64,000 nucleotides of DNA from NCBI RefSeq assembly GCF_016132545.1, contig NZ_CP066167.1, positions 2,197,001 through 2,261,000 of the forward strand. Reading direction: 5' to 3'. Position 1 is the stretch's first letter. Each line of letters begins with the position of its first letter. Shown here one piece after another: positions 1 to 64,000 of the stretch. Source of the stretch: Spongiibacter nanhainus (GTDB lineage: Bacteria > Pseudomonadota > Gammaproteobacteria > Pseudomonadales > Spongiibacteraceae). The position numbers and the translations under genes are program-made. The notes below the pieces were generated by a model, which worked only from the letters and a program-made list of their open reading frames with translations, searched no databases and was not told the origin of the DNA.

Positions 1-1937
1 TGCTGATCGCGTCCCTGCCGATCAGTGTACTGGGCAACGCACTAGCCAGCGACGCCGAGGTTCCCGCCGCGCTGGCTGAGGCGCGGCAAGTATACCGTGA
101 AGCGCTGGAGGATATCAGTCGCGGTCAAGTAGATAGCGCCCAGGACAAGCTGCCCGCCCTACAAGACTATCCACTGCGCCCCTACCTGGAACTAGAACTG
201 ATCAAAGCCCAGATCGGCGATTACTCCAGCGCCGCTATTGACGCCCACCTAACCAAGTACCAGGACACCCTGGTGGGCAAGCGAGTTCGCATCGCCTGGT
301 TACAACACCTGCTCCGTCAAAACGATTGGGGGCAGTTTGTACGCTACTACGAGGCCGATCCGCCATCGGGCTTTACCTGCGTCTATATCCGCGCGCTGCG
401 CAAGCAGGATATGGATAAAAAAGCCGATCTGGAGACCGCCAAACTCTGGCAGACCCCCTATTCTTTGCCCAAGGCCTGCGATGGTGTACTCCGCCAGTGG
501 AGCCAGCGCCTCAGTGATGAAGAACGGGCAGACTACTATTGGCAGCGCGCTGCCCTGGCCATGCGGGCGGAGCAATTTAGCCTGGCCGCCTACCTACTCG
601 GCAAAATCCCGGGGCAGGATCAGTACCGCGAGCTGTTACAGCACCCCCACCGCCTCTACCGTGTCGGCACCAGCCTACCGGTGAACGAGCATTCCCGGAT
701 GGTCGCCAGCCATACCCTGCAGCGACTGGCGGCGCGGGATTTTGAGCGCGCCAACACCCTTTGGCACCAACTCCAGCAGCATCTCGGCTTCAGCGACTTA
801 CAAAACCATCAACTGAGGGACGCCCTGGCCAGGCAAATTATCGCCGGGGATGCGGAGTACGTTCGCGATTGGATCAATGCCAACGACCCCGAATTTGAAG
901 ACCCCTACCTGACCGAGTGGCGGGTGCGACTGGCGCTTCGAGATCGGGATTGGAAAGCTGTGCACCGCTTTATCGCCGCCCTGCCAGAAGATCGGCGCAA
1001 AGAGCCGGACTGGCAGTACTGGTGGGCCCGAGCCGATATTGAGATCCACCAGGAATTCACCCCCCACGCCCAACGCGTGCTGCGGCAAATGGCCACCGAG
1101 CGGGGCTACTACAGTTTTATGGCGGCAGACCTGCTTAACCAGGAGTACCGCTTGGGTGACCGTCGCACCCTAAACCCGGCTCTCATTCCCCAGGTCCAGC
1201 AAAATCCGGCAGTGCAGCGCGCTATAGAACTGCAATGGCACGGCGAGTCGTTGGCCTCTCGCTTGGAGTGGAACCAGGCACTGAACGGTTTTAGCCGCGA
1301 TGAGCAGGTTGCCGCAGCCCAACTGGCGATGGATCTCGGTTGGGTCAACCAGGCCATTATGACCGCCATTCGCGCCGACGAATGGGACGACCTGACACTG
1401 CGCTTTCCGGTCGCTTACAAAGACAACTTCGACCGGGCAGTCAGTGCCGAAAACCTCGACTTGAAATGGGTCTACGCTATTGCTCGCCAGGAGAGCGCGT
1501 TCAATCCTTCCGCCCGGTCGCCAGTCGGAGCCCGAGGCTTGATGCAGTTAATGCCGGCTACGGCCCGCAGTTTGGCCCGGCAAATGGGGGATCGCGGCTT
1601 TCATTATCGGGATCTGACTAATCCCGATACCAATATCGCCATGGGCAGCTTTTATCTTGCCAAACTAATGGAGCGCTTCGGCGGCAACCGGATTCTCGCC
1701 ACTGCCGCCTATAATGCCGGCCCACACCGAGTTGAGCGGGTACTGGAGCGACAGAGCAGCGATATTCCAGCGGATATCTGGATAGAGAATTTGCCCTACA
1801 CCGAGACCCGCCACTACATCAAAAATGTACTGGCCTTCAGCGTGGTCTATGGCGAGAAACTTGCGGTATCACGGCCCATTCTGGCCCAGCACGAGCGAGA
1901 AATCTCACCGCTTTTGTTGGATGAGGATGCGGAATAA
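1..1937 (+). CDS. slt: Soluble lytic murein transglycosylase, Slt70 family (5' end outside window)
   Basis: The frame is open from base 3, so the true start lies left of the window; the first internal GTG (273) falls inside continuous protein. The visible N-terminus (SLPISVLGNALAS) resembles the end of a Sec signal peptide, fitting a periplasmic enzyme. A long helical region is followed by a C-terminal SLT domain: the catalytic Glu codon is 1491-1493 in RQESAFNP, then GLMQLMPATA and an AYNAGPHRV motif near 1710. The family cleaves the MurNAc-GlcNAc bond of peptidoglycan, forming 1,6-anhydroMurNAc. The gene converges on the MOSC gene with 33 bases between stop codons and no clear terminator. 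Confidence 0.93.
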   Translation, partial: LIASLPISVLGNALASDAEVPAALAEARQVYREALEDISRGQVDSAQDKLPALQDYPLRPYLELELIKAQIGDYSSAAIDAHLTKYQDTLVGKRVRIAWLQHLLRQNDWGQFVRYYEADPPSGFTCVYIRALRKQDMDKKADLETAKLWQTPYSLPKACDGVLRQWSQRLSDEERADYYWQRAALAMRAEQFSLAAYLLGKIPGQDQYRELLQHPHRLYRVGTSLPVNEHSRMVASHTLQRLAARDFERANTLWHQLQQHLGFSDLQNHQLRDALARQIIAGDAEYVRDWINANDPEFEDPYLTEWRVRLALRDRDWKAVHRFIAALPEDRRKEPDWQYWWARADIEIHQEFTPHAQRVLRQMATERGYYSFMAADLLNQEYRLGDRRTLNPALIPQVQQNPAVQRAIELQWHGESLASRLEWNQALNGFSRDEQVAAAQLAMDLGWVNQAIMTAIRADEWDDLTLRFPVAYKDNFDRAVSAENLDLKWVYAIARQESAFNPSARSPVGARGLMQLMPATARSLARQMGDRGFHYRDLTNPDTNIAMGSFYLAKLMERFGGNRILATAAYNAGPHRVERVLERQSSDIPADIWIENLPYTETRHYIKNVLAFSVVYGEKLAVSRPILAQHEREISPLLLDEDAE

Positions 1938-1970
1938 CGCTGTAAAATCCCGCGGCTGTTTTCTGACAAG

Positions 1971-2765
1971 CTAACTCAGCACCGTCACGGGATCGCCTAC
2001 CCTCACTTGCCCCTGCCCCCGGTGCAGCGCATTCTGACCAAAATGTACTTCTCGGCCATCGCTGCATAAGGCCCTCAGGGCGGTAAAGACATTCCGCTGG
2101 CGCTCGGCGGTCGCAGGATCAATGGTGGGAATCGCACAGCGCGCGCAGGGTTTTACCAAATCAAACTCCAGCTCGCCAATTCGCAATCCTCGCCAGTGGC
2201 GCTCAGCAAAGGCCTCCCCCCCTTCCACCACAATGTTGGGGCGAAAACGGGACATCGCCAAACGGTGGCCCACCGCCTCCTCAAGCTTCGATAGCGATGA
2301 GAGCTGACAGATCAGAAAGGGAAAGCCATCGGCAAAACTGACTCGCTCTCCCGGCTGGGCGTAATCGAGGTCGACTTGGCGAAAGGAAGAGTCGGGCATA
2401 AAACACAGGCGCACCGCCCTGCCCAAACGCTGACTCAGCCAGTCTGCGGCTTCATCACCAGCATCCCAGGCAGTACAGTCATCTCGCCATACCTTCACCG
2501 ACACGACGTTCTCCCTCGGTATATCGACCCTGGCAGCCTCTTGAGGGTGATCGAGGTCTTGCAGGAGTAATTCAGCATCCCGCCAGCTTGCCTGGATACG
2601 GCACATAGCGGGTAGCTGCCGCTGGGTCACAAAGGCCCCGGCCTCATCCACCACCATCCACCGCCGATCGCCACTGGGGCCCCAGTCGTCCACGGTGACA
2701 GCACGACAGCTTGCCACAGCCAGCGACTTGACGGGAAAACAATAAAGACTGTGTACCCGTAGCAC
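1971..2765 (-). CDS. MOSC domain protein, YcbX-like
   Basis: Predicted 264-residue protein with an N-terminal MOSC beta-barrel segment (VHSLYCFPVKSL at the start) and a C-terminal MOSC domain containing the conserved Cys in KPCARCAIPTID. MOSC proteins bind the molybdenum cofactor; YcbX-type members reduce N-hydroxylated compounds. I chose the GTG at 2765 because GGGAG lies six bases upstream and it begins two bases after the stop of the glutaredoxin-like gene; the frame also extends to a GTG at 2795, which would overlap that gene. The pair is probably co-transcribed. The redox partner is not evident. Confidence 0.85.
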   Translation of the reverse strand: MLRVHSLYCFPVKSLAVASCRAVTVDDWGPSGDRRWMVVDEAGAFVTQRQLPAMCRIQASWRDAELLLQDLDHPQEAARVDIPRENVVSVKVWRDDCTAWDAGDEAADWLSQRLGRAVRLCFMPDSSFRQVDLDYAQPGERVSFADGFPFLICQLSSLSKLEEAVGHRLAMSRFRPNIVVEGGEAFAERHWRGLRIGELEFDLVKPCARCAIPTIDPATAERQRNVFTALRALCSDGREVHFGQNALHRGQGQVRVGDPVTVLS

Positions 2766-2767
2766 GA

Positions 2768-3034
2768 TTATCTCCCAGGGCCCATGGCGGCCCACTGCAG
2801 GACTTGCTCCCGGCTAAAAGGCCAGCACAGTGGATCTGCGCCACTGTCGCCAAGCAAAACCGGAATACTGGTAGCGTAGCGAGCCAACAGGCTCTCGTCG
2901 TCGGCGATATCGATGAGTTCTATTTGCCAAGGCTGCCCCTCGGCCAACAGGCTCGCCAGCAGATCCTCAGCCAAATCACAGAGATGACAGCCACTGGTAC
3001 CCAGTAACTTAAACTCCACTACAGCTGGCGCCAT
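2768..3034 (-). CDS. Small glutaredoxin-like protein (DUF836 type)
   Basis: This 88-residue protein has a thioredoxin-fold layout: beta strand VEFKLLGTSGC, the redox motif CHLC at residues 16-19, a helix, and a cis-Pro loop in TSIPVLLG near residue 57. The length fits DUF836/glutaredoxin-like proteins, which carry out thiol-disulfide exchange in the cytoplasm; the substrate is unknown. It lies two bases upstream of the MOSC gene, so the two are likely translated from one message. No signal peptide is seen. Confidence 0.85.
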   Translation of the reverse strand: MAPAVVEFKLLGTSGCHLCDLAEDLLASLLAEGQPWQIELIDIADDESLLARYATSIPVLLGDSGADPLCWPFSREQVLQWAAMGPGR

Positions 3035-3055
3035 GCCTCCCCCTGATCATTTCCA

Positions 3056-3088
3056 AAAACAAAAAGGCCCGGCATTTGCCGGGCCTTA
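3056..3088 (-). terminator. Rho-independent terminator of amtB
   Basis: AAGGCCCGGC (3064-3073) and GCCGGGCCTT (3078-3087) form a perfect ten-base-pair stem with a four-base loop. On the minus strand it is followed by a run of T (complement of 3056-3065), as expected for intrinsic termination of amtB about 45 bases after its stop codon. Confidence 0.9.
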
Positions 3089-3133
3089 CACATATATTAA
3101 AAAGCACAGGCTTGGATTGCCATGCTACTTCGC

Positions 3134-4441
3134 TCAGAGGTCGTAGCCCACCTCGTTGTGACCGGTAATGTCCAAGCCTTCCGATTCCTCGTCGGCAGTA
3201 ACACGCAGCCCGACAAGCACATCGACCAGCTTGAGGATACCCCAGGTTACCACCGCCGTGTAGGCAAAGGTGGCGACGATGCCGATCAACTGTACTTTAA
3301 GCTGGCTGGCGATAGTCACTCCATCAGCCAAACCCTGGCCACTGAACAACCCCAGTTCACTGCTGGCAAAAATACCCGCCAGGAAGGTGCCCAGGATGCC
3401 GCCGACACCGTGTACCGGGAACACATCCAGAGAGTCGTCGATCTTTAACACTTGCTTTAGGGTGAGGGTGCAGTAGAAACAGATGATACCGGCACTAAAG
3501 CCGATCACTACCGCTCCCGCTGGCCCGACGTAACCAGAAGCCGGCGTGATGGTCCCCAAACCCGCAACCATACCGGTAATCGCGCCGAGAGCACTGGGTT
3601 TACCGAAGCGCTTCCACTCTACCAACGACCAAGTCAAACAGCCTGTGGCCGCCGATAAATGAGTCACCAGCATCGCCATACCCGCGTCGCCATTCGCTGC
3701 TAGAGCGCTGCCGGCGTTAAAGCCGAACCAGCCCACCCACAGCATACCGGCACCGGTGAAACTCATGGTCAAATTGTGCGGCGGCAATGCCATCTGGCCA
3801 AAGCCCTGACGCGGCCCCAATACCAGCGCAGCCACCAGTGCCGCTACCCCTGCAGTAATGTGGACCACGGTACCACCGGCAAAATCCAGCAGGCCCATTT
3901 CGGCCAACCAACCACCGCCCCATACCCAGTGGGTAATGGGCGCGTAGACCGCCAGAATCCAAATTGCCGAGAAAATCATCACCGCAGAGAAGCGCATGCG
4001 CTCGGCGAAACCGCCCACAATCAAGGCCGGCGTGATGATGGCGAAGGTCATCTGAAACATCAAAAATACCGTTTCCGGTATATCGCCACTGAGGCTCCCC
4101 TCGCTGACCTGCCCCAGAAACAGGTTGGATAAACCGCCCACAAAGGCGTTGCCCTCACTAAAGGCCATGCTGTAACCCGCTACCATCCACAGTAGAGAAG
4201 CCACACAGGTAATACTGAAGCACTGCATCAGCACACTGAGGATATTTTTGCTTCTCACCAACCCGCCATAGAACAGCGCCAGGCCAGGCAAAGTCATAAA
4301 CAGCACCAGGGCCGTGGCAGTGATAATCCAGGCAGTATTGGCACCGTCCAGCGAATCCGCAAATACCAATTGTGGTGCACACAATAGCGCGCCAGCCCCA
4401 CCCAGCGCCGCTAGGCGGCGATAACTTTGGTTAATCTTCAT
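3134..4441 (-). CDS. amtB: Ammonium transporter
   Basis: Predicted 435-residue inner-membrane protein of the Amt/Rh family. It begins with a signal-peptide-like segment (RRLAALGGAGALLCAPQLVFADS), as in other AmtB proteins, followed by about eleven hydrophobic helices. The two pore histidines are visible in GGTVVHITAG and VFPVHGVGGILG. The start at 4441 is preceded by GGGGGAGAG; the frame extends 13 codons further but without family similarity. AmtB conducts ammonia into nitrogen-limited cells and is normally gated by the PII protein GlnK. No glnK gene lies next to it. A palindrome like an NtrC box lies about 53 bases upstream of the start. Confidence 0.96.
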   Translation of the reverse strand: MKINQSYRRLAALGGAGALLCAPQLVFADSLDGANTAWIITATALVLFMTLPGLALFYGGLVRSKNILSVLMQCFSITCVASLLWMVAGYSMAFSEGNAFVGGLSNLFLGQVSEGSLSGDIPETVFLMFQMTFAIITPALIVGGFAERMRFSAVMIFSAIWILAVYAPITHWVWGGGWLAEMGLLDFAGGTVVHITAGVAALVAALVLGPRQGFGQMALPPHNLTMSFTGAGMLWVGWFGFNAGSALAANGDAGMAMLVTHLSAATGCLTWSLVEWKRFGKPSALGAITGMVAGLGTITPASGYVGPAGAVVIGFSAGIICFYCTLTLKQVLKIDDSLDVFPVHGVGGILGTFLAGIFASSELGLFSGQGLADGVTIASQLKVQLIGIVATFAYTAVVTWGILKLVDVLVGLRVTADEESEGLDITGHNEVGYDL

Positions 4442-4494
4442 ACAACTCTCCCCCAACTTCGGTGGAATGCACCATATCAAGTCTTATAAATTCA

Positions 4495-4517
4495 AAAAGC
4501 ACCATCTTGGTGCTTTT
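4495..4517 (-). promoter_or_regulatory. NtrC-box-like palindrome upstream of amtB
   Basis: On the minus strand the sequence is AGCACCA-N3-TGGTGCT flanked by A and T runs, close to the NtrC consensus TGCACCA-N3-TGGTGCA. It lies in the amtB leader. I found no matching sigma-54 -24/-12 element with correct spacing. The same bases could form a ten-pair hairpin with a T-run on either strand, so an attenuator or terminator is the alternative. Confidence 0.5.
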
Positions 4518-4762
4518 ATATGCGCCCACCCAGACCGGTTTTATTCTGCTTAAAAACCGCCGATTCCCGCCAAAAGCGTTCTATCTCCAGGTATTTAACG
4601 CAAACAACCATTGCCTGCTGGGCATTTGGAACCGTCGAGTTACACTTTTGTGCATACTTAAGCGGCTTCTGCACCAGCTAAAAGCAAAAACCGTGCCCAA
4701 AAATAGATCGCGCGCACCATATTAGAACGCGCATTCATGGCGGATTAGCTCTAGTGACCGGC

Positions 4763-4791
4763 CTGGTGATTCCCATAGACACAGATATAAT
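4763..4791 (+). promoter_or_regulatory. Probable sigma-70 promoter of the TrmH-family methyltransferase gene
   Basis: A perfect -10 box TATAAT (4786-4791) lies 73 bases before the GTG start at 4864. A weak -35 (CTGGTG, 4763-4768) is spaced 17 bases upstream. The -10 carries the prediction. Confidence 0.45.
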
Positions 4792-4863
4792 GGCGCCAGC
4801 CACAGTCACCCTGTCACGGGGGCCACAGCTGCACTGTCCACCCAAAAGGAAACCCGCCTCACT

Positions 4864-5622
4864 GTGAACGACTATCAGGAGCGAAAAGCGTTTTATCAGA
4901 CGCTACTGACAATCTATGGTCGCAAGCCCGTGCTGGAGGCGCTGCAGGACCAAGGTATACCGGTACACAAACTTCACTTGGCCCACAGCAATCGCCGCGG
5001 TGGGATCATTGCCGATATTGAAGCCTTGGCACTGCAGCGAGGTGTGGAGGTGCAATGGCACGATCGTCAGGCCCTGTCGAGGATCTCCCGCAATGGCAAA
5101 CAGGACCAGGGGGTGGCAGCGGACCTCCAGCTCCCCAGTTATCGTCCTATCTCGCAGCTCTTTGATCAGGCGGATAATAGCTACACGCTGTTGGCGGTGG
5201 ACCGGGTTACCAATCCTCAGAATCTGGGGATGATTATTCGCAGTGTGGCCGCCAGTGGAATCGATGGCTTGGTGTTGCCCCGTAAGGGCTGCGCAGCGTT
5301 GTCGCCGCTAGTGATCAAGGCCAGTGCCGGTACGCTGTTTAAAGCACCGATCTATCACTGTGAGCAGTTATCGAAGACCTTGCAGCAGTTTAAAGACGAT
5401 GGCGCCGAACTCAGCAGTCTATCCTCCCATGCTCAGGACACCGTCTTTGACGAGGGGGGACGCGGCGGCAAGCGCATCTACGTGCTGGGTAATGAAACCG
5501 AGGGCGTTTCTGGGGACATCGAGGCGCTATGCCAACGCCGCTTGCGCATTCCCATGCACAACGGCGTAGAGTCATTAAATGTGGCTGTTACTGCGGCGCT
5601 GCTGGCCTTTGCCGTTAGCTAG
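4864..5622 (+). CDS. TrmH/SpoU-family RNA 2'-O-methyltransferase
   Basis: This 252-residue protein has the SPOUT knot motifs in order: motif 1 DRVTNPQNLGMIIRSV (about residues 118-133), motif 2 VLGNETEGVS (about 208-217) and motif 3 IPMHNGVESLNVAVTAA (about 228-244). The N-terminal part (IYGRKPVLEAL) resembles the RNA-binding domain of RlmB-like enzymes. The family methylates a ribose 2'-OH in rRNA or tRNA using SAM; I cannot tell which nucleotide. The start is GTG at 4864 with AAAGGA roughly a dozen bases upstream. Four bases separate its stop from that of the convergent VWA gene. Confidence 0.85.
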   Translation: MNDYQERKAFYQTLLTIYGRKPVLEALQDQGIPVHKLHLAHSNRRGGIIADIEALALQRGVEVQWHDRQALSRISRNGKQDQGVAADLQLPSYRPISQLFDQADNSYTLLAVDRVTNPQNLGMIIRSVAASGIDGLVLPRKGCAALSPLVIKASAGTLFKAPIYHCEQLSKTLQQFKDDGAELSSLSSHAQDTVFDEGGRGGKRIYVLGNETEGVSGDIEALCQRRLRIPMHNGVESLNVAVTAALLAFAVS

Positions 5623-5626
5623 GTGG

Positions 5627-6802
5627 CTATTTGGCCAGGTAGCCCATCGCCGCTTCCAGACCCGCCAGCGTCATCGGGTACATGTGGCCTTCCATCAGCT
5701 CCTCCACCATGCGTATGGAATGTGTCCAGCCCCACTCATCGGGAGGTACAGGATTGATCCAGGCGACCTTATCGTAGGTCTCCAGAATCTGACGCATGTA
5801 GAACTCCCCCGCCTCTTCATTCCAGTGCTCGACGCTGCCGCCGGGTTGAACGATTTCGTAGGGTGACATAGAGGCGTCGCCAACAAAGATGACTTTGTAA
5901 TCGGCGCTGTACTTGTGGAGCACATCTAACAGACTGGTCCGCTCATTGTGACGGCGGATATTGTTCTTCCACACTGACTCGTAAACGAAGTTGTGGAAGT
6001 AGTAATACTCCAGGTGCTTAAACTCGGTGCGAGCCGCTGAAAAGAGTTCTTCACAGACTTTGATATGCGGATCCATGGAGCCACCGATATCAAAGAACAG
6101 CAGTACTTTTACTGCATTGTGGCGCTCTGGCACCATTTTCAGGTCCAGCAAACCGGCGTTTTTTGCTGTGGACGAGATGGTATCGTCGATATCCAGCTCG
6201 TCAGCGGCGCCGGTGCGGGCGAACTTGCGCAAGCGACGCAGCGCCACTTTGATGTTGCGGGTGCCCAGCTCAATGCTGTCATCCAAATCTTTGAAGTCGC
6301 GACGCTCCCACACCTTGGCCGCTTTTTTATTGCGGCTCTCGCCGCCAACTCGAATGCCCTCGGGGTGGTAGCCACTGTGCCCAAAGGGCGAGGTGCCACC
6401 AGTGCCAATCCATTTATTGCCGCCGGCGTGACGCTTTTTCTGCTCGTCGAGACGTTTTTTAAACTCCTCAATCAGCTTGTCCAGCCCCCCCAGGGATTCG
6501 ATTTTGGCTTTTTCCTCTTCGCTGAGTTGCTTGAGGAATTCACTGCGCAGCCAATCGTCGGGGATCATTGCCTCAATAACGTCGTCCAGCGTAGCCAGAT
6601 CGTTGAAGTAGGCTCCGAACGCTTTATCGAAGCGGTCGTAATATTTTTCGTCCTTGACCAGACAGACCCGTGCGAGTTGATAAAACTCGTCCACGTCCAT
6701 AAAGGCCAGCCGCGCCTCTAGCCCGGAAAGCAGATCCATTAGCTCCCGGAGCGTGGCGGGAATGCCGGCATTTCGCAAGCCGAGAAAAAACTGTACCAAC
6801 AT
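5627..6802 (-). CDS. CoxE-like VWA domain protein
   Basis: A 391-residue cytoplasmic protein with no membrane segments. The N-terminal helical half is rich in charged residues; the C-terminal half is a von Willebrand A domain of the CoxE type, with a MIDAS-like metal site written DIGGSMD, differing from the classical DxSxS. It lies 27 bases downstream of a MoxR-type AAA+ ATPase gene. In characterised systems, such as CoxD/CoxE of CO dehydrogenase, these pairs act together as chaperones for metalloenzyme assembly. No CO dehydrogenase genes are nearby, so the client is unknown. Confidence 0.85.
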   Translation of the reverse strand: MLVQFFLGLRNAGIPATLRELMDLLSGLEARLAFMDVDEFYQLARVCLVKDEKYYDRFDKAFGAYFNDLATLDDVIEAMIPDDWLRSEFLKQLSEEEKAKIESLGGLDKLIEEFKKRLDEQKKRHAGGNKWIGTGGTSPFGHSGYHPEGIRVGGESRNKKAAKVWERRDFKDLDDSIELGTRNIKVALRRLRKFARTGAADELDIDDTISSTAKNAGLLDLKMVPERHNAVKVLLFFDIGGSMDPHIKVCEELFSAARTEFKHLEYYYFHNFVYESVWKNNIRRHNERTSLLDVLHKYSADYKVIFVGDASMSPYEIVQPGGSVEHWNEEAGEFYMRQILETYDKVAWINPVPPDEWGWTHSIRMVEELMEGHMYPMTLAGLEAAMGYLAK

Positions 6803-6829
6803 AAGCGTCTATCTAATCAGGCGAATCAA

Positions 6830-7675
6830 CTAGCGCATTTCGCGACGGTGCATAAAGGCCAGGCGTTCCAGCAACTGCACATCCTGCTCGTTTTTAAGCA
6901 GTGCGCCGTACAGCGGAGGGATCGCCTTGCTGTTGTCGCGATGCTTGAGAATTTCGTCGGGAATGTCGTCCGCCATCAGCAGTTTCAGCCAGTCAATCAG
7001 CTCGGAGGTAGACGGCTTTTTCTTCAGACCGGGGATCTGGCGAACTTCAAAAAAGACTTCCATGGCTTCCTGAACCAGGTTTTTCGCAATGCCGGGATAG
7101 TGCACCTCAACAATGCGCTGCATGGTTTCACGATCCGGGAAGTTGATAAAGTGGAAGAAACAGCGACGCAGGAAGGCATCGGGCAGCTCTTTTTCGTTGT
7201 TACTGGTGATCACGATAATGGGACGGTGCTTGGCTTTGATCACTTCGCCGGTTTCGTAGACGTGAAACTCCATGCGATCCAGCTCCACCAACAAGTCATT
7301 GGGGAACTCAATGTCAGCCTTGTCGATTTCGTCGATCAGCAGCACCACCTGCTCATCGGACTCAAACGCCTCCCACAGTTTGCCTTTCTTGATGTAGTTG
7401 GCAATGTCGTGGACCTTGTCGTCACCCAGCTGGGAATCCCGCAGACGGGACACCGCGTCATACTCGTAAAGGCCCTGCTGAGCCTTGGTGGTGGACTTGA
7501 TATGCCACTGAATCAGGCGTTTACCCATGGCGCTGGCCACTTCTTCAGCCAGTAGGGTTTTGCCGGTGCCGGGTTCACCTTTAATCAGCAGCGGGCGCTG
7601 CAGGGTCACAGCGGCGTTGACTGCCATACTCAGATCGTCGGTGGCAACGTAGTTGTCCGTACCTGTAAATTTCAT
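6830..7675 (-). CDS. MoxR-family AAA+ ATPase (partner of the CoxE-like protein)
   Basis: Predicted 281-residue ATPase. Walker A is [13 protein letters not shown] (about residues 34-46), Walker B is [12 protein letters not shown], and sensor 1 is in [21 protein letters not shown] chose the ATG at 7675 ([10 protein letters not shown]) because AGGA lies six bases before it; the frame extends seven codons further. It is followed at once by the VWA gene, the usual MoxR/CoxE arrangement, and is transcribed divergently from cysK. The ATPase probably remodels or activates a client with the VWA protein. Confidence 0.88.
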
Positions 7676-7730
7676 ATTCTGTCCTGCTCGTCTCAATAGC
7701 GGTGGGCGTTGTGCAAGTGCACCCGCCTTT

Positions 7731-7750
7731 TCTACACTGGTCTACACTGG
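7731..7750. repeat. Tandem 10-bp direct repeat upstream of cysK
   Basis: TCTACACTGG occurs twice in direct succession (7731-7740 and 7741-7750), just before a TATTAT sequence (7752-7757) that could be a cysK -10 box. The repeat lies in the 233-base divergent region between the MoxR gene and cysK and may be an activator site or simply slippage. Confidence 0.6.
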
Positions 7751-7908
7751 GTATTATCCGTTTGGTGGTCACACTACGCGGTGGGAAAAACACCCGCAAT
7801 GGCCGCGCGGGCCAGCTACTATATCAAAAACAACCATTTCTCGTCGCGGTCGCCGATATACGCCTCTTTTCCAGGGAAATTTTAGCACCGCCCACAGGAG
7901 CAACAGCT

Positions 7909-8862
7909 ATGCAGTACGATGATCTCAGCCTCAGTATCGGCCACACACCGCTGGTAAAAATCAACCGCATCAGCCCCCACAAAATTTTTGCCAAAATAGA
8001 GAGCCGCAACCCTGCCAATAGCGTGAAATGCCGCATAGGCGCCAATATGATCTGGCAGGCCGAGCAAGACGGCAGGCTGAAAGCCGGTATGGAAATCGTC
8101 GAGCCTACCAGCGGCAACACCGGTATCGCCCTGGCCTTTGTCGCTGCCGCCCGGGGTTACCCCATCACCCTGACCATGCCCCATACCATGAGCCTTGAGC
8201 GCCGCAAGGTACTGGTGGCCCTGGGCGCTAAATTGGTCCTCAGCGACGGCGCCAAGGGTATGAAAGGGGCTATTGCCGCCGCAGAGGACCTGGTGGCACA
8301 AAATCCCCAGCGCTACTTCATGCCCCAACAATTCCAGAACCCCGCCAACCCGGCCATCCACGAGCAAACCACCGGCCCGGAAATTTGGCAGGATACCGAT
8401 GGCGAAATCGACATTCTGGTCAGCGGCGTCGGCACTGGTGGCACTATCAGCGGCATATCCCGCTACATCAAACAGACCAAGGGAAAAAGCATCACCTCGG
8501 TGGCGATCGAGCCGGCCTCCTCCACGGTAATACGCGCCGCCAAAGCCGGCGAGGAAGCCAGTCACGCACCCCATAAAATACAGGGCATCGGTGCCGGCTT
8601 TTTACCCGATACACTGGACCTCGACATGGTGGACCAGGTAGAAGCTGTTAGCGACGAGGAGGCGATGACCTGGGCCCACCGGCTGATGAAAGAGGAAGGG
8701 ATTCTGGCGGGTATATCCAGCGGCGCCGCCATGGCGGTGGCTGACCGGGTCGCCAACCGCCCCGAAAATGCCGGTAAAACCGTGGTAGTGATACTGCCGG
8801 ATTCAGCAGAGCGCTATTTGAGCTCGGCCTTGTTCGAAGGGGCCTTCACCGAAATTGAGTAA
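7909..8862 (+). CDS. cysK: Cysteine synthase A (O-acetylserine sulfhydrylase)
   Basis: Predicted 317-residue PLP enzyme that makes cysteine from O-acetylserine and sulfide. The cofactor lysine is K40 in [11 protein letters not shown], with the substrate loop [11 protein letters not shown] and the phosphate-binding [10 protein letters not shown]. Overall similarity is to CysK rather than CysM. The start at 7909 has AGGAG eight bases upstream and matches the family N-terminus; the open frame extends 69 codons upstream but that part is not family-like. The 3' end is followed by a perfect inverted repeat shared with the end of the convergent RND gene. Confidence 0.95.
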
Positions 8863-8871
8863 GCCCCTCTT

Positions 8872-8896
8872 GGATCAGACCGTCGAGGTCTGATCC
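8872..8896. terminator. Perfect inverted repeat between convergent cysK and RND genes
   Basis: GGATCAGACC (8872-8881) and GGTCTGATCC (8887-8896) form a ten-pair stem with a five-base loop. The right part encodes the last codons and stop of the RND permease. Neither strand carries a T-run, so it is not a textbook intrinsic terminator, but its position between convergent genes suggests a bidirectional 3'-end stem or a protein site. Confidence 0.5.
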
Positions 8897-11800
8897 ACAT
8901 CGCGATCTTGAGTCTGCCGGGCCATCCGCTCACTGACCAGCGCCGCGACGTATGGCTTGCGCATGATTAAAAACATCGCCGGCACAAACACCAACGACAA
9001 TATGGTGGTAAACACCGTGCCGCCTGCCAAAACGATGGCAAAGGGCGGCCAAAACTGGCCCTTGGCGATAAGCAGAGGCACTAGCCCGGCAACGGTAGTT
9101 AGGGTGGTGGAAACAATGTGGCGGGTGCACTCTGCCACAGTTTCTACAATGTCCGCCCGGTTGCCCGCCATCGCCAATGGCGACGCCTTAAGTTCGGTAA
9201 GAATGACAATGGCGGCGTTCACCGCCAGCCCCATCAGCCCCATTAGCCCGACAATGGCGGTAAAACCAAAAGGGAAGTTCGCCAACCACAGGCTGAGCAT
9301 CCCCAGGCCCGCCGACTGCCCCGCCACCATAAAGACAATGGCCGACAGCCGAAAGGAATTAAAGGCCATCACCACCGTGACCACCAGCAGCACGGCGACG
9401 ATCCCAGCGCTACCCATTAACTTACCCACGGTGGTGCTGCGGTTTTCCGCCTCACCGCCTACCTCTAGCTCATAGCCGGCCGGAACGGCAAACCCCGCCT
9501 TTTCTATATTCTTCAGCAGCGCATCCAGCACTGTCGCCGACATCACCCCATCCTGTATATACACCTCCAGTTTGTTGATACGACGGCCATCCCGCCGGGT
9601 AATCTTGGCCTGTATCGGCTCCAGGTGAGCATCGGCGATGGCCGACAGGGGGCGAGGACCAGTGGGCAAGACCAGGGGGAAAGACATAAAGCGGTCCACC
9701 GATGTCCCTTTCACCGCGTAGCCCGACACCCGCACCGGAAGCTGCTCGCTGCCGTCCAGCAAGCTGCTGGTCACCACGCCATCGACGCTGGCCGCTAAGG
9801 AGCCGGCGATATCCCGCAGTCCCACCTGGCTGCGTTGCGCTTCGCTCTCTTCGATATTGACCACCAGCTTGGGGACAGTCTCACCCAGGGAAGTCCGCGC
9901 CTGGACCACGTGCTCTGTCTCCAGGGCAATGCGCCGCAACTCGTCGCCAAGGACAACCAGACGATCAATTTCGCTACCGTAGAGGCGCAGCTCTACTGGC
10001 GCCGGAGTGGGCGGTCCCTGCCCCAGCCGCCTCACGACGGTTTGATATTCGGGAAAGCGCTCATCCAGCTCCCGCTGCAATACAGACACCATTCTATTGG
10101 CGTCCGGCACACTGCGCACGGTGGTCATAGCCTGGGCGTAAAACGGCGCGCCATCCATGTTGTCGAAGATGTTGTAGTAGAAAGGTGGCGCGCTGCGCCC
10201 GACAAACCAGTGCAGGGATTCGATTTCCTGATGGCTATTGATGACCTCTGACATTCGCTCTGTGGCGCGCTGGGTATCAAAAATACTGCTCCCCGCCGGC
10301 AGGTAGACCTCAAGATTAATCATGTCCCGATCCGAGGGAGGGAAAAACTGCTCAGTCAGGGTCTGCGCCAGCATAAAGCCCGACAGTGGCAAAGCAAAAC
10401 AGAGCATTGCACTTATTCTTGGGCGCTCTAACACTGCCGCTAAAAAACGTCGGTAGTGAATATTTAGCCACGGCCCTAACCGCCGCCCCGCCAACGCACT
10501 GGAGGCGCCCTTTTCGCCAGAGAGCCAGCGGCCGGCAATCGGCGCGATAATGAACAGTGAAATTATCCAGCTGCCGGCCAAAGCAAATATCACCGATTCA
10601 GCCAAGGGGCCAATAAACTCGCCGCCAGGACCAGGCATTAACACGATGGGCATAAAGGCCAACATAGTTGTCAGTGTTGACCCCAGCAGTGGCAGCCAGA
10701 GATGCCGGAAAGCCTTGGTGGCTGACGCTACAGGGGAAAAGCCCTGTCGCCGATAGCGCATCACCATATCGCTCATCACGATGGCGTTATCCACCATAAT
10801 CCCCAGTGCCACAATCAGACCAGTGACCGACATTTGGTGAATGGGCATATGATTGAAGCGCATGCACCCCAGCGCAAACAGCATCGTCATCGGTAGAGAT
10901 ACCGCGACGATAACCGCCGAACGCCAGCCCAGGGTAAACAGCAAAATGATGAAGATCAGCAAAAAGCCGGTGCCAATATTGACGATCAATTCACTGAGGC
11001 GTGCGCTGGTATAGCCCTCCTGAGAAAACAGTTCCTCGACCTCAATCTCCGCCGGCAGGCTGGCCGAAAACTCGGCAATTTTCTCTCGCAGGCGGGCAGC
11101 CCAGAGGTCGCCCCGTTGGTCGGGTAACATTCGCACCGCAACAACAATGGCGCGCTCGCCCGATACCAAGGCCAGATCTTTGGGGGTAACCGGTTCACCC
11201 AGGTAAATCTCGGCCAAATCCTGGACTTGCAGAGATCCGCCCTCGTCCAATGTTAAAAGCGGCGTGCGGCGAATCCGCTCCAACTGCTCAAAGCCCCCTG
11301 CCAATTCTACCGGCAGACGAAACTCGCCGTTGACCAACTCGCCAGCGGCCGACTTAGCATCACTGTTCTGTAATTTGCTGGCGATGCTGTTGACGTCCAG
11401 CCCCACCGACGCCGCTTTAATGACATCGACTTTGACTTGAACTTCTTCATCCGGCGCGCCCCACAACTTCACCAAATCGGTGCCGTGCAAATTGCGCAAA
11501 CGGCTGGCCAATTCCTCGGCGTAGCGCCCGGCCGTCAGCAAGTCGGCATCCTCGCCCTGCCAGCGCAGCGCACCTATCCAGGTAAAGGCGTAGCTTCGCT
11601 CGTGGTCCAGCTGAGGGGGGGAGGCACCGGCAGGCAGGGATTTGGCGGCCTTTTCCAGTTTATCCCTCACCTCTGACCACAGGCGATCGGTTTCTGAGGC
11701 TGGGACTTCATCCACAAAAACAATGCTGATGGCAGCAACACCGGACTTTGCAGTTGAGTTGATGTGTTTTATTTCCGGAATACTGCGCAGTTCTGACTCC

Positions 11801-11982
11801 AATGGCTCAATCACCAGGGTCTCGATTCTCTCCGCGCTGGCGCCGGGAAACTGCGTCAGTACAATGCCGTCCCGGTTGCCAAAATACGGATCTTCCAGAC
11901 GCGGTAAGCTAGCCAGGGCGGCCAAGCCCGCCACCAGAATCAGCGCTATACCCAGCGCAATAAGGCGCGGATTATTGAGCAT
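8875..11982 (-). CDS. RND efflux permease
   Basis: Predicted 1035-residue inner-membrane transporter of the AcrB/RND superfamily, a normal family length. Helix TM1 begins almost at once (LIALGIALILVAGLAAL), followed by a large periplasmic domain, a central helix bundle including the proton-relay segment GIMVDNAIVMSD, a second periplasmic domain and a C-terminal helix bundle. I chose the ATG at 11982 with GGAG seven bases upstream; it overlaps the adaptor stop by 11 bases. The frame remains open further upstream, where a GTG at 12006 is an alternative. It works with the adjoining adaptor. No outer-membrane TolC gene is adjacent. The substrate cannot be read from sequence. Confidence 0.93.
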   Translation of the reverse strand: MLNNPRLIALGIALILVAGLAALASLPRLEDPYFGNRDGIVLTQFPGASAERIETLVIEPLESELRSIPEIKHINSTAKSGVAAISIVFVDEVPASETDRLWSEVRDKLEKAAKSLPAGASPPQLDHERSYAFTWIGALRWQGEDADLLTAGRYAEELASRLRNLHGTDLVKLWGAPDEEVQVKVDVIKAASVGLDVNSIASKLQNSDAKSAAGELVNGEFRLPVELAGGFEQLERIRRTPLLTLDEGGSLQVQDLAEIYLGEPVTPKDLALVSGERAIVVAVRMLPDQRGDLWAARLREKIAEFSASLPAEIEVEELFSQEGYTSARLSELIVNIGTGFLLIFIILLFTLGWRSAVIVAVSLPMTMLFALGCMRFNHMPIHQMSVTGLIVALGIMVDNAIVMSDMVMRYRRQGFSPVASATKAFRHLWLPLLGSTLTTMLAFMPIVLMPGPGGEFIGPLAESVIFALAGSWIISLFIIAPIAGRWLSGEKGASSALAGRRLGPWLNIHYRRFLAAVLERPRISAMLCFALPLSGFMLAQTLTEQFFPPSDRDMINLEVYLPAGSSIFDTQRATERMSEVINSHQEIESLHWFVGRSAPPFYYNIFDNMDGAPFYAQAMTTVRSVPDANRMVSVLQRELDERFPEYQTVVRRLGQGPPTPAPVELRLYGSEIDRLVVLGDELRRIALETEHVVQARTSLGETVPKLVVNIEESEAQRSQVGLRDIAGSLAASVDGVVTSSLLDGSEQLPVRVSGYAVKGTSVDRFMSFPLVLPTGPRPLSAIADAHLEPIQAKITRRDGRRINKLEVYIQDGVMSATVLDALLKNIEKAGFAVPAGYELEVGGEAENRSTTVGKLMGSAGIVAVLLVVTVVMAFNSFRLSAIVFMVAGQSAGLGMLSLWLANFPFGFTAIVGLMGLMGLAVNAAIVILTELKASPLAMAGNRADIVETVAECTRHIVSTTLTTVAGLVPLLIAKGQFWPPFAIVLAGGTVFTTILSLVFVPAMFLIMRKPYVAALVSERMARQTQDRDVDQTSTV

Positions 11983-13111
11983 TGGCCGACTCCGCAGCCG
12001 GGCCACTGTGTACAGCGGCTGTTGGATCCCCTGCTGCCTTGACCTTGACTGCCTGCCCCGGTGCCAGGCGATGGGTACCAGCAGCGACGATGCGATCACC
12101 GGTTTTCAGTTCGGAGCTCACAAAAACCAGGCCATCGTGATGATAAATCGGTCGCACCGAGCGTTTAACGATCCTTGTATGTTCACCCTGATCTGTCACC
12201 TGATAGACCGCCCAGGTTCCTCTGACATCGCCAAGCAAAGCAGATTGGGATACCCAAAAACCTTTTTGCTGCCGAAATGCCGGCACCAACAGCTGGATTG
12301 TTTCACCGTCAACGTGGGGAATCCCCTCCGGCAAAGCCACTCGCACACTGCGGGTCTGGGTGCGCCAATCGAGGTTTTCCGATACCGCCAAGACTTGGGC
12401 CTGCCACTGGCCCAGTTTGCTGTAGACCGGCAGTGACTGCCCCAACACTAACTCTCGACCCAGCTCCCCGGGCACACCGAATATTGCTTCAATTTGGCCA
12501 GTCTCCACCAGTTGCATCACTGACTGCCCAGCCTTAACAATGACTCCCTCTTCAATGGAGACATTGGCTATCTCACCGCCAAAAATTGCAATCAAGCGGG
12601 CCTTGTCCAAGCGCACCGCCACGCCCCGGAGTTTCTCGTCGATCTGGTTGATTTGCGCCCGGGTAGCGCGCTGCTCACTCTCAAGCTGGTCGAGCTGACC
12701 CTGGGAGACATAGCCCTTTTCTGACAACGATCGGTAACGCTGTAAATCACGGCCGATTTGTTCAAGACGAGCGGTGACTTCTTCTTTGCTGGCCTGCAAC
12801 TCCTTTTGTTCAATCAGCAGTGAAGTGGTATCCAGCTCCGCCAAAATATCCCCGCGACGCACGGATTGGCCATTCTCTACATTGAGCCTGACCACTTTGC
12901 CGGCAAATTCAAAACCAATGTCTGCCCGCTGACTGCCGACGACCCGGCCGGCAAACAGGCGTTCCACCTGATACGAGGGCTGGTTTTCTACTTTGACCAC
13001 GGTAACGGGGTGCAAGTCACCAAAGGCAGCGTGACTGCCAATACAAAAGCACACTGCGACCAACGCGGTCCCCAGTGCCGTCCAGTTCCAGGACAGGTTG
13101 GGCAAAAACAT
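11972..13111 (-). CDS. RND periplasmic adaptor (membrane fusion protein)
   Basis: A 379-residue exported protein: N-terminal hydrophobic signal or anchor (TALGTALVAVCFCIGSHAAFG), a lipoyl half-motif (GKVVRLNVENGQSVRRGDILAELD), a coiled-coil hairpin rich in Glu/Gln/Arg (about residues 95-160), and the second lipoyl half (IANVSIEEGVIVKAGQSVMQLV). This is the HlyD/AcrA layout; it bridges the permease to an outer-membrane channel. GGGGGAT precedes the start. Its promoter (13172-13200) is embedded in palindromes shared with the divergent TetR gene, so repression by that protein is likely. Confidence 0.93.
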   Translation of the reverse strand: MFLPNLSWNWTALGTALVAVCFCIGSHAAFGDLHPVTVVKVENQPSYQVERLFAGRVVGSQRADIGFEFAGKVVRLNVENGQSVRRGDILAELDTTSLLIEQKELQASKEEVTARLEQIGRDLQRYRSLSEKGYVSQGQLDQLESEQRATRAQINQIDEKLRGVAVRLDKARLIAIFGGEIANVSIEEGVIVKAGQSVMQLVETGQIEAIFGVPGELGRELVLGQSLPVYSKLGQWQAQVLAVSENLDWRTQTRSVRVALPEGIPHVDGETIQLLVPAFRQQKGFWVSQSALLGDVRGTWAVYQVTDQGEHTRIVKRSVRPIYHHDGLVFVSSELKTGDRIVAAGTHRLAPGQAVKVKAAGDPTAAVHSGPAAESANAQ

Positions 13112-13154
13112 GGCGATCCCCCATCGTGGTTACTAACCACTTTGAAACTTTTAT

Positions 13155-13171
13155 TAGACTGCGTAGTCCAG
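13155..13171. promoter_or_regulatory. Operator palindrome A in the RND/TetR divergent region
   Basis: TAGACTGCGTAGTCCAG contains the imperfect palindrome GACT-GCGT-AGTC and is largely the inverted complement of palindrome B. It lies immediately downstream of the predicted -10 box of the adaptor gene. It is a likely binding site for the TetR-family protein encoded at 13308. Confidence 0.65.
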
Positions 13172-13200
13172 AATATAAATACACCATACTGGACTGTCTA
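13172..13200 (-). promoter_or_regulatory. Promoter of the RND adaptor/permease operon
   Basis: On the minus strand, -35 TAGACA (complement of 13195-13200) and -10 TATATT (complement of 13172-13177) are each one base off consensus and are separated by exactly 17 bases. The -35 lies inside operator palindrome B, and palindrome A follows the -10, a configuration suited to repression by the adjacent TetR protein. Confidence 0.65.
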
Positions 13201-13205
13201 GTCTA
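13189..13205. promoter_or_regulatory. Operator palindrome B in the RND/TetR divergent region
   Basis: CTGGACTGTCTAGTCTA contains GACT-GTCT-AGTC and mirrors palindrome A. It covers the adaptor-gene -35 and also a possible -35 of the TetR gene (TGGACT, 13190-13195, 17 bases before TACATT at 13213-13218), so one bound repressor could shut both promoters. Confidence 0.65.
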
Positions 13206-13307
13206 TTTTTATTACATTTCATTCAAGCACAGGTTGGGAATGGCTATATGGGCGGTCCCGACTCTTGTGCATACTTGCTACGGCCACGGTCAAACTTTGG
13301 GAACGTA

Positions 13308-13958
13308 ATGTCAGGCACTGCTACAAATAAAACAGCCGCTGTGAGCCGCGGACGCGGCAAAAGCCAGGAAAAACGGCAGCTTATTGTCAAAGCGGCCAGT
13401 GAATTGTTCGTTGAGCAGGGCTATAGCAACACCAGTATGGACACCATCGCCCGGGAGGCCGGGGTCTCCAAACAGACGCTGTACAGCCACTTTGGCGGTA
13501 AGGAGCAGCTGTTCACCGCAGCCATTGACAGTAAATGCGACGAATACCAGCTGGACAGTACCCACCGCCAGGATATTCCTGATTGCCGCCACTACCTGGA
13601 AGACTTTGCCATCCATTTCGCTCGGCTATTGGTCAGTGAAGAAGCCATTGGCATTTACCGGGTGTGTGCCAGCGAGGCCGGCCGCAGTAATGTGGGCAAG
13701 CTCTTTTGGGAAGCGGGGCCTGCTAAAATCCGCAGCGGCTTAATCGACTATCTGCAAAGCCAGGTTGAGGCCGGAGTGCTGCATATCGAAGACACGGAGC
13801 TGGCGGCAACCCAACTCACCGCCATGTTGCACTCCAAGTATCACTCTCGCGCATTATACGGTGTCGATGAGTCGGTCACCCAAGAGGACCTGCAGTATTA
13901 CGCCAGGTCCTGTGTTGACTTGTTTTTACGGGGCTACCAAGCCACATCACCGGGCTGA
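13308..13958 (+). CDS. TetR/AcrR-family repressor of the adjacent efflux operon
   Basis: Predicted 216-residue regulator. The N-terminal helix-turn-helix is at about residues 44-66 (MDTIAREAGVSKQTLYSHFGG), preceded by a basic arm (SRGRGKSQEKR). The C-terminal ligand domain is helical and resembles AefR-type TetR proteins. I start at ATG 13308 with GGGA five bases upstream; the longer frame from 13248 lacks family character. It is divergent from the RND genes and flanked by two palindromes, so local autorepression and pump repression are the natural inference. The inducer is unknown. Confidence 0.92.
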   Translation: MSGTATNKTAAVSRGRGKSQEKRQLIVKAASELFVEQGYSNTSMDTIAREAGVSKQTLYSHFGGKEQLFTAAIDSKCDEYQLDSTHRQDIPDCRHYLEDFAIHFARLLVSEEAIGIYRVCASEAGRSNVGKLFWEAGPAKIRSGLIDYLQSQVEAGVLHIEDTELAATQLTAMLHSKYHSRALYGVDESVTQEDLQYYARSCVDLFLRGYQATSPG

Positions 13959-13971
13959 TAGCCCCGCTGGC

Positions 13972-14556
13972 CTAACTACCCACCGCCATTGCCGGCTTGA
14001 TATGCAAATCGGCAAACTTTGGGGATTTCTGAATACACAGGGGAATCCGCAGCTTGCGGACAATATCGCTGGCCGAGACCAGGCCGCGGATTTGCCCCTT
14101 GTCACGATCCACCACCAGACAGTGCTGGCGCTGGTAGTCCTGCAGAGACATCAGCAGGTCGCCAATCGTCATCCTGCGCAGGTCGTCGTAATCCAGCATA
14201 TCCAACTCGCTGCGCTTGCGCATAAGGTCCGCGACTTTGAGCTCCTGGCGCGAGTAGCCCTCCGCCACTTTCTTAATCAGCTCGGCCTCCTGAATATCCT
14301 CCAGGGCCAGCACACCCAGGAAGGTTTGATCCCGGTTGATCACCAACTTCAGCCTCACATGGCTGTGCTTCATCATGGCTTCGGCCTCAAGGATCGGCGT
14401 TTCGCTTTCCACCACCAGGGCCTCCTGCACGCTGAAATCAGTAAAAACAGCCAGTGCGGGTGAGTTCAGATTGAGACTGCCGCGATCCGCCTGATCGTTT
14501 TCTGGCGACGCGATTTGGTCGACGCGCGCAGCGTCGATAAGTGCGATTGTGTTCAT
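13972..14556 (-). CDS. CBS-domain protein
   Basis: A 194-residue soluble protein with two CBS motifs: the first around residues 45-95 (ALVVESETPILEAEAMMKH, then FLGVLALEDI), the second around 105-170 (KVADLMRKRSELDMLDYDDL, then IRGLVSASDIVRKL). CBS pairs usually bind adenine nucleotides and regulate a partner. No catalytic domain is attached. A well-placed AGAGGTG precedes the start. It is the last gene of the minus-strand run that includes MscS and TgpA, and converges with the TetR gene 13 bases away. Confidence 0.85.
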   Translation of the reverse strand: MNTIALIDAARVDQIASPENDQADRGSLNLNSPALAVFTDFSVQEALVVESETPILEAEAMMKHSHVRLKLVINRDQTFLGVLALEDIQEAELIKKVAEGYSRQELKVADLMRKRSELDMLDYDDLRRMTIGDLLMSLQDYQRQHCLVVDRDKGQIRGLVSASDIVRKLRIPLCIQKSPKFADLHIKPAMAVGS

Positions 14557-14595
14557 GTTACACCTCTGTATTAGCGATAAAGATTTAAAAATCGT

Positions 14596-14910
14596 TTACA
14601 GCGGTGTTGCGGGTGGCGAGCGATTGCGAAGATCGGGAAGGAAGGGATTGCAAGGGTTGGCAGCCAGGGCCGTAAGGGGATCATCCCCTGCCAATGCTAC
14701 CGGCTGTAATGCAACAATGGGGCAGCCGCCGGGGTCGTCGCCATCGTCGTCATCAATCTGATAGTGAACATCCAGTGCACCATACAGGTCGGTGACCACA
14801 CCCTCACTGGCTTTGCTCTGGCCAGCCAGTGCCCCGCAGCTCAGTACTGCCAGCAGCAGCGCCAATACCGCGATCAGTGCGGGGTGTTTAGTCGGCCTTT
14901 GGATGTCCAT
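14596..14910 (-). CDS. Small secreted protein, unknown function
   Basis: An open frame of 104 codons. The first 29 residues form a convincing signal peptide (basic start, then ALIAVLALLLAVLSCGALAG). The mature part has an acidic stretch (DDDDGDDPGG), two cysteines and a proline-rich tail. I recognise no family. The ribosome-binding site is weak (AGG eight bases upstream). It fills the gap between the MscS and CBS genes on the same strand, which favours a real gene, but it could be non-coding. Confidence 0.45.
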   Translation of the reverse strand: MDIQRPTKHPALIAVLALLLAVLSCGALAGQSKASEGVVTDLYGALDVHYQIDDDDGDDPGGCPIVALQPVALAGDDPLTALAANPCNPFLPDLRNRSPPATPL

Positions 14911-14957
14911 AGATTTAGCCTACGCCCAAACGGCGAAAAAGTAACCCGAAAAATTAC

Positions 14958-15491
14958 CTATTCGGTGGTGACCGCTTGCTGTTCAACCGGGGCCGCCTCG
15001 GCACGGTTAGACGGTTGTTTTATCACCGCCCGCTGCAGCAGTGCGCTGTTGGGGTAAGTGATGGTGGCGCCGTCATCCAGGCGAATCAGGACATGAAAAG
15101 ACGCTATCTCGATGATTTCGCCAATGACATCGGCGTCGGGATCCACCACCTTCACGCGATCTCCAACGCGGTAGGGAAAGGCAAAAAAGATGATCATACC
15201 GGCGGTGAGGTGACTGAGGATTGACCATTGGGCAAACAGCGCCACACCGATTACCGCCAGCACTGAGGACATAAAGATAAATACCCGGTCGTAGCTAAGG
15301 CCGAGAATAAAGCACATCACCAGAAAGGCGACAATCCACATCAGGATGTTGATCCCTTTGCTAACGGTATACAAGCGACGGGGGTTCACCTGCCTGGCGG
15401 CGCCAAACTCCCGCAGTAGTCGATTGAGAAACCGGCTCAACGATACAATGCCGACCAATGCCAGAACGGCGATAACCACTTTCCAAAACAT
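14958..15491 (-). CDS. Short mechanosensitive channel, MscS family
   Basis: A 177-residue membrane protein, well below the 286 residues of E. coli MscS. It has an N-terminal helix (VVIAVLALVGIVSL), a second helix (ILMWIVAFLVMCFILGL), a pore-helix region (AVIGVALFAQWSILSHLTAGM) and the MscS beta domain (YRVGDRVKVV, then IGEIIEIASFHVLIRLDDGATITYPN). The C-terminal alpha/beta vestibule domain is missing. Its start lies four bases after the tgpA stop, so it is probably in that operon. The protein would open under membrane tension or modulate a larger channel. Confidence 0.85.
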   Translation of the reverse strand: MFWKVVIAVLALVGIVSLSRFLNRLLREFGAARQVNPRRLYTVSKGINILMWIVAFLVMCFILGLSYDRVFIFMSSVLAVIGVALFAQWSILSHLTAGMIIFFAFPYRVGDRVKVVDPDADVIGEIIEIASFHVLIRLDDGATITYPNSALLQRAVIKQPSNRAEAAPVEQQAVTTE

Positions 15492-15495
15492 ATCT

Positions 15496-17484
15496 CTATA
15501 CTCCGCTACTGATGCTGCTGGGCTGCCGGGACGCGCGGCGCAAGCTTTTTAGCTCGCGCAACAACACCGTTCGGCGCTCCTCCGATACTGCTCGATAATC
15601 CAATTCACTAAATAGCGCGGTAACCCGAGCCATCCACGGCGCCCACTCCGGCGCCAGTGTCTTCACTCGCTGCAAATACGCTTCCGGCGTTTCACCGGGG
15701 CGACGCGACACGCCCCGTCGAGCCATTGCCCGACAACACTGCAAGTAATACCGAGTGGCCGGATCGCGGCTCAGCGCAGGTGGCAGGCGAATCGCGCTTA
15801 ACGCTACCAGCAACATGGGTAGGCCACCACATATGGCCAAGCCCAACAGCAGACGCTGGGGCGTCACCTCCCCCAACAACTTCAGCAGCGTTTGATACTG
15901 GCTCTGGCGGTCATAACTCAAGACCCACCGCGCCCACATATAGTTCAGGTTGTCGAAATACATGCGCATTCGTGTTGCCCAGGCAAAATGACGCAGAGAT
16001 AAAGGGGAGCCGCTTAGAAAGGCTTCCTGCCCCCGCAATATCTGCTCCGCACCCCGCTCTATCCGCTCGGGCGCCACCACTGCGGTGGGATCGACCCGAC
16101 GCCAGCCCTCTCCTTCCAACCACACCTCTGCCCAGGCGTGAGCATCGGATTGATGGACCAATAGATAGCGGTCGGCGCGGTTGTATTCGCCACCGAGATA
16201 CCCCACCACCAGTCTGGCGGGCACACCGGCTGCACGCATTAAGAAGACAAAGCTCCCGGCAAAATGCTCGCAGAAGCCTTGTCGAGTATCAAAAATAAAC
16301 TCATCGACGTTATTATCTCCCAGTGTCGGTGGACTGAGGGTATAAACAAATGGCGAACGGCGAAAAAAGGCCAGTGCCGCCGCCACCCGCTCTTCCCCAC
16401 TTTCAAATTGATCCCGCCACTGTTCACCCAGCGCTCTGGCACGGGGATTAAATCGGCCTAGCAGGCGGGTGTTGAGAAAGGTTTGATATGCACTGGTTTC
16501 CGAACGCGACGCGTTGAGGTCACTGCTCACGCTGTATTGGAAACGTCCGGTCAAAGGAGCTCGCGGCATCCACTGGTAGTTACCCGCATAGCGCAGGTCG
16601 TCCCGGCTAATCGAGGCCACCGCGAGCGTGTAGAGCCAGTCGTGTACGCCGGGTTCAAGGGTAACAGTGTATTCCAGTGTTTCCGGGCCCTCATCGACAT
16701 TCGGCGCTGTTCTGGCGGGGTTAAAATCACTGCGCTTCCAGCGGCGACCGTCAAAATGGTCCAACACCAGGCCACGCCAGTACAGCGACTGCACCGGCGG
16801 CAAGCTGCCATCTTCAAAGCTAACCCGAAACGCCCGCTCGCCCGATTGAATCAATTGGGCAATATCGCCAAATTCCAGGGAATCGGACATACCGGTGCGG
16901 GCATCTTTGCCGGGCAGCGGCATGGACCACAGTGGCCCAATACGCGGGAAAACCAGGAACAGAAACACCATCAAAGGTATTGCCTGTAGTGCCAACACCC
17001 CAGCCGTTTTAGCCATGGGCAGTGCCACAATATTCTGACGATTGAGGGACTGCTGAGCCATCAACAAGACCCAGACTTGCAACAAGGCTATCAGCAGACC
17101 GGTAATCTGTTGATCAAACAGAAAGCGGCAAGCCACAATAAAATAGCAAAGAATAAGAATGATCCAGTGGTCGCGACGCCCCTTGAGCTCCAGCAATTTA
17201 AGGGTCACCGCCAGAACCAATAGCGCCAACATCGGCTCAAGCCCCAGCAGCTGCCGGAATTGCAAATAGATGGCTGCCAGCGCACCCACCGTCAGCGAGA
17301 CTTTTAGTAAGGCCGGGGGAAATGACCAGCCAGACTGGGCAATGCGCCAGTACCAAAACGCCACTGCGGCCCACACCCCAATCAGCCAGGCTGGCAAGAC
17401 GGTAAGCAGTGGCGCGATAACCACCAGCTGAGCCACAAGCAGCCAGATAATTTGCCGCCGCAGCTGAAAAGCACCATCAGACAT
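15496..17484 (-). CDS. tgpA: TgpA-type transmembrane transglutaminase-like protein (DUF3488)
   Basis: Predicted 662-residue protein with several N-terminal membrane helices (through about residue 200), a periplasmic transglutaminase-like domain and a final helix before a cytoplasmic tail. The catalytic triad is visible: Cys in RQGFCEHFAGS, His in QSDAHAWAEVW, Asp in RRVDPTAVV. The Pseudomonas homologue TgpA is essential, but its substrate is unsettled. The ATG at 17484 has GAGGGGG upstream and overlaps the DUF58 stop by eight bases. MoxR-DUF58-TgpA is a widespread conserved trio, probably one envelope-associated complex. Confidence 0.93.
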   Translation of the reverse strand: MSDGAFQLRRQIIWLLVAQLVVIAPLLTVLPAWLIGVWAAVAFWYWRIAQSGWSFPPALLKVSLTVGALAAIYLQFRQLLGLEPMLALLVLAVTLKLLELKGRRDHWIILILCYFIVACRFLFDQQITGLLIALLQVWVLLMAQQSLNRQNIVALPMAKTAGVLALQAIPLMVFLFLVFPRIGPLWSMPLPGKDARTGMSDSLEFGDIAQLIQSGERAFRVSFEDGSLPPVQSLYWRGLVLDHFDGRRWKRSDFNPARTAPNVDEGPETLEYTVTLEPGVHDWLYTLAVASISRDDLRYAGNYQWMPRAPLTGRFQYSVSSDLNASRSETSAYQTFLNTRLLGRFNPRARALGEQWRDQFESGEERVAAALAFFRRSPFVYTLSPPTLGDNNVDEFIFDTRQGFCEHFAGSFVFLMRAAGVPARLVVGYLGGEYNRADRYLLVHQSDAHAWAEVWLEGEGWRRVDPTAVVAPERIERGAEQILRGQEAFLSGSPLSLRHFAWATRMRMYFDNLNYMWARWVLSYDRQSQYQTLLKLLGEVTPQRLLLGLAICGGLPMLLVALSAIRLPPALSRDPATRYYLQCCRAMARRGVSRRPGETPEAYLQRVKTLAPEWAPWMARVTALFSELDYRAVSEERRTVLLRELKSLRRASRQPSSISSGV

Positions 17485-18454
17485 GAGTGCCCCCCTCTGG
17501 CGATTGATACAGTGCCAAAGCTCGCAACACCTCGGACAGATGTTGATGACCGTTGGCAACGGGGATTTTCTGGGCGGGTAAGTGCAAGCCGTAAAACAGG
17601 TTGCGCCGATCACACTCCAATGCCCAGGCACACAAAGTACTCAGGCGATCTTCAGTAGTCAGGTCCGGCAAACTGTCCCAACTCAGAATCAGTTCATCGG
17701 CTCGGGCCTGATCAAAGTGCTTGCTGATCAGCCCCTGCCCCTTCGCATAGGCCTTCCAGTAGATACGCCGGGGAGGCTCGCCGACCCGGTAGCGTTGAAA
17801 ACCACTAAACTCGTCGCTGTCCATCCTGGCATTAAGATCGCTGCCTTCACTCCCCGCGGCACTGCTGACCATGGGGCGGAGCATTTTGGGTTCGGGGTAC
17901 ACCACGCACTGCCAGTCCAGCGCTGGCAAACTCCAGCACCGCAGTAAACCCAGGGGGAAGTCGGAACGCAGGTAGACACGAGCCGGCGATAGCAGACCCC
18001 GCCGGTCCGCCGGATAAGGCAGGCGCAACTCCTGCTTTTCATGAGGGGTAGTCAGCTCCACCGTGTTTACCGAGTGATTGCGAAAGCCCACCTGAAGCAA
18101 GCGGCGCGGGCGACGGCCACTGTCGATGTGCAAATGAAAATGGGCCTGCTGCCCGGCAAAGACCGGTTCCGCCGCGCCGGCACGCAAACGGATACCCGAC
18201 AAGTTAGCAAAGGTGTGGAGAATGGTGACCAGGAACAGGCTAAACAACCAAAAGCACAGACCAAAGATCAGGTTGTTTTGATAATTGATCGCCAACAGCA
18301 ACATGCCCAGCAGCATTGCCAGAAACCCGATACCTACCCTGGAGGGCATGATATAAATGTTGCGCTGTGTCAGCACAAGCTGTGGTCGCGGTGGATTGCG
18401 ACGCGCTATCCAGGCATCCACCCGCTGGGATACGCGACGGCGCCATGACCACAT
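17477..18454 (-). CDS. DUF58 protein (VWA-like), partner of MoxR and TgpA
   Basis: A 325-residue protein with two adjacent membrane helices near the N-terminus (VGIGFLAMLLGMLLLAI and FGLCFWLFSLFLVTIL), then a beta-rich section and the DUF58 signature PPRRIYWKAYAKGQGLISKHF followed by a VWA-like fold (ELILSWDSL). Its start ATG shares one base with the TGA of the MoxR gene and its end overlaps tgpA, indicating tight translational coupling. Its biochemical role is unknown. Confidence 0.88.
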   Translation of the reverse strand: MWSWRRRVSQRVDAWIARRNPPRPQLVLTQRNIYIMPSRVGIGFLAMLLGMLLLAINYQNNLIFGLCFWLFSLFLVTILHTFANLSGIRLRAGAAEPVFAGQQAHFHLHIDSGRRPRRLLQVGFRNHSVNTVELTTPHEKQELRLPYPADRRGLLSPARVYLRSDFPLGLLRCWSLPALDWQCVVYPEPKMLRPMVSSAAGSEGSDLNARMDSDEFSGFQRYRVGEPPRRIYWKAYAKGQGLISKHFDQARADELILSWDSLPDLTTEDRLSTLCAWALECDRRNLFYGLHLPAQKIPVANGHQHLSEVLRALALYQSPEGGTHV

Positions 18455-19380
18455 CAGCCCAGGACCGGCACCTGTGCCAACAGATGTGCTACCAGGTCGC
18501 TGCCGTCACCGCGGTGCTCCGCCGAGGCCTGTAGTCGGTGCGCCGCGACCGGCTGCAACACCGCCTGCACATCGTCGGGCAATAAGTAATCCCGCCCCGA
18601 TAGCATGGCCCAGGCCTTGGCACACTGAAGCAACGCCAGTGCGGCCCGGGTCGACAAGCCAAAGGCAAACTGGGCATCCTGGCGGGTAAAGGCAATTAAG
18701 CGCTGTAGATAGCTGATCACACTGCCTCGGGCCTCAACGTCTGACACCTCCGCTCGCAATGCCAGCAGTTTTTCGGTGTCCAGCAAGGGCCGCAGCGCCT
18801 GTAGGTGACGGCGGGGATCGCCCCCCTCCAACAGTTGCCGCTCGGAGCGTTCATCCGGATAGCCCAGAGAGATCCGCATTAAAAAGCGATCCAGCTGAGA
18901 CTCAGGTAGTGGAAAGGTACCCGACTGAAACCAGGGGTTCTGAGTGGCCATAACAAAGAAAGGTTCCGGCAGCGGCCGGGTTTCCCCTTCAGTTGTCACC
19001 TGCCCTTCTGCCATCGCCTCCAACAGTGCACTCTGAGTTTTGGGGCTGGCTCGGTTGATTTCATCCACCAACAAAAACTGGGTAAAGATCGGCCCGGGGT
19101 GAAAGTGAAAGGCATTGGTGTTGCGATCGAAGACCGACACCCCTAGGACGTCTGCCGGCAGCAAGTCACTGGTGAACTGTACCCGCCGATAGTCAAGGCC
19201 GGTAACCCGGGCAAAGGCCTGGGACAAGGTGGTCTTACCCACGCCGGGCAAATCATCCACCAACAGGTGACCACCGGCCAGCAGGCAGCACAGCGCCTGC
19301 TTAATCTGCTGCTCCTTCCCCAGTACAACCTTCCCTATTTCATCGCTGAGCTGCTGAAGCAGCGACAAATTAGAGGGCAT
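18454..19380 (-). CDS. MoxR-family AAA+ ATPase (DUF58/TgpA operon)
   Basis: Predicted 308-residue ATPase with Walker A LPGVGKTTLSQAF, Walker B FLLVDEINRASPKTQSALLEAM and sensor segment FFVMATQNP, all typical of the MoxR proper subfamily and distinct from the CoxD-like ATPase at 6830-7675. I chose ATG 19380 (MPSNLSLLQQL), with GAGG five bases upstream; it overlaps the 3' end of metZ by 11 bases. It probably acts as a chaperone for the downstream DUF58/TgpA proteins. Confidence 0.92.
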   Translation of the reverse strand: MPSNLSLLQQLSDEIGKVVLGKEQQIKQALCCLLAGGHLLVDDLPGVGKTTLSQAFARVTGLDYRRVQFTSDLLPADVLGVSVFDRNTNAFHFHPGPIFTQFLLVDEINRASPKTQSALLEAMAEGQVTTEGETRPLPEPFFVMATQNPWFQSGTFPLPESQLDRFLMRISLGYPDERSERQLLEGGDPRRHLQALRPLLDTEKLLALRAEVSDVEARGSVISYLQRLIAFTRQDAQFAFGLSTRAALALLQCAKAWAMLSGRDYLLPDDVQAVLQPVAAHRLQASAEHRGDGSDLVAHLLAQVPVLG

Positions 19381-20584
19381 CGAGGCCTCGCTGCATATCC
19401 CGCTTAAGGTCTTCCACTGCTTCCAGACCCACAGCAACGCGAATCAAATTGTCGCCAATACCCGACTCGGCGCGCTGCTCAGGGGTGAGACGGCCGTGGG
19501 TGGTTGTACCCGGATGCACGATGGTGGTCTTGGCATCACCGAGATTGGCGGTTATGGAGACTAATCGGGTGGCATCAATAAACCGCCAGGCGGCGTCACG
19601 CCCCCCCGCAACCTCAAAGGACAGCACCCCGCCAAAGGCGCGTTGTTGCTGTTTGGCCAGCTGGTGACCCGGGTGCTCCGGTAAGCCGGCGTAATAGACC
19701 TTATCGATGCCCTTCTGTTCTGACAGCCACTGTGCCAGCGCCAAGGCATTGGCGCTATGGGCCTCCATACGCAAGCGCAGTGTCTCCAGGCCCTTGAGAA
19801 AGACCCAGGCATTAAATGGGCTCATGCTGGGGCCTGCACTGCGGATAAAGCCCAGTACCTCTTCCATCTGTTCGGCACGGCCCACAACAGCACCGCCCAC
19901 GCAGCGCCCCTGACCATCGAGATACTTGGTGGCAGAGTGCACAACGATATCAGCACCCAAGGCCAAGGGAGTCTGAAGCGCTGGCGTACAGAAGCAGTTA
20001 TCCACCACAAGATGGCTGCCCTGCTCCTTCGACATGGCCGCCAAACGCGCGATATCGACAATATCCGCCAGCGGATTTGAAGGCGTCTCCACTAACAGCA
20101 GTTTAGTCTCGGGACGCAACGCCGCATGCCAGCCTTCATAATCAGTGGGCGCAACAAAGGTGGTTTCCACCCCCAGCTTGGCCATAAATTTATTGAGCAA
20201 CACCGTGGTGGTGCCAAATACACTGCGCGAGCAGACGATGTGATCGCCCGCAGAGAGCAGCGCCATACAGGTGCTTAGAATGGCGGCCATACCGGAGGAT
20301 GTCGCCACCGCCATCTCCCCCCCTTCCAGGGCGGCGATGCGCTCTTCAAAGGTGCGCACCGTGGGGTTGGTATAGCGGGAATACACATTGCCCGCCTGTT
20401 CCCCGGAAAACCGCGCCGCCGCCTCAGCCGCCGAGGCGAATACATAGCTCGAGGTGGTGAAGATGGGCTCGGAGTGCTCTCCCTCAGCAGTGCGCACTTG
20501 ACCAGCACGGACGGCTCGGGTGTCCAGTTCGGCCTCCGCCAATACCGCCAGGCGTTCGGCGAGGTAGTCGTCTTCGTTGCTCAT
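19370..20584 (-). CDS. metZ: O-succinylhomoserine sulfhydrylase
   Basis: A 404-residue PLP enzyme of the Cys/Met metabolism family. The N-terminus (LDTRAVRAGQVRTAEGEHSEPI), the cofactor lysine in HSATKYLDGQGR and the C-terminal THGRLTPEQR match MetZ, which converts O-succinylhomoserine and sulfide to homocysteine. Its place directly downstream of purF is the Pseudomonas arrangement. A 16-bp tandem repeat lies in the 131-base gap between purF and this start. Confidence 0.93.
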   Translation of the reverse strand: MSNEDDYLAERLAVLAEAELDTRAVRAGQVRTAEGEHSEPIFTTSSYVFASAAEAAARFSGEQAGNVYSRYTNPTVRTFEERIAALEGGEMAVATSSGMAAILSTCMALLSAGDHIVCSRSVFGTTTVLLNKFMAKLGVETTFVAPTDYEGWHAALRPETKLLLVETPSNPLADIVDIARLAAMSKEQGSHLVVDNCFCTPALQTPLALGADIVVHSATKYLDGQGRCVGGAVVGRAEQMEEVLGFIRSAGPSMSPFNAWVFLKGLETLRLRMEAHSANALALAQWLSEQKGIDKVYYAGLPEHPGHQLAKQQQRAFGGVLSFEVAGGRDAAWRFIDATRLVSITANLGDAKTTIVHPGTTTHGRLTPEQRAESGIGDNLIRVAVGLEAVEDLKRDMQRGLDAL

Positions 20585-20651
20585 AGCTCAGTTAGCGTTG
20601 TCGCTTGCGTAATCGTTAAAGTATGTAGCGCCAGTGAAGGGTCACAGTCCA

Positions 20652-20731
20652 TCACGAGACATCCCTATCACGAAACATCTCTGTCACAAAACATCCCTAT
20701 CACGAGACATCTCTATCACGAGACATCGTTA
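20652..20731. repeat. Five-copy 16-bp tandem repeat at the 3' end of purF
   Basis: Units of TCACGAGACATCCCTA and close variants occur at 20652-20667, 20668-20683, 20684-20699, 20700-20715 and 20716-20731. The last unit is the reverse complement of the final purF codons and stop (Asn-Asp-Val-Ser-stop). The array therefore looks like expansion of the purF 3' end into the purF-metZ gap. Every unit carries a TGA on the minus strand, and the 16-base period shifts frame each time. Confidence 0.9.
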
Positions 20732-22236
20732 TGCAGCCCAATCAGCGCGCCGTCACCAGCCGCCGCGTTTTTTGCGCTTTGGCTGGTGTCATTGCGGTCC
20801 GCTTCCAGGCGATCCAGGTAAGCCTGGTCAACATCACCGGTGGCGTAGTCACCGTTAAAGACCGCACATTCAAAGTCACTGATCTCGCTGTTGCCCTCGG
20901 CGGAGCAACTCAACAGGTCATCCAGGTCCTGATACAGCAACCAGTCTGCCCCGATCTCCTCCTGGATTTCTTCCACGCTGCGGTTGTTGGCTATTAACTC
21001 GTGGGCTGAAGGCATATCGATGCCGTAGACATTGGGGAAGCGCACCGGCGGCGACGCTGAGGCAAAGTACACTTTGCGGGCGCCCGCTTCTCGGGCCATC
21101 TCAATAATCTGCTGGCAGGTTGTACCCCGCACAATGGAGTCGTCCACCAGCATGACATTTTTATCGCGGAATTCCAGCTCAATGGCGTTAAGTTTCTGGC
21201 GCACGGATTTCTTGCGGGTATTTTGCCCCGGCATGATAAAGGTCCGGCCGATGTAACGGTTTTTGACCAAGCCTTCCCGGAACTTCACCCCCAGTCGCGA
21301 CGCCATAGACTGGGCGGCTATGCGACTGGAATCCGGGATAGGGACAATCACGTCGATATCGTGATCGGGATAGTCCCGCAAAATCTTGTCCGCCAGTCGC
21401 TCCCCTTGACGCAGTCGCGCTTTATAGACTGACACGCCGTCCATAATTGAGTCAGGACGGGCAAAGTATACATGCTCAAAAATACAGGGGCGCAATTCAG
21501 TCTGCTGTGCACACTGACGCTTGTGTATCTGCCCCTGTAAATCGATATATACCGCCTCGCCCGGCGCCACGTCGCCAATCAGCTCGTAGCCGAGGGTATC
21601 CAGGGCCACACTCTCGGAGGCCAACATGTATTCCTTGCCATTGGCGTTTTCTCTAACACCGTATACCAGCGGCCGAATACCGTGGGGATCGCGAAAACCG
21701 ATAACACCGTAGTTTGCAATCATCGCCACCACCGCATAGCCACCCCGGCAGCGGTTGTGTACTCCCGACACAGCCGCAAACAAATCATCAGAGCTGGGCA
21801 CCAGTTTGCCCAGGCGCTGCAATTCGTGAGCAAACACATTGAGCAATACCTCGGAGTCCGACTCAGTATTCAAATGACGCAGGTCAGACTGGAACAGCTC
21901 TTTGGTAAGCTGGGCCGAGTTGGTCAGGTTGCCGTTGTGGGCCAGTGAGATGCCGTAGGGGGAGTTCACATAAAAAGGCTGAGCCAGTGCCGGGCTGGAG
22001 CTACCCGCCGTGGGGTAGCGCACGTGCCCGATGCCCATATTGCCGGTAAGGCGCTGCATATGGCGGGTGTGAAAGACGTCGCGAACCAAACCATTGCCCT
22101 TGCGCTGGTTGAGGCGGCCACCGTCGAAGGTCACGATCCCTGCGGCATCCTGCCCCCGGTGCTGTAACACCGTTAGCGCATCGTACAAATCCTGATTCAC
22201 ATTGCTTTTGGCAACTATGCCGGCAATACCACACAT
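20716..22236 (-). CDS. purF: Amidophosphoribosyltransferase
   Basis: A 506-residue enzyme catalysing the first committed step of purine synthesis, PRPP plus glutamine to phosphoribosylamine. Cys2 (after Met1: MCGIAGIV) is the N-terminal glutaminase nucleophile. The PRPP-binding loop is [14 protein letters not shown] near residue 370. Length and motifs are normal. It sits downstream of cvpA, as in many proteobacteria. The C-terminal codons form part of a tandem repeat. Confidence 0.97.
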
Positions 22237-22290
22237 GCCATCTACCTCACTGGCGTTTGAATCTTTAAGCGAGTCACTAGGACCCGTTCC

Positions 22291-22812
22291 CTAACGGTGC
22301 GACGCCAGCAGCGACGACGCCCATTGCAGCAAATCATTGAAGGTTTGTTGCGACCAGTCGGTCATCAACAGAAACTCGGGTATCAACTGAGAGCTGCGCC
22401 ACCACTCGTCCTGCTGTATACCGCTGAGCAGCGAGGGCAGCAAAATCACACTGGCCAATACCACGATAACACCCCGGGCCGTACCAAAAATCATGCCCAG
22501 CAAGCGGTCCGTACCACTGAGGCCAGTGCGCTTTACAATCATGGAAATCAAATACGTCGCCAAGCTACCCAGCACCAGTGTACCGGCAAAGAGGATGACA
22601 TAGGCGAGAATATCCCGGACATAGGGTTTGCCGACCGAGGATTCCAACAGCGACACCATCGGTTGGTGGAAGGCCACCGCCACGAAAAAGGCCAGGGCCC
22701 AACTCAACAGGGACAGCGCTTCTTTGACAAACCCCCGCAGCAGACTGATCAGCGCCGATACGACAATGATCGCCACGATGACCCAGTCCGCCCAGTTAAA
22801 GCTCGTCAACAC
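22291..22812 (-). CDS. cvpA: CvpA family membrane protein
   Basis: A 173-residue inner-membrane protein with four predicted helices (WVIVAIIVVSALISLLRG; LLSWALAFFVAVAF; ILAYVILFAGTLVLGSLATYLI; GVIVVLASVILLP). It matches the CvpA family, named for its role in colicin V production; in other bacteria it has been linked to envelope stress tolerance, and its activity is not known. Its location just upstream of purF is conserved. A probable promoter lies about 60 bases upstream. Confidence 0.92.
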   Translation of the reverse strand: MLTSFNWADWVIVAIIVVSALISLLRGFVKEALSLLSWALAFFVAVAFHQPMVSLLESSVGKPYVRDILAYVILFAGTLVLGSLATYLISMIVKRTGLSGTDRLLGMIFGTARGVIVVLASVILLPSLLSGIQQDEWWRSSQLIPEFLLMTDWSQQTFNDLLQWASSLLASHR

Positions 22813-22866
22813 GGTTTTGGACTCCCTGCTGACCCGGCGCGCGGGTCGACTGATACGAAGGTCGGA

Positions 22867-22895
22867 ATTCTATCAAGCCACGCCTCTCAGCCCAA
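22867..22895 (-). promoter_or_regulatory. Possible promoter of cvpA-purF
   Basis: On the minus strand TTGGGC (complement of 22890-22895) and TAGAAT (complement of 22867-22872) are spaced 17 bases apart, with a start about 45 bases before a small GACCCG/CGGGTC hairpin (22831-22847) in the cvpA leader. The -35 is weak. Confidence 0.4.
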
Positions 22896-22928
22896 GCCGC
22901 AGAGGCGGATATTCGGTGGGATAAGGCC

Positions 22929-23594
22929 TCAGGGCTTGGCCTCAAAACGGGTAACCAGCGACGAGACCCCAAAACGGGCGTCAATGTTTTTCTTCTCGGA
23001 GTCAGCGGTATTGCGGTTGAGCAAGGGGCCTACCAGCACCCGGTAGACCGGCTTGCTGCGATATTCCCGTTGATCGATATAGGCCTTGTGCCCCCCTTTC
23101 TGCAGACGCTCCTTAAGGGATGTGGCATTGGCCTCTTTGCTGAAACTGCCCACCTGAATCACCCAAGCTTCCGCCAGACCGTAGTCGTCGAGGCGACTGG
23201 ACTCAGAGGCCGTCTCCTTCACCGCTTGGGGCTTGCTCTCTGGCTGAGGCTTGCTGGTCGGCTCCCCCTTAAGGTCAGCGGTATTACTGTTGTCTGGCTC
23301 CGGCTCATTGCGCGGAGCGTCGGTGGCGGCGCTTTTGTCGGGCTCGGCCTCAGCTTGCGGCTCGACATCTTTGGGCGCGAGTTGAGGCTGGGGGGCAACC
23401 AGGGGACGGTCAGCACTGGCGATCCCCCCCGGGCGCTCCGGGCTAATGCCCAATACCGGGTCTACGCGGGGTTCGGGGGGAATTTGGCTTTGCCGGTCTA
23501 CCTTATATTCTGCCGGTCCGGTGAACAGCAAGGTCCATAAAATCACCCCACCGCAAAGCAGTACCAATGCCCCGACCAGACGCTGTCTCATCAT
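22929..23594 (-). CDS. SPOR-domain protein (DedD-like)
   Basis: Predicted 221-residue protein: one N-terminal membrane helix (LVGALVLLCGGVILWTLLF), a long Pro/Glu/Lys-rich periplasmic linker, and a C-terminal SPOR domain (AWVIQVGSFSKEANATSLKERLQ through VYRVLVGPLL). SPOR domains bind denuded septal peptidoglycan, so a cell-division role like DedD is likely. The start is an ATG at 23594 whose next bases form the TGA of folC (ATGA overlap); an in-frame ATG at 23615 lies inside folC. Confidence 0.9.
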   Translation of the reverse strand: MMRQRLVGALVLLCGGVILWTLLFTGPAEYKVDRQSQIPPEPRVDPVLGISPERPGGIASADRPLVAPQPQLAPKDVEPQAEAEPDKSAATDAPRNEPEPDNSNTADLKGEPTSKPQPESKPQAVKETASESSRLDDYGLAEAWVIQVGSFSKEANATSLKERLQKGGHKAYIDQREYRSKPVYRVLVGPLLNRNTADSEKKNIDARFGVSSLVTRFEAKP

Positions 23595-24889
23595 GCCTGA
23601 ATAGTCTCCTGACATGCCGGCAAACCCAATTCGGTCAGCGCGGTCATGGCTTCAGCAACAGTAAAAAACGATCCGAACACGACCACACGGTCGCCACTAG
23701 TGAGGGATGATACCGCGCCATGCAGGGCCTGCCCAAGGGATTCACCCTCAACTGAAACACAACCCCCGGCATTCGTCACAACCTTGGCAAGCTCATTCGG
23801 CGCCGCGGCGCGATCATTGTCGGTCAGTCTTGGCAATATCCACTCATCGATATGAGGGGCTATCAGCTCGACGATATCGGCGACGGCTTTATCTGCCATC
23901 ACCGCAAACAGCGCCACAGTGCGCCCCGGCGCGGGCCGTCGACTCAGGTTGGCCGCAAGCAAGGCCACAGCCGCTGGATTGTGGGCGACATCCAGCACCA
24001 CGTCGATCCCCCCCACATCAAAGTGCTGACAACGTCCCGCCAGCATCACCGTCGACAGGCCCTCTCGCACTGCTTGTTCGCTGAGCGGCAAATTCAGCAA
24101 ATGCAGGGCCTGCAGGGCTGTGGCCAGGTTTTCCGGTGCCAGCCCCGGGTTGGGAAGGCATTCCATCGACAAGGTCTCGCCGGCCGCCGACAGCCCAAAC
24201 CAACGCCAGGACTGGCCCTGGACCTCGGCGCCAAAATGCACATCGATCTGGTGCAACAGTGCTCCCTGCTGCTGACTGTAATCCAGCACCGATCGCGGCG
24301 GTTGCGGGTCGCCGCACACTGCCGGTTTGCCGGATCTAAGAATGCCTGCTTTCTCCCGACCGATAGTATCCCGGTCGTAACCCAGCCAGGCTTGGTGGTC
24401 CAGGTCTACTGAACTGATGACTGCCACGTCGGCATCGATGATATTGACCGCGTCCAGACGACCGCCTAGTCCGACTTCCAGCAGCACCACATCCAGCTCG
24501 GCCTGCTTAAACATCAGCAGCGCCGCGAGGGTGCCAAACTCGAAGTAAGTAAGTGACGTGCCCTGTCGGGCCTGATCTACCTGTTCAAAAACCGCACAGA
24601 GTGCATCGTCATTGGGGTAAACACCAGCGATACTGATGCGCTCGCGATAGTGCAGCAGGTGGGGCGAGGTATAGCAGCCGACCCGATAGCCCGCCGCGCC
24701 AAGCACGGCAGCCATGGTGGCAATACAGGAACCCTTGCCATTGGTGCCGGCAACGGTGACCACTGGGGTATCGAGCTGGATATTAAGGGCTTGGGCTACA
24801 GCGTTGATACGCTCCAGCCCGAGATCGATGTGTCGGGGGTGCTGACCTTCCATCCAAGTCAGCCAGTCCCCCAGTTGCGTAAACCGCAT
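23591..24889 (-). CDS. folC: Bifunctional folylpolyglutamate/dihydrofolate synthase
   Basis: A 432-residue Mur-ligase-family enzyme that adds glutamate to dihydropteroate and to folates. The ATP loop GTNGKGS lies at residues 48-54; GLGGRLDAVN and DVAHNPAAV are family signatures of the central and C-terminal domains. It is tightly linked to accD (seven-base gap) upstream and the SPOR gene (overlap) downstream, the conserved accD-folC-dedD-cvpA-purF order. Confidence 0.96.
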   Translation of the reverse strand: MRFTQLGDWLTWMEGQHPRHIDLGLERINAVAQALNIQLDTPVVTVAGTNGKGSCIATMAAVLGAAGYRVGCYTSPHLLHYRERISIAGVYPNDDALCAVFEQVDQARQGTSLTYFEFGTLAALLMFKQAELDVVLLEVGLGGRLDAVNIIDADVAVISSVDLDHQAWLGYDRDTIGREKAGILRSGKPAVCGDPQPPRSVLDYSQQQGALLHQIDVHFGAEVQGQSWRWFGLSAAGETLSMECLPNPGLAPENLATALQALHLLNLPLSEQAVREGLSTVMLAGRCQHFDVGGIDVVLDVAHNPAAVALLAANLSRRPAPGRTVALFAVMADKAVADIVELIAPHIDEWILPRLTDNDRAAAPNELAKVVTNAGGCVSVEGESLGQALHGAVSSLTSGDRVVVFGSFFTVAEAMTALTELGLPACQETIQA

Positions 24890-24896
24890 TCAGCGC

Positions 24897-25769
24897 CTAG
24901 TTCTGATAGTGGGTGAGATTTCCCAGTACCCGGTGCAAGGTATCGCGCATGTCTGCCCGGCGCACAATCATGTCGATGGCTCCGTGGGACAACAAAAACT
25001 CACTGCGCTGAAAGCCCGGTGGCAATTTTTGGCGAATCGTTTGTTCAATGATGTTAGGGCCAGCAAAACCCGCCCGGGCACCGGGCTCGGCAACATTGAT
25101 ATCGCCCAGCAGCGCCAGGCTGGCGGAGACACCGCCGTAGATCGGGTCGGTCAATACTGAAATATAAGGCACGCCATTTTGCTTGAGGCGCTCCAGCACG
25201 GCACTGGTCTTGGCCATTTGCATCAGTGAGATCAGCGCCTCCTGCATCCGCGCCCCACCGGAGGCCGAAAAACACACCAGCGGACAACGCTCCTGCAGGG
25301 CAACGTTAGCTGCCTGGGTGAATTTTTCCCCCACCGCTGAGCCCATCGACCCGCCGTGAAAGTTAAATTCAAAGGCCACCGCGACAACCGGAAGGGTTTT
25401 AACAGCGCCTTTGTAGGCAATCAGCGCGTCTTTTTCGCCGGTGGATTTTTGCGCGGCAGTCAGACGATCCCGGTATTTCTTCTTGTCTTTGAATTTAAGA
25501 CGGTCCACCGGCTCAATGTCTTGCAGAATCTCTTCCCGTCCCTCCTCGTCGAGAAACAGTGCAAGCCGCCGGCGCGCACCGATGCGCATATGATGGTCAC
25601 ACTTGGGGCAAACGTCCTGGTTAGCCTCCAGCTCAGGACGGTAGAGAACGGCGTCACATTTAACGCACTTTTTCCACAGCCCTTCCGGCACCACGCCAGA
25701 CTTGCTGCGCCGCTCGGAGGGATCCACCCGGCGTACACCAGTAGGAAGAATTTTGTCGACCCAACTCAT
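24897..25769 (-). CDS. accD: Acetyl-CoA carboxylase carboxyltransferase subunit beta
   Basis: A 290-residue protein with the N-terminal four-cysteine zinc ribbon at C35, C38, C54 and C57, followed by the crotonase-like carboxyltransferase domain ([26 protein letters not shown]). It pairs with AccA, encoded elsewhere, to transfer carboxyl from biotin to acetyl-CoA for fatty-acid synthesis. AGGAAAG lies ahead of the ATG. Gap to trpA is 74 bases. Confidence 0.97.
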
Positions 25770-25843
25770 TGTTTTCCACTTTCCTGTTCAGTGCTGAATT
25801 TTTTTGGTCTGCGCCGTTATTTTACTCGGCTATATTTTCTGGG

Positions 25844-26656
25844 TTATACCGCGTCGATAGCCTGGCGAATTTCGCCAATCAATCCCAGCGCTTCATCGAT
25901 TTGCGGCCCAGTATCCTGGCTCACATCCACTTTGGCAAGCCGCTCGACCAGGGCACTGCCCACCACGACCCCTTCGCACAGCCCCGCCAAGGATGCCGCC
26001 GATTTGCCATCTTTGATGCCAAAGCCCACGGTCACCGGCAAATCGGTGTAGCTCTTGATTTTAGTCAGGTTGGCAGACACCGACTCCACGTCCAGATTGC
26101 CGGCGCCGGTCACGCCTTTTAGGGAAACGTAATAAAGATAGCCGGTGGCCAGCGAGGCGACTTTGGCAATGCGCTCGTCGCTGCTGGTCGGCGCCAGCAG
26201 GAAGATGCAGTCGATATCGTGGGCCTTCATAATGCGGCTGGGTTCTTCGGCCTCTTCCGGCGGCATATCCACCGTCAGTAATCCATCGATGCCGGCAGCC
26301 TTGGCCCGCTGGGCAAATACCTCGTAGCCCATATGCTCCACCGGGTTGGCATAGCCCATCAACACAATTGGGGTGCTGGAGTCTGTGTCCCGAAAACGGG
26401 CCACCATATCCAGGGCATTACTCAAACTGACGTGGTGGTGGAGCGCACGCTCATGGGCCAGCTGAATAACCGGCCCTTCGGCCATGGGGTCCGAAAAAGG
26501 AATGCCCAGCTCAATTATGTCGGCACCTTTGGCCACCAAGCAATGCATTAAATCGACGGTGACCTCAGGCTGGGGGTCGCCAGCTACAACATAGGGAACC
26601 AGAGCCTTGCGGCCCCGCTGCTTTAGCTGTTTAAAACACTCTGCAAGTCGACTCAC
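25844..26656 (-). CDS. trpA: Tryptophan synthase alpha chain
   Basis: A 270-residue TIM-barrel protein that cleaves indole-3-glycerol phosphate to indole. The catalytic Glu and Asp are visible in DIIELGIPFSDP, and the phosphate site in VGFGIKDG. It follows trpB by 51 bases, so the alpha and beta subunits are made from one message; indole is channelled to TrpB. Confidence 0.97.
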   Translation of the reverse strand: MSRLAECFKQLKQRGRKALVPYVVAGDPQPEVTVDLMHCLVAKGADIIELGIPFSDPMAEGPVIQLAHERALHHHVSLSNALDMVARFRDTDSSTPIVLMGYANPVEHMGYEVFAQRAKAAGIDGLLTVDMPPEEAEEPSRIMKAHDIDCIFLLAPTSSDERIAKVASLATGYLYYVSLKGVTGAGNLDVESVSANLTKIKSYTDLPVTVGFGIKDGKSAASLAGLCEGVVVGSALVERLAKVDVSQDTGPQIDEALGLIGEIRQAIDAV

Positions 26657-26707
26657 TTCGACTCCTACTTCTGATTCGATGGTTTGTGGGTTGAACCAGT
26701 ACAGCGA

Positions 26708-27928
26708 TCAGTCGATGCCGATACCGTCCAAGCTCGCCACAGTATGAATATCCTTGTCGCCGCGGCCCGACAAATTCACCACTATGCTCTGCTCCGGAGA
26801 CAGGGTAGCGGCGAGTTTTTCGGCGTAGGCAATCGCGTGGCTGGACTCCAGCGCCGGCATAATGCCCTCCACCAAGGTCAGTTTGCGGAATGCCGCCAGC
26901 GCTTCATCATCATTGATCGCGACATAATTAACTCGACCCACATCTTTCAACCAGGCGTGCTCTGGCCCCACGCCGGGGTAGTCCAAGCCTGCTGAAACCG
27001 AGTGGGTGTGCATGATCTGACCCGCCTCATCCTGCATCAGATAAGTGCGATTGCCATGCAGCACGCCGGGGGTACCGTCACTTAAGGGGGCGGCGTGCTC
27101 ACCCGTTGCCACTCCGTGGCCGCCAGCCTCTACGCCGTACATAGCCACACTGGCGTCGTCCAGGAAGGGGTGGAACAAGCCAATGGCATTGGAACCGCCG
27201 CCCACGCAAGCGACCAGGGCATCGGGCAATGAACCGGTCATTTCCAGGCATTGGCGCCGGGCTTCCCGTCCGATCACCGACTGAAAATCCCGCACCAGCA
27301 TCGGGTAGGGATGGGGCCCCGCCGCAGTGCCAATGATGTAAAAGGTGTCATCGACGTTGGTCACCCAATCCCGCATAGCCTCGTTCATGGCATCTTTGAG
27401 GGTTCGGGAGCCGGATTTAACCGAGATGACCTCGGCGCCCAACAGCTTCATCCGGTAAACATTGAGGGCCTGGCGGCGAATGTCCTCCTCACCCATGAAC
27501 ACCTGGCATTCCATGCCCAAGCGCGCGGCGATGGTGGCCGATGCCACACCGTGCTGGCCGGCGCCGGTTTCGGCGATCACCCGCTTCTTGCCCATATGCT
27601 TGGCCAGTAGCGCCTGCCCCACCGTGTTATTCACCTTGTGGGCACCGGTGTGGTTGAGGTCTTCTCGCTTGAGGTAGATCTGGGCACCGCCCACTTCCCG
27701 GGACCAACGCTCGGCGTGGTAGAGCGGTGAAGGCCGACCTACGTAGTGGGCGAGATCCCGATCCAGTTCGGCGACAAAATCAGGATCGTTGCTGAGCCGC
27801 TGGTAGGATGCAGCCAGCTCATCCAGGGCATAAATAAGTGTCTCTGACACGAAGCGCCCGCCGTAAGCACCGAAGTGCCCGCGTTCGTCGGGGAACTGTT
27901 GAAAATTGACCTGAGTGTTCTGTGTCAC
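26708..27928 (-). CDS. trpB: Tryptophan synthase beta chain
   Basis: A 406-residue PLP enzyme joining indole and serine. The N-terminal [14 protein letters not shown] is a TrpB hallmark, the PLP lysine lies in [10 protein letters not shown], and the phosphate loop is GGGSNAIG. Four bases separate it from trpF. In P. aeruginosa trpBA lie away from trpF, whereas here trpFBA are together. Confidence 0.97.
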
Positions 27929-27932
27929 TGCT

Positions 27933-28589
27933 TTACTTCTCCACCTCTAAACTGCCTGGGTAAGATTGGTCCGCCTGAGCAACAGCTCGGATGAATTGGC
28001 GAACCGCCTCGGCATTTTTGCGTCCGGGACGCGCTTCGACGCCACCGCTGACATCGACCCCGTAGGGTTTCACCTGGGCAATGGCCCGGGCCACATTATC
28101 AGGCCTTAGCCCCCCTGCCAGCACCGTTTGCGCCGCCAACTGCGGCGGAATGCGCTGCCATTCAAAGGTCTCGCCAGTGCCGCCTGGCACGCCCGGCTTG
28201 TAGCTATCCAGCAACAGGCCTCTGGCAGCGGGGTAGCTTGCAGCCACCGCTGCCACGTCCGCGTCATCGCGCATACGTAGGGCCTTAATGTAGGGGCGTC
28301 CCAAAGACTGGCAAAATGCAGGTGTTTCCTTGCCGTGAAGCTGCAAAAGATCCAGGTGACAGCGCTCCGCGATCTTCATGATGTCGTCGCGCTCTGCATC
28401 GACAAACAGGCCAACGCAGGTCACAAAAGGAGGCAATTGCGCAACAATTTCCGCCGCCGCCTCAGGGCTTACCGCTCGCGGGCTGGGCGGATAGAACACA
28501 AAGCCCAAGGCGTCCGCGCCAGCGTCAGCGGCAATGAGCGCATCTTCGACGCAAGTAATGCCGCAAATTTTTACGCGGGTACGATGCAC
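27933..28589 (-). CDS. trpF: Phosphoribosylanthranilate isomerase
   Basis: A 218-residue TIM barrel performing the Amadori rearrangement in tryptophan synthesis. The general base Cys is in VKICGIT (residue 9) and the general acid Asp in [12 protein letters not shown]. It leads the trpFBA group, with 84 bases between it and truA. I saw no leader-peptide attenuator in that gap. Confidence 0.95.
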
Positions 28590-28673
28590 TCAGATTATTT
28601 CCGTCTACCAGCAGGGGCGCCGATTTTAGCAAATTCCCGCCATACTGTCTCGGAAAGGCGGCTATGCAGGCCC

Positions 28674-29510
28674 TTAAGTCTGCTCCCACCAGGACGGGCC
28701 TGGGGGAAGATTGGGCAGACCACACTCGGGAGGATAACTGACGTCCACCAGATACAAACCATCGGGGCGAGCAGTGACACCACCCTGGGTACGGTCGCGG
28801 CTATCGAGAACCTGCTGGGTCCAACCCGGCGCGGCCTGACCACTGCCTACCGCGGTCAATACGCCGACAATATTGCGCACCATGTGATGCAAAAAGGCAT
28901 TGCCCTGAATATCCACCACCACCAAGCGGCCGCGCCGGGACACATTGATAAAGTGGATGTTGCGCATCGCAGTGCGGGACTGGCAGGACGCCGCCCGAAA
29001 CGCGCTGAAGTCCCGCTCTCCCAGCAGACACTGGGCCTCCCGATGCATCAGCTCCTCATCAAGGGCTTGATCATACAGGGTTACTAGGCCGGAGAGGTGG
29101 GCAGAACGGCGGGCTTGATTGAGCAGGATATAGCGATAGCGCCGGGCCGTTGCAGAAAAACGAGCGTGGAAATCCGCCGCCATGGCGCCAGCCCAGATCA
29201 CAGCCACCGAGCTGGGCAGCTTGGCATTTGCCCCAGCCACCCAGGCCTTGAGGGAGCGGCCGGTGGGCGCGTCAAAATGCACGACTTGATGGCTGGCGTG
29301 AACCCCGGCGTCGGTCCGCCCCGCACACAGCGTGGTTACCGGCGCCGCGGCCACCTCGCTGAGCGCGCGGTCCAATACCGATTGCACCGTGGCAACCTCG
29401 GGCTGGCCCTGACTTTGCCAGCCCCGGAAAGCGCTGCCGTTGTACTCTACAATAAGGGCAATGCGCTGCCCCGCCGCCAGCGGCTGATCGTTAAAACGTT
29501 GGAAGGACAC
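28674..29510 (-). CDS. truA: tRNA pseudouridine(38-40) synthase
   Basis: A 278-residue enzyme. The catalytic Asp lies in CAGRTDAGVHASHQVVHF, and FLHHMVRNIVG is the family's C-terminal motif. It modifies positions 38-40 of tRNA anticodon arms. The start ATG is four bases after the fimV stop. The fimV-truA-trpF order is conserved in Pseudomonas. Confidence 0.96.
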   Translation of the reverse strand: MSFQRFNDQPLAAGQRIALIVEYNGSAFRGWQSQGQPEVATVQSVLDRALSEVAAAPVTTLCAGRTDAGVHASHQVVHFDAPTGRSLKAWVAGANAKLPSSVAVIWAGAMAADFHARFSATARRYRYILLNQARRSAHLSGLVTLYDQALDEELMHREAQCLLGERDFSAFRAASCQSRTAMRNIHFINVSRRGRLVVVDIQGNAFLHHMVRNIVGVLTAVGSGQAAPGWTQQVLDSRDRTQGGVTARPDGLYLVDVSYPPECGLPNLPPGPSWWEQT

Positions 29511-29514
29511 TGAC

Positions 29515-32500
29515 TTACAGCTGGTCGATCAGGCCCTGCGCTTCACTGCGCTGGGCGTCGTCGCCCTCTTCCAGCACCTCGTCGAGAATCTCCCGGGCGC
29601 CATCTTTGTCGCCCATGTCGACGTAGGCGCGAGCCAGATCCAGCTTGGTAGCCACCTCATCGGCATCACTGCCCAAAGAGAACTCACCGCCCTCCTCGGG
29701 GTCTGCGTCAAACTCGTCAAACACCAATTCCTCAACATCCAAATCACCGCTGTCGGTGGGAGCTGGGGTAGTGGCCTCCGGCGCGGCCACGGTGTCGTCC
29801 TGAGTTTGCATCAGTTCATCGGCGTAGTCGGCGCTTAGCTCACCATCCGCCTCGGCGTCGGCAGCCTCCATCAGGGCATTCAGCGTTTCTTCACTGCCAT
29901 CGTCTTCAAAGTCGAACTCGCTGCTCGTGTCACCGGCGCCCGCCAAGCTATCAGCAGCGCTGCTTTCCGCTTCCTCGCTGGCTGGCTCACTGCTTTCAAT
30001 ACTGAGGTCATCACTGTCAAAGGTGGTAGCGGGCTGACTCTCTACTTGCCGGTCGTCCTCGATGTCAGCATCGGGGCTGTCCAGGCTATCGCCAAAGTCT
30101 GCCCCCAGATCTGAGCTCAGGTCACTTTCCAGATCGACTGAGAAATCGTCTTCCGCGTCTGATGACTCAGGTTCGTTGGCGGATGCTTCCTCGCCCGCTT
30201 CTGAGGTCGCGTCATCGGCATCGAAATTAAAGTCGGAGAGGTCCATGTCCAGCTCGGACAAGTCGCTTTCCCCAGGTTCTTCGGCTAGCGGTTCTTCGGC
30301 CAGCGGTTCTTCTGCTGGAGTCTCTTCAGCCGGTGTTTCTAAAGCCAGCGGCTCTTCAGCTGTGTCTATGTCTAACGTTTCAGCCCCGCCCAAACCCGCT
30401 TCAGGTGCCACAGGTTCCGGATCCAAGGTATCCAATTCAAACTCGGACAAATCCATATCCAGTTCGGGATCGTCTTCCTGTGCCGGCTCGGAGAAACTGG
30501 CCTCCTCACCAGCGGCAGAAAACTCACTGCCCTGCTCTTCCGTCTCCCCAATCGCTGCGTCCAGGTCTCCCAGATCGAAGTCAGTGTCGAAATCCAGATC
30601 ACCCTCATCGGCATCGCGCTGGGCTTCTTCAAAGTCCAACTCAAAGTCACTGTTGCCCGCGACCTCAGTTTCGCTGTTATCCGATACCGATGGGCTTTCT
30701 TCCAGCTCGGCTTGAGTGACATCATCGGCCGGTGCTTCGAGTTCGCTGTCGCTGTCCAGGAAGGCCAGTTCGTCATCCAGTGCGTCCAGTGAAGCACTGT
30801 CGCTAGCCATGTCGCCACTCGCTGCGGCGCTGGGCTCATCCAACCAGTCGCTGACCCCCTCGATGGCAGACATCGATTCCTTGACCCTCGCTACGGCATC
30901 TTCGTCACCCATCTCACGAAGTTCGGCAAAGGCTTGCTGGAAGTTGTCCCGATCTCGGGTGTCCAGGTACAAGTCAATCAGTTTCACCCGCAGGGCACTG
31001 TTTTCCGGGTCCCGGGCGATGGCATTTTTCAGCAAACTGGAGGCCTGGTCATAGCGCCCATAGGCCACGTAAATCTCGGCTTCAGACATCACGTCGTCAG
31101 TCTGGGGCTGCACCGACTCGGCACCGCCTTCTGTGGCCGTTTCCCAAGCCGCGGACTGCTCCCAATCGGCACTGCCTTCGCTCAGGTCACTGTCTGAGGC
31201 CGGCTTGTCCAGATCCAGATCGTCGAGATCATCCAGGTCAAGGGAAGATGCCGCGGCAAAGGCGGTATCCTCACCGCTGCCCTCTTCGCCACCCTCGGCG
31301 CCGGGTTCTTCATTGAGCTGATCAAAATCCAAAGCGGTTTCAGCGGCGCCCGCCCCGTCAACAAACCCGGTGTTATCGTCGCCCTCAATAACGGGCTCAT
31401 ACTTGGGCTCGCCCTCGTCGCGATCTTTTGCTCGCTGCCGCAGGGCCAATATCAACAACACTATAATGACCAGGGCACCCAGAACCATTTGAACCATGCG
31501 GTTGCTGTACCAGGGCTCACTGCTGGATTGCGTGCTCTGCGCCGCAGGAGTTGGCTCAGACTCGCTGGCTTGCTTCGGTGTGGCGTCTTCCTGTTTGGCA
31601 GCGCCATCACTTTGTGCCGCCGCCTCATCTGCCGCATTGCTGTCTGCCACTACAGCGTCAGCCTGTCCCTCCGCTGCGCTTTCTTCTGTTGCTTCCGCGC
31701 TGCTGTCCTGCAAGTTTTGTTGATCCGTCTCGGCGAGATCGCTTTCACTGACGCCACTTTGCAGGGCCGCCAGCTGGCGGTTTTTCAGGGCAATCAGTTT
31801 TTGCAGTGTCTCGATCTGGGTCTCCATTTCCGTGACCCGGGACTGCATATTCTCGTTTTCAAGCTGCGCTCTCTCCAGCGCCTCCTTCTCTTCTTGCAGC
31901 TGACGCTCAAGGTCAGCGACATCACCGCTGCCAGCTTCACCTTCGCTGCCCGCACTCAGTGAAAAGCGCCCACCATCGCTGGATGCTGGCGCGGGACCCG
32001 TGGGCTCCGCTGATTTAGTGGCATCTACCTGTGGCGCAGTGGTCGCAGGCTCCGCTGCAGCGCTAGCGCTGGAGGCAGCCGGTTCGCCCCGCCAGCGGCG
32101 GTTTTGGTCGCGGATATCGGTAATTGCCTGATAGGGATCCACGGCCTGCACTTCAGATTCGCTGGGCAAACGCAGCACATAGCCGGATTTAATCTGGTTG
32201 ATATTGTTGCCGATGAACGCGTCGGGGTTCTTGTTGTAAATCGCGATCATGGTCTGCTGGGTGGTCACCAGCGCACTGGGGCGGAAACGCTCCGCCAGGC
32301 GCCACATGGTATCTTTGTGCTGAATGCGATATTCGTCGGGATCTTCAGCGGGGGGTAGCACCGTTTGCTGAGCTTCTGGCCGCGCCTCAGGGGCCACCGG
32401 CGCCGCAGGTCCCCGGGCACCGCCCGGCTCAACCACTTCAGACTTTTTTACCGTATTGTCCGCAGCGTCCGAAGCATTGCTGGTGGTATCCGTCGGCGAC

Positions 32501-32946
32501 GTCAACGCACTGCGCTGTGCGGCTTGCACCGGTGCGCTGTCACCACCGTATTGGGGAAGGTCCAGCAGCAGGGTATATTCCCGCAGCATGCGGCCATTGG
32601 GCCAGCGCAGCTCGACGATAAAATCGAGATAGGGTTCAACCACCGGGTCCTGAGTGGTCACCCGAATTTGGCTAAGCCCCGCTTCGTTGACCTCAACACT
32701 GAATTTAAGCTTGGACAAAAACTGAGTGCGGTCAATGCCAGACTCTTGGTAGGTCTGACGATCGGCCAGCTTGACGAGAATTTCCGCTTCGCTGAGTTCA
32801 CCCACGTCCCGCAGTGGGATGCTGGCCTCGAGGGGCTGGTTCAGGGAGGATTTGAGCGAGATTTCACCCACGCCCAGCGCATGCACCAGACCACTTTGCA
32901 GGACCCCGGCGAGAAGTACCGCCTTGGCCAGCCTGTTACTCAACAT
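29515..32946 (-). CDS. fimV: FimV-type polar scaffold protein
   Basis: A 1143-residue protein with an N-terminal signal (LAKAVLLAGVLQSGLVHALG), the FimV N-terminal domain (GEISLKSSLNQPLEA), a LysM-type peptidoglycan-binding region near residues 205-255, a coiled coil (about 345-405) and one membrane helix (MVQMVLGALVIIVLLILAL). Then comes a very long acidic cytoplasmic tail rich in Asp/Glu/Ser and a C-terminal TPR-like FimV domain (LDLARAYVDMGDKDGAREIL). FimV positions polar machines such as type IV pili and flagella. The acidic tail contains short tandem repeats (30275-30334). Confidence 0.93.
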   Translation of the reverse strand: MLSNRLAKAVLLAGVLQSGLVHALGVGEISLKSSLNQPLEASIPLRDVGELSEAEILVKLADRQTYQESGIDRTQFLSKLKFSVEVNEAGLSQIRVTTQDPVVEPYLDFIVELRWPNGRMLREYTLLLDLPQYGGDSAPVQAAQRSALTSPTDTTSNASDAADNTVKKSEVVEPGGARGPAAPVAPEARPEAQQTVLPPAEDPDEYRIQHKDTMWRLAERFRPSALVTTQQTMIAIYNKNPDAFIGNNINQIKSGYVLRLPSESEVQAVDPYQAITDIRDQNRRWRGEPAASSASAAAEPATTAPQVDATKSAEPTGPAPASSDGGRFSLSAGSEGEAGSGDVADLERQLQEEKEALERAQLENENMQSRVTEMETQIETLQKLIALKNRQLAALQSGVSESDLAETDQQNLQDSSAEATEESAAEGQADAVVADSNAADEAAAQSDGAAKQEDATPKQASESEPTPAAQSTQSSSEPWYSNRMVQMVLGALVIIVLLILALRQRAKDRDEGEPKYEPVIEGDDNTGFVDGAGAAETALDFDQLNEEPGAEGGEEGSGEDTAFAAASSLDLDDLDDLDLDKPASDSDLSEGSADWEQSAAWETATEGGAESVQPQTDDVMSEAEIYVAYGRYDQASSLLKNAIARDPENSALRVKLIDLYLDTRDRDNFQQAFAELREMGDEDAVARVKESMSAIEGVSDWLDEPSAAASGDMASDSASLDALDDELAFLDSDSELEAPADDVTQAELEESPSVSDNSETEVAGNSDFELDFEEAQRDADEGDLDFDTDFDLGDLDAAIGETEEQGSEFSAAGEEASFSEPAQEDDPELDMDLSEFELDTLDPEPVAPEAGLGGAETLDIDTAEEPLALETPAEETPAEEPLAEEPLAEEPGESDLSELDMDLSDFNFDADDATSEAGEEASANEPESSDAEDDFSVDLESDLSSDLGADFGDSLDSPDADIEDDRQVESQPATTFDSDDLSIESSEPASEEAESSAADSLAGAGDTSSEFDFEDDGSEETLNALMEAADAEADGELSADYADELMQTQDDTVAAPEATTPAPTDSGDLDVEELVFDEFDADPEEGGEFSLGSDADEVATKLDLARAYVDMGDKDGAREILDEVLEEGDDAQRSEAQGLIDQL
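30275..30334 (-). repeat. 15-bp tandem repeat within fimV
   Basis: Four in-frame 15-base units (30275-30289, 30290-30304, 30305-30319, 30320-30334; variants of GGTTCTTCGGCTAGC) encode successive Ala-Glu-Glu-Pro-Leu-like pentapeptides in the acidic tail. They would be prone to slippage that changes tail length without shifting frame. Confidence 0.8.
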
Positions 32947-33078
32947 ATCGTCACCGTTCTCATTGCGGATGGTATAGGAGTCCGAATTGCCACCAGGGAG
33001 CTCATGACTATCGGCATACGCCTTATCATGGTGGCACCAGACCTAGAATTTATATCCGGTATTTTGCGTAAATATTAG

Positions 33079-34047
33079 CTAGCTGGCGTTTTTTATCAAG
33101 AATTGAAGCAAAGAGATGCAAGTATTTACCACACCGTGGCGCAGATAATCCCCGCTCAGAGCGAAGCGAAAGGCATTGGGATTGCGACGATCGGCAAAGA
33201 GAGCCCCGACCTGTATCCGCTCACTGTCGGCCAGTGCGACCGCCGATGGGGCCTCACCGGGCAGGTAGTCCAGCAAGCTATTACCGGCCCATCGTTCCCG
33301 CAACGACGGCAAATCGACACTCTGGTCGGTTTCTACCCGTACTTGGCAAAGATGGGCATGAAAAGCAGAAGCCATGCTGGCAAGACAGTTTACCTGAGGC
33401 GCAAAATTACCCACCGTCAAAAGGCGGGACAGGTTTTGCTCGATCTCGGCAGCGGAGGCATCAACCGCGACATTAAAAGCCAGGGGTTGGGAAAAAGACG
33501 ACGCTGGTGGGGGCTGACCGTTGAGCATTCGCGCCGTTTCCGCCGCCAGCGTCTCCAAGCCAGGGCGACCGGCAACGGAGACTGGCAGCACAACGCTGAG
33601 ATCGATACGGGCAATACCCTCCACACCGGCAAGAGCCAGAGCCACATTGTGGCTCACCACATCGGCAATCGCCCAACTGAGGCTACCTGCCTCGCCGGGC
33701 AGGTCCGCCCCGACCAGTAGACAATCATCCCGCTGGGCCAGGATGTCGGCGCAGTCCAGTAGTCGAATTCCCGCATCTTCGGCCCGACTTACCAGCTCGC
33801 TATCCGGAAGGCCCGGCAGGACCAACAATACCTCAATCGCCGACAGATCCAGCGCCGATAGCGTTGTTAGCGGCAGTGGCCGCCCTCGATACATGGGCGG
33901 CTCTGCGTCATCGCTGTAGCCGATGGCTAAGGGTGATGGCATATGGAGCTCACCCAGCTTGTCGAGCAGCGTCTCGCCGACCAGGGTATCCACCCCAGCC
34001 ACCGCCACTTTATTCAGGTTTTCTAAGGTAGCCTCGGTGATGCTCAT
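33079..34047 (-). CDS. Usg-type paralogue of aspartate-semialdehyde dehydrogenase
   Basis: A 322-residue protein with an Asd-like Rossmann N-terminus (NKVAVAGVDTLVGETLLDKL) and dimerisation domain, but no equivalent of the catalytic Cys motif GNCTVS: the corresponding region reads GSLSWAIADVVSHNVALAL. It is therefore probably not a dehydrogenase. Homologues (USG-1) sit directly downstream of asd in many gammaproteobacteria, as here (stop and start adjoin). Function unknown. Confidence 0.85.
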   Translation of the reverse strand: MSITEATLENLNKVAVAGVDTLVGETLLDKLGELHMPSPLAIGYSDDAEPPMYRGRPLPLTTLSALDLSAIEVLLVLPGLPDSELVSRAEDAGIRLLDCADILAQRDDCLLVGADLPGEAGSLSWAIADVVSHNVALALAGVEGIARIDLSVVLPVSVAGRPGLETLAAETARMLNGQPPPASSFSQPLAFNVAVDASAAEIEQNLSRLLTVGNFAPQVNCLASMASAFHAHLCQVRVETDQSVDLPSLRERWAGNSLLDYLPGEAPSAVALADSERIQVGALFADRRNPNAFRFALSGDYLRHGVVNTCISLLQFLIKNAS

Positions 34048-35169
34048 CTAGCCGATGTCACCCATTAAAATACGCAGCATCCGGCGCAGCGGCTCAGCCG
34101 CACCCCAGAGCAGCTGATCACCCACGGTGAAGGCATTCAGGAACTGGTCGCCCATGTTGGTTTTGCGCAAACGCCCCACCGGTACACCCAAGGTACCAGT
34201 GACCGCAGTAGGGGTCAGTTTTGCGAGGGTGGATTCCTTGTCATTGGGCACCACGGAGACCCAGTCGTTGGCTGAGGCGATGATCTCTTCCACAGACTCA
34301 ATAGACACCGACTTATTTAGCTTGATGGTCAAGGCCTGGCTGTGGCAGCGCATGGCGCCGATACGCACACAGGTACCGTCAATCGGTACAGGGCTGGCGG
34401 AGCGACCGAGGATTTTGTTGGTTTCGGCCTGGGCTTTCCACTCTTCACGGCTCTGGCCATTTTCCAGGGCAGTATCGATCCAGGGCAACAAACTCCCCCC
34501 AAGGGCGTGGCCGAAGTTTTCTGTGGGGAAGGACTCGCCCCGCATGGCCTCAGCCACCTTGCGGTCGATGTCGAGGATATTACTGCGGGGGTCGGCCAGC
34601 TCGGTGGCGACACTGTCGCGGATGGCGCCCATCTGGTTGATCAGCTCCCGCATATTTTGCGCACCGGCGCCAGAGGCCGCCTGGTAAGTCTGGGCACTCA
34701 CCCAGTCCACCAAGCCTTCCCGGAACAGGCCACCAATGCCCATCAGCATCAGGCTGACGGTGCAGTTGCCGCCAATGTAGTTTTTAACCCCTTTATCGAG
34801 GCCACCCTTGATCACATCCAGGTTGACTGGATCGAGGATGATAATGGCGTCGTCTTCCATGCGCAGTGAGGACGCCGCGTCGATCCAGTAGCCGTCCCAA
34901 CCGCTGTCACGCAGGGGCTTGAATACTGATTTGGTGTAATCACCGCCCTGGCAGGAGATAATAATATCCATCGCTGCCAATTCGCCGATATCCGAGGCGT
35001 CTTTTAATGGCGGTATCTCGCGGCCAATAGCGGGACCCTCGCCCCCCACGTTGGAGGTGGTAAAGAAGATCGGCTCAATGCCGTCAAAGTCTTTCTCTTC
35101 CAACATGCGGCCCATCAATACTGAGCCAACCATGCCTCTCCAGCCTACAAATCCTACTTTTTTCATCAT
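34048..35169 (-). CDS. asd: Aspartate-semialdehyde dehydrogenase
   Basis: A 373-residue NADPH enzyme of the lysine/threonine/methionine branch. Rossmann start [14 protein letters not shown]; catalytic Cys136 in [17 protein letters not shown] lies five bases before the first of two adjacent ATG codons. It is followed immediately by the Usg-type paralogue and preceded by leuB (39-base gap). Confidence 0.97.
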
Positions 35170-35208
35170 TCCTGTCCTCTAACTTTGAAGTCATTTCAAC
35201 GCCGGGGT

Positions 35209-36297
35209 TTATTGGAATTCTTGGATTACAGCGTCACCCATTTCTGTGGTGCTCACAACTGCCTCGCCCTCTGCGGCAATATCCGCCGTGCGCAGGCCGC
35301 GGTCCAGCACCCGACTAACCGCATCTTCAATCGCCTGGGCCGCCTCCGCCTGATTAAGGGAATAGCGCAACATCATCGCCACTGACAGAATCGTCGCCAA
35401 TGGATTGGCCTTGTTTTGGCCGGCGATATCCGGTGCGCTGCCGTGACAGGGCTCGTACATGCCCTTGCCGTTTACGTCCAGTGATGCCGAAGGCAGCATG
35501 CCGATGGAACCGGTCAACATCGCAGCCGCATCGGAGAGAATGTCACCAAACATGTTGCCGGTCACCATTACATCAAACTGCTTGGGAGCCCGTACCAGCT
35601 GCATGGCGGCGTTATCCACATACATGTGGCTCAGCTCTACGTCGGGGTAATCCTTGGCCATGTCCTGAATCACTTCCCGCCACAACATGGTGACTTCCAA
35701 TACATTGGCCTTATCGACACTGCACAGCCGCCCACCGCGCTTGCGAGCCAATTCAAAGGCGACCTTGCCGATACGGCGAATTTCGGACTCACTGTAAACG
35801 TAGGTGTTGTAGCCCTGGCGCTCACCGCCCTCTAGCTCGCGGATGCCCCGGGGCTGACCAAAGTAAATGCCGCCGGTCAGCTCCCGCACAATCAGGATAT
35901 CCAGCCCAGCCACCAGTTCGGGCTTCAGCGAGGACGCATCGGCCAACTGGGGGTACAACAGCGCCGGGCGCAGATTGCCAAACAGATCCAGCTTGGAGCG
36001 AATCGCCAGCAAACCGGCTTTCTCTGGCCGCTCTGCAGGGGGCAGGTTATCCCATTTCGGGCCACCCACCGCACCCAGCAAAATGGCATCCGCCTTTTCG
36101 CACAGGGCCATGGTTTCCGACGGCAGCGCCGTGCCTGTGGCGTCGATGGCGGCGCCACCAACCAGAGCCTCTTCCAATGCGAGGTTGAGCTGCCACTTTT
36201 CATTGACCAGGCTCAGAACCCGACTGGCCTGGGCCATGATTTCTGGACCGATGCCGTCGCCGGCGAGGATCGCGATGGTTTTTGCTGTGCTTGTCAC
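35209..36297 (-). CDS. leuB: 3-isopropylmalate dehydrogenase
   Basis: A 362-residue member of the isocitrate/isopropylmalate dehydrogenase family catalysing NAD-dependent oxidative decarboxylation in leucine synthesis. Visible motifs: [12 protein letters not shown] at the start, [15 protein letters not shown], and the metal-binding [15 protein letters not shown]. It follows leuD by 74 bases in a leuCDB series. Confidence 0.97.
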
Positions 36298-36371
36298 GTT
36301 GGCAATTTCCTATCTAGGTAGCAGAGCGCGCGTGGCGCGTCTCACTCTAAGAGTCAAAATTCTGGATCAAT

Positions 36372-37016
36372 CTAACTGGCTCTAAACAACCAGGGCGATT
36401 TTTGCTGCCATTTGGCTTCGAAGGCGCGAATGTCCTCGGCGTCCTCCAGAGTCAGGCCAATGTCGTCCAGACCGTTAATCAGGCAATGTTTGCGGAAGCT
36501 GTCCACCTCGAAGGGAATCTCGTCCCCGGATGGCGTGCGAATAGTTTGCGCCGGCAGATCGACCTCGAGGGCATAAGCCTCTTGATCGTACATTTCCTTA
36601 AAGAGCTTATCGACAATTTCTGCTTTTAAAACAATAGGAAGTATCCCATTTTTAAAGCAGTTATTGAAAAATATATCGGCAAAACTGGGGGCGATGACAC
36701 AGCGAAACCCATAATCTTCCAGCGCCCAGGGCGCGTGCTCACGGCTGGAACCGCAGCCGAAATTTTCCCTGGCCAGCAAGATCGAGGCTCCCCGATAGCG
36801 CGCCTGGTTGAGAGGGAAATCCGGGTTTAATGGACGCTGACTGCAGTCCTGGCCGGGGCGCCCTTCATCCAGATAGCGCAGTTCATCAAACAGGTTGGGG
36901 CCAAAGCCACTGCGCTTGATGGACTTCAGAAACTGCTTGGGGATGATCATGTCGGTGTCGACATTGGCGCGATCCATCGGCGCGGCTATGCCTTTGAGAG
37001 TGGTAAAGGCTTTCAT
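36372..37016 (-). CDS. leuD: 3-isopropylmalate dehydratase small subunit
   Basis: A 214-residue swivel-domain subunit. [14 protein letters not shown] and [15 protein letters not shown] are its signatures. Its start overlaps the leuC stop by four bases (ATGA), coupling production of the two subunits of the isomerase that converts 2- to 3-isopropylmalate. Confidence 0.97.
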
Positions 37017-38449
37017 GCGGCATCCCCCTTCATAAAGTCTCGAACGTCAACAAAGTGACCGGCAATGGCTGCTGCGGCCGCCATAGCCGGGCTCACCAGG
37101 TGGGTGCGACCACCAAAGCCCTGACGCCCTTCAAAGTTGCGGTTAGAGGTGGACGCGCAGTGCTCGCCCTGCCCCAGTTTGTCGGCGTTCATCGCCAGAC
37201 ACATAGAACAGCCCGGCTCCCGCCACAACAAGCCCGCTTCGGTAAAGATCTTATCCAGGCCCTCCTGCTCGGCTTGTTGCTTGACCAAACCCGACCCGGG
37301 CACCACCAGCGCCTCTTTGACATTGGCGGCGACTTTTTTACCCTTGACCACGGCAGCTGCCTCACGCAGATCTTCGATGCGGGAGTTGGTGCAGGAACCG
37401 ATAAAGATCTTGTCCAACTGAATGTCGGTAATGCTCTGATGGGCTTTTAGCCCCATGTAGTTCAACGCCGACTCACAGGCACTGCGCTTGACCGGATCGT
37501 CGAAATCCTCCGGTGCCGGCACCTGACCACCTACCGGGCCAACCATTTCCGGGCTGGTGCCCCAGGTCACTTGCGGCTGGATATCGGCGCCATCCAGAGT
37601 CACCACTGCGTCAAACTGTGCATCGTCATCACTGTGCAGGGTTTGCCAATAATCCACCGCCTGCTGCCACTGATCGCCGCTGGGTGCAAAGGGCCGCCCG
37701 GCCACATAGTCGATGGTGGTTTGATCCACCGCCACCATGCCCACCCGGGCACCGGCCTCGATGGCCATATTGCAGATGGTCATCCGCCCTTCCATCGACA
37801 GTTTGCGAATCACCTCGCCGCCGAACTCAATGGCATAACCGGTACCGCCGGCGGTACCGATTTTACCGATAACGGCCAGTACCACATCTTTGGCGGTTAC
37901 CCCTGGGCCCAATTCGCCATCGACCCGCACCAGCATGTTTTTGCTTTTTTTCTGGATCAGACACTGGGTGGCCAGCACATGCTCTACTTCAGAAGTGCCA
38001 ATACCGTGGGCCAGGGCCCCCAACGCGCCGTGGGTGGCGGTGTGGGAGTCACCACAAACCACCGTCATGCCCGGCAAGGTCGCGCCCTGCTCCGGGCCCA
38101 CCACGTGCACAATACCTTGGCGCACATCGTTGATGGCAAACTCGGTGATACCGAATTCGTCACAGTTTTCATCCAGGGTACGTACCTGAATCCGCGAGAC
38201 CTCGTCCTCGATACCGTCCACCCCGCCACTGCGCTGGGTCTTTTCAGTGGGCACGTTATGGTCCGGCGTTGCCAAATTGGCGTCGATACGCCAGGGCTTG
38301 CGACCCGCCAGCCTCAGCCCCTCAAAGGCCTGGGGCGAGGTCACTTCGTGAACCAGCTGCCGATCAATGTAAATCAAGGAAGTGCCGTCGTCCCGGGTTT
38401 TAACGACGTGGTCATCCCAAAGTTTGTCGTAGAGGGTTTTGCCCGCCAT
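37013..38449 (-). CDS. leuC: 3-isopropylmalate dehydratase large subunit
   Basis: Predicted 478-residue aconitase-family subunit holding a [4Fe-4S] cluster through cysteines in FIGSCTNSR and [28 protein letters not shown] is also typical. I start at ATG 38449 ([14 protein letters not shown]), with GGAAGAG upstream; the frame extends 11 codons further without family similarity. It is divergent from a LysR-type gene that probably regulates leuCDB. Confidence 0.97.
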
Positions 38450-38535
38450 CACTGTCTCTTCCGTCGTAGTTAGATATGGCATGCATTTTAAGGACAGGCA
38501 GAAGATAACTCAAATTCATATTTTTTATTATTTGA

Positions 38536-38550
38536 ATTCCACAATGGAAT
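38536..38550. promoter_or_regulatory. LysR-type operator palindrome between leuC and its regulator
   Basis: ATTCC-ACAAT-GGAAT is a perfect interrupted palindrome with the T-N11-A spacing of LysR-family sites. It lies 17 bases before the LysR start, beside an AT-rich stretch (38515-38535), in the leuC divergent region. Probable binding site for the adjacent regulator. Confidence 0.55.
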
Positions 38551-38566
38551 AGTTAAGCTAGACCGT

Positions 38567-39445
38567 ATGGATACCCAGTCATTGAATGCTTTCTTGGCGG
38601 TGGCGGATGCCGGCTCCTTTTCTCAGGCCGCCGAGCAGCTTCACCTTACCCAGCCGGCCGTGTCAAAACGCATCGCCGCATTAGAGCGGCAATTAAACTG
38701 CCGGCTGTTCGACCGCATCGGCCGTCACGTTAATCTCACTGAGGCCGGCGCCGCCCTGCTACCCCGGGCCAAGCGGATTCTGCTAGATATTGATGAAGCC
38801 CAACGCAGTATCGATGATCTGCGGGGAGATGTGGCGGGACGGCTGAGCATGGGCATTAGCCACCATATCGGCCTGCACCGCTTGCCACCGGTACTGCGGG
38901 AGTTTACCCGCCGCCATCCCGGTGTACAGCTGGATATCGACTTTATGGATTCGGAGCGGGCCCACGATCGCATCCTCCACGGTGAAATGGATTTGGCGGT
39001 GATCACCCTGGCTCCCAGCAAAGAAGAACAGCTGAAAAGCATCGCGATTTGGGATGATCCCTTGATGGTGGCCGTGGCCCGAGACCACCCATTGGCCGAC
39101 AGGGGAACGGTGACCGCCACCATGTTGAGCCGTTACACAGCCCTGCCACCCGGACTGAACACTTACACCGGGCAAATCATCAAGCAACTGTTTGACGAGC
39201 AGGGGCTGGCGATGAATGTGGGGATGTCCACCAACTACCTGGAAACCATCAAAGTCATGGTGAGCATTGGTTTAGGCTGGAGTATTTTGCCTCTCACCCT
39301 GCTGGATGATTCGGTAACGGCATTGAAGCTCGAGGGTCGATACCTCCATCGCCAGTTGGGCTGCGTGCACCACCGCAATCGCAGCCTGTCCAATGCCGCC
39401 CGCGCCTTTATCGGCCTGCTTGAGAAACACCGCATTCAAACCTAA
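38567..39445 (+). CDS. LysR-family regulator, probably of leuCDB
   Basis: A 292-residue regulator. The winged helix-turn-helix is at about residues 18-37 (FSQAAEQLHLTQPAVSKRIA), followed by the linker helix and a periplasmic-binding-like effector domain (GRLSMGISHHIGLHRLPPVL). It is divergent from leuC, the same position as the LysR gene beside leuC in Pseudomonas, so control of leucine synthesis with 2-isopropylmalate or a related effector is a reasonable inference. Confidence 0.9.
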   Translation: MDTQSLNAFLAVADAGSFSQAAEQLHLTQPAVSKRIAALERQLNCRLFDRIGRHVNLTEAGAALLPRAKRILLDIDEAQRSIDDLRGDVAGRLSMGISHHIGLHRLPPVLREFTRRHPGVQLDIDFMDSERAHDRILHGEMDLAVITLAPSKEEQLKSIAIWDDPLMVAVARDHPLADRGTVTATMLSRYTALPPGLNTYTGQIIKQLFDEQGLAMNVGMSTNYLETIKVMVSIGLGWSILPLTLLDDSVTALKLEGRYLHRQLGCVHHRNRSLSNAARAFIGLLEKHRIQT

Positions 39446-39450
39446 GGACC

Positions 39451-40065
39451 TCACGGCGTCGGCGGGTCTAGCGACTTAACCACCTCTGCCAGCGCCGCCG
39501 GCGTGTCCACGTCCCGGTATATACCGGGGTCCGCCAACTCGAGGGGCAAAACACTGCCTGCCCGGTTTTGGCGAAGGGATTGAATCAAGCCTTTGGCGCC
39601 GCTATCTCCGGAGAGGGACAGCAGCTCGGGCCAAAATTGGCGGCCGATAGCCACTGGATGGCCGCGATGCCCCTGGCAAAAGGGCACGACCACCCGATCC
39701 CCCGCCGCCTTGGCCGCCACTTCTCGTATTGAATGGATTCGAATCAGAGGCAAGTCGGCGGGCATGACCAACATCGCCTCCCGGCTGCCATCGGGATCAT
39801 CTGCCAACAGTTGCGCGACCGCTGCGGCCAGGCTGGCGCCCATGCCGGCTTCCGCGCCATCCACCAATATTGACGGCACCGGCAGTTGATCCGCCAGGGG
39901 ATCCCCGCGACGCAGCACCGGTCGAACGTCCAGGCCCGCCTTGCCACCCCGCCGAATCATTGCTCGCAGCATCTCACCTCCCTTGGGGAGAGTAAGCCGC
40001 CGCTTGTCGATGTCGCCGAACCGGCGGCTGCTGCCCGCCGCCAGAATCAGCAGCGGCAGACTCAT
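39451..40065 (-). CDS. MocA-like molybdenum cofactor nucleotidyltransferase
   Basis: Predicted 204-residue NTP-transferase of the MobA/MocA type. The nucleotide loop is LILAAGSSRRFGDIDKR; a metal-binding Asp lies in LVMPADLPLI; PFCQGHRGHPVAIG is typical of the MocA group. MocA adds CMP to the molybdopterin cofactor. The ATG at 40065 overlaps the XdhC stop (ATGA). XdhC with MocA supplies cofactor to xanthine-dehydrogenase-type enzymes, but no such oxidoreductase gene is near. Confidence 0.82.
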   Translation of the reverse strand: MSLPLLILAAGSSRRFGDIDKRRLTLPKGGEMLRAMIRRGGKAGLDVRPVLRRGDPLADQLPVPSILVDGAEAGMGASLAAAVAQLLADDPDGSREAMLVMPADLPLIRIHSIREVAAKAAGDRVVVPFCQGHRGHPVAIGRQFWPELLSLSGDSGAKGLIQSLRQNRAGSVLPLELADPGIYRDVDTPAALAEVVKSLDPPTP

Positions 40066-41048
40066 GACGATTGGCGCTCCGCTGCTGCCCGTTTGGCCTT
40101 GGCCCGGCACTGGGTCAACTCTGCCATTACCGCCACGGCTATTTCCATCGCCGATTTACTGCCGATGGGCAGTCCCACCGGGGCGTGCAGGCGGGCAATC
40201 TGCGACTCATTGAGCTCCAGTTGCAACAGCCGCTGGCGGCGCTTGTCGCTGGTGCGCTGAGATCCCAACGCCCCGACGTAAAACAATGTCGAGCTCTGCA
40301 AGGCTTCCATCAGGGCCATATCATCAATGCGGGGATCGTGGGTGAGGGTTATCACGATACTGTAGGGGTCGGTGGCGTGCTCCCTGACCGCATCGTCAGG
40401 CATCTGGCACACTGTGTCGGCGCCCAAGCAATGCCACTGTTGCAAACGCTCCTCCCTGGGGTCGCAGACCAGAACTCGGTAATCCATGGCCAAAGCCAAC
40501 TCGGCAATGCAGCGCGCCAGCTCGTTGGCCCCCACCAGCAACAACTGGTAACGAGGACCAAAGTCTTGCTGTAAAAGGCTATCGCTAAGCTTCAGAGTCT
40601 CGCAGTGGTCGATATCATCGATCTGCCAGCCCCCCTGCTCGAGGTCAACAATGCGCCGCACTCCCCGCCTTCCGGCCAGCGCCCCCGCCAGGCACAACAA
40701 ATCGACCTGCTGCTGCGAGCCCGGCATCAAACACTCCACCATGACTTGCATCCTGCCACCGCAGGGCAAACCAAAGCGCTCGTTTTCCTCTGGTGTGACA
40801 CCGTACTCGATGATTTCTGGAGCATGGCTTGTCGGCTCGTTGCCAAGCAGACGCTCCAGCAGGTCATCTTCGATGCAGCCCCCAGACAAGGAGCCGGTGA
40901 CTTCGCCATCATTGCCCAGAAAAAGCAGGGAACCCAATGGCCGCGGGGATGCCCCTACGGTAGAGACAATGGTACACAGGAAGCCGTAGTTGCCCTGTTC
41001 CAAATGGCTATATGCCGCCTCGAAGACCAGCTGATCAACTGTTTTCAC
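40062..41048 (-). CDS. XdhC/CoxI-family cofactor insertion protein
   Basis: A 328-residue protein with an N-terminal XdhC_CoxI domain (GSLLFLGNDGEVTGSLSGGCIEDDL) and a C-terminal Rossmann-like domain (LLLVGANELARCIAELAL). Family members bind the molybdenum cofactor, promote its sulfuration and deliver it to xanthine-dehydrogenase-type enzymes. It is translationally coupled to the MocA-like gene. Its client enzyme lies outside the window. Confidence 0.87.
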   Translation of the reverse strand: MKTVDQLVFEAAYSHLEQGNYGFLCTIVSTVGASPRPLGSLLFLGNDGEVTGSLSGGCIEDDLLERLLGNEPTSHAPEIIEYGVTPEENERFGLPCGGRMQVMVECLMPGSQQQVDLLCLAGALAGRRGVRRIVDLEQGGWQIDDIDHCETLKLSDSLLQQDFGPRYQLLLVGANELARCIAELALAMDYRVLVCDPREERLQQWHCLGADTVCQMPDDAVREHATDPYSIVITLTHDPRIDDMALMEALQSSTLFYVGALGSQRTSDKRRQRLLQLELNESQIARLHAPVGLPIGSKSAMEIAVAVMAELTQCRAKAKRAAAERQSS

Positions 41049-41099
41049 CGCTGTTCCTAATTCGCCAAAACCCGAGCATTCTACTGTGTTGGGCAGATA

Positions 41100-41127
41100 T
41101 AAAAAACGCCGCGTAAAAGCGGCGTTA
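41100..41127 (-). terminator. Intrinsic terminator of the TonB-dependent receptor gene
   Basis: AACGCCGC (41105-41112) and GCGGCGTT (41119-41126) form an eight-pair stem with a six-base loop. On the minus strand the stem is followed by six T residues, 28 bases after the receptor stop codon. Confidence 0.9.
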
Positions 41128-41153
41128 TCAAGGCGAGGAAACTTATACCGGTA

Positions 41154-43751
41154 TCAGTACCAGCGATAGGTTCCCTGAATCGCAAAGCTGCGTGGTGGTT
41201 CTATAAAGCCATAGTGACCGATACTGCCGAAGATGTTGCTGGAGAGCGGCGTATCGTTGGAGTAGGAAATGACGGTTTCATCGGTGATGTTTTTACCCAG
41301 CAACGCCACTTCCCAGCCAGCGACCACATCGGCAATAGACAGGCGAATATTGGTCTTCACGTAAGCGTCTTGCTCCTGGCTCGGATCGAGGTTTTGCGAG
41401 GAGTTGTAGTCACCAGTGAAGACAAAGTCAGCACCACCGCGGAATTCCAAGTCATCGCTAACCATCGTGGTGTACACCAGGCCGACGTTACCAGAATAAT
41501 CCGCTACGTACTGGTTGGTTTTGCCTTTGTAGTCACAAAACTCTACACCGTCTACCACCGTATCAGCGGGCTGCCCCTGGTAACACTGGCCGTTGTCGTA
41601 GTCAGTGAATTCGAAGTCCAGCAGCGCCAGTGCACCGGTCATCATCAAGTTCTCGGTCAGCGCGATACGGCCATCCAGTTCGATACCCATGGTGGTCGCC
41701 GCACCGGCGTTACCCACGTTAAAGCCAAGGGTACCGTCGAAGATACTGACCTGCAGATCGTCGTACTCGGTATAGAAGGCGGCGATATTCAGCTCAGCTG
41801 CACCATCCATCAAAGTGGTTTTAGCGCCCACTTCCAGACTGGTGGCCTCTTCTTCTTCGTACTCAAAGCTACCCACAAGTACCACGGGTTCGCCGTTATC
41901 CAGGTTCTGGATGGGGCGAATCTGGTTAGTATCAGGTGAGGCGTTAGAACGAGCATCGTAACCACCGGATTTAAAGCCGCGGCTTATAGTGGCGTAGAGC
42001 ATCATGTCGTCGCTGTAGTCGTACTGCAGGTTCAGCGATGGCGACAAGGCGCTCTCGGTGCGACTGCCCTTCAAGTTATGGCGCTCTGCCGAGAAGTTCT
42101 TGGCGACCACAGTATCAATCTCGCCCTCGTCCGGACGTTCGCCCGTAGCTCGATTCACAAAATCGAGACTGCGGCTACCGTCTTTCTCTTCATAGGAGTA
42201 GCGCACACCGAAGGTGGCGCGGAACAGGTCGGTGATATTCCAAGTGGTTTGCAAGAAGACAGAGAACAGGTCCGAGTCACTGGAGAAATAGCGAGGCGTG
42301 CCCAGGTTACGAATGGCATCACCCGCGTCACCAATGCCCCCGAGGTCCAGGGCGTTCAACAGGCCAGCGTCGGCCAGCGGCGTCAGCAAGGCTTCCAGCG
42401 GAGTGCCCGCTAGGTTACTGAGCAATACATCATCAAGAGGACCACCTTGCAAGTCGGCAGGTGGGCGCTCGCCCCGGCCACCAAACTCCTGAATATCGGC
42501 GGCATTGAGCAGACCCGGCAGAATATCGCTGTCTACCCGAATGCTGTCGTAGAAATCCAACTCACTGTGATGCAGGTAGGCGCCACCAATAAATTCAAAA
42601 GTCTCCCCTACTGGCGAGACCCAGCGGAATTCCTGGCTAAACTGCTTGTACTCTTCTTCCGCCGCCACACTAAAGACCGGTGCACCGGTAAAGTCACAGT
42701 CACAAAGTTCATCGGTTTCATATCCGAGGATACCGGTGATAAAGGTAAACTGGTGACCGTCGCGGTAGTAATCAACGTTCAGGGTGAGGTTCTGGGTGTC
42801 GTTGTAACTGAAGTCACCGTTTGAAGAACGCTTAAAATCCTGGCGGTTATTCAGTACCGAAGAATCGGCATCAACTTGAGCCAGGACCAAAGGCCCTACC
42901 GCAACTTCGGTAAAATCGAGGATCTGGCCATAGGTTCTGCCGTTAAAGGCCCCAGTATCCGACGTGGAGGGCTGATCGTTGATGATCTCAATCTGGCGGC
43001 CATCAACATCGAACTTGCCGGCCTCCAACTTCAGTGCTGCAACCAGGTCGGGGTTAACATCCCACTCTAGCATCAGGCGGATGGTTTGCTCGTCTCGCTG
43101 GGGCTCGTCGCGATTCAAGGTCAGGTTTTCCAGGTGACCGTCAATGTCGCGCTTGCGCACTGCCAGTCGGGCGCCAATACTGTCGGTGAGGGGACCCGAC
43201 AGAATCACGTCGAGAATCCGCTCATTAAAATCGGGCTCATAGGTGGCCGACACCGAGCCTTCAAACTCTTGACCAGGCTTGGCCGAAATCAGACTCAGTG
43301 CACCGGCGATACTATTTTTACCAAACAGGATGTTCTGAGGTCCGCGAAGTACCTCCACTCGCTCCAGATCAAGGAAGGGTGCACGAGTCAGCTGGGCACG
43401 CCCATAGCTCACGCCATCGAAATACATCCCTACAGACTGCTCAAAACCAGGGTTGATACCCGAGCCGATACCGCGAATGTAGATGTTGGTGCCGATACCG
43501 GTTTCCGACATGGTCAGATTGGGCACATAGGCCTGTAGATCTTCGATCTTGGCGATACCCGCCTCGGCCATTTTGTCGCCGGTTACAGCGTTTACCGAAA
43601 CAGGAACATCCTGCAGACTTTCGGCCCGAATAGTGGCCGTAACGATGACCTCCTCGAGTACCGGTGCAGCCGATACGGGTAGCGATGCCAGCGATACTGC
43701 GGCAGCCAAAGCGGATGAATGGAATGGGGTGAACAGTTTTTTCAAGGCCAT
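41154..43751 (-). CDS. TonB-dependent outer-membrane receptor
   Basis: Predicted 865-residue protein. A signal peptide (ALAAAVSLASLPVSAAP) precedes a TonB-box-like segment (LEEVIVTATIR) and the plug domain (SVNAVTGDKMAEAGI, then FLDLERVEVLRGPQNILFG). A long beta-barrel follows, ending in RWY with a terminal aromatic residue. The ATG at 43751 has GGAGG four bases upstream. The NSIAGALSLISAKPG segment is typical of the large oligotroph receptor groups of marine and sphingomonad bacteria rather than known siderophore receptors; the ligand cannot be read. It is monocistronic, ending in a strong terminator, with an unusual upstream region. Confidence 0.92.
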   Translation of the reverse strand: MALKKLFTPFHSSALAAAVSLASLPVSAAPVLEEVIVTATIRAESLQDVPVSVNAVTGDKMAEAGIAKIEDLQAYVPNLTMSETGIGTNIYIRGIGSGINPGFEQSVGMYFDGVSYGRAQLTRAPFLDLERVEVLRGPQNILFGKNSIAGALSLISAKPGQEFEGSVSATYEPDFNERILDVILSGPLTDSIGARLAVRKRDIDGHLENLTLNRDEPQRDEQTIRLMLEWDVNPDLVAALKLEAGKFDVDGRQIEIINDQPSTSDTGAFNGRTYGQILDFTEVAVGPLVLAQVDADSSVLNNRQDFKRSSNGDFSYNDTQNLTLNVDYYRDGHQFTFITGILGYETDELCDCDFTGAPVFSVAAEEEYKQFSQEFRWVSPVGETFEFIGGAYLHHSELDFYDSIRVDSDILPGLLNAADIQEFGGRGERPPADLQGGPLDDVLLSNLAGTPLEALLTPLADAGLLNALDLGGIGDAGDAIRNLGTPRYFSSDSDLFSVFLQTTWNITDLFRATFGVRYSYEEKDGSRSLDFVNRATGERPDEGEIDTVVAKNFSAERHNLKGSRTESALSPSLNLQYDYSDDMMLYATISRGFKSGGYDARSNASPDTNQIRPIQNLDNGEPVVLVGSFEYEEEEATSLEVGAKTTLMDGAAELNIAAFYTEYDDLQVSIFDGTLGFNVGNAGAATTMGIELDGRIALTENLMMTGALALLDFEFTDYDNGQCYQGQPADTVVDGVEFCDYKGKTNQYVADYSGNVGLVYTTMVSDDLEFRGGADFVFTGDYNSSQNLDPSQEQDAYVKTNIRLSIADVVAGWEVALLGKNITDETVISYSNDTPLSSNIFGSIGHYGFIEPPRSFAIQGTYRWY

Positions 43752-43835
43752 GTGACCTCCAGGTGCCATAAGATTAGTTATTAGAGTTCGAATGCTGCGG
43801 CGAGATTGGTAGCCCTCAGCCCTACACTCTGTGTT

Positions 43836-43878
43836 TCTACTTCGGTGTATCTACTTTCGGTGTATCTACTTCAGTTTA
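43836..43878. repeat. Tandem 14-15-bp repeat upstream of the TonB receptor
   Basis: TCTACTTCGGTGTA (43836-43849), TCTACTTTCGGTGTA (43850-43864) and TCTACTTCAGTTTA (43865-43878) follow one another, with a partial fourth unit (TCTAGTTTTA). They lie 85-130 bases ahead of the receptor start and could be repeated binding sites. Confidence 0.7.
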
Positions 43879-43895
43879 TCTAGTTTTATTCTTTT

Positions 43896-43913
43896 GGCCG
43901 ATATGAATCGGCC
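43896..43913. promoter_or_regulatory. Perfect palindrome upstream of the TonB receptor
   Basis: GGCCGAT-ATGA-ATCGGCC is a seven-base-pair perfect inverted repeat, an operator candidate. No T-run follows in the receptor's direction, so termination is unlikely. Confidence 0.5.
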
Positions 43914-43918
43914 CCTAT

Positions 43919-43970
43919 ATGTTTTCAGCGCAAACATACATCATCATATTAATATTAGCAATGAAAACAT
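43919..43970. promoter_or_regulatory. AT-rich spaced inverted repeat upstream of the TonB receptor
   Basis: ATGTTTTCA (43919-43927) and TGAAAACAT (43962-43970) are exact reverse complements separated by 34 AT-rich bases that contain ATATTAATATTAG. On the minus strand TTGCTA and TATGTT, 17 bases apart, could be the receptor promoter between the arms. Confidence 0.4.
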
Positions 43971-44034
43971 GATATTAGTCTAACGTATTTAAGCCACACT
44001 GCCAGTGGCCTCCCTTGCCGACTTTAGTCGATGC

Positions 44035-44499
44035 CTAATAAACCCCCATCTGCAATCCGGTGGCAAAAGCCTCCCCAAGCTCCCGAGCCCATTGCAGGTG
44101 CTCTTTTGTGGGCGAGCCGTGACACAGAGTCGGTTCACAGACTTCCTTGAAAGGATAGGCCCTGGCGATGCGCTGCCACTGAGCTATGGCATTACTACCG
44201 TCATTGCCGGAACACAAAAACAGACCGTAGGGTCTGGTAATCCCGTGGTCGATACATGGGTACAAGGTACGATCAAAAAATTCCTTGATGCCGCCAGGTA
44301 AATAACCCGCATATTCCGGTGTAAAAAGCAGCAGCCCCTGACACCATTGCAAATCCCGGGTCCCGGCCTCCGCGGCCCGCCTCAGTCGCACCTGCGCCCC
44401 TGACTCCAGCCCACCTTCCCTGGCCCGGTAGGCTAGACGGGCGTTGCGGCCCGACTGGCTGTGATAAACGATCAGCAAATGTGCCTTGCTATCGGCCAC
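44035..44499 (-). CDS. Flavodoxin-like FMN-binding protein
   Basis: A 154-residue protein with the flavodoxin fold: strand LLIVYHSQSGRNARLA (a variant of the FMN phosphate loop), then LLLFTPEYAGYLPGGIKEFFD, the isoalloxazine-contacting segment of NADPH-dependent FMN reductases. It may be a small quinone or flavin reductase. It is divergent from the VOC enzyme gene and 283 bases from the TonB receptor. Substrate unknown. Confidence 0.8.
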   Translation of the reverse strand: MADSKAHLLIVYHSQSGRNARLAYRAREGGLESGAQVRLRRAAEAGTRDLQWCQGLLLFTPEYAGYLPGGIKEFFDRTLYPCIDHGITRPYGLFLCSGNDGSNAIAQWQRIARAYPFKEVCEPTLCHGSPTKEHLQWARELGEAFATGLQMGVY

Positions 44500-44607
44500 A
44501 ATAACTACTCCATACGGTGTATTGGTCTGGATCGATTGCGCCAGGGCAATTGAAAGTGTAGTTTTTCACAGCCTATCTACCCTCTTGCAGCAACAACGGA
44601 TCAGTTT

Positions 44608-45048
44608 ATGAAGTACTTGCACACCATGGTTCGGGTCAGCGACCTCGATGCCTCACTGCACTTTTATACCGACTTACTGGGCCTGAAGGAAATCAGGCGC
44701 TACGACAGCGAGCAGGGCCGCTTCACCTTGGTCTTTCTCGCCGCGCCAGAAGATGCTGAGAATGCGGAGGCCAACAACACACCCTGCGTGGAATTAACCT
44801 ATAACTGGGATCCTGAAACCTACACCGGCGGTCGCAACTTCGGTCACCTGGCCTACGCAGTGGACGATATTTACGCTACCTGCCAACACCTGATGGATAA
44901 CGGTGTAACCATTAACCGACCACCTCGAGACGGGCATATGGCCTTTATCCGTTCGCCAGACAATATTTCGGTTGAGCTGCTTCAAAAAGGTGACGCCAAA
45001 CCGGCCATGGAGCCCTGGGCATCTATGGAAAACAGTGGTGAATGGTAA
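44608..45048 (+). CDS. VOC-family glyoxalase I-like enzyme
   Basis: A 146-residue protein of the vicinal oxygen chelate fold. The four metal ligands of lactoylglutathione lyase are visible: H5 (MKYLHTMVRV), E62 (CVELTYNW), H80 (FGHLAYAVDD) and E123 (ISVELLQ). It most likely converts the methylglyoxal-glutathione hemithioacetal to S-lactoylglutathione. The C-terminal extension (PAMEPWASMENSGEW) is slightly longer than in E. coli GloA. The gene stands alone on the plus strand. Confidence 0.88.
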   Translation: MKYLHTMVRVSDLDASLHFYTDLLGLKEIRRYDSEQGRFTLVFLAAPEDAENAEANNTPCVELTYNWDPETYTGGRNFGHLAYAVDDIYATCQHLMDNGVTINRPPRDGHMAFIRSPDNISVELLQKGDAKPAMEPWASMENSGEW

Positions 45049-45089
45049 GGGGCTGGACAGACGCTACCCCTAATCCCAACACGCCGCCA

Positions 45090-45697
45090 TCAAAACAGGC
45101 CGAAGAACCAGCCACCGCGCTGTAGGTCTTCTTCGCACATGGCCAACTGGCCAGCATAGGTGTGCGAGCGAGACGAGACTTTGCTGGCCACCCGCTTGAG
45201 CCAGGCTTTGTTGGCGTAAGTTCGCCGCTTAAAGCCGCCGTGACCCTCGTGGTAGGCCAAATACAGGCTGAACGTGTCGTCGCTGGGCAGCCCGATCGTT
45301 CGCACGCTCATATTGTTGTACCAGCCGATAAAATCGATGGCGTCGGCAAAGCTGCTGCGACTGGCCCAGCCATTGCCCGACTTTTCCCGATACCAGTCCC
45401 AGGTAGCGTCTTTAGCTTGGGCATAGCCATAGGCATCCGACATGCGGCCGGCGGGGATAAAGCCCAGCCAGAATTTCCGCGGCGGTTTGGCCTTGGCACG
45501 AAAGCGAGATTCCTGATGCATGATTGACATCATCACTGGGATCGGCGATTTCCAGCGCTTGGAGGCCTTGCGGGCATCGTCGTACCAGTCGTCTTTTTCC
45601 TTAAAGATCGAGCAAATATTGTCGGGATTGCGGGGCGGCGAGGTTGTACACGCCGAGACAGCAAACACCATGAGCAGCAACACCAGATATCGCCCCA

Positions 45698-45698
<1 letters not shown>
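45090..45698 (-). CDS. SLT-domain lipoprotein (putative lytic transglycosylase)
   Basis: A 202-residue lipoprotein: signal peptide with lipobox VSAC (Cys17), then a single SLT-type domain with the probable catalytic Glu in SIMHQESRFRAKAK and the downstream AYGYAQAKDATWDWY. The C-terminal part (AYHEGHGGFKRRTYANKAWL) resembles the transglycosylase tail. It would act on peptidoglycan from the outer-membrane inner face. Its start shares a base with the ligA stop, so it is transcribed with ligA. Confidence 0.85.
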
Positions 45699-47734
<2,036 letters not shown>

Positions 47735-47752
47735 TCAAGTGGGCAGCCCCCG

Positions 47753-47772
47753 CTGTCCCCCTCCGGGGACAG
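47753..47772. other. Hairpin between zipA and ligA
   Basis: CTGTCCCC (47753-47760) and GGGGACAG (47765-47772) form an eight-pair stem with a four-base loop in the 62-base gap. There is no T-run on the minus strand. It may modulate expression of ligA relative to zipA or protect mRNA ends. Confidence 0.5.
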
Positions 47773-47781
47773 TGCTGAGCT

Positions 47782-48855
47782 TTACATCAGTGTGAGCTGG
47801 CGGCGCTCAAAATCGCGGATGCGCTGCTTATAGTGTTCCAGCGTCTGCTTGGTCGCCACGCTGTGGGTCTGGTCACGCAGCTCACCGCCGAGGTTTTTAA
47901 CCAGGCAGCGCGCGGTTTCCACCATGGCATCAAAGGCTTTCACACTGTCTTCGGGACCGGGCAGGTTCATAAAGAACAACAAACCCGGCGTGGTGAAATC
48001 ATCCATCGCGTCCAGGTCAAAATAACCCGGCTCGACGAGGTTAGCCACGCTGAATTGCTCGGCGCCGGTGCCATCGGTCTTCTCATGGCGGTGAAAGATG
48101 TTCATACGGCCAAAGCGCACATCACAGGCCAACAATACTTGCAGCACATCGGGGCCACTGTAGGGCGTATCGTCGGGAGCCATAACATTGAGGACGATCA
48201 GTTCCTGTGGACCGTTGTCTGCGGTGGACTCTGGGCTGCGACCGCCCGTTTTATTACTACTGGCGGTGGAGCCTTGACCATAGGAGCTTTGACCATAGGA
48301 AGTTTGGCTACGGGAACTTTGCGAATGAGTACGCGATGCTGTGCTTGGCTCTACATCCCCCACCCGATCCTCTACTGAGGCTGTAATAGTGGCTCTGGAG
48401 TCCCCTTCATCATCTTCTAGGTCGGGGGCAACCGCGCGGTCTTGCCGGGCTCTGCGACCGTACTCCACCTCGGGATCCTGGAACAAAATATCGTCGTCAA
48501 GGGAGTCGGACACCGGTTGCTGACGGGGCTCTTGCTCGGTGGTCACCTGTTCTGTGGCGGATTCCTCGGAAAGGGCTTTGTCAGTCTCACGCGGCTCAAC
48601 AGGGGGCTGCTCAGATTCGCCACGGGGCGAGGCGTGTTTCACATGGAGGCTGGGCTCCTCCCGCACAGCCACAACACGGGCGGCACCCGGCAGTTCGGGG
48701 TTAGTCAGTTCATCCTCGGCCTCGCGACGTCGCTTCGCGGCCAGTCGGATGGTATCGCCCCGCTCTTTGCGCATACGGCGGAACCCGTCCAGCAGCACTG
48801 CCACCGCCAGCAGTACGCCGATAATAATCATCCAATCTCTGACGCTGAGATCCAT
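47782..48855 (-). CDS. zipA: Cell division protein ZipA
   Basis: A 357-residue protein with an N-terminal membrane helix (WMIIIGVLLAVAVLLDGF), a basic segment (RRMRKERGDTIRLAAKRRRE), a long acidic/Gln-rich linker and the C-terminal FtsZ-binding domain (LIVLNVMAPDDTPYSGPDVLQVL through CLVKNLGGELRDQT). ZipA tethers FtsZ to the membrane at the division site. The linker holds a short Ser-Tyr-Gly-Gln repeat (48268-48327). The gene is 177 bases from smc. Confidence 0.93.
   Translation of the reverse strand: MDLSVRDWMIIIGVLLAVAVLLDGFRRMRKERGDTIRLAAKRRREAEDELTNPELPGAARVVAVREEPSLHVKHASPRGESEQPPVEPRETDKALSEESATEQVTTEQEPRQQPVSDSLDDDILFQDPEVEYGRRARQDRAVAPDLEDDEGDSRATITASVEDRVGDVEPSTASRTHSQSSRSQTSYGQSSYGQGSTASSNKTGGRSPESTADNGPQELIVLNVMAPDDTPYSGPDVLQVLLACDVRFGRMNIFHRHEKTDGTGAEQFSVANLVEPGYFDLDAMDDFTTPGLLFFMNLPGPEDSVKAFDAMVETARCLVKNLGGELRDQTHSVATKQTLEHYKQRIRDFERRQLTLM
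48268..48327 (-). repeat. 15-bp in-frame repeat in the ZipA linker
   Basis: Four adjacent 15-base units (48268-48282, 48283-48297, 48298-48312, 48313-48327; variants of GGAGCTTTGACCATA) encode Ser-Tyr-Gly-Gln-type pentapeptides (TSYGQSSYGQGST) on the minus strand. Confidence 0.75.
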
Positions 48856-49032
48856 TAAATCGACCCTTTGTCTGCCGCCCCGTGCGGCCCATATTTTTGT
48901 TGAACCCCGGATCAGTATTTGTGGTCTAAATACGTTTGTCCGGCTTTATCTGTATGGGATTCGAGTGCGTTTTGCCCGTATTGTTCCACGCACCCCAGCA
49001 AATATCTACACCTGCCTTGCCGCTGAAAAGCG

Positions 49033-52000
49033 TTATGAGGCGGCCATCTCCGCCGCTTTTTCGAGATCCACAGACACCAGTCGAGAGGCCCCTGGCTCAT
49101 GCATGGTGACCCCCATCAACTGATCTGCCATTTCCATGGTGATCTTGTTGTGGCTGATGAAGATAAACTGCACCTCTGACGACATCTCTTTAACCATGCG
49201 GGAGTAGCGGCCCACGTTGGCATCGTCCAGGGGCGCATCCACCTCGTCCAGCATACAAAACGGCGCCGGATTGAGACGGAAGATGGAAAATACCAAGGCA
49301 ATGGCGGTCAGGGCTTTCTCGCCCCCTGAAAGCAGATGAATGGTGCTATTTCGCTTACCGGGCGGCCTCGCCATGATCGAAATACCGGTACTGAGCAGGT
49401 CATCACCGGTCATTTCCAGGTACGCGCTACCACCGCCGAATACCCGGGGAAACAGTTCCTGCAAACCGTTGTTCACCCGGTCAAAGGTTTCTTTAAAACG
49501 GTTACGGGTTTCCTTGTCGATACGCCGAATGGCCGCCTCCAGGGTCTCCAGTGCGTCTTCGAGATCGCTGTTTTGGGTGTCCAAATAGTTCTTGCGCTCA
49601 GACTGCTGCTTGTATTCCTCAATGGCCGCCAGGTTGATAGCGCCCAGGCGCTCAATCCGCCGGCTGACCTGCTGCAGCTGATCGTTCCAGGCGGACTCGT
49701 TGGCCTCACCGGGCAGTGATTCCAACACCGATTCCAGATCAAATTGTGCTTCGTGTAATTGGTCCTGAAGGCCCTTGCGACGCACTTGCAGGCCCTGACT
49801 GTCAACTCGGGCCTGCTCCAGTTTGCCTGCCACCGTTTGCAGGCGCTGTTCGATGCCGTGACGCTGCTGTTCGTGCTCTCGCAATTGCTGGTCGAGTGTT
49901 TCCAGGTGTTTCCTGGCCTCACCCAATTCTTCTTCCACCTTGAGGCGATCCGCCAACAAGGTTTCCAATTCCAGTTTGGTCTCTTCGATAGGCTCGTCGT
50001 TATCCCCCAGTGAATCCTTGAGTTGGGCCTGACGCTGGGCCATTTGCGTCATCTGGTCCTGGGTGCGGGCAATATTCTGTTGCGCAGCATCGCGCTGGGT
50101 TTGCAGGGATTGCAGGCGCATCGCCAGCTGGTGAGCGTGGTCTTTGCCCTGCCGGGCTTTTTGTCGGGCAGCATCCAGCACGCCGCGGCTGCCGTCGCGC
50201 TCACTGAGCAGTGTTTCCCGCTGCTCGGCGTCCTGTTCCATGGTTTCGATGGCTTCCTGCAGCACCATGCGGGATTCTGCCAGAGACTCCTGCTCAGTCT
50301 CGTACTGCTTACGCAGCTCCGCCATATCGTTGTCCAGGCTTTGCCGCCGCTCCCCGATCTGCTCGATCCGGGCCTGCTGTGCGCTCAATTTGGACTGCAA
50401 TTCGCTGGATTGACGGTTGTACTGCTGCAACTCGCTCTGTAGCTCCTCGCGACGTTGCTCCTGCTGTTTTTGGCGGTCCCGCAAGTCCTGTAGTTGGGCC
50501 TGCCGGGCCTCAACCCGCTCTTCTAACTGGGCGATGCTGTCCCGCAACTGCTCCAGTTCTTCCTGGCGCTGCAGCACCCCGGCTTGGGCGGAATCGCCAC
50601 GGCTGACCCGCAACCAGTTTCTACCCAACCAGATCCCGTCCGGAGTGACCACCGATTCATGACCGGCCAGCTGCCCCCGCATAGCCAGGGCGCTGGGTAG
50701 ATCGTCAGCCACCCTGACGGTCTCCAGCACGGCGGTCAGGGCACTGTCGCCAGACACTTTGGCGGCCAGTGTCTGGGCCTGCGCTGCCGTGGCGGCTGAG
50801 CTGGGCTCAACAAAGTTGAGAGTCCCCTGCTCAAGCTCCGCCACCAGCGCCGACATGGCGGCCAGATCGTCCACACACAGGGCCTGAAGCTGCTCCCCCA
50901 GTACCGCTTCCACGGCCTGGCGCCAGCCCTCGTCTACCTGCAGGGTTTCTGCAGCCCGGCGCACCGACTGCAAGTTGTGTTGCTCCAACAGCTGGGACAA
51001 CTGCTTGTCGCCTTCACCTAAGGCCGCTTGCTGCAGTGCCTCCAGTGACGCCATGCGTCCGCGCTGGCGCTGCAGTTCACTGCGGTCGGTATCCAGCTCA
51101 TCGCTTTGCTCCCGCAATGTGTCCCGGGTTTCACTGATTTGCGCTTGAATTTCGTCCAGTTGGGCTTGCTGCGCTTCGAGTTGCAACTCCAGCTCGGCCG
51201 CCTGTTCCTGCAGCATGGCAATATCGTCATCCACGTCGCCTACGCTCAGGGCGCGACGCTCCTGATCCGCCTTTTGCAGGCGCTCTTGCAAACGCTGCAT
51301 GCTCAATTCCAGATGCTGTATCCGGGACTGCTCCACCTCTGCTTTCTGGCGAGGTCCTGCGGCGCGCTGGTTAAACTCGTCCCACTTGGACTGCCAGTTT
51401 TGCATGCTCTCTTCCGCCACCATCAATGCTTCGGCGGCGCTTTCTTCTTCGGCATTGGCCAGCTCGGCCTCGGGTTCCAGCTCCAGTAGCTCTTCCTCCC
51501 ACAACGCCACCTTCTCCCGATCTGCCTCCAGGTGATGCTGGGTGTCTCTGATAGATTCTTCCAACTGTTTCAGGTCGGCATCCAATTGGCGGCGCCGTTC
51601 TTGCTGGTGCTGGATGGCCTGCTCGGCCCGGGCGATATCGGCACCGATACTGTAGTAGCGGCCCTGCACTTCATTGAAGGTATCGTTGGCCTGGCTGTGT
51701 TGATCCCGAGCCTGCTCAACCCGAGTACCCAGGGAGACCTGCTCGGTTACCACTGCCTCCCGCTCCAATTCCAGCTCGGTAATAACCGATTGGCGGGCCT
51801 CGACCTGATCGCTCAGGGCCTTCCACTGCAATACTTGTAGTTGGGCTTTCAGCAGGCGCTCTTCTTTCTTGAGCTCGGTGTATTTCTCAGCGGCTGCCGC
51901 TTGGCGCTGCAAGTGTTGAAGTTGCCGTTCCAGCTCGTCACGCAGGTCGGTCAGGCGTTCGAGGTTTTCCAGGGTCCTGCGCATGCGGTTTTCGGTTTCC

Positions 52001-52533
52001 CGGCGCCGCTCCTTGTACTTGGAAATGCCCGCCGCTTCCTCGATAAAGATCCGCAGCTCTTCCGGCTTGGATTCTATCAAGCGGGAGATCATGCCCTGCT
52101 CGATAATGGCGTAGCTGCGGGGCCCCAGCCCGGTACCTAAAAAGATATCGGTGATATCCCGGCGGCGGCATTTGGTGCCGTTGAGGTAGTACTCCGACTG
52201 CCCTTCCCGGGTGACTTTGCGGCGCACGGCTATTTCAGTGAAGCGGGCATACTCGCCCCCCAGCTTGCCGGCGCTGTTGTCGAATACCAGCTCAATGGAG
52301 GCCTGACCCACCGGCTTGCGATTGACCGAGCCATTAAAGATGACGTCGGTCATCGACTCGCCACGCAAGTTCTTGGCGGAGCTTTCTCCCATTACCCAGC
52401 GCACAGCGTCGATAATATTGGACTTGCCGCAGCCGTTGGGGCCCACCACCGCAGTGAGGTTAGTGGGAAAATTGACCGTGGTGGGGTCGACAAAAGACTT
52501 GAACCCCGCCAGTTTAATGCTCTTCAGACGCAT
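49033..52533 (-). CDS. smc: Chromosome segregation protein SMC
   Basis: A 1166-residue SMC protein with N-terminal Walker A GPNGCGKSN (31-39), long coiled-coil arms rich in Glu/Gln/Arg (about 165-500 and 660-1000), a central hinge, the C-terminal ABC signature LLSGGEKALTAIAL and Walker B FCMLDEVDAPLDD. SMC organises and segregates chromosomes, normally with ScpA and ScpB, whose genes are not here. Having SMC rather than MukB fits the Pseudomonas-type lineage. A probable promoter lies about 100 bases upstream. Confidence 0.97.
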   Translation of the reverse strand: MRLKSIKLAGFKSFVDPTTVNFPTNLTAVVGPNGCGKSNIIDAVRWVMGESSAKNLRGESMTDVIFNGSVNRKPVGQASIELVFDNSAGKLGGEYARFTEIAVRRKVTREGQSEYYLNGTKCRRRDITDIFLGTGLGPRSYAIIEQGMISRLIESKPEELRIFIEEAAGISKYKERRRETENRMRRTLENLERLTDLRDELERQLQHLQRQAAAAEKYTELKKEERLLKAQLQVLQWKALSDQVEARQSVITELELEREAVVTEQVSLGTRVEQARDQHSQANDTFNEVQGRYYSIGADIARAEQAIQHQQERRRQLDADLKQLEESIRDTQHHLEADREKVALWEEELLELEPEAELANAEEESAAEALMVAEESMQNWQSKWDEFNQRAAGPRQKAEVEQSRIQHLELSMQRLQERLQKADQERRALSVGDVDDDIAMLQEQAAELELQLEAQQAQLDEIQAQISETRDTLREQSDELDTDRSELQRQRGRMASLEALQQAALGEGDKQLSQLLEQHNLQSVRRAAETLQVDEGWRQAVEAVLGEQLQALCVDDLAAMSALVAELEQGTLNFVEPSSAATAAQAQTLAAKVSGDSALTAVLETVRVADDLPSALAMRGQLAGHESVVTPDGIWLGRNWLRVSRGDSAQAGVLQRQEELEQLRDSIAQLEERVEARQAQLQDLRDRQKQQEQRREELQSELQQYNRQSSELQSKLSAQQARIEQIGERRQSLDNDMAELRKQYETEQESLAESRMVLQEAIETMEQDAEQRETLLSERDGSRGVLDAARQKARQGKDHAHQLAMRLQSLQTQRDAAQQNIARTQDQMTQMAQRQAQLKDSLGDNDEPIEETKLELETLLADRLKVEEELGEARKHLETLDQQLREHEQQRHGIEQRLQTVAGKLEQARVDSQGLQVRRKGLQDQLHEAQFDLESVLESLPGEANESAWNDQLQQVSRRIERLGAINLAAIEEYKQQSERKNYLDTQNSDLEDALETLEAAIRRIDKETRNRFKETFDRVNNGLQELFPRVFGGGSAYLEMTGDDLLSTGISIMARPPGKRNSTIHLLSGGEKALTAIALVFSIFRLNPAPFCMLDEVDAPLDDANVGRYSRMVKEMSSEVQFIFISHNKITMEMADQLMGVTMHEPGASRLVSVDLEKAAEMAAS

Positions 52534-52637
52534 AATAGAAATAACCGATAACTGGCTGCCGCCAAAGGGTTTGTTAGACGATTAGCGCGAGTGAAAAGGC
52601 CTCGCGCCCCGGGGCGACAGCGTAAGCGCAAAGGCGG

Positions 52638-52666
52638 ATTATAGCGCCCGAGGCCGCCACTGCCAG
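52638..52666 (-). promoter_or_regulatory. Probable promoter of smc
   Basis: On the minus strand a perfect -10 TATAAT (complement of 52638-52643) is preceded at 17 bases by CTGGCA (complement of 52661-52666), four of six matches to the -35. It lies in the 149-base gap between ccmI and smc and would give a leader of about 98 bases. Confidence 0.5.
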
Positions 52667-52682
52667 TAGCTGGGCGGAGAAA

Positions 52683-53930
52683 TTAGTCGCCAGTGCGGTA
52701 ACGGCGGTCCAGTTTGAGCTCTATAGCCCCATCGGGCGTGGCATTGGGGTCGATAGCGATCGCCTCAGAGGTCCAGTCACCGTCCTGGCGCATTGCCGTG
52801 CCAGCCCGGCTAATGTGGGCAGACAGGGTCAGCGACGAGAAGTCGGCCAGGCCCTGCCCTTGCCTGATAACATCCAAGTCTGTCAGCCAAAGATTCTGCG
52901 GCCAGTCTGGCTTGTTCAGGGGTTGTCGCAGCGCTGCCACCGGCATGGGGTTGCCGTCTGCCGATTTGGCCACCACAAACAGCACGCCTGCCGGCGCCTG
53001 CCCCAGTGAGGCATCCACCGAGACAGAAATGTTCAGCCCGGCCAAATCACCGGCGGCAATCGCCCGGGATTTGGCCTCTGCCATCCCTGAGGCAATCACA
53101 CTCGCCTCCGCCGATTGGGGCGGCAATTGCCGGGACAGGCGGCTCCAAGAATCCAGCGCGGCCAGATAATCGCCGCGGGCAAAGGCATCGATACCGTAAA
53201 CCCCCAGCGCGGTGCCCTGATTGGGGTCGATACCAAGCGCCCTATCCAGCAAATCGCGGATGTCTTTATTCAAGCGACGGTTATTGGCCAAATAGCGGGC
53301 CTGGGCTAGTTGGGCAATGACATTGGGATCCTTGGGATACAGATCCAACAGGCGCTCATAGTAGGGAATCGCCGCAGCGTAATCGCCCTGCTGACGGCGA
53401 ATGCCCGCCATCATCACCAGCAACTCGGGATTGTCTGGCCGCTGAGCCAGGACACCATCCACGCGTTCCACCATTTCCGCCATCAGCGCCGGATCAAACT
53501 CACCGCGCTCAATCATGGTTTGCTGCAGGTCCTTCAGACCCAGTTCGCGATGGTAGCCAAGTTGCCAGTACAGTACGCCGGCAATCAGCGGAATCATCAC
53601 AATAGCAAGCCAAATCAGCGCTGTGCCGCGACCACTGGCCTTGTTTTGCAAGTTCTGCGAGATTTTGGGCCCTCCCTCAGAGACCATCTGGTAATCCAGT
53701 TCCCGGCACAGCTCAAAAAACTGACTCTGATCCAGCACCCCGGCGTCCAGATCGCGTTGTAACTCAGCCCGGCGCAGTCGATAGAAATCCCGCTGAGCCT
53801 CACTGTAGGGCTCGCTGCCAGAATCCAGCACGGCTTCGCTGTTATTGGCTTTACGGGACAGCAGCGTCGTCAGCAAAATAGCCAACGCCATCAAAACCAG
53901 CATTCCCAGTCCTAAAAATAAGGGCATCAC
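52683..53930 (-). CDS. ccmI: Cytochrome c maturation protein CcmI
   Basis: A 415-residue membrane protein: helix 1 (LFLGLGMLVLMALAILLTTLL), a cytoplasmic loop, helix 2 (GTALIWLAIVMIPLIAGVLYW), then a periplasmic TPR region (LLVMMAGIRRQQGDYAAAIPYYERLL) and a beta-rich C-terminus. CcmI presents apocytochrome c to the CcmFH haem lyase. It is the last gene of the ccm operon, overlapping ccmH by four bases. Confidence 0.93.
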   Translation of the reverse strand: MMPLFLGLGMLVLMALAILLTTLLSRKANNSEAVLDSGSEPYSEAQRDFYRLRRAELQRDLDAGVLDQSQFFELCRELDYQMVSEGGPKISQNLQNKASGRGTALIWLAIVMIPLIAGVLYWQLGYHRELGLKDLQQTMIERGEFDPALMAEMVERVDGVLAQRPDNPELLVMMAGIRRQQGDYAAAIPYYERLLDLYPKDPNVIAQLAQARYLANNRRLNKDIRDLLDRALGIDPNQGTALGVYGIDAFARGDYLAALDSWSRLSRQLPPQSAEASVIASGMAEAKSRAIAAGDLAGLNISVSVDASLGQAPAGVLFVVAKSADGNPMPVAALRQPLNKPDWPQNLWLTDLDVIRQGQGLADFSSLTLSAHISRAGTAMRQDGDWTSEAIAIDPNATPDGAIELKLDRRYRTGD

Positions 53931-54427
53931 GGCTCTCCCCGTCCGGAACTGGCACCTTGGCTATCGTCACCATCGAGCAGTTCATTGAGCTGCCGCCGCT
54001 GAGCCGCATCCAGTTCTGGCGGCGCATTCCGGGCCCGGCGGTTTTTGGCCGCCATCCGCCACCACACCAGTACACCGATGGCTAACATTGCCACCGGTGC
54101 CAACCACAATGCCGCGGTGGCAGCCTGAAACCGGGGGCGATAGAGAATAAATTCACCGTAGCGGTCCACCATGTACTGGGTAATTTCGGTATCCGACTTA
54201 CCGTCCATGATCATCCGATGCAGCTGTCGGCGCAGATCCTGGGCAATTGCCGAATCGGAGCCGGACAAATTCTGGTTCTGGCATTTGGGGCAGCGCAATT
54301 CCTCCACGTAATGGTGGTAGCGCTTGCGCTGCAATTCGGTGTCAAAATCGTAGGTTTCGATGACCGCCCACAGCGCGGGGGCCCACACCGACATTGCCAT
54401 TATTAGGCTCCGTATCAACGCTGTCAT
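53927..54427 (-). CDS. ccmH: Cytochrome c maturation protein CcmH
   Basis: A 166-residue protein with an N-terminal signal or anchor, the redox motif in ELRCPKCQNQNLSGSDS and a C-terminal membrane helix (AALWLAPVAMLAIGVLVWW). It reduces or holds the apocytochrome CXXCH thiols before haem attachment. It overlaps ccmG and ccmI by four bases each. Confidence 0.95.
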   Translation of the reverse strand: MTALIRSLIMAMSVWAPALWAVIETYDFDTELQRKRYHHYVEELRCPKCQNQNLSGSDSAIAQDLRRQLHRMIMDGKSDTEITQYMVDRYGEFILYRPRFQAATAALWLAPVAMLAIGVLVWWRMAAKNRRARNAPPELDAAQRRQLNELLDGDDSQGASSGRGEP

Positions 54428-54978
54428 TGCACCGCCCCCTTGGACTGATACTGGTTGTAGAGCTGGGCGAATTCACTTTCCCATACCTTGGCATCCAGTG
54501 CGCCCTGATAGCGGAAGCGCACTACGCCCTGGGCATCCACGAGGTAGGTCTCAGGCGCCCCGGTGACCCCGAGGTCCAGACCCAGCGTGCCCTCTGGATC
54601 AAAGATAGTCAGGGTGTAGGGGTCGCCCTTATCCTCCAGCCACTTTATCGCCGCCGGCTTTCCGTCTTTGTAATCAACGCCGACAATGTTGACGCCACGC
54701 TGTGCCAGCTCCACCAGAAACGGATGTTCATAGTGGCAGGTAGGACACCACGTCGCCCACACATTGAGCAGAAAAACATCTCCCAGCAGCTGGTCTTTGC
54801 GGATCGGCTCCCCTTTTAGCGTTGTCAGGGAGAACTCCGGCAAGGGGCGGTCAAGCAGTGCCGAGGGCAGCGCGGTCGGGCTGTAGTCCCCGGTTTGCAC
54901 GCGGCGCTCCACCAGGAAAAACACCACCGCCAACACGGCGAAGATAATCAGAGGAATAAAGAGTTTAACCCGCTGCAT
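54424..54978 (-). CDS. ccmG: Thiol:disulfide interchange protein CcmG/DsbE
   Basis: Predicted 184-residue membrane-anchored thioredoxin-like protein: helix [20 protein letters not shown], active site NVWATWCPTCHYEHP. It keeps apocytochrome cysteines reduced. I start at ATG 54978 ([10 protein letters not shown]), the family-like N-terminus, which overlaps the ccmF 3' end by 14 bases. Confidence 0.95.
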   Translation of the reverse strand: MQRVKLFIPLIIFAVLAVVFFLVERRVQTGDYSPTALPSALLDRPLPEFSLTTLKGEPIRKDQLLGDVFLLNVWATWCPTCHYEHPFLVELAQRGVNIVGVDYKDGKPAAIKWLEDKGDPYTLTIFDPEGTLGLDLGVTGAPETYLVDAQGVVRFRYQGALDAKVWESEFAQLYNQYQSKGAVQ

Positions 54979-56956
54979 GACTGGCCCCCTGTTTACTGTT
55001 GCTGCCTGTCCGCCGCCCGGCATTGGGGCGGTAGCGTTTGTCGCTCATGGCCAATAGGGCCCCCAGTGCCATCAGCGCTCCGCCTACCCACATCCAGCGC
55101 ACAAAGGGTTTGATATGAATACGCACCGCCCAGGCCTCTTTGGCTACCGGCTCGCCGAGGGCAATATACACGTCGCGCCAGATTCCAGCGTCAATCGCAG
55201 CCTCTGTCATCACCTGGGCGCTGCGGGCGTGATAGCGACGTTTTTCCGGCTTCAATTCCGCGATGAGGCGATCGCCATCGTAGAGACTAAAGGAGCCCTG
55301 TTGGCCGCGGAAATTTGGGCCTTCAATGGCTGCGATACTATTGAAGCGTACCCGATAGCCAAACGCCGTGGTGGTTTCCTCACCGACGTTCATACGGAGG
55401 TCCCGTTCGTCGTTATAACTGCTCACCATCCCCACCGACAGAATGGCCATGGCCAGCCCAAGGTGGGCCAGTACCATGCCGTAGTAAGAAGGCGACAGCT
55501 TGCGCAAGCCAGCCACAAAGCTGGAAGCATTGCGGGTTTTATCCCTCAGGTTCACCAAGGTGGTATTGACGATCCAAAAGAACAGCACCGCCCCCAAACT
55601 GGCGGCGAAACGCCACTCACCGCCGAACAGGGCTGGCAGCACACCACCCAAAATAACACTGGCAACGAAGGCCACAATAACCGCCTTCAGCCAACGTTCA
55701 ACCCGAGTTCGCTTCCACTGGCTGCTGGGGCCGATACCCACAATGAGCGCCAGAACCACGCAAAGCGGCACAAACAGCGCATTAAAATACGGCGGACCGA
55801 CGGAGTATTTACCCAAGCCGGCAAAATCCATAATTAGCGGGAACAATGTGCCCAACAACACAGTAACCGCCGCGACCACCAAAATGATGTTGTTGGCCAG
55901 CAACAGTGCCTCGCGACTGAGCCACTGAAAGCCCTGGCCGCCCTCTTGTGCCGGCGCCTTAAACGCGTAGAGCGTCAGCGAACCGCCCACCACAATCACC
56001 AAAAAGGCGAGAATAAACATCCCCCTAGTCGGGTCGGCGGCAAAGGCATGCACCGAGGTCAGCACCCCGGAGCGCACCAGGAACGTCCCCAGCAAACTCA
56101 GAGAGAAGGCGAAAATCGCCAACAACAGCGTCCAGCTTTTAAGACTGCCCCGCTTTTCAGTCACCGCCAGGGAGTGGATAAGCGCCGTGCCCACTAACCA
56201 GGGCATAAAAGACGCGTTTTCCACCGGGTCCCAGAACCACCAGCCGCCCCAGCCCAATTCATAATAGGCCCACCAGCTCCCCAAGGTGATACCCAGGGTC
56301 AGGAACAGCCAAGCGGTATTTGTCCAAGGCCTGGACCAACGCGCCCAGCTGGCATCCATCCTGCCGCTAAGCAGAGCCGCGATGGCAAAAGCGAAGGCTA
56401 CAGAGAAGCCCACATACCCCACATATAGCATGGGGGGGTGAATGACCATTCCCGGGTCTTGCAGCAGCGGATTGAGATCCTGGCCGTCGGCCGGTGTAGC
56501 CAGAACGTTGCGCTGGAAGGGATTGGACGTGAACAGGGAAAAACCAAAAAAGCCCACCGCCACCATGCCCATTACCGACAGCACACGAGCCAAAATATCC
56601 AAGGGCAATTGGCGTGAAAACAGCGCAACAGCCACCGTCCAGATGGCGAGAATCTCCACCCACAGTAACAGCGAGCCTTCGTGACCACCCCACAGCGCGC
56701 TGAACTTATACGCCGTGGGCAGCAGTGTATTGGACTGTATGGCGACAATGTTTACCGAGAAGTCATCGGTTAAAAACGCATAAAACAGCGCGCTGATAGA
56801 CAGTGTGGTGAACAGCATCTGGCCGTAGGCTAGAGGCCGGCCCGCCGCCATCAGCCTGGTGTTGTTTTGCCACACCCCCACCATCGGCAACACCGCCAGA
56901 GCGAGGGCAAAGCACAGGCCCAGAATAAGCGCGAAATGGCCAAATTCAACAATCAC
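54965..56956 (-). CDS. ccmF: Haem lyase subunit CcmF
   Basis: A 663-residue polytopic membrane protein with the WWD haem-handling motif in [20 protein letters not shown] and many hydrophobic helices. With CcmH and CcmI it attaches haem to apocytochrome c on the periplasmic side. It overlaps ccmE by four bases. Confidence 0.97.
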
Positions 56957-57435
56957 TGTTCGCTCCCTGCCGACGCCGCGTTAGCCTCACCATAGGCGCC
57001 GGCCTTGGCCGATTTTTCAAGGGCGTCACTGACTTCCGGTGGCATATAGTTTTCGTCGTGTTTGGCCAGCACCTCGCTGGCGGCAAACACCCCGTCATCG
57101 CCCAGGCGACCGGAGACCACCACCCCCTCGCCCTCGGCAAACAAATCGGGAAGGATACCCTCGTAAACCACCGGCACGCTGGCCTGATAGTCGGTCACCA
57201 CAAAACGTACCTTGAGGCTATCCGGGTCTCGCTGAACGCTGCCTTCCTGGACCATGCCGCCGGCGCGAATCTGCCGATCCAGCGGTGCTTTGCCAGCGGC
57301 TATCTCCGCCGGCGGATAGAACAGGTTGATATTTTCACGCAGGGCGTAACCCAACAACGCCGCTGCGGCAGCTGCCGCAACAAGTACGAATAACACAATA
57401 TACAAACGCTGTTTACGCTGGGGATGCATTGCCAT
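56953..57435 (-). CDS. ccmE: Haem chaperone CcmE
   Basis: A 160-residue protein with an N-terminal membrane helix ([22 protein letters not shown]) and a periplasmic OB-fold domain. The covalent haem-binding His is in [18 protein letters not shown] lies ten bases before the ATG. The C-terminal tail is Ala/Ser-rich and disordered. Confidence 0.96.
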
Positions 57436-57585
57436 TGTTTTGCTACCTCCGGTCGCGGGTTGCTCTGCCGCGGCCGTGTTATCTAGACCTCAATTCGCGG
57501 CAAAAATTGCCGATGCTTAAACCTGTTAACCCTCACCTCGTAACCTTCAGTCATCCTTGCTGTTTGGCTTTTACGCGCGCTATCC

Positions 57586-57795
57586 CTACTCCGGGTCTGA
57601 TTGCCGCCGTGCACTCGGGCGCCGTGCATTCGGGCGCCGTGCCAGAGACGCTATTTGTCGCTTTAAACCGCGCTGCCGCCGCAGTGGCGCTACCACCGCC
57701 ACGCATAACACCAACAAGGTCACAGCGTAGCTAAACCAGACATAACTGCCGTGGCCGTCCATTACCAGCAGCGCTTGCAAACTCTCAAATTCCAC
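57586..57795 (-). CDS. ccmD: Haem exporter protein CcmD
   Basis: A 69-residue single-helix membrane protein (MDGHGSYVWFSYAVTLLVLCVAVVA split around a Tyr-Val-Trp segment typical of CcmD), which stabilises the CcmABC-CcmE complex. The start is GTG at 57795. The C-terminus is unusually long and basic, with a duplicated Arg-Arg-Pro-x-Ala unit encoded by a 15-bp tandem repeat. A 150-base gap separates it from ccmE. Confidence 0.88.
   Translation of the reverse strand: MEFESLQALLVMDGHGSYVWFSYAVTLLVLCVAVVAPLRRQRGLKRQIASLARRPNARRPSARRQSDPE
57605..57643. repeat. 15-bp tandem repeat within ccmD
   Basis: CGCCGTGCACTCGGG (57605-57619) and CGCCGTGCATTCGGG (57620-57634), plus a partial third unit, encode repeated Ala-Arg-Arg-Pro-type pentapeptides in the basic CcmD tail. 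Confidence 0.8.
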
Positions 57796-57815
57796 TCGTC
57801 GTACTCTCTTTATCG

Positions 57816-58589
57816 CTACCCTTTATTGCTGGCGGGACCGCGCGGATCACTGCTTAAGACCAAGTCTTTTACCCAGCGGGTATTGCGCTCCCGATCGAGA
57901 ATTTCTGCCCGGGTATACAGCAATACGGCCCAGCCCAAAAACAGATACATCCCGGTCAAAGTCGCCATCAGCGGCCGCAACATGCTGGAATGAATCGTCG
58001 ACTCGCCGACAAATTTGATACTGGCGGGTTGGTGAAGGCTGTACCACCACTCCACCGAGTAATAGATGATGGGAATGTTGACTGCACCGACAATGGCCAG
58101 TACCGCGCAGGCTTTGGCCGCTGCGTCGCGATTGTCAAAAGCTTGGTGCAGAGCAATAACGCCCAGATAAAGGAAAAACAGAATCAATACAGAGGTTATG
58201 CGGGCATCCCAGACCCACCAGGTACCCCAGGTGGGCTTGCCCCACACTGCGCCAGTCAGCAGCGCAAGGAAAGTCAGCATGGCGCCCACCGGCGCGATGG
58301 ACTTCATCACCATCGCCGCCAGCTTCATTCGCCAAATCAAGTGAATCGCGCCGGCAACGGCCATAATCATATAGGCGCCCATGGCCACCACAGCGGCTGG
58401 CACGTGGATATAAATGATCCGAAAGCTATTGCCCTGCTTGTAGTCCGGCGGCACAAAGGCAAGCCCCCAAACGCAGCCGCCCACCAACAGCAGCAATGCC
58501 GGCACCGCCAGCCACGGCAACAGGCGACCGCTAAACTGGTAGAACCAGCGCGGCGACCCCATTTTGTGAAACCACACCCAACTTGGCAA
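57816..58589 (-). CDS. ccmC: Haem transporter membrane protein CcmC
   Basis: Predicted 257-residue protein with six membrane helices and the WWD motif in KPTWGTWWVWDARIT; it loads haem onto CcmE. There is no early ATG matching the family N-terminus. I favour TTG at 58589 (giving Met-Pro-Ser-Trp-Val-Trp-Phe-His), with GGAGAG six bases upstream, aligning with E. coli CcmC's first residues; GTG 58577 and ATG 58562 are alternatives. The frame extends to 58664, but that overlaps ccmB. Confidence 0.93.
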   Translation of the reverse strand: MPSWVWFHKMGSPRWFYQFSGRLLPWLAVPALLLLVGGCVWGLAFVPPDYKQGNSFRIIYIHVPAAVVAMGAYMIMAVAGAIHLIWRMKLAAMVMKSIAPVGAMLTFLALLTGAVWGKPTWGTWWVWDARITSVLILFFLYLGVIALHQAFDNRDAAAKACAVLAIVGAVNIPIIYYSVEWWYSLHQPASIKFVGESTIHSSMLRPLMATLTGMYLFLGWAVLLYTRAEILDRERNTRWVKDLVLSSDPRGPASNKG

Positions 58590-58614
58590 ACCCGTCTCTC
58601 CGTTATTCTTTGTA

Positions 58615-59304
58615 CTACTGATCGCAGCTGATACGCAGACCACCGGCGATAGCCAGCGGCGCAAACGCCACCGCCAACAGTAAAAACACTCCCAGCATCG
58701 CCAGTTGCGGCAATACCGCCACCCCTTCTACCGCTGATTGCACGGCGCTGCTGCCAAAAATAAGCACCGGGATATACAAGGGCAGCACGATCAGCGACAT
58801 GAGTAAGCCACCTCGCCGCAGCCCTACGGTAAGCGCCGCCGCAATGGCACCAATAAAACTCAGCACCGCGCTGCCCAGCATCAGGCTCACCATCAGCGCC
58901 GGCATCCCAGTCGGGGGCAGTTGCAACAGTACGGCCAGCAGCGGCGACAAGATACTGAGCGGCACACCACTTAACAACCAGTGAGCCAGTGTTTTCGCCA
59001 ACACATGGCCGTACAGCGGCAGCGGGCTGAGCAGCATATGCTCCAATGTGCCATCTTCAAAATCGCTGCGAAACAAACCCTCAGTCGCCATCATCGCTGC
59101 CAGCAGGGCCACCACCCAGAGTATGCCCGGTGCCAAATTGGCCAGCTGGCGAGGATCGGGACCCAGACCCAGTGGAAACAACGAGCACACCATGACAAAA
59201 AACAGCAGTGGGTTGGCCCATTCACTGCCCCGCCGGGACGCGACCAGTACTTCGCGGCGCAGCGTAGCAGCCATTGCTACCGGCAAAGAGGACAAGGGCG
59301 ACAT
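58615..59304 (-). CDS. ccmB: Haem exporter permease CcmB
   Basis: A 229-residue protein with six predicted helices and the conserved segment FRSDFEDGTLEHMLLSPLPL. With CcmA and CcmC it forms the ABC complex that releases holo-CcmE. Its start shares one base with the ccmA stop region. Confidence 0.95.
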   Translation of the reverse strand: MSPLSSLPVAMAATLRREVLVASRRGSEWANPLLFFVMVCSLFPLGLGPDPRQLANLAPGILWVVALLAAMMATEGLFRSDFEDGTLEHMLLSPLPLYGHVLAKTLAHWLLSGVPLSILSPLLAVLLQLPPTGMPALMVSLMLGSAVLSFIGAIAAALTVGLRRGGLLMSLIVLPLYIPVLIFGSSAVQSAVEGVAVLPQLAMLGVFLLLAVAFAPLAIAGGLRISCDQ

Positions 59305-59948
59305 TACTGCGCCTCCAACGACAAAACCCGAGGCGGACGGGACAGCGACAAGCTGTGATGGGTCGTCAACAGCACCATTCCTCCGGACTCGGCGTGCTGA
59401 TCTATCCAGCTTTCTATTTCAGCGACGCCAGCCAGATCAATGGCGGTGAATGGTTCGTCCAACACCCATAGCGAGGCCGGCGAGCAGAACAACCTGGCGA
59501 GACTAACCCGGCGCTGCTGGCCGGCCGACAAGGCATAACAGGGCTGGTGCTCGTAGCCCGCCAAGCCGACCTTTTCCAGCGCTGCAAAAATCGCATTGTC
59601 GTCAACAGGTGAACACAGAGCGCCGGTCCAGCGCAGGTTTTCCAGAGGCGTTAGCGCCGCTTTCACTCCGGCGTTATGGCCGAGGTAGAGGGTGTCGGCC
59701 AGAAATTCGACCCGCCCCTTCGGCATCGCCGTGCCGCGCCATGATATGTTGCCTTGATACTGGCTTGAGAGCCCCATCAAAATCCGCAGCAGTGTGGTCT
59801 TGCCGCTGCCATTTGGGCCGGCCAGTTGCACCACATCACCCGCCCCCATGGTCAGGGATAGTTCGGTAAACAGGGGCACGTCGTCCCGCTCGCTAGAGAG
59901 CCGATCCAGTACCAGTACAGCGTCAGCGGCCAAACCACCCCCCGTCAA
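59304..59948 (-). CDS. ccmA: Haem exporter ATPase CcmA
   Basis: A 214-residue ABC ATPase: Walker A AGPNGSGKTTLLRIL, signature LSAGQQRRVSLARLF, Walker B LWVLDEPFTAID. ATP hydrolysis drives release of haem-loaded CcmE from CcmC. It is the first ccm gene, 96 bases downstream of the Hpt-like gene on the same strand, so ccm could be read from the flagellar side as well as its own promoter. Confidence 0.95.
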   Translation of the reverse strand: MTGGGLAADAVLVLDRLSSERDDVPLFTELSLTMGAGDVVQLAGPNGSGKTTLLRILMGLSSQYQGNISWRGTAMPKGRVEFLADTLYLGHNAGVKAALTPLENLRWTGALCSPVDDNAIFAALEKVGLAGYEHQPCYALSAGQQRRVSLARLFCSPASLWVLDEPFTAIDLAGVAEIESWIDQHAESGGMVLLTTHHSLSLSRPPRVLSLEAQ

Positions 59949-60044
59949 TCCCTACCGACCACGCTGTTGCTGCAGCGGGCCAAAAAAACGCGCACAAGTA
60001 TATACGATTGCCGAGCAACACGCTGGTCATTTGTCAGCAGAGAC

Positions 60045-60872
60045 TCAGTGGCGATCCAGCCACTCAGCCAGGTCTTCCAGTGCCGCCCTTAAGGCATCGC
60101 TATCTCGGTCTCGGTGTGCCTGAATCGCCGCACGGGAGAGTTGCCGCCAACGGGGTGGTGGCGAGCTGGAAACGGTCGACCGGGACAGCGCGGGCAAGGG
60201 TTTGATGGTTCCCGAACTGGCGGCTTTCAGAGGCCGCCAATCCTCACCAGCGTCAGCTGCCGCCGCGCCAAGTGACAGGGGCTGTGCAACCGGCTCAGAC
60301 TGGCTGACAACGAGTGTGGGGTCGGAAGAACGCAGAGGCTGGCTGGTCGAATGGCTAGATGCAGGGCCTTGCGGCGAAGTTTGCAGTGCGGTCGATTCAG
60401 GCGGTGCTGCTGGCGATTCAAAAAATTGCTCCAGCGGGTCACCAACGCTGCCTTCAACGCTGGTTTCCGGCACCCGACTGCGGCCTTCTTCGATGCTTTC
60501 CAACAGCTGCTGCTGCAATGACTGGGTATCGCTTTTGATCGTGTTGCCTACCGCAAGGGCCTGCACCATATTTTCCAGCTCTCTGGCAGCGGCATCCAGC
60601 AGCGAGAACACCCTCGGCGTCATCGGCAAACGGCGTCGCCTGAGGCGCTCTATCACCCGTTCGCAACAGCCCGCCAACTCCGATAAGGGCGACAACTTCA
60701 TGACCGCTGCCCCGCTTTGGATGGTATCAAAACTGCGGTGGAGGTCGTTTAACAAACGTTGGCCGTCTACCCCGTAGCGGAGCTCTGCCAGTTGCTCGTG
60801 CAGCAGCTCTAACAGCTCTTCGGCCTCGGCCAGAAATATGGTTAACAGCCCATCGTGCTCTGCTCCGTTCAC
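60045..60872 (-). CDS. Hpt-like protein lacking the phosphorylated histidine
   Basis: A 275-residue soluble protein. Residues 7-110 resemble the P1 (Hpt) domain of CheA: an acidic first helix (FLAEAEELLELLHEQLAEL) and the second-helix motif LNDLHRSFDTIQSGAAV. In CheA that motif is usually L-N-x-x-F-R-x-x-H-T/S-I-K-G-x-A; here the His position is Asp49 and the Lys is Gln52. The remainder is a Ser/Pro/Ala-rich linker and a short helical tail (about 235-275). No kinase, CheW-like or dimerisation domain is present. It overlaps the receiver-like gene by four bases. Probably a scaffold or binding domain, not a phosphotransferase. Confidence 0.75.
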   Translation of the reverse strand: MNGAEHDGLLTIFLAEAEELLELLHEQLAELRYGVDGQRLLNDLHRSFDTIQSGAAVMKLSPLSELAGCCERVIERLRRRRLPMTPRVFSLLDAAARELENMVQALAVGNTIKSDTQSLQQQLLESIEEGRSRVPETSVEGSVGDPLEQFFESPAAPPESTALQTSPQGPASSHSTSQPLRSSDPTLVVSQSEPVAQPLSLGAAAADAGEDWRPLKAASSGTIKPLPALSRSTVSSSPPPRWRQLSRAAIQAHRDRDSDALRAALEDLAEWLDRH

Positions 60873-61348
60873 GACGTCCCCTCCGTCTGCGGCGGCAGCC
60901 CCAGCGCTTCGCTGAGCTTTTGCTCCAGCACTGAGGGCTTATAGGGCCACACCAGCACACTGTTAACGCCAAGCTCGGCGGCCTGTCGTACCAGTACCGC
61001 ACTGGCGCTGGACACCATCAACAACACCGGAACGGTGCTAAGCCGGCTGTCATTGCGCAGCGCCCGGGTCAATGACAAGCCGCTGAGCCCCGGGCTGTCT
61101 TGCGCCGCCAGGATGACGTCCAGGTGTCGATTTTGCAGCATGGTCAGTGCAGCGAGGCCGTCTTCCGCCTCAATAACCCGGTGCAGCCCCAACGCCATCA
61201 GTACCTCCCGGGTATTGCGACGGGCGGCGGCGTCCCCTTCTACCAGCAGTAAGCGCGCGTCGGCCAGGCAACTGGCCCGCCGGCGGCGCTCCTCGCCGGG
61301 CAAGGCATCGTCAAAGGGGTCGGGAGATTGCAAGCCTCGGCGCGACAT
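60869..61348 (-). CDS. Receiver-like protein with a degenerate phosphorylation site
   Basis: Predicted 159-residue protein: about 30 basic N-terminal residues, then a CheY-like receiver fold (ARLLLVEGDAAARRNTREVL to SVLVWPYKPSVLEQKLSEAL). By manual alignment with CheY, the acidic pair is Glu37-Gly38, the phosphoacceptor Asp is Ala82 (ILAAQDSPGLSG) and the invariant Lys is Trp134. Ser survives at the Thr/Ser position (MVSSAS). It is thus a pseudo-receiver, unlikely to be phosphorylated normally. ATG 61348 has AAGGA seven bases upstream. It sits 25 bases downstream of the FleN-type ATPase gene. Confidence 0.78.
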   Translation of the reverse strand: MSRRGLQSPDPFDDALPGEERRRRASCLADARLLLVEGDAAARRNTREVLMALGLHRVIEAEDGLAALTMLQNRHLDVILAAQDSPGLSGLSLTRALRNDSRLSTVPVLLMVSSASAVLVRQAAELGVNSVLVWPYKPSVLEQKLSEALGLPPQTEGTS

Positions 61349-61373
61349 CACGGAATCCTTATCCCTCTATTGG

Positions 61374-62180
61374 TCATCCGGCGAGCAGCTGGTCGACAAA
61401 AAATTCCAGCTGCCCCCTGGAGCGGGTCGCCACCGGCCACGTTGCCAGCGTTTCTGCGAGCTTGCGAATCGCCAGAGCAGAGGCGCTTCCCGGAGACTGC
61501 AACAGCACTGGCTGCTGTTGCCGGACCGCCTCTCGCAGTGCGTCATCCATTGGAACCGTACCTGCATAGAGCAGACTGACGGGCAAAAACTGCTGGCACA
61601 CCGCATCCAGTTTGTCGACCAAATCCCGCCCTTCCTGCTCACTGGCAACCATGTTGGCCACCACTCGAAACCGCTGTCGGCCAAAATCCCGCCACAATAC
61701 TTTTATCAGCGCATAGGCGTCGGCAAAGGACGAGGGATCATTGCACAGTACCACTAACACCTCGCGACTGGCGTTGGCGAAATTGACCACTTGGTCACCA
61801 ATCCCCGCCGCTGTGTCCACCAGAAGTATATCCAGCTGGTCGGCAATGGCATCAAAGGCGCTCACCAGTGAACTGTGCTCCAGCTCGCTGAGCTTGGTTA
61901 ACCGGCGAGTACCAGAGGCGCCAGGTATGACCCTTACCCCTGCGGGACCTAAACGCACAATATCCCGAAGCTCGGCGCGACCCTCCAGCACATCCTCGAT
62001 TGTGGCACCCGGCGGCAGATCCAACATCACATCGACATTGGCAAGACCGAAATCGGCATCCAGTATCGCCACTCGCTGGCCAGTCTCCGCCAGGGCGATG
62101 GCGGTATTCACGGCCAGGGTGGTTTTGCCTACCCCGCCTTTGCCGCCGGTCACCGCCACAACCTGCACCGTCCGACTCAC
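61374..62180 (-). CDS. fleN: FleN/FlhG-type MinD-like ATPase
   Basis: A 268-residue ParA/MinD-family ATPase with deviant Walker A GGKGGVGKT (residues 12-20), DADFGLANVDVMLDL, switch DTAAGIGDQVV and a C-terminal segment RGQLEFFVDQLLAG very like Pseudomonas FleN. FleN/FlhG sets flagellar number by opposing FlhF and the FleQ activator. Neither flhF nor fliA flanks it as in Pseudomonas. Its start overlaps the upstream membrane-protein gene by four bases. Confidence 0.85.
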   Translation of the reverse strand: MSRTVQVVAVTGGKGGVGKTTLAVNTAIALAETGQRVAILDADFGLANVDVMLDLPPGATIEDVLEGRAELRDIVRLGPAGVRVIPGASGTRRLTKLSELEHSSLVSAFDAIADQLDILLVDTAAGIGDQVVNFANASREVLVVLCNDPSSFADAYALIKVLWRDFGRQRFRVVANMVASEQEGRDLVDKLDAVCQQFLPVSLLYAGTVPMDDALREAVRQQQPVLLQSPGSASALAIRKLAETLATWPVATRSRGQLEFFVDQLLAG

Positions 62181-62731
62181 GACGCCCCCTTACCGCTTGG
62201 CAACAGCGGCGTCACTTGGAAACGCCCCCAGCTCCAGGGCTGCTCGGCAATCAGCACAGCATCAGCCATGGCCATCACCCGCTTTACCAATCGCTCATCC
62301 ACGGGGGAGGACTCGATAAGAATGATAAATTCGCCGCTATCCCGCTGCGCCAAAAATGGCTTTAGCGCCGGGTTGTCCTGCATCAAGCCCAGCATGCCGC
62401 CCCACCAGGCGCCTGCAAACCACATCGTCAGTGGCAGCGCGTATAGTGTTGTGGCGCGCAGAGCGTCTGATTCCACCGGCCAACCTCCAAGAATGAACAA
62501 AGCGCTGATCACTCCCACCAGCAATCCCAGTAGTGAGCCCCGCAGCGCCCCGTCGCGCAGATCGCTGCGCTGCACAGGCCCAGCTGCGGTTAACCCCAGC
62601 GCTTCGACCCGCCCGTCCTGCTTGCTAAGCACACGGCTACGCCACCCTTGCAGGTGGGGTTGAATCAGCGTCTCGGCGACAGCCGCTAGTGCGTTGTCAT
62701 CACAACTAAAAATGAGGCGTTTAAATGGCAC
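62177..62731 (-). CDS. Membrane protein between fliN and fleN, unknown function
   Basis: A 184-residue protein with a soluble N-terminal part (FKRLIFSCDDNALAAVAETL), two hydrophobic segments (GSLLGLLVGVISALFILGGW and LYALPLTMWFAGAWWGGMLGLM) and a soluble C-terminal part (GEFIILIESSPVDERLVKRVM). The helical hairpin between two small alpha/beta parts recalls DUF1269-like stress proteins, but I cannot place it firmly. It is not FliO, which normally follows fliN and has a single helix. Coupling to fleN suggests a related job. Confidence 0.7.
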   Translation of the reverse strand: MPFKRLIFSCDDNALAAVAETLIQPHLQGWRSRVLSKQDGRVEALGLTAAGPVQRSDLRDGALRGSLLGLLVGVISALFILGGWPVESDALRATTLYALPLTMWFAGAWWGGMLGLMQDNPALKPFLAQRDSGEFIILIESSPVDERLVKRVMAMADAVLIAEQPWSWGRFQVTPLLPSGKGAS

Positions 62732-62761
62732 GTCAGTATTGAGTCCCGTTCCCAGTTAATG

Positions 62762-63094
62762 TCAGCGCAGCGACTGCAGTCGCTCAGCGGCGCTGACGAC
62801 TTCAGTCAAACGTACCCCCAGGCGGTCATCCACTACCACCACTTCGCCCCGGGCAATCAGTGTGCCGTTCACTTTAACGTCCAAGGGGTCGCCGGCCTGC
62901 TTCGCAAGCTCCACCACCGCCCCCTGCTGCAGCTCCAGCAGCTCTCGGATCGGCAGTTCGGTCCCCCCCACTTCCAGTGTCAGATTGACGGGGATATCCA
63001 GCACCCGGTCCAACTCCGGCGTCGAAGTAGAGCGTTCACGCAGTCGCTGATTGGCAATACCGTCGCCAGAGCGCGCTTGTTCGTTATCCTGCAT
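62762..63094 (-). CDS. fliN: Flagellar motor switch protein FliN
   Basis: Predicted 110-residue protein with a short polar N-terminus and a complete SpoA domain (VLDIPVNLTLEVGGTELPIR, then PLDVKVNGTLIARGEVVVVD and LGVRLTEVVS), nearly the consensus flagellar FliN. FliN forms the C-ring base with FliM and contributes to export and switching. I start at ATG 63094 (MQDNEQARSG), overlapping the fliM end by 11 bases; the frame runs further into fliM. fliO/P/Q/R do not follow. Confidence 0.92.
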   Translation of the reverse strand: MQDNEQARSGDGIANQRLRERSTSTPELDRVLDIPVNLTLEVGGTELPIRELLELQQGAVVELAKQAGDPLDVKVNGTLIARGEVVVVDDRLGVRLTEVVSAAERLQSLR

Positions 63095-64000
63095 AGTGTT
63101 GTCCGCCTGTGCTGTTTTGACCTTCGCCCAATTCAATGAGGGAGTGAACTTCCAGGGCGAGCTGCCCATCTTTAACGCCCAATTGCCCCCGCGCCACGGG
63201 GATGCCAGCGGCAGTCAGCAAGGATCGATCGCGGCTACCCAAGCTGATGACATCGCCAACGGCCAGCTCGGTCACCGCCCGCAGTGTTGTTTGACGCTCA
63301 GCCACTGTGCACCGGGTGGGTACTGCACTGTCCAGCACTCCCCGGCGCAGGGTTTCCGTCCATACCGGGTCGGCGTGGCGTTGCTGCGCGGCACCGCGCC
63401 GGGCCAGGCGTTCTCTAACCGGTTGCAGACTGGCCTCGGGAATCACCAGATGGCACTCGCTGTCACCGCTAACCACATCACTGCACAGGAAACGGCAGAC
63501 CACCGCGGTCTCCCCCCGATCTGCGACTCTCACCATTGCCGGGTTGGTATGTTGATCGACGAAGTGGAAATGGCTCTGCATCACCGGCCGCCACGCGGCG
63601 TTCAAGGATTCGTTGAGGCGGGGCAGCAATTGCGCCACCAGTCGCTCCTCGGCTCGGCTAAAGCGCCGGCCCGGTTGACTGTCGTAGCGTCCGCCGCCAC
63701 CAAAAAATCGTTCCAGCAAGCGAAACACCATGCGGGCATCCATGGCGACAATTGCACTGCCAGGCAATGGTGACAAGTCCATAACATTGAGACTAGTGGG
63801 AACATACAGGGAGTGTAGATATTCGCCAAAGGGAAGCGTTTGAATTTCCAGCAAACTCACTTCCACATGGGGCCCGACCAGGTTGTGCAACTGCTCGGTA
63901 AAGCCTTCGGCAAAGCGCCGACAGATATGCGCCAAGCCGGGCAAACCCTGCCTAGATGGACGCCGGCGCCGACTCAGGTCGTAGCGTTGGGGCGCGGCGA
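63084..64000 (-). CDS. fliM: Flagellar motor switch protein FliM (5' end beyond window)
   Basis: The frame stays open to the right edge, reading Gln-Arg-Tyr-Asp-Leu-Ser and onward into PGLAHICRRFAEGFTEQL, which aligns with FliM's YDLTSQ...LEMINERFAR region, so the start lies outside. A middle CheC-like domain (GSAIVAMDARMVFRLLERFFGGGGRY) and C-terminal SpoA domain (AVTELAVGDVISLGSRDRSLLTAAGIPVARGQ, in parts) are visible. FliM forms the rotor switch. Whether the N-terminal CheY-binding peptide is kept cannot be seen; that matters because the neighbouring receiver protein is degenerate. Confidence 0.9.
   Translation of the reverse strand, partial: AAPQRYDLSRRRRPSRQGLPGLAHICRRFAEGFTEQLHNLVGPHVEVSLLEIQTLPFGEYLHSLYVPTSLNVMDLSPLPGSAIVAMDARMVFRLLERFFGGGGRYDSQPGRRFSRAEERLVAQLLPRLNESLNAAWRPVMQSHFHFVDQHTNPAMVRVADRGETAVVCRFLCSDVVSGDSECHLVIPEASLQPVRERLARRGAAQQRHADPVWTETLRRGVLDSAVPTRCTVAERQTTLRAVTELAVGDVISLGSRDRSLLTAAGIPVARGQLGVKDGQLALEVHSLIELGEGQNSTGGQHYAG

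Follow-up and report, generated by a model that had tools for sequence, protein, structure and literature searches.

The systems described so far that come closest to the locus reported here are the flagellar C-ring (FliG-FliM-FliN), the FlhG/FleN-FliM checkpoint known in monotrichous flagellates, as presented in PMC12826062, and the Cle proteins of Caulobacter. Among the charged residues of FliG_C that contact the stator, R281, D288 and D289 are given as the primary ones (PMC6079164). The Cle proteins are CheY-like and act on the motor switch, their activation requiring c-di-GMP and not phosphorylation in the account of PMC5677366. Here we describe a module of Spongiibacter nanhainus in which switch genes lie beside genes for a FleN-type ATPase and for CheY- and CheA-like proteins.

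The window analysed is a stretch of 64,000 nucleotides of contig NZ_CP066167.1, and the module genes within it all lie on the minus strand at 60045..64000 (Table 1). A preliminary description had recognized six same-strand genes with overlaps or short gaps, resembling an operon, and both the coordinates and the Pfam matches bear this out: the fleN' gene overlaps the MP' gene by 4 bases, the P1' (Hpt) gene shares 4 bases with the receiver gene, and 96 bases separate P1' from ccmA. The operon begins farther upstream than was described, since beyond the window edge it includes a gene for a FliF'-FliG' fusion and one for an Hpt protein whose H-x-x-K-G is intact. Its order is FliF'-FliG' fusion, Hpt, FliM', FliN', membrane protein, FleN', CheY-like and CheA-P1-like, followed by ccmA. 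For fliN', the start at 63094 is more plausible than that at 63169, because the ORF from the latter overlaps fliM'.

Table 1. Module genes and flanking gene in the S. nanhainus window.
Feature	Coordinates	Strand	Remarks
fliM'	63084..64000	-	337 aa in total; start just beyond the window at G000:C1:2261097; Pfam FliM E=1.6e-39; N-terminal LLSQNEIDALL kept
fliN'	62762..63094	-	110 aa from ATG 63094; longer ORF from 63169; Pfam FliN C-terminal domain 5.7e-25
Membrane protein MP'	62177..62731	-	184 aa; no Pfam family cut-off reached
fleN' (FlhG/MinD-like ATPase)	61374..62180	-	GGKGGVGKTT nucleotide-binding motif intact; Pfam ParA/MinD class 1.5e-19
cheY' (receiver)	60869..61351	-	Pfam Response_reg 1.7e-14
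P1' (internally deleted CheA)	60045..60872	-	Pfam Hpt 1.9e-10
ccmA	59304..59948	-	outside the module; flank also found at the native cluster of other order members

The gene order is not peculiar to S. nanhainus, as the module was found between ttcA and the ccm genes in all 19 relatives read from the Zhongshania/Spongiibacter family. The earlier view of a real module with switch proteins beside FleN thus holds for its conserved order, with the restriction that FleN' and HptB' are missing from two sister-genus loci among these relatives, so that FleN cannot be a universal partner. A FliG' profile was searched against 390 order genomes, including 18 from the family, and matches were ranked with the best first. 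Scores inside the family were 374-493 bits, and among the matches listed no FliG from outside it scored comparably, the best reaching 303 bits in an ORF of ordinary FliG length; four weak out-of-family matches were searched again. Occurrence of the module in other families is therefore not supported by this profile, a search that a more diverged module would escape. A literature search found no description of the module.

All components of a C-ring are encoded, with FliG_N, FliG_M, FliG_C, FliM and FliMN_C each above their Pfam cut-offs and FliG' thus possessing all three FliG domains. FliF', which is joined or adjacent to FliG', is a stripped MS-ring subunit consisting of a transmembrane segment, RBM3 without the beta-collar, a second transmembrane segment and the FliG-binding tail, and it aligns to the last third of FliF only. 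This truncation, and the lack of room for export genes at the locus, distinguish the module from a C-ring resting on a complete FliF MS-ring with the export gate inside; since 4 module copies have lost the periplasmic domain and G014 has no predicted transmembrane segment, an MS ring would not always be possible. A type III secretion C-ring (SctQ) was considered and rejected, as FliN' attains 102.8 bits with NCBIfam TIGR02480 fliN (cut-off 84.05) versus 71.2 bits with SctQ (cut-off 100.8) and the locus carries no export genes.

The primary torque residues are lost in 15/15 of the module FliG' sequences aligned, while EHPQ, the FliM-docking motif, is kept in every one of them; in a comparison set of 32 other FliG proteins, all have R281 and D289, and position 288 is D or E. 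The N-terminal docking motif of FliM' is likewise kept (20/20). FleN' carries a deviant Walker A motif, has ParA/MinD-class matches and is 47-61% identical to the FleN rows compared. Kept docking and lost torque are also what would be expected of a signal sink, in which the ring does no more than titrate CheY-P or FleN and buffers chemotaxis or flagellar-number control without any structural role, but such a sink would need no FliG', FliN', membrane anchor or MP', and we consider it very unlikely. From the sequences, the module is more likely a platform for FleN' and CheY', built as a C-ring that does not rotate. In such a platform, FliF', FliG', FliM' and FliN' would assemble into a ring or patch that is tethered to the membrane and cannot be driven by stators, and the FliM' N-termini would dock FleN' and CheY'. 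Through the ring, a phosphorylation signal relayed by the Hpt proteins could then be linked to polar placement or to the control of flagellar number.

The best NCBIfam matches of the receiver and of P1' are CheY and CheA, respectively, both below cut-off. In the S. nanhainus CheY', Ala occupies the Asp57 column and Trp the Lys109 column (E. coli CheY numbering), and this copy therefore lacks the Asp/Lys pair of CheY; the Asp is nevertheless a property of the module family, being kept in 18/19 relatives, with Glu in the remaining one. P1' is a CheA with an internal deletion, comprising P1 and, in the relatives, a piece of P3; it has no kinase domain match and so does not combine the P1 His with P4 as a CheA kinase does. 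Its His column holds Asp in S. nanhainus and His in all 19 relatives. The two proteins were thus correctly called disarmed in S. nanhainus, and coupling without phosphotransfer may be claimed for this copy, but not for relatives in which both phosphorylation sites are retained; an intact receiver in close relatives, named beforehand as an observation that would speak against the proposal, was indeed found. In the S. nanhainus lineage, where the receiver and P1 sites are lost, only the scaffold and the FleN' side of the platform would remain.

Selection was assessed among the relatives of S. nanhainus. The dN/dS ratio was 0.02-0.12 for the switch, FleN' and CheY' genes where computable, compared with 0.01-0.05 in 8/10 comparisons of ccmB and ttcA; FliF' (0.20-0.33) and MP' and P1' (up to 0.29) were less constrained. 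By this measure the module is under purifying selection in the relatives. The S. nanhainus copy has evolved fast, has long branches and may be decaying. These branches, the lost Asp and His and the erosion of FliF' across the family would all agree with a decaying relic of leftover genes without a role, yet the low ratios and the presence of the module at every locus read argue against this explanation, which appears improbable.

The group had also been thought to replace a chemotaxis operon, with export genes missing. This was rejected, because a full flagellar cluster lies at 1.70-1.74 Mb of the S. nanhainus genome and CheA/CheW clusters and export genes are present at other loci, so that the module replaces neither the flagellum nor the chemotaxis operon or export genes. 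The coexistence of two switch sets raises another explanation, namely that FliM' and FliN', with or without CheY', enter the C-ring of the working flagellum as alternative subunits that tune switching. In the four genomes compared, FliN' is 43-56% identical to working FliN; moreover, the N-terminal motif of working FliM is altered in 7/7 readable sequences whereas FliM' keeps LSQxE[IV]DALL and could supply the CheY docking. On the other hand, FliM' and FliG' are only 23-27% and 23-28% identical to their working counterparts, and an add-on subunit would not need the FliG' and membrane anchor kept with the module; we regard such hybrid rings as unlikely.

As to the origin of the module genes, their order matches that of the native flagellar-chemotaxis supercluster found complete in other order members (fliEFGHIJ-hsbA-hsbR-hptB-fliKLMNOPQR-flhBAF-fleN-fliA-cheYZAB ... 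ccmA, several of the names being assigned by position), in which these genes follow one another in the same succession up to a shared ccm flank. Identity to native CheY is 62-64% for the CheY' of one relative, but only 31-34% for that of S. nanhainus. The MP' gene occupies the place of fliO to flhF. Its product, with a predicted beta-alpha-beta, two-long-helix, beta-alpha-beta fold, has a common paralogue in the order, for which 141/293 order genomes, 13 of them from the family, gave matches at E<=0.001. We rejected the idea that MP' is a fossil of a native gene, because its profile failed to match any ORF of 80 aa or more in the regions examined, which came from ten native clusters and from its genome's own flagellar and chemotaxis loci.

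Phylogenies were less decisive. FliM' grouped with native FliM with a support of only 57, and FliG' fell on long branches, in two pieces, apart from native FliG, to which working FliG is 37-47% identical versus 27-37% for FliG'. Trees constrained to unite FliM' with working FliM (p-AU 0.56, tree scored 2.6 higher) or FleN' with working FleN (p 0.51) were not rejected, so the module may have arisen by an old duplication within the family. Constrained trees for FlhA (p 0.48), FliG (0.38) and a six-protein concatenation (0.40) are compatible with more than one source of the working flagellum. We nonetheless lean towards the view that the locus is what remains, in place, of the order's native polar flagellar-chemotaxis supercluster, which in the Spongiibacter/Zhongshania family would have shrunk to the rotor-switch core, with the other cluster serving swimming. 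Our confidence rests on gene order, flank, CheY', P1', residues and dN/dS; collinearity, flank, anatomy, residue losses and retentions and purifying selection in relatives are properties of the sequences themselves, and the assembly of a ring, its docking partners and its output are inferred from them. More tentatively, a rotor switch ring may have become a stand-alone, stator-blind, membrane-tethered C-ring with FleN and CheY inputs, kept beside a separate working flagellum throughout the history of the family.

In the module, the flagellar switch is naturally set apart from torque, export and filament, and the locus would show how an entire flagellar cluster came apart and which of its components were retained by selection. 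If functional, the module would show that selection can favour a separate role for a C-ring with its FleN/CheY partners, and the two unlinked switch sets would offer a genetic system for FleN-FliM and CheY-FliM docking without rotation.

Compared with the native supercluster, the module keeps 8 of about 30 genes, with FliF and CheA cut down and FliG' devoid of stator-contact residues. It shares with the flagellar C-ring all three proteins, all FliG domains, EHPQ and the FliM N-terminal motif, but has neither torque residues nor export genes at the locus and coexists with a second, working set. Like the checkpoint described in PMC12826062, it joins a FleN-type ATPase gene to FliM/FliN and preserves the FliM N-terminus, whereas its C-ring genes stand outside any flagellar assembly locus and the sister genus lacks FleN'. 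Finally, the S. nanhainus CheY' might not need phosphorylation to act on FliM, in line with what is described for the Cle proteins (PMC5677366), although most CheY' proteins keep the phosphorylatable Asp.

The operon that ends before ccmA (see table) begins beyond the window edge with a 564-aa fusion protein, a FliF-like piece joined to a full FliG in which the Pfam domains FliG_N, FliG_M and FliG_C all exceed the cut-off. The fusion, FliF'-FliG' (primes mark module copies), is preceded by a gene that we take to be ttcA and followed by that of an Hpt protein, HptB' (121 aa), which has an intact H-x-x-K-G motif, and the membrane protein, MP', has 184 aa. The source genome is a single contig of 4.08 Mb. 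Elsewhere in the window lies a 1143-aa frame that by eye resembles FimV, a polar landmark protein of pseudomonads.

Coordinates of the module and of related features
Stretch	Positions	Strand	Feature
Window, G000:C1:2197001-2261000	64000 down to 60045	-	fliM', fliN', MP', FleN/MinD-type ATPase, receiver, Hpt protein (six genes, then ccmA)
Window	29515-32946	-	FimV-like frame
L011	17010-17957	+	working FliM, altered N-terminal motif
L060	8182-8661	+	CheY' of a relative, Glu for Asp
L195 (own genome, 0.817 Mb)	1726-2319	-	second, ordinary MP' paralogue
L196 (G226)	15762-16277	-	MP' homologue

The preliminary description had this module replacing a chemotaxis operon, a claim that does not hold. 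A family search placed one FlhA match of the genome, and one of its two FliG_C matches (the other being at the module), in a flagellar cluster at 1.73 Mb, whose frames, read by eye, presumably comprise flgB to flgL, flagellin, fliD, fliS, fliE to fliR, flhB, flhA, flhF, fleN and fliA, FlhA and FliG being the two identified by family search. Five CheW-domain matches, of which two fall in frames of CheA size (683 and 1851 aa), were located near 0.23 and 3.46 Mb. Since a flagellar cluster and CheW/CheA-sized genes are thus encoded elsewhere, the module is not a substitute for the functions that they serve.

Of 21 genomes of the family (presumably Spongiibacteraceae, order Pseudomonadales), its own included, 20 gave a match to the fusion protein, and the one that gave none is 70% complete. 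The neighbourhood of the second FliG, read in the 19 other genomes, had a common order in every case: ttcA, FliF'/FliG', (HptB'), FliM', FliN', (MP'), (FleN'), CheY', P1' (a reduced CheA) and ccm genes, with FliN' of two loci and CheY' of L047 recovered in later searches and an alignment used to recognise P1' of L061. The sister-genus loci L061 and L062 lack both HptB' and FleN', the space there being too short for either; MP' is present at 17 of the 19 loci, among them L051 through its named copy L070, and was not found at L062 and L063, where the space is too small. The 11 named module loci belong to Zhongshania, Spongiibacter and Neomelitea. Across 390 genomes of the order, a FliG' profile scored 374-493 bits in 18 family genomes; the best match outside the family, among those listed, was a frame of ordinary FliG length (303 bits), and the working FliG (that of the separate complete flagellar cluster) of two family genomes reached 217 and 223 bits. 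A block of 3.3-3.5 kb upstream, running into ttcA, is 96-97% identical in DNA among L046, L062 and L063, whose FliM' proteins are far apart, and reflects either recent transfer or an assembly artefact.

R281, D288 and D289 of FliG are reported to be the residues that matter most to the function of the motor (PMC6079164). All three are lost in the 15 module FliG' aligned (20 copies are known); the alignment has gaps here, which makes the loss as a whole more certain than any single column. R281 and D289 are retained, with D or E at position 288, in 10/10 native FliG (from the flagellar-chemotaxis supercluster of other order members), 12/12 working and 10/10 out-of-order FliG. At positions of secondary importance, two module FliG' have Arg for K264 and that of the window has Arg at R297; EHPQ is retained in all 15. 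The FliM' N-terminal motif [ILMV][LM]SQxE[IV]DALL occurs in 20 of 20 sequences (16 by pattern, four by eye). In working FliM this motif is altered in all seven family sequences that could be read (five have LDPEE[IL]EALM, and the two from the sister genus L[DE]QEEIDALM), and LSQ[DE]EIDALL was found in 24/24 other readable FliM. Module and working flagellum may be insulated from each other.

The description of the two last proteins as disarmed CheY and CheA pieces fits the window, where Ala replaces Asp57 of the receiver and Asp the His of P1', but not the relatives, which keep the receiver Asp in 18 of 19 cases (Glu in one) and the P1 His in all 19; at the Lys position of the P1 motif, 16 relatives have Tyr, two have Lys and one has His. 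CheY' is therefore probably phosphorylatable across most of the family, the window species being an exception. With its Glu, the L060 CheY' is a possible fixed-active form, in which the site has been lost a second time. The window FliM' and FliG' branches are long. Nei-Gojobori dN/dS, computed where possible for at most five pairs of relatives (dS saturation left several of them with a missing or uncertain ratio), was 0.03-0.05 for FliM', 0.05-0.06 for FliN', 0.03-0.04 for FleN', 0.04-0.10 for FliG', 0.02-0.12 for CheY', 0.01-0.19 for HptB', 0.06-0.29 for MP', 0.11-0.28 for P1' and 0.20-0.33 for FliF', alongside 0.02-0.08 for CcmB and 0.01-0.16 for TtcA. These values speak against simple decay of the relatives' modules, the window lineage lying outside the comparison.

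MP' is predicted to have two long helices inserted into a ferredoxin-like (PII-like) domain (pLDDT 83.1), with weak structure matches; a role as membrane anchor or sensor would agree with such a model. Its paralogue at L195 adjoins a gene that by eye resembles uroporphyrinogen decarboxylase. In G226, of another family, a homologue directly follows an hptB-like gene (by eye) in a flagellar cluster, and at least six more genomes of that family carry one on the contig that holds fliG, at a distance of about 17 kb or less.

CheY binds the N-terminal region of FliM. The same region mediates the FlhG/FleN-FliM interaction, by which C-ring assembly is coupled to the control of flagellar genes in monotrichous bacteria (PMC12826062). 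Because the module retains this docking site, FleN' and CheY', together with a putative ring that is unlikely to be turned by stators, we propose that it serves FleN' and CheY' as a non-rotating C-ring platform. Docking of CheY' may be the older role, since the sister genus has no FleN'. A literature search, with subscription journals largely and bioRxiv outside it, returned no account of such a module; the available parts of a Spongiibacter paper with motility data mention chemotaxis and stator genes and not this locus (PMC8805636).

In unrooted quick trees, FliM' adjoins one native row, Of37 (99), and working FliM forms one long-branched cluster; working FliG falls with FliG of other orders (99), and FliG' lies on long branches, in two pieces, apart from native FliG; working FleN forms one cluster, separate from FleN' and native FleN. 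In an unrooted tree of six concatenated proteins, the working flagellum clusters with those of other orders (95). Grouping of module and native FliM had a support of 57, and constrained alternatives were not rejected (FliM' with working FliM, p 0.56; FleN' with working FleN, 0.51; working with native FlhA, 0.48, FliG, 0.38, and concatenation, 0.40). Identities (four genomes) to native FliM were 34-42% for FliM' versus 21-28% for working FliM, and ran in the opposite direction for FliG (27-37% versus 37-47%), with no clear difference for FleN and FliN. Outside the family, the FlhA most similar to the working one is from another order (66% identity), versus at most 60% for the few FlhA compared from within the order. 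The working flagellum may be an old duplicate or an acquisition; uptake of a foreign flagellum is described for Enterobacteriaceae (PMC8042155).

As the trees are unrooted and the alternatives not rejected, our case for where the module came from relies on its gene order and flank and on CheY' and P1'. Identity between CheY' of a relative and the five native CheY that were identified is 62-64%, versus at most 34% to receivers in the chemotaxis and Pil-Chp stretches of the source genome; for the faster-evolving window CheY', identity to native CheY is 31-34%. In each of the six native CheA identified, a P1' profile aligns with two separate blocks (111-127 bits, versus 31 bits for CheA and 54 for the ChpA-like protein of the source genome), which identifies P1', at sequence level, as a CheA with an internal deletion. 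Native clusters were read over 20-40 kb from fliE or fliF in ten order genomes outside the family. The run to fliM and beyond is unbroken in eight (the cluster ends after hptB in G047 and is split in G053), extends to fliA and a cheA in six, and reaches annotated ccmA in G242 (three genes between) and G236 (one between), and ccm-like genes, named by eye, in G056; hptB is present in eight, with none in G236 or G056. The native order, in which several names are our assignments by position, is fliE-F-G-H-I-J, STAS protein, receiver protein, hptB, fliK-L-M-N-O-P-Q-R, flhB-A-F, fleN, fliA, cheY, cheZ, cheA, cheB... ccmA. Compared with this supercluster, the module lacks about three quarters of the entries but retains their order.
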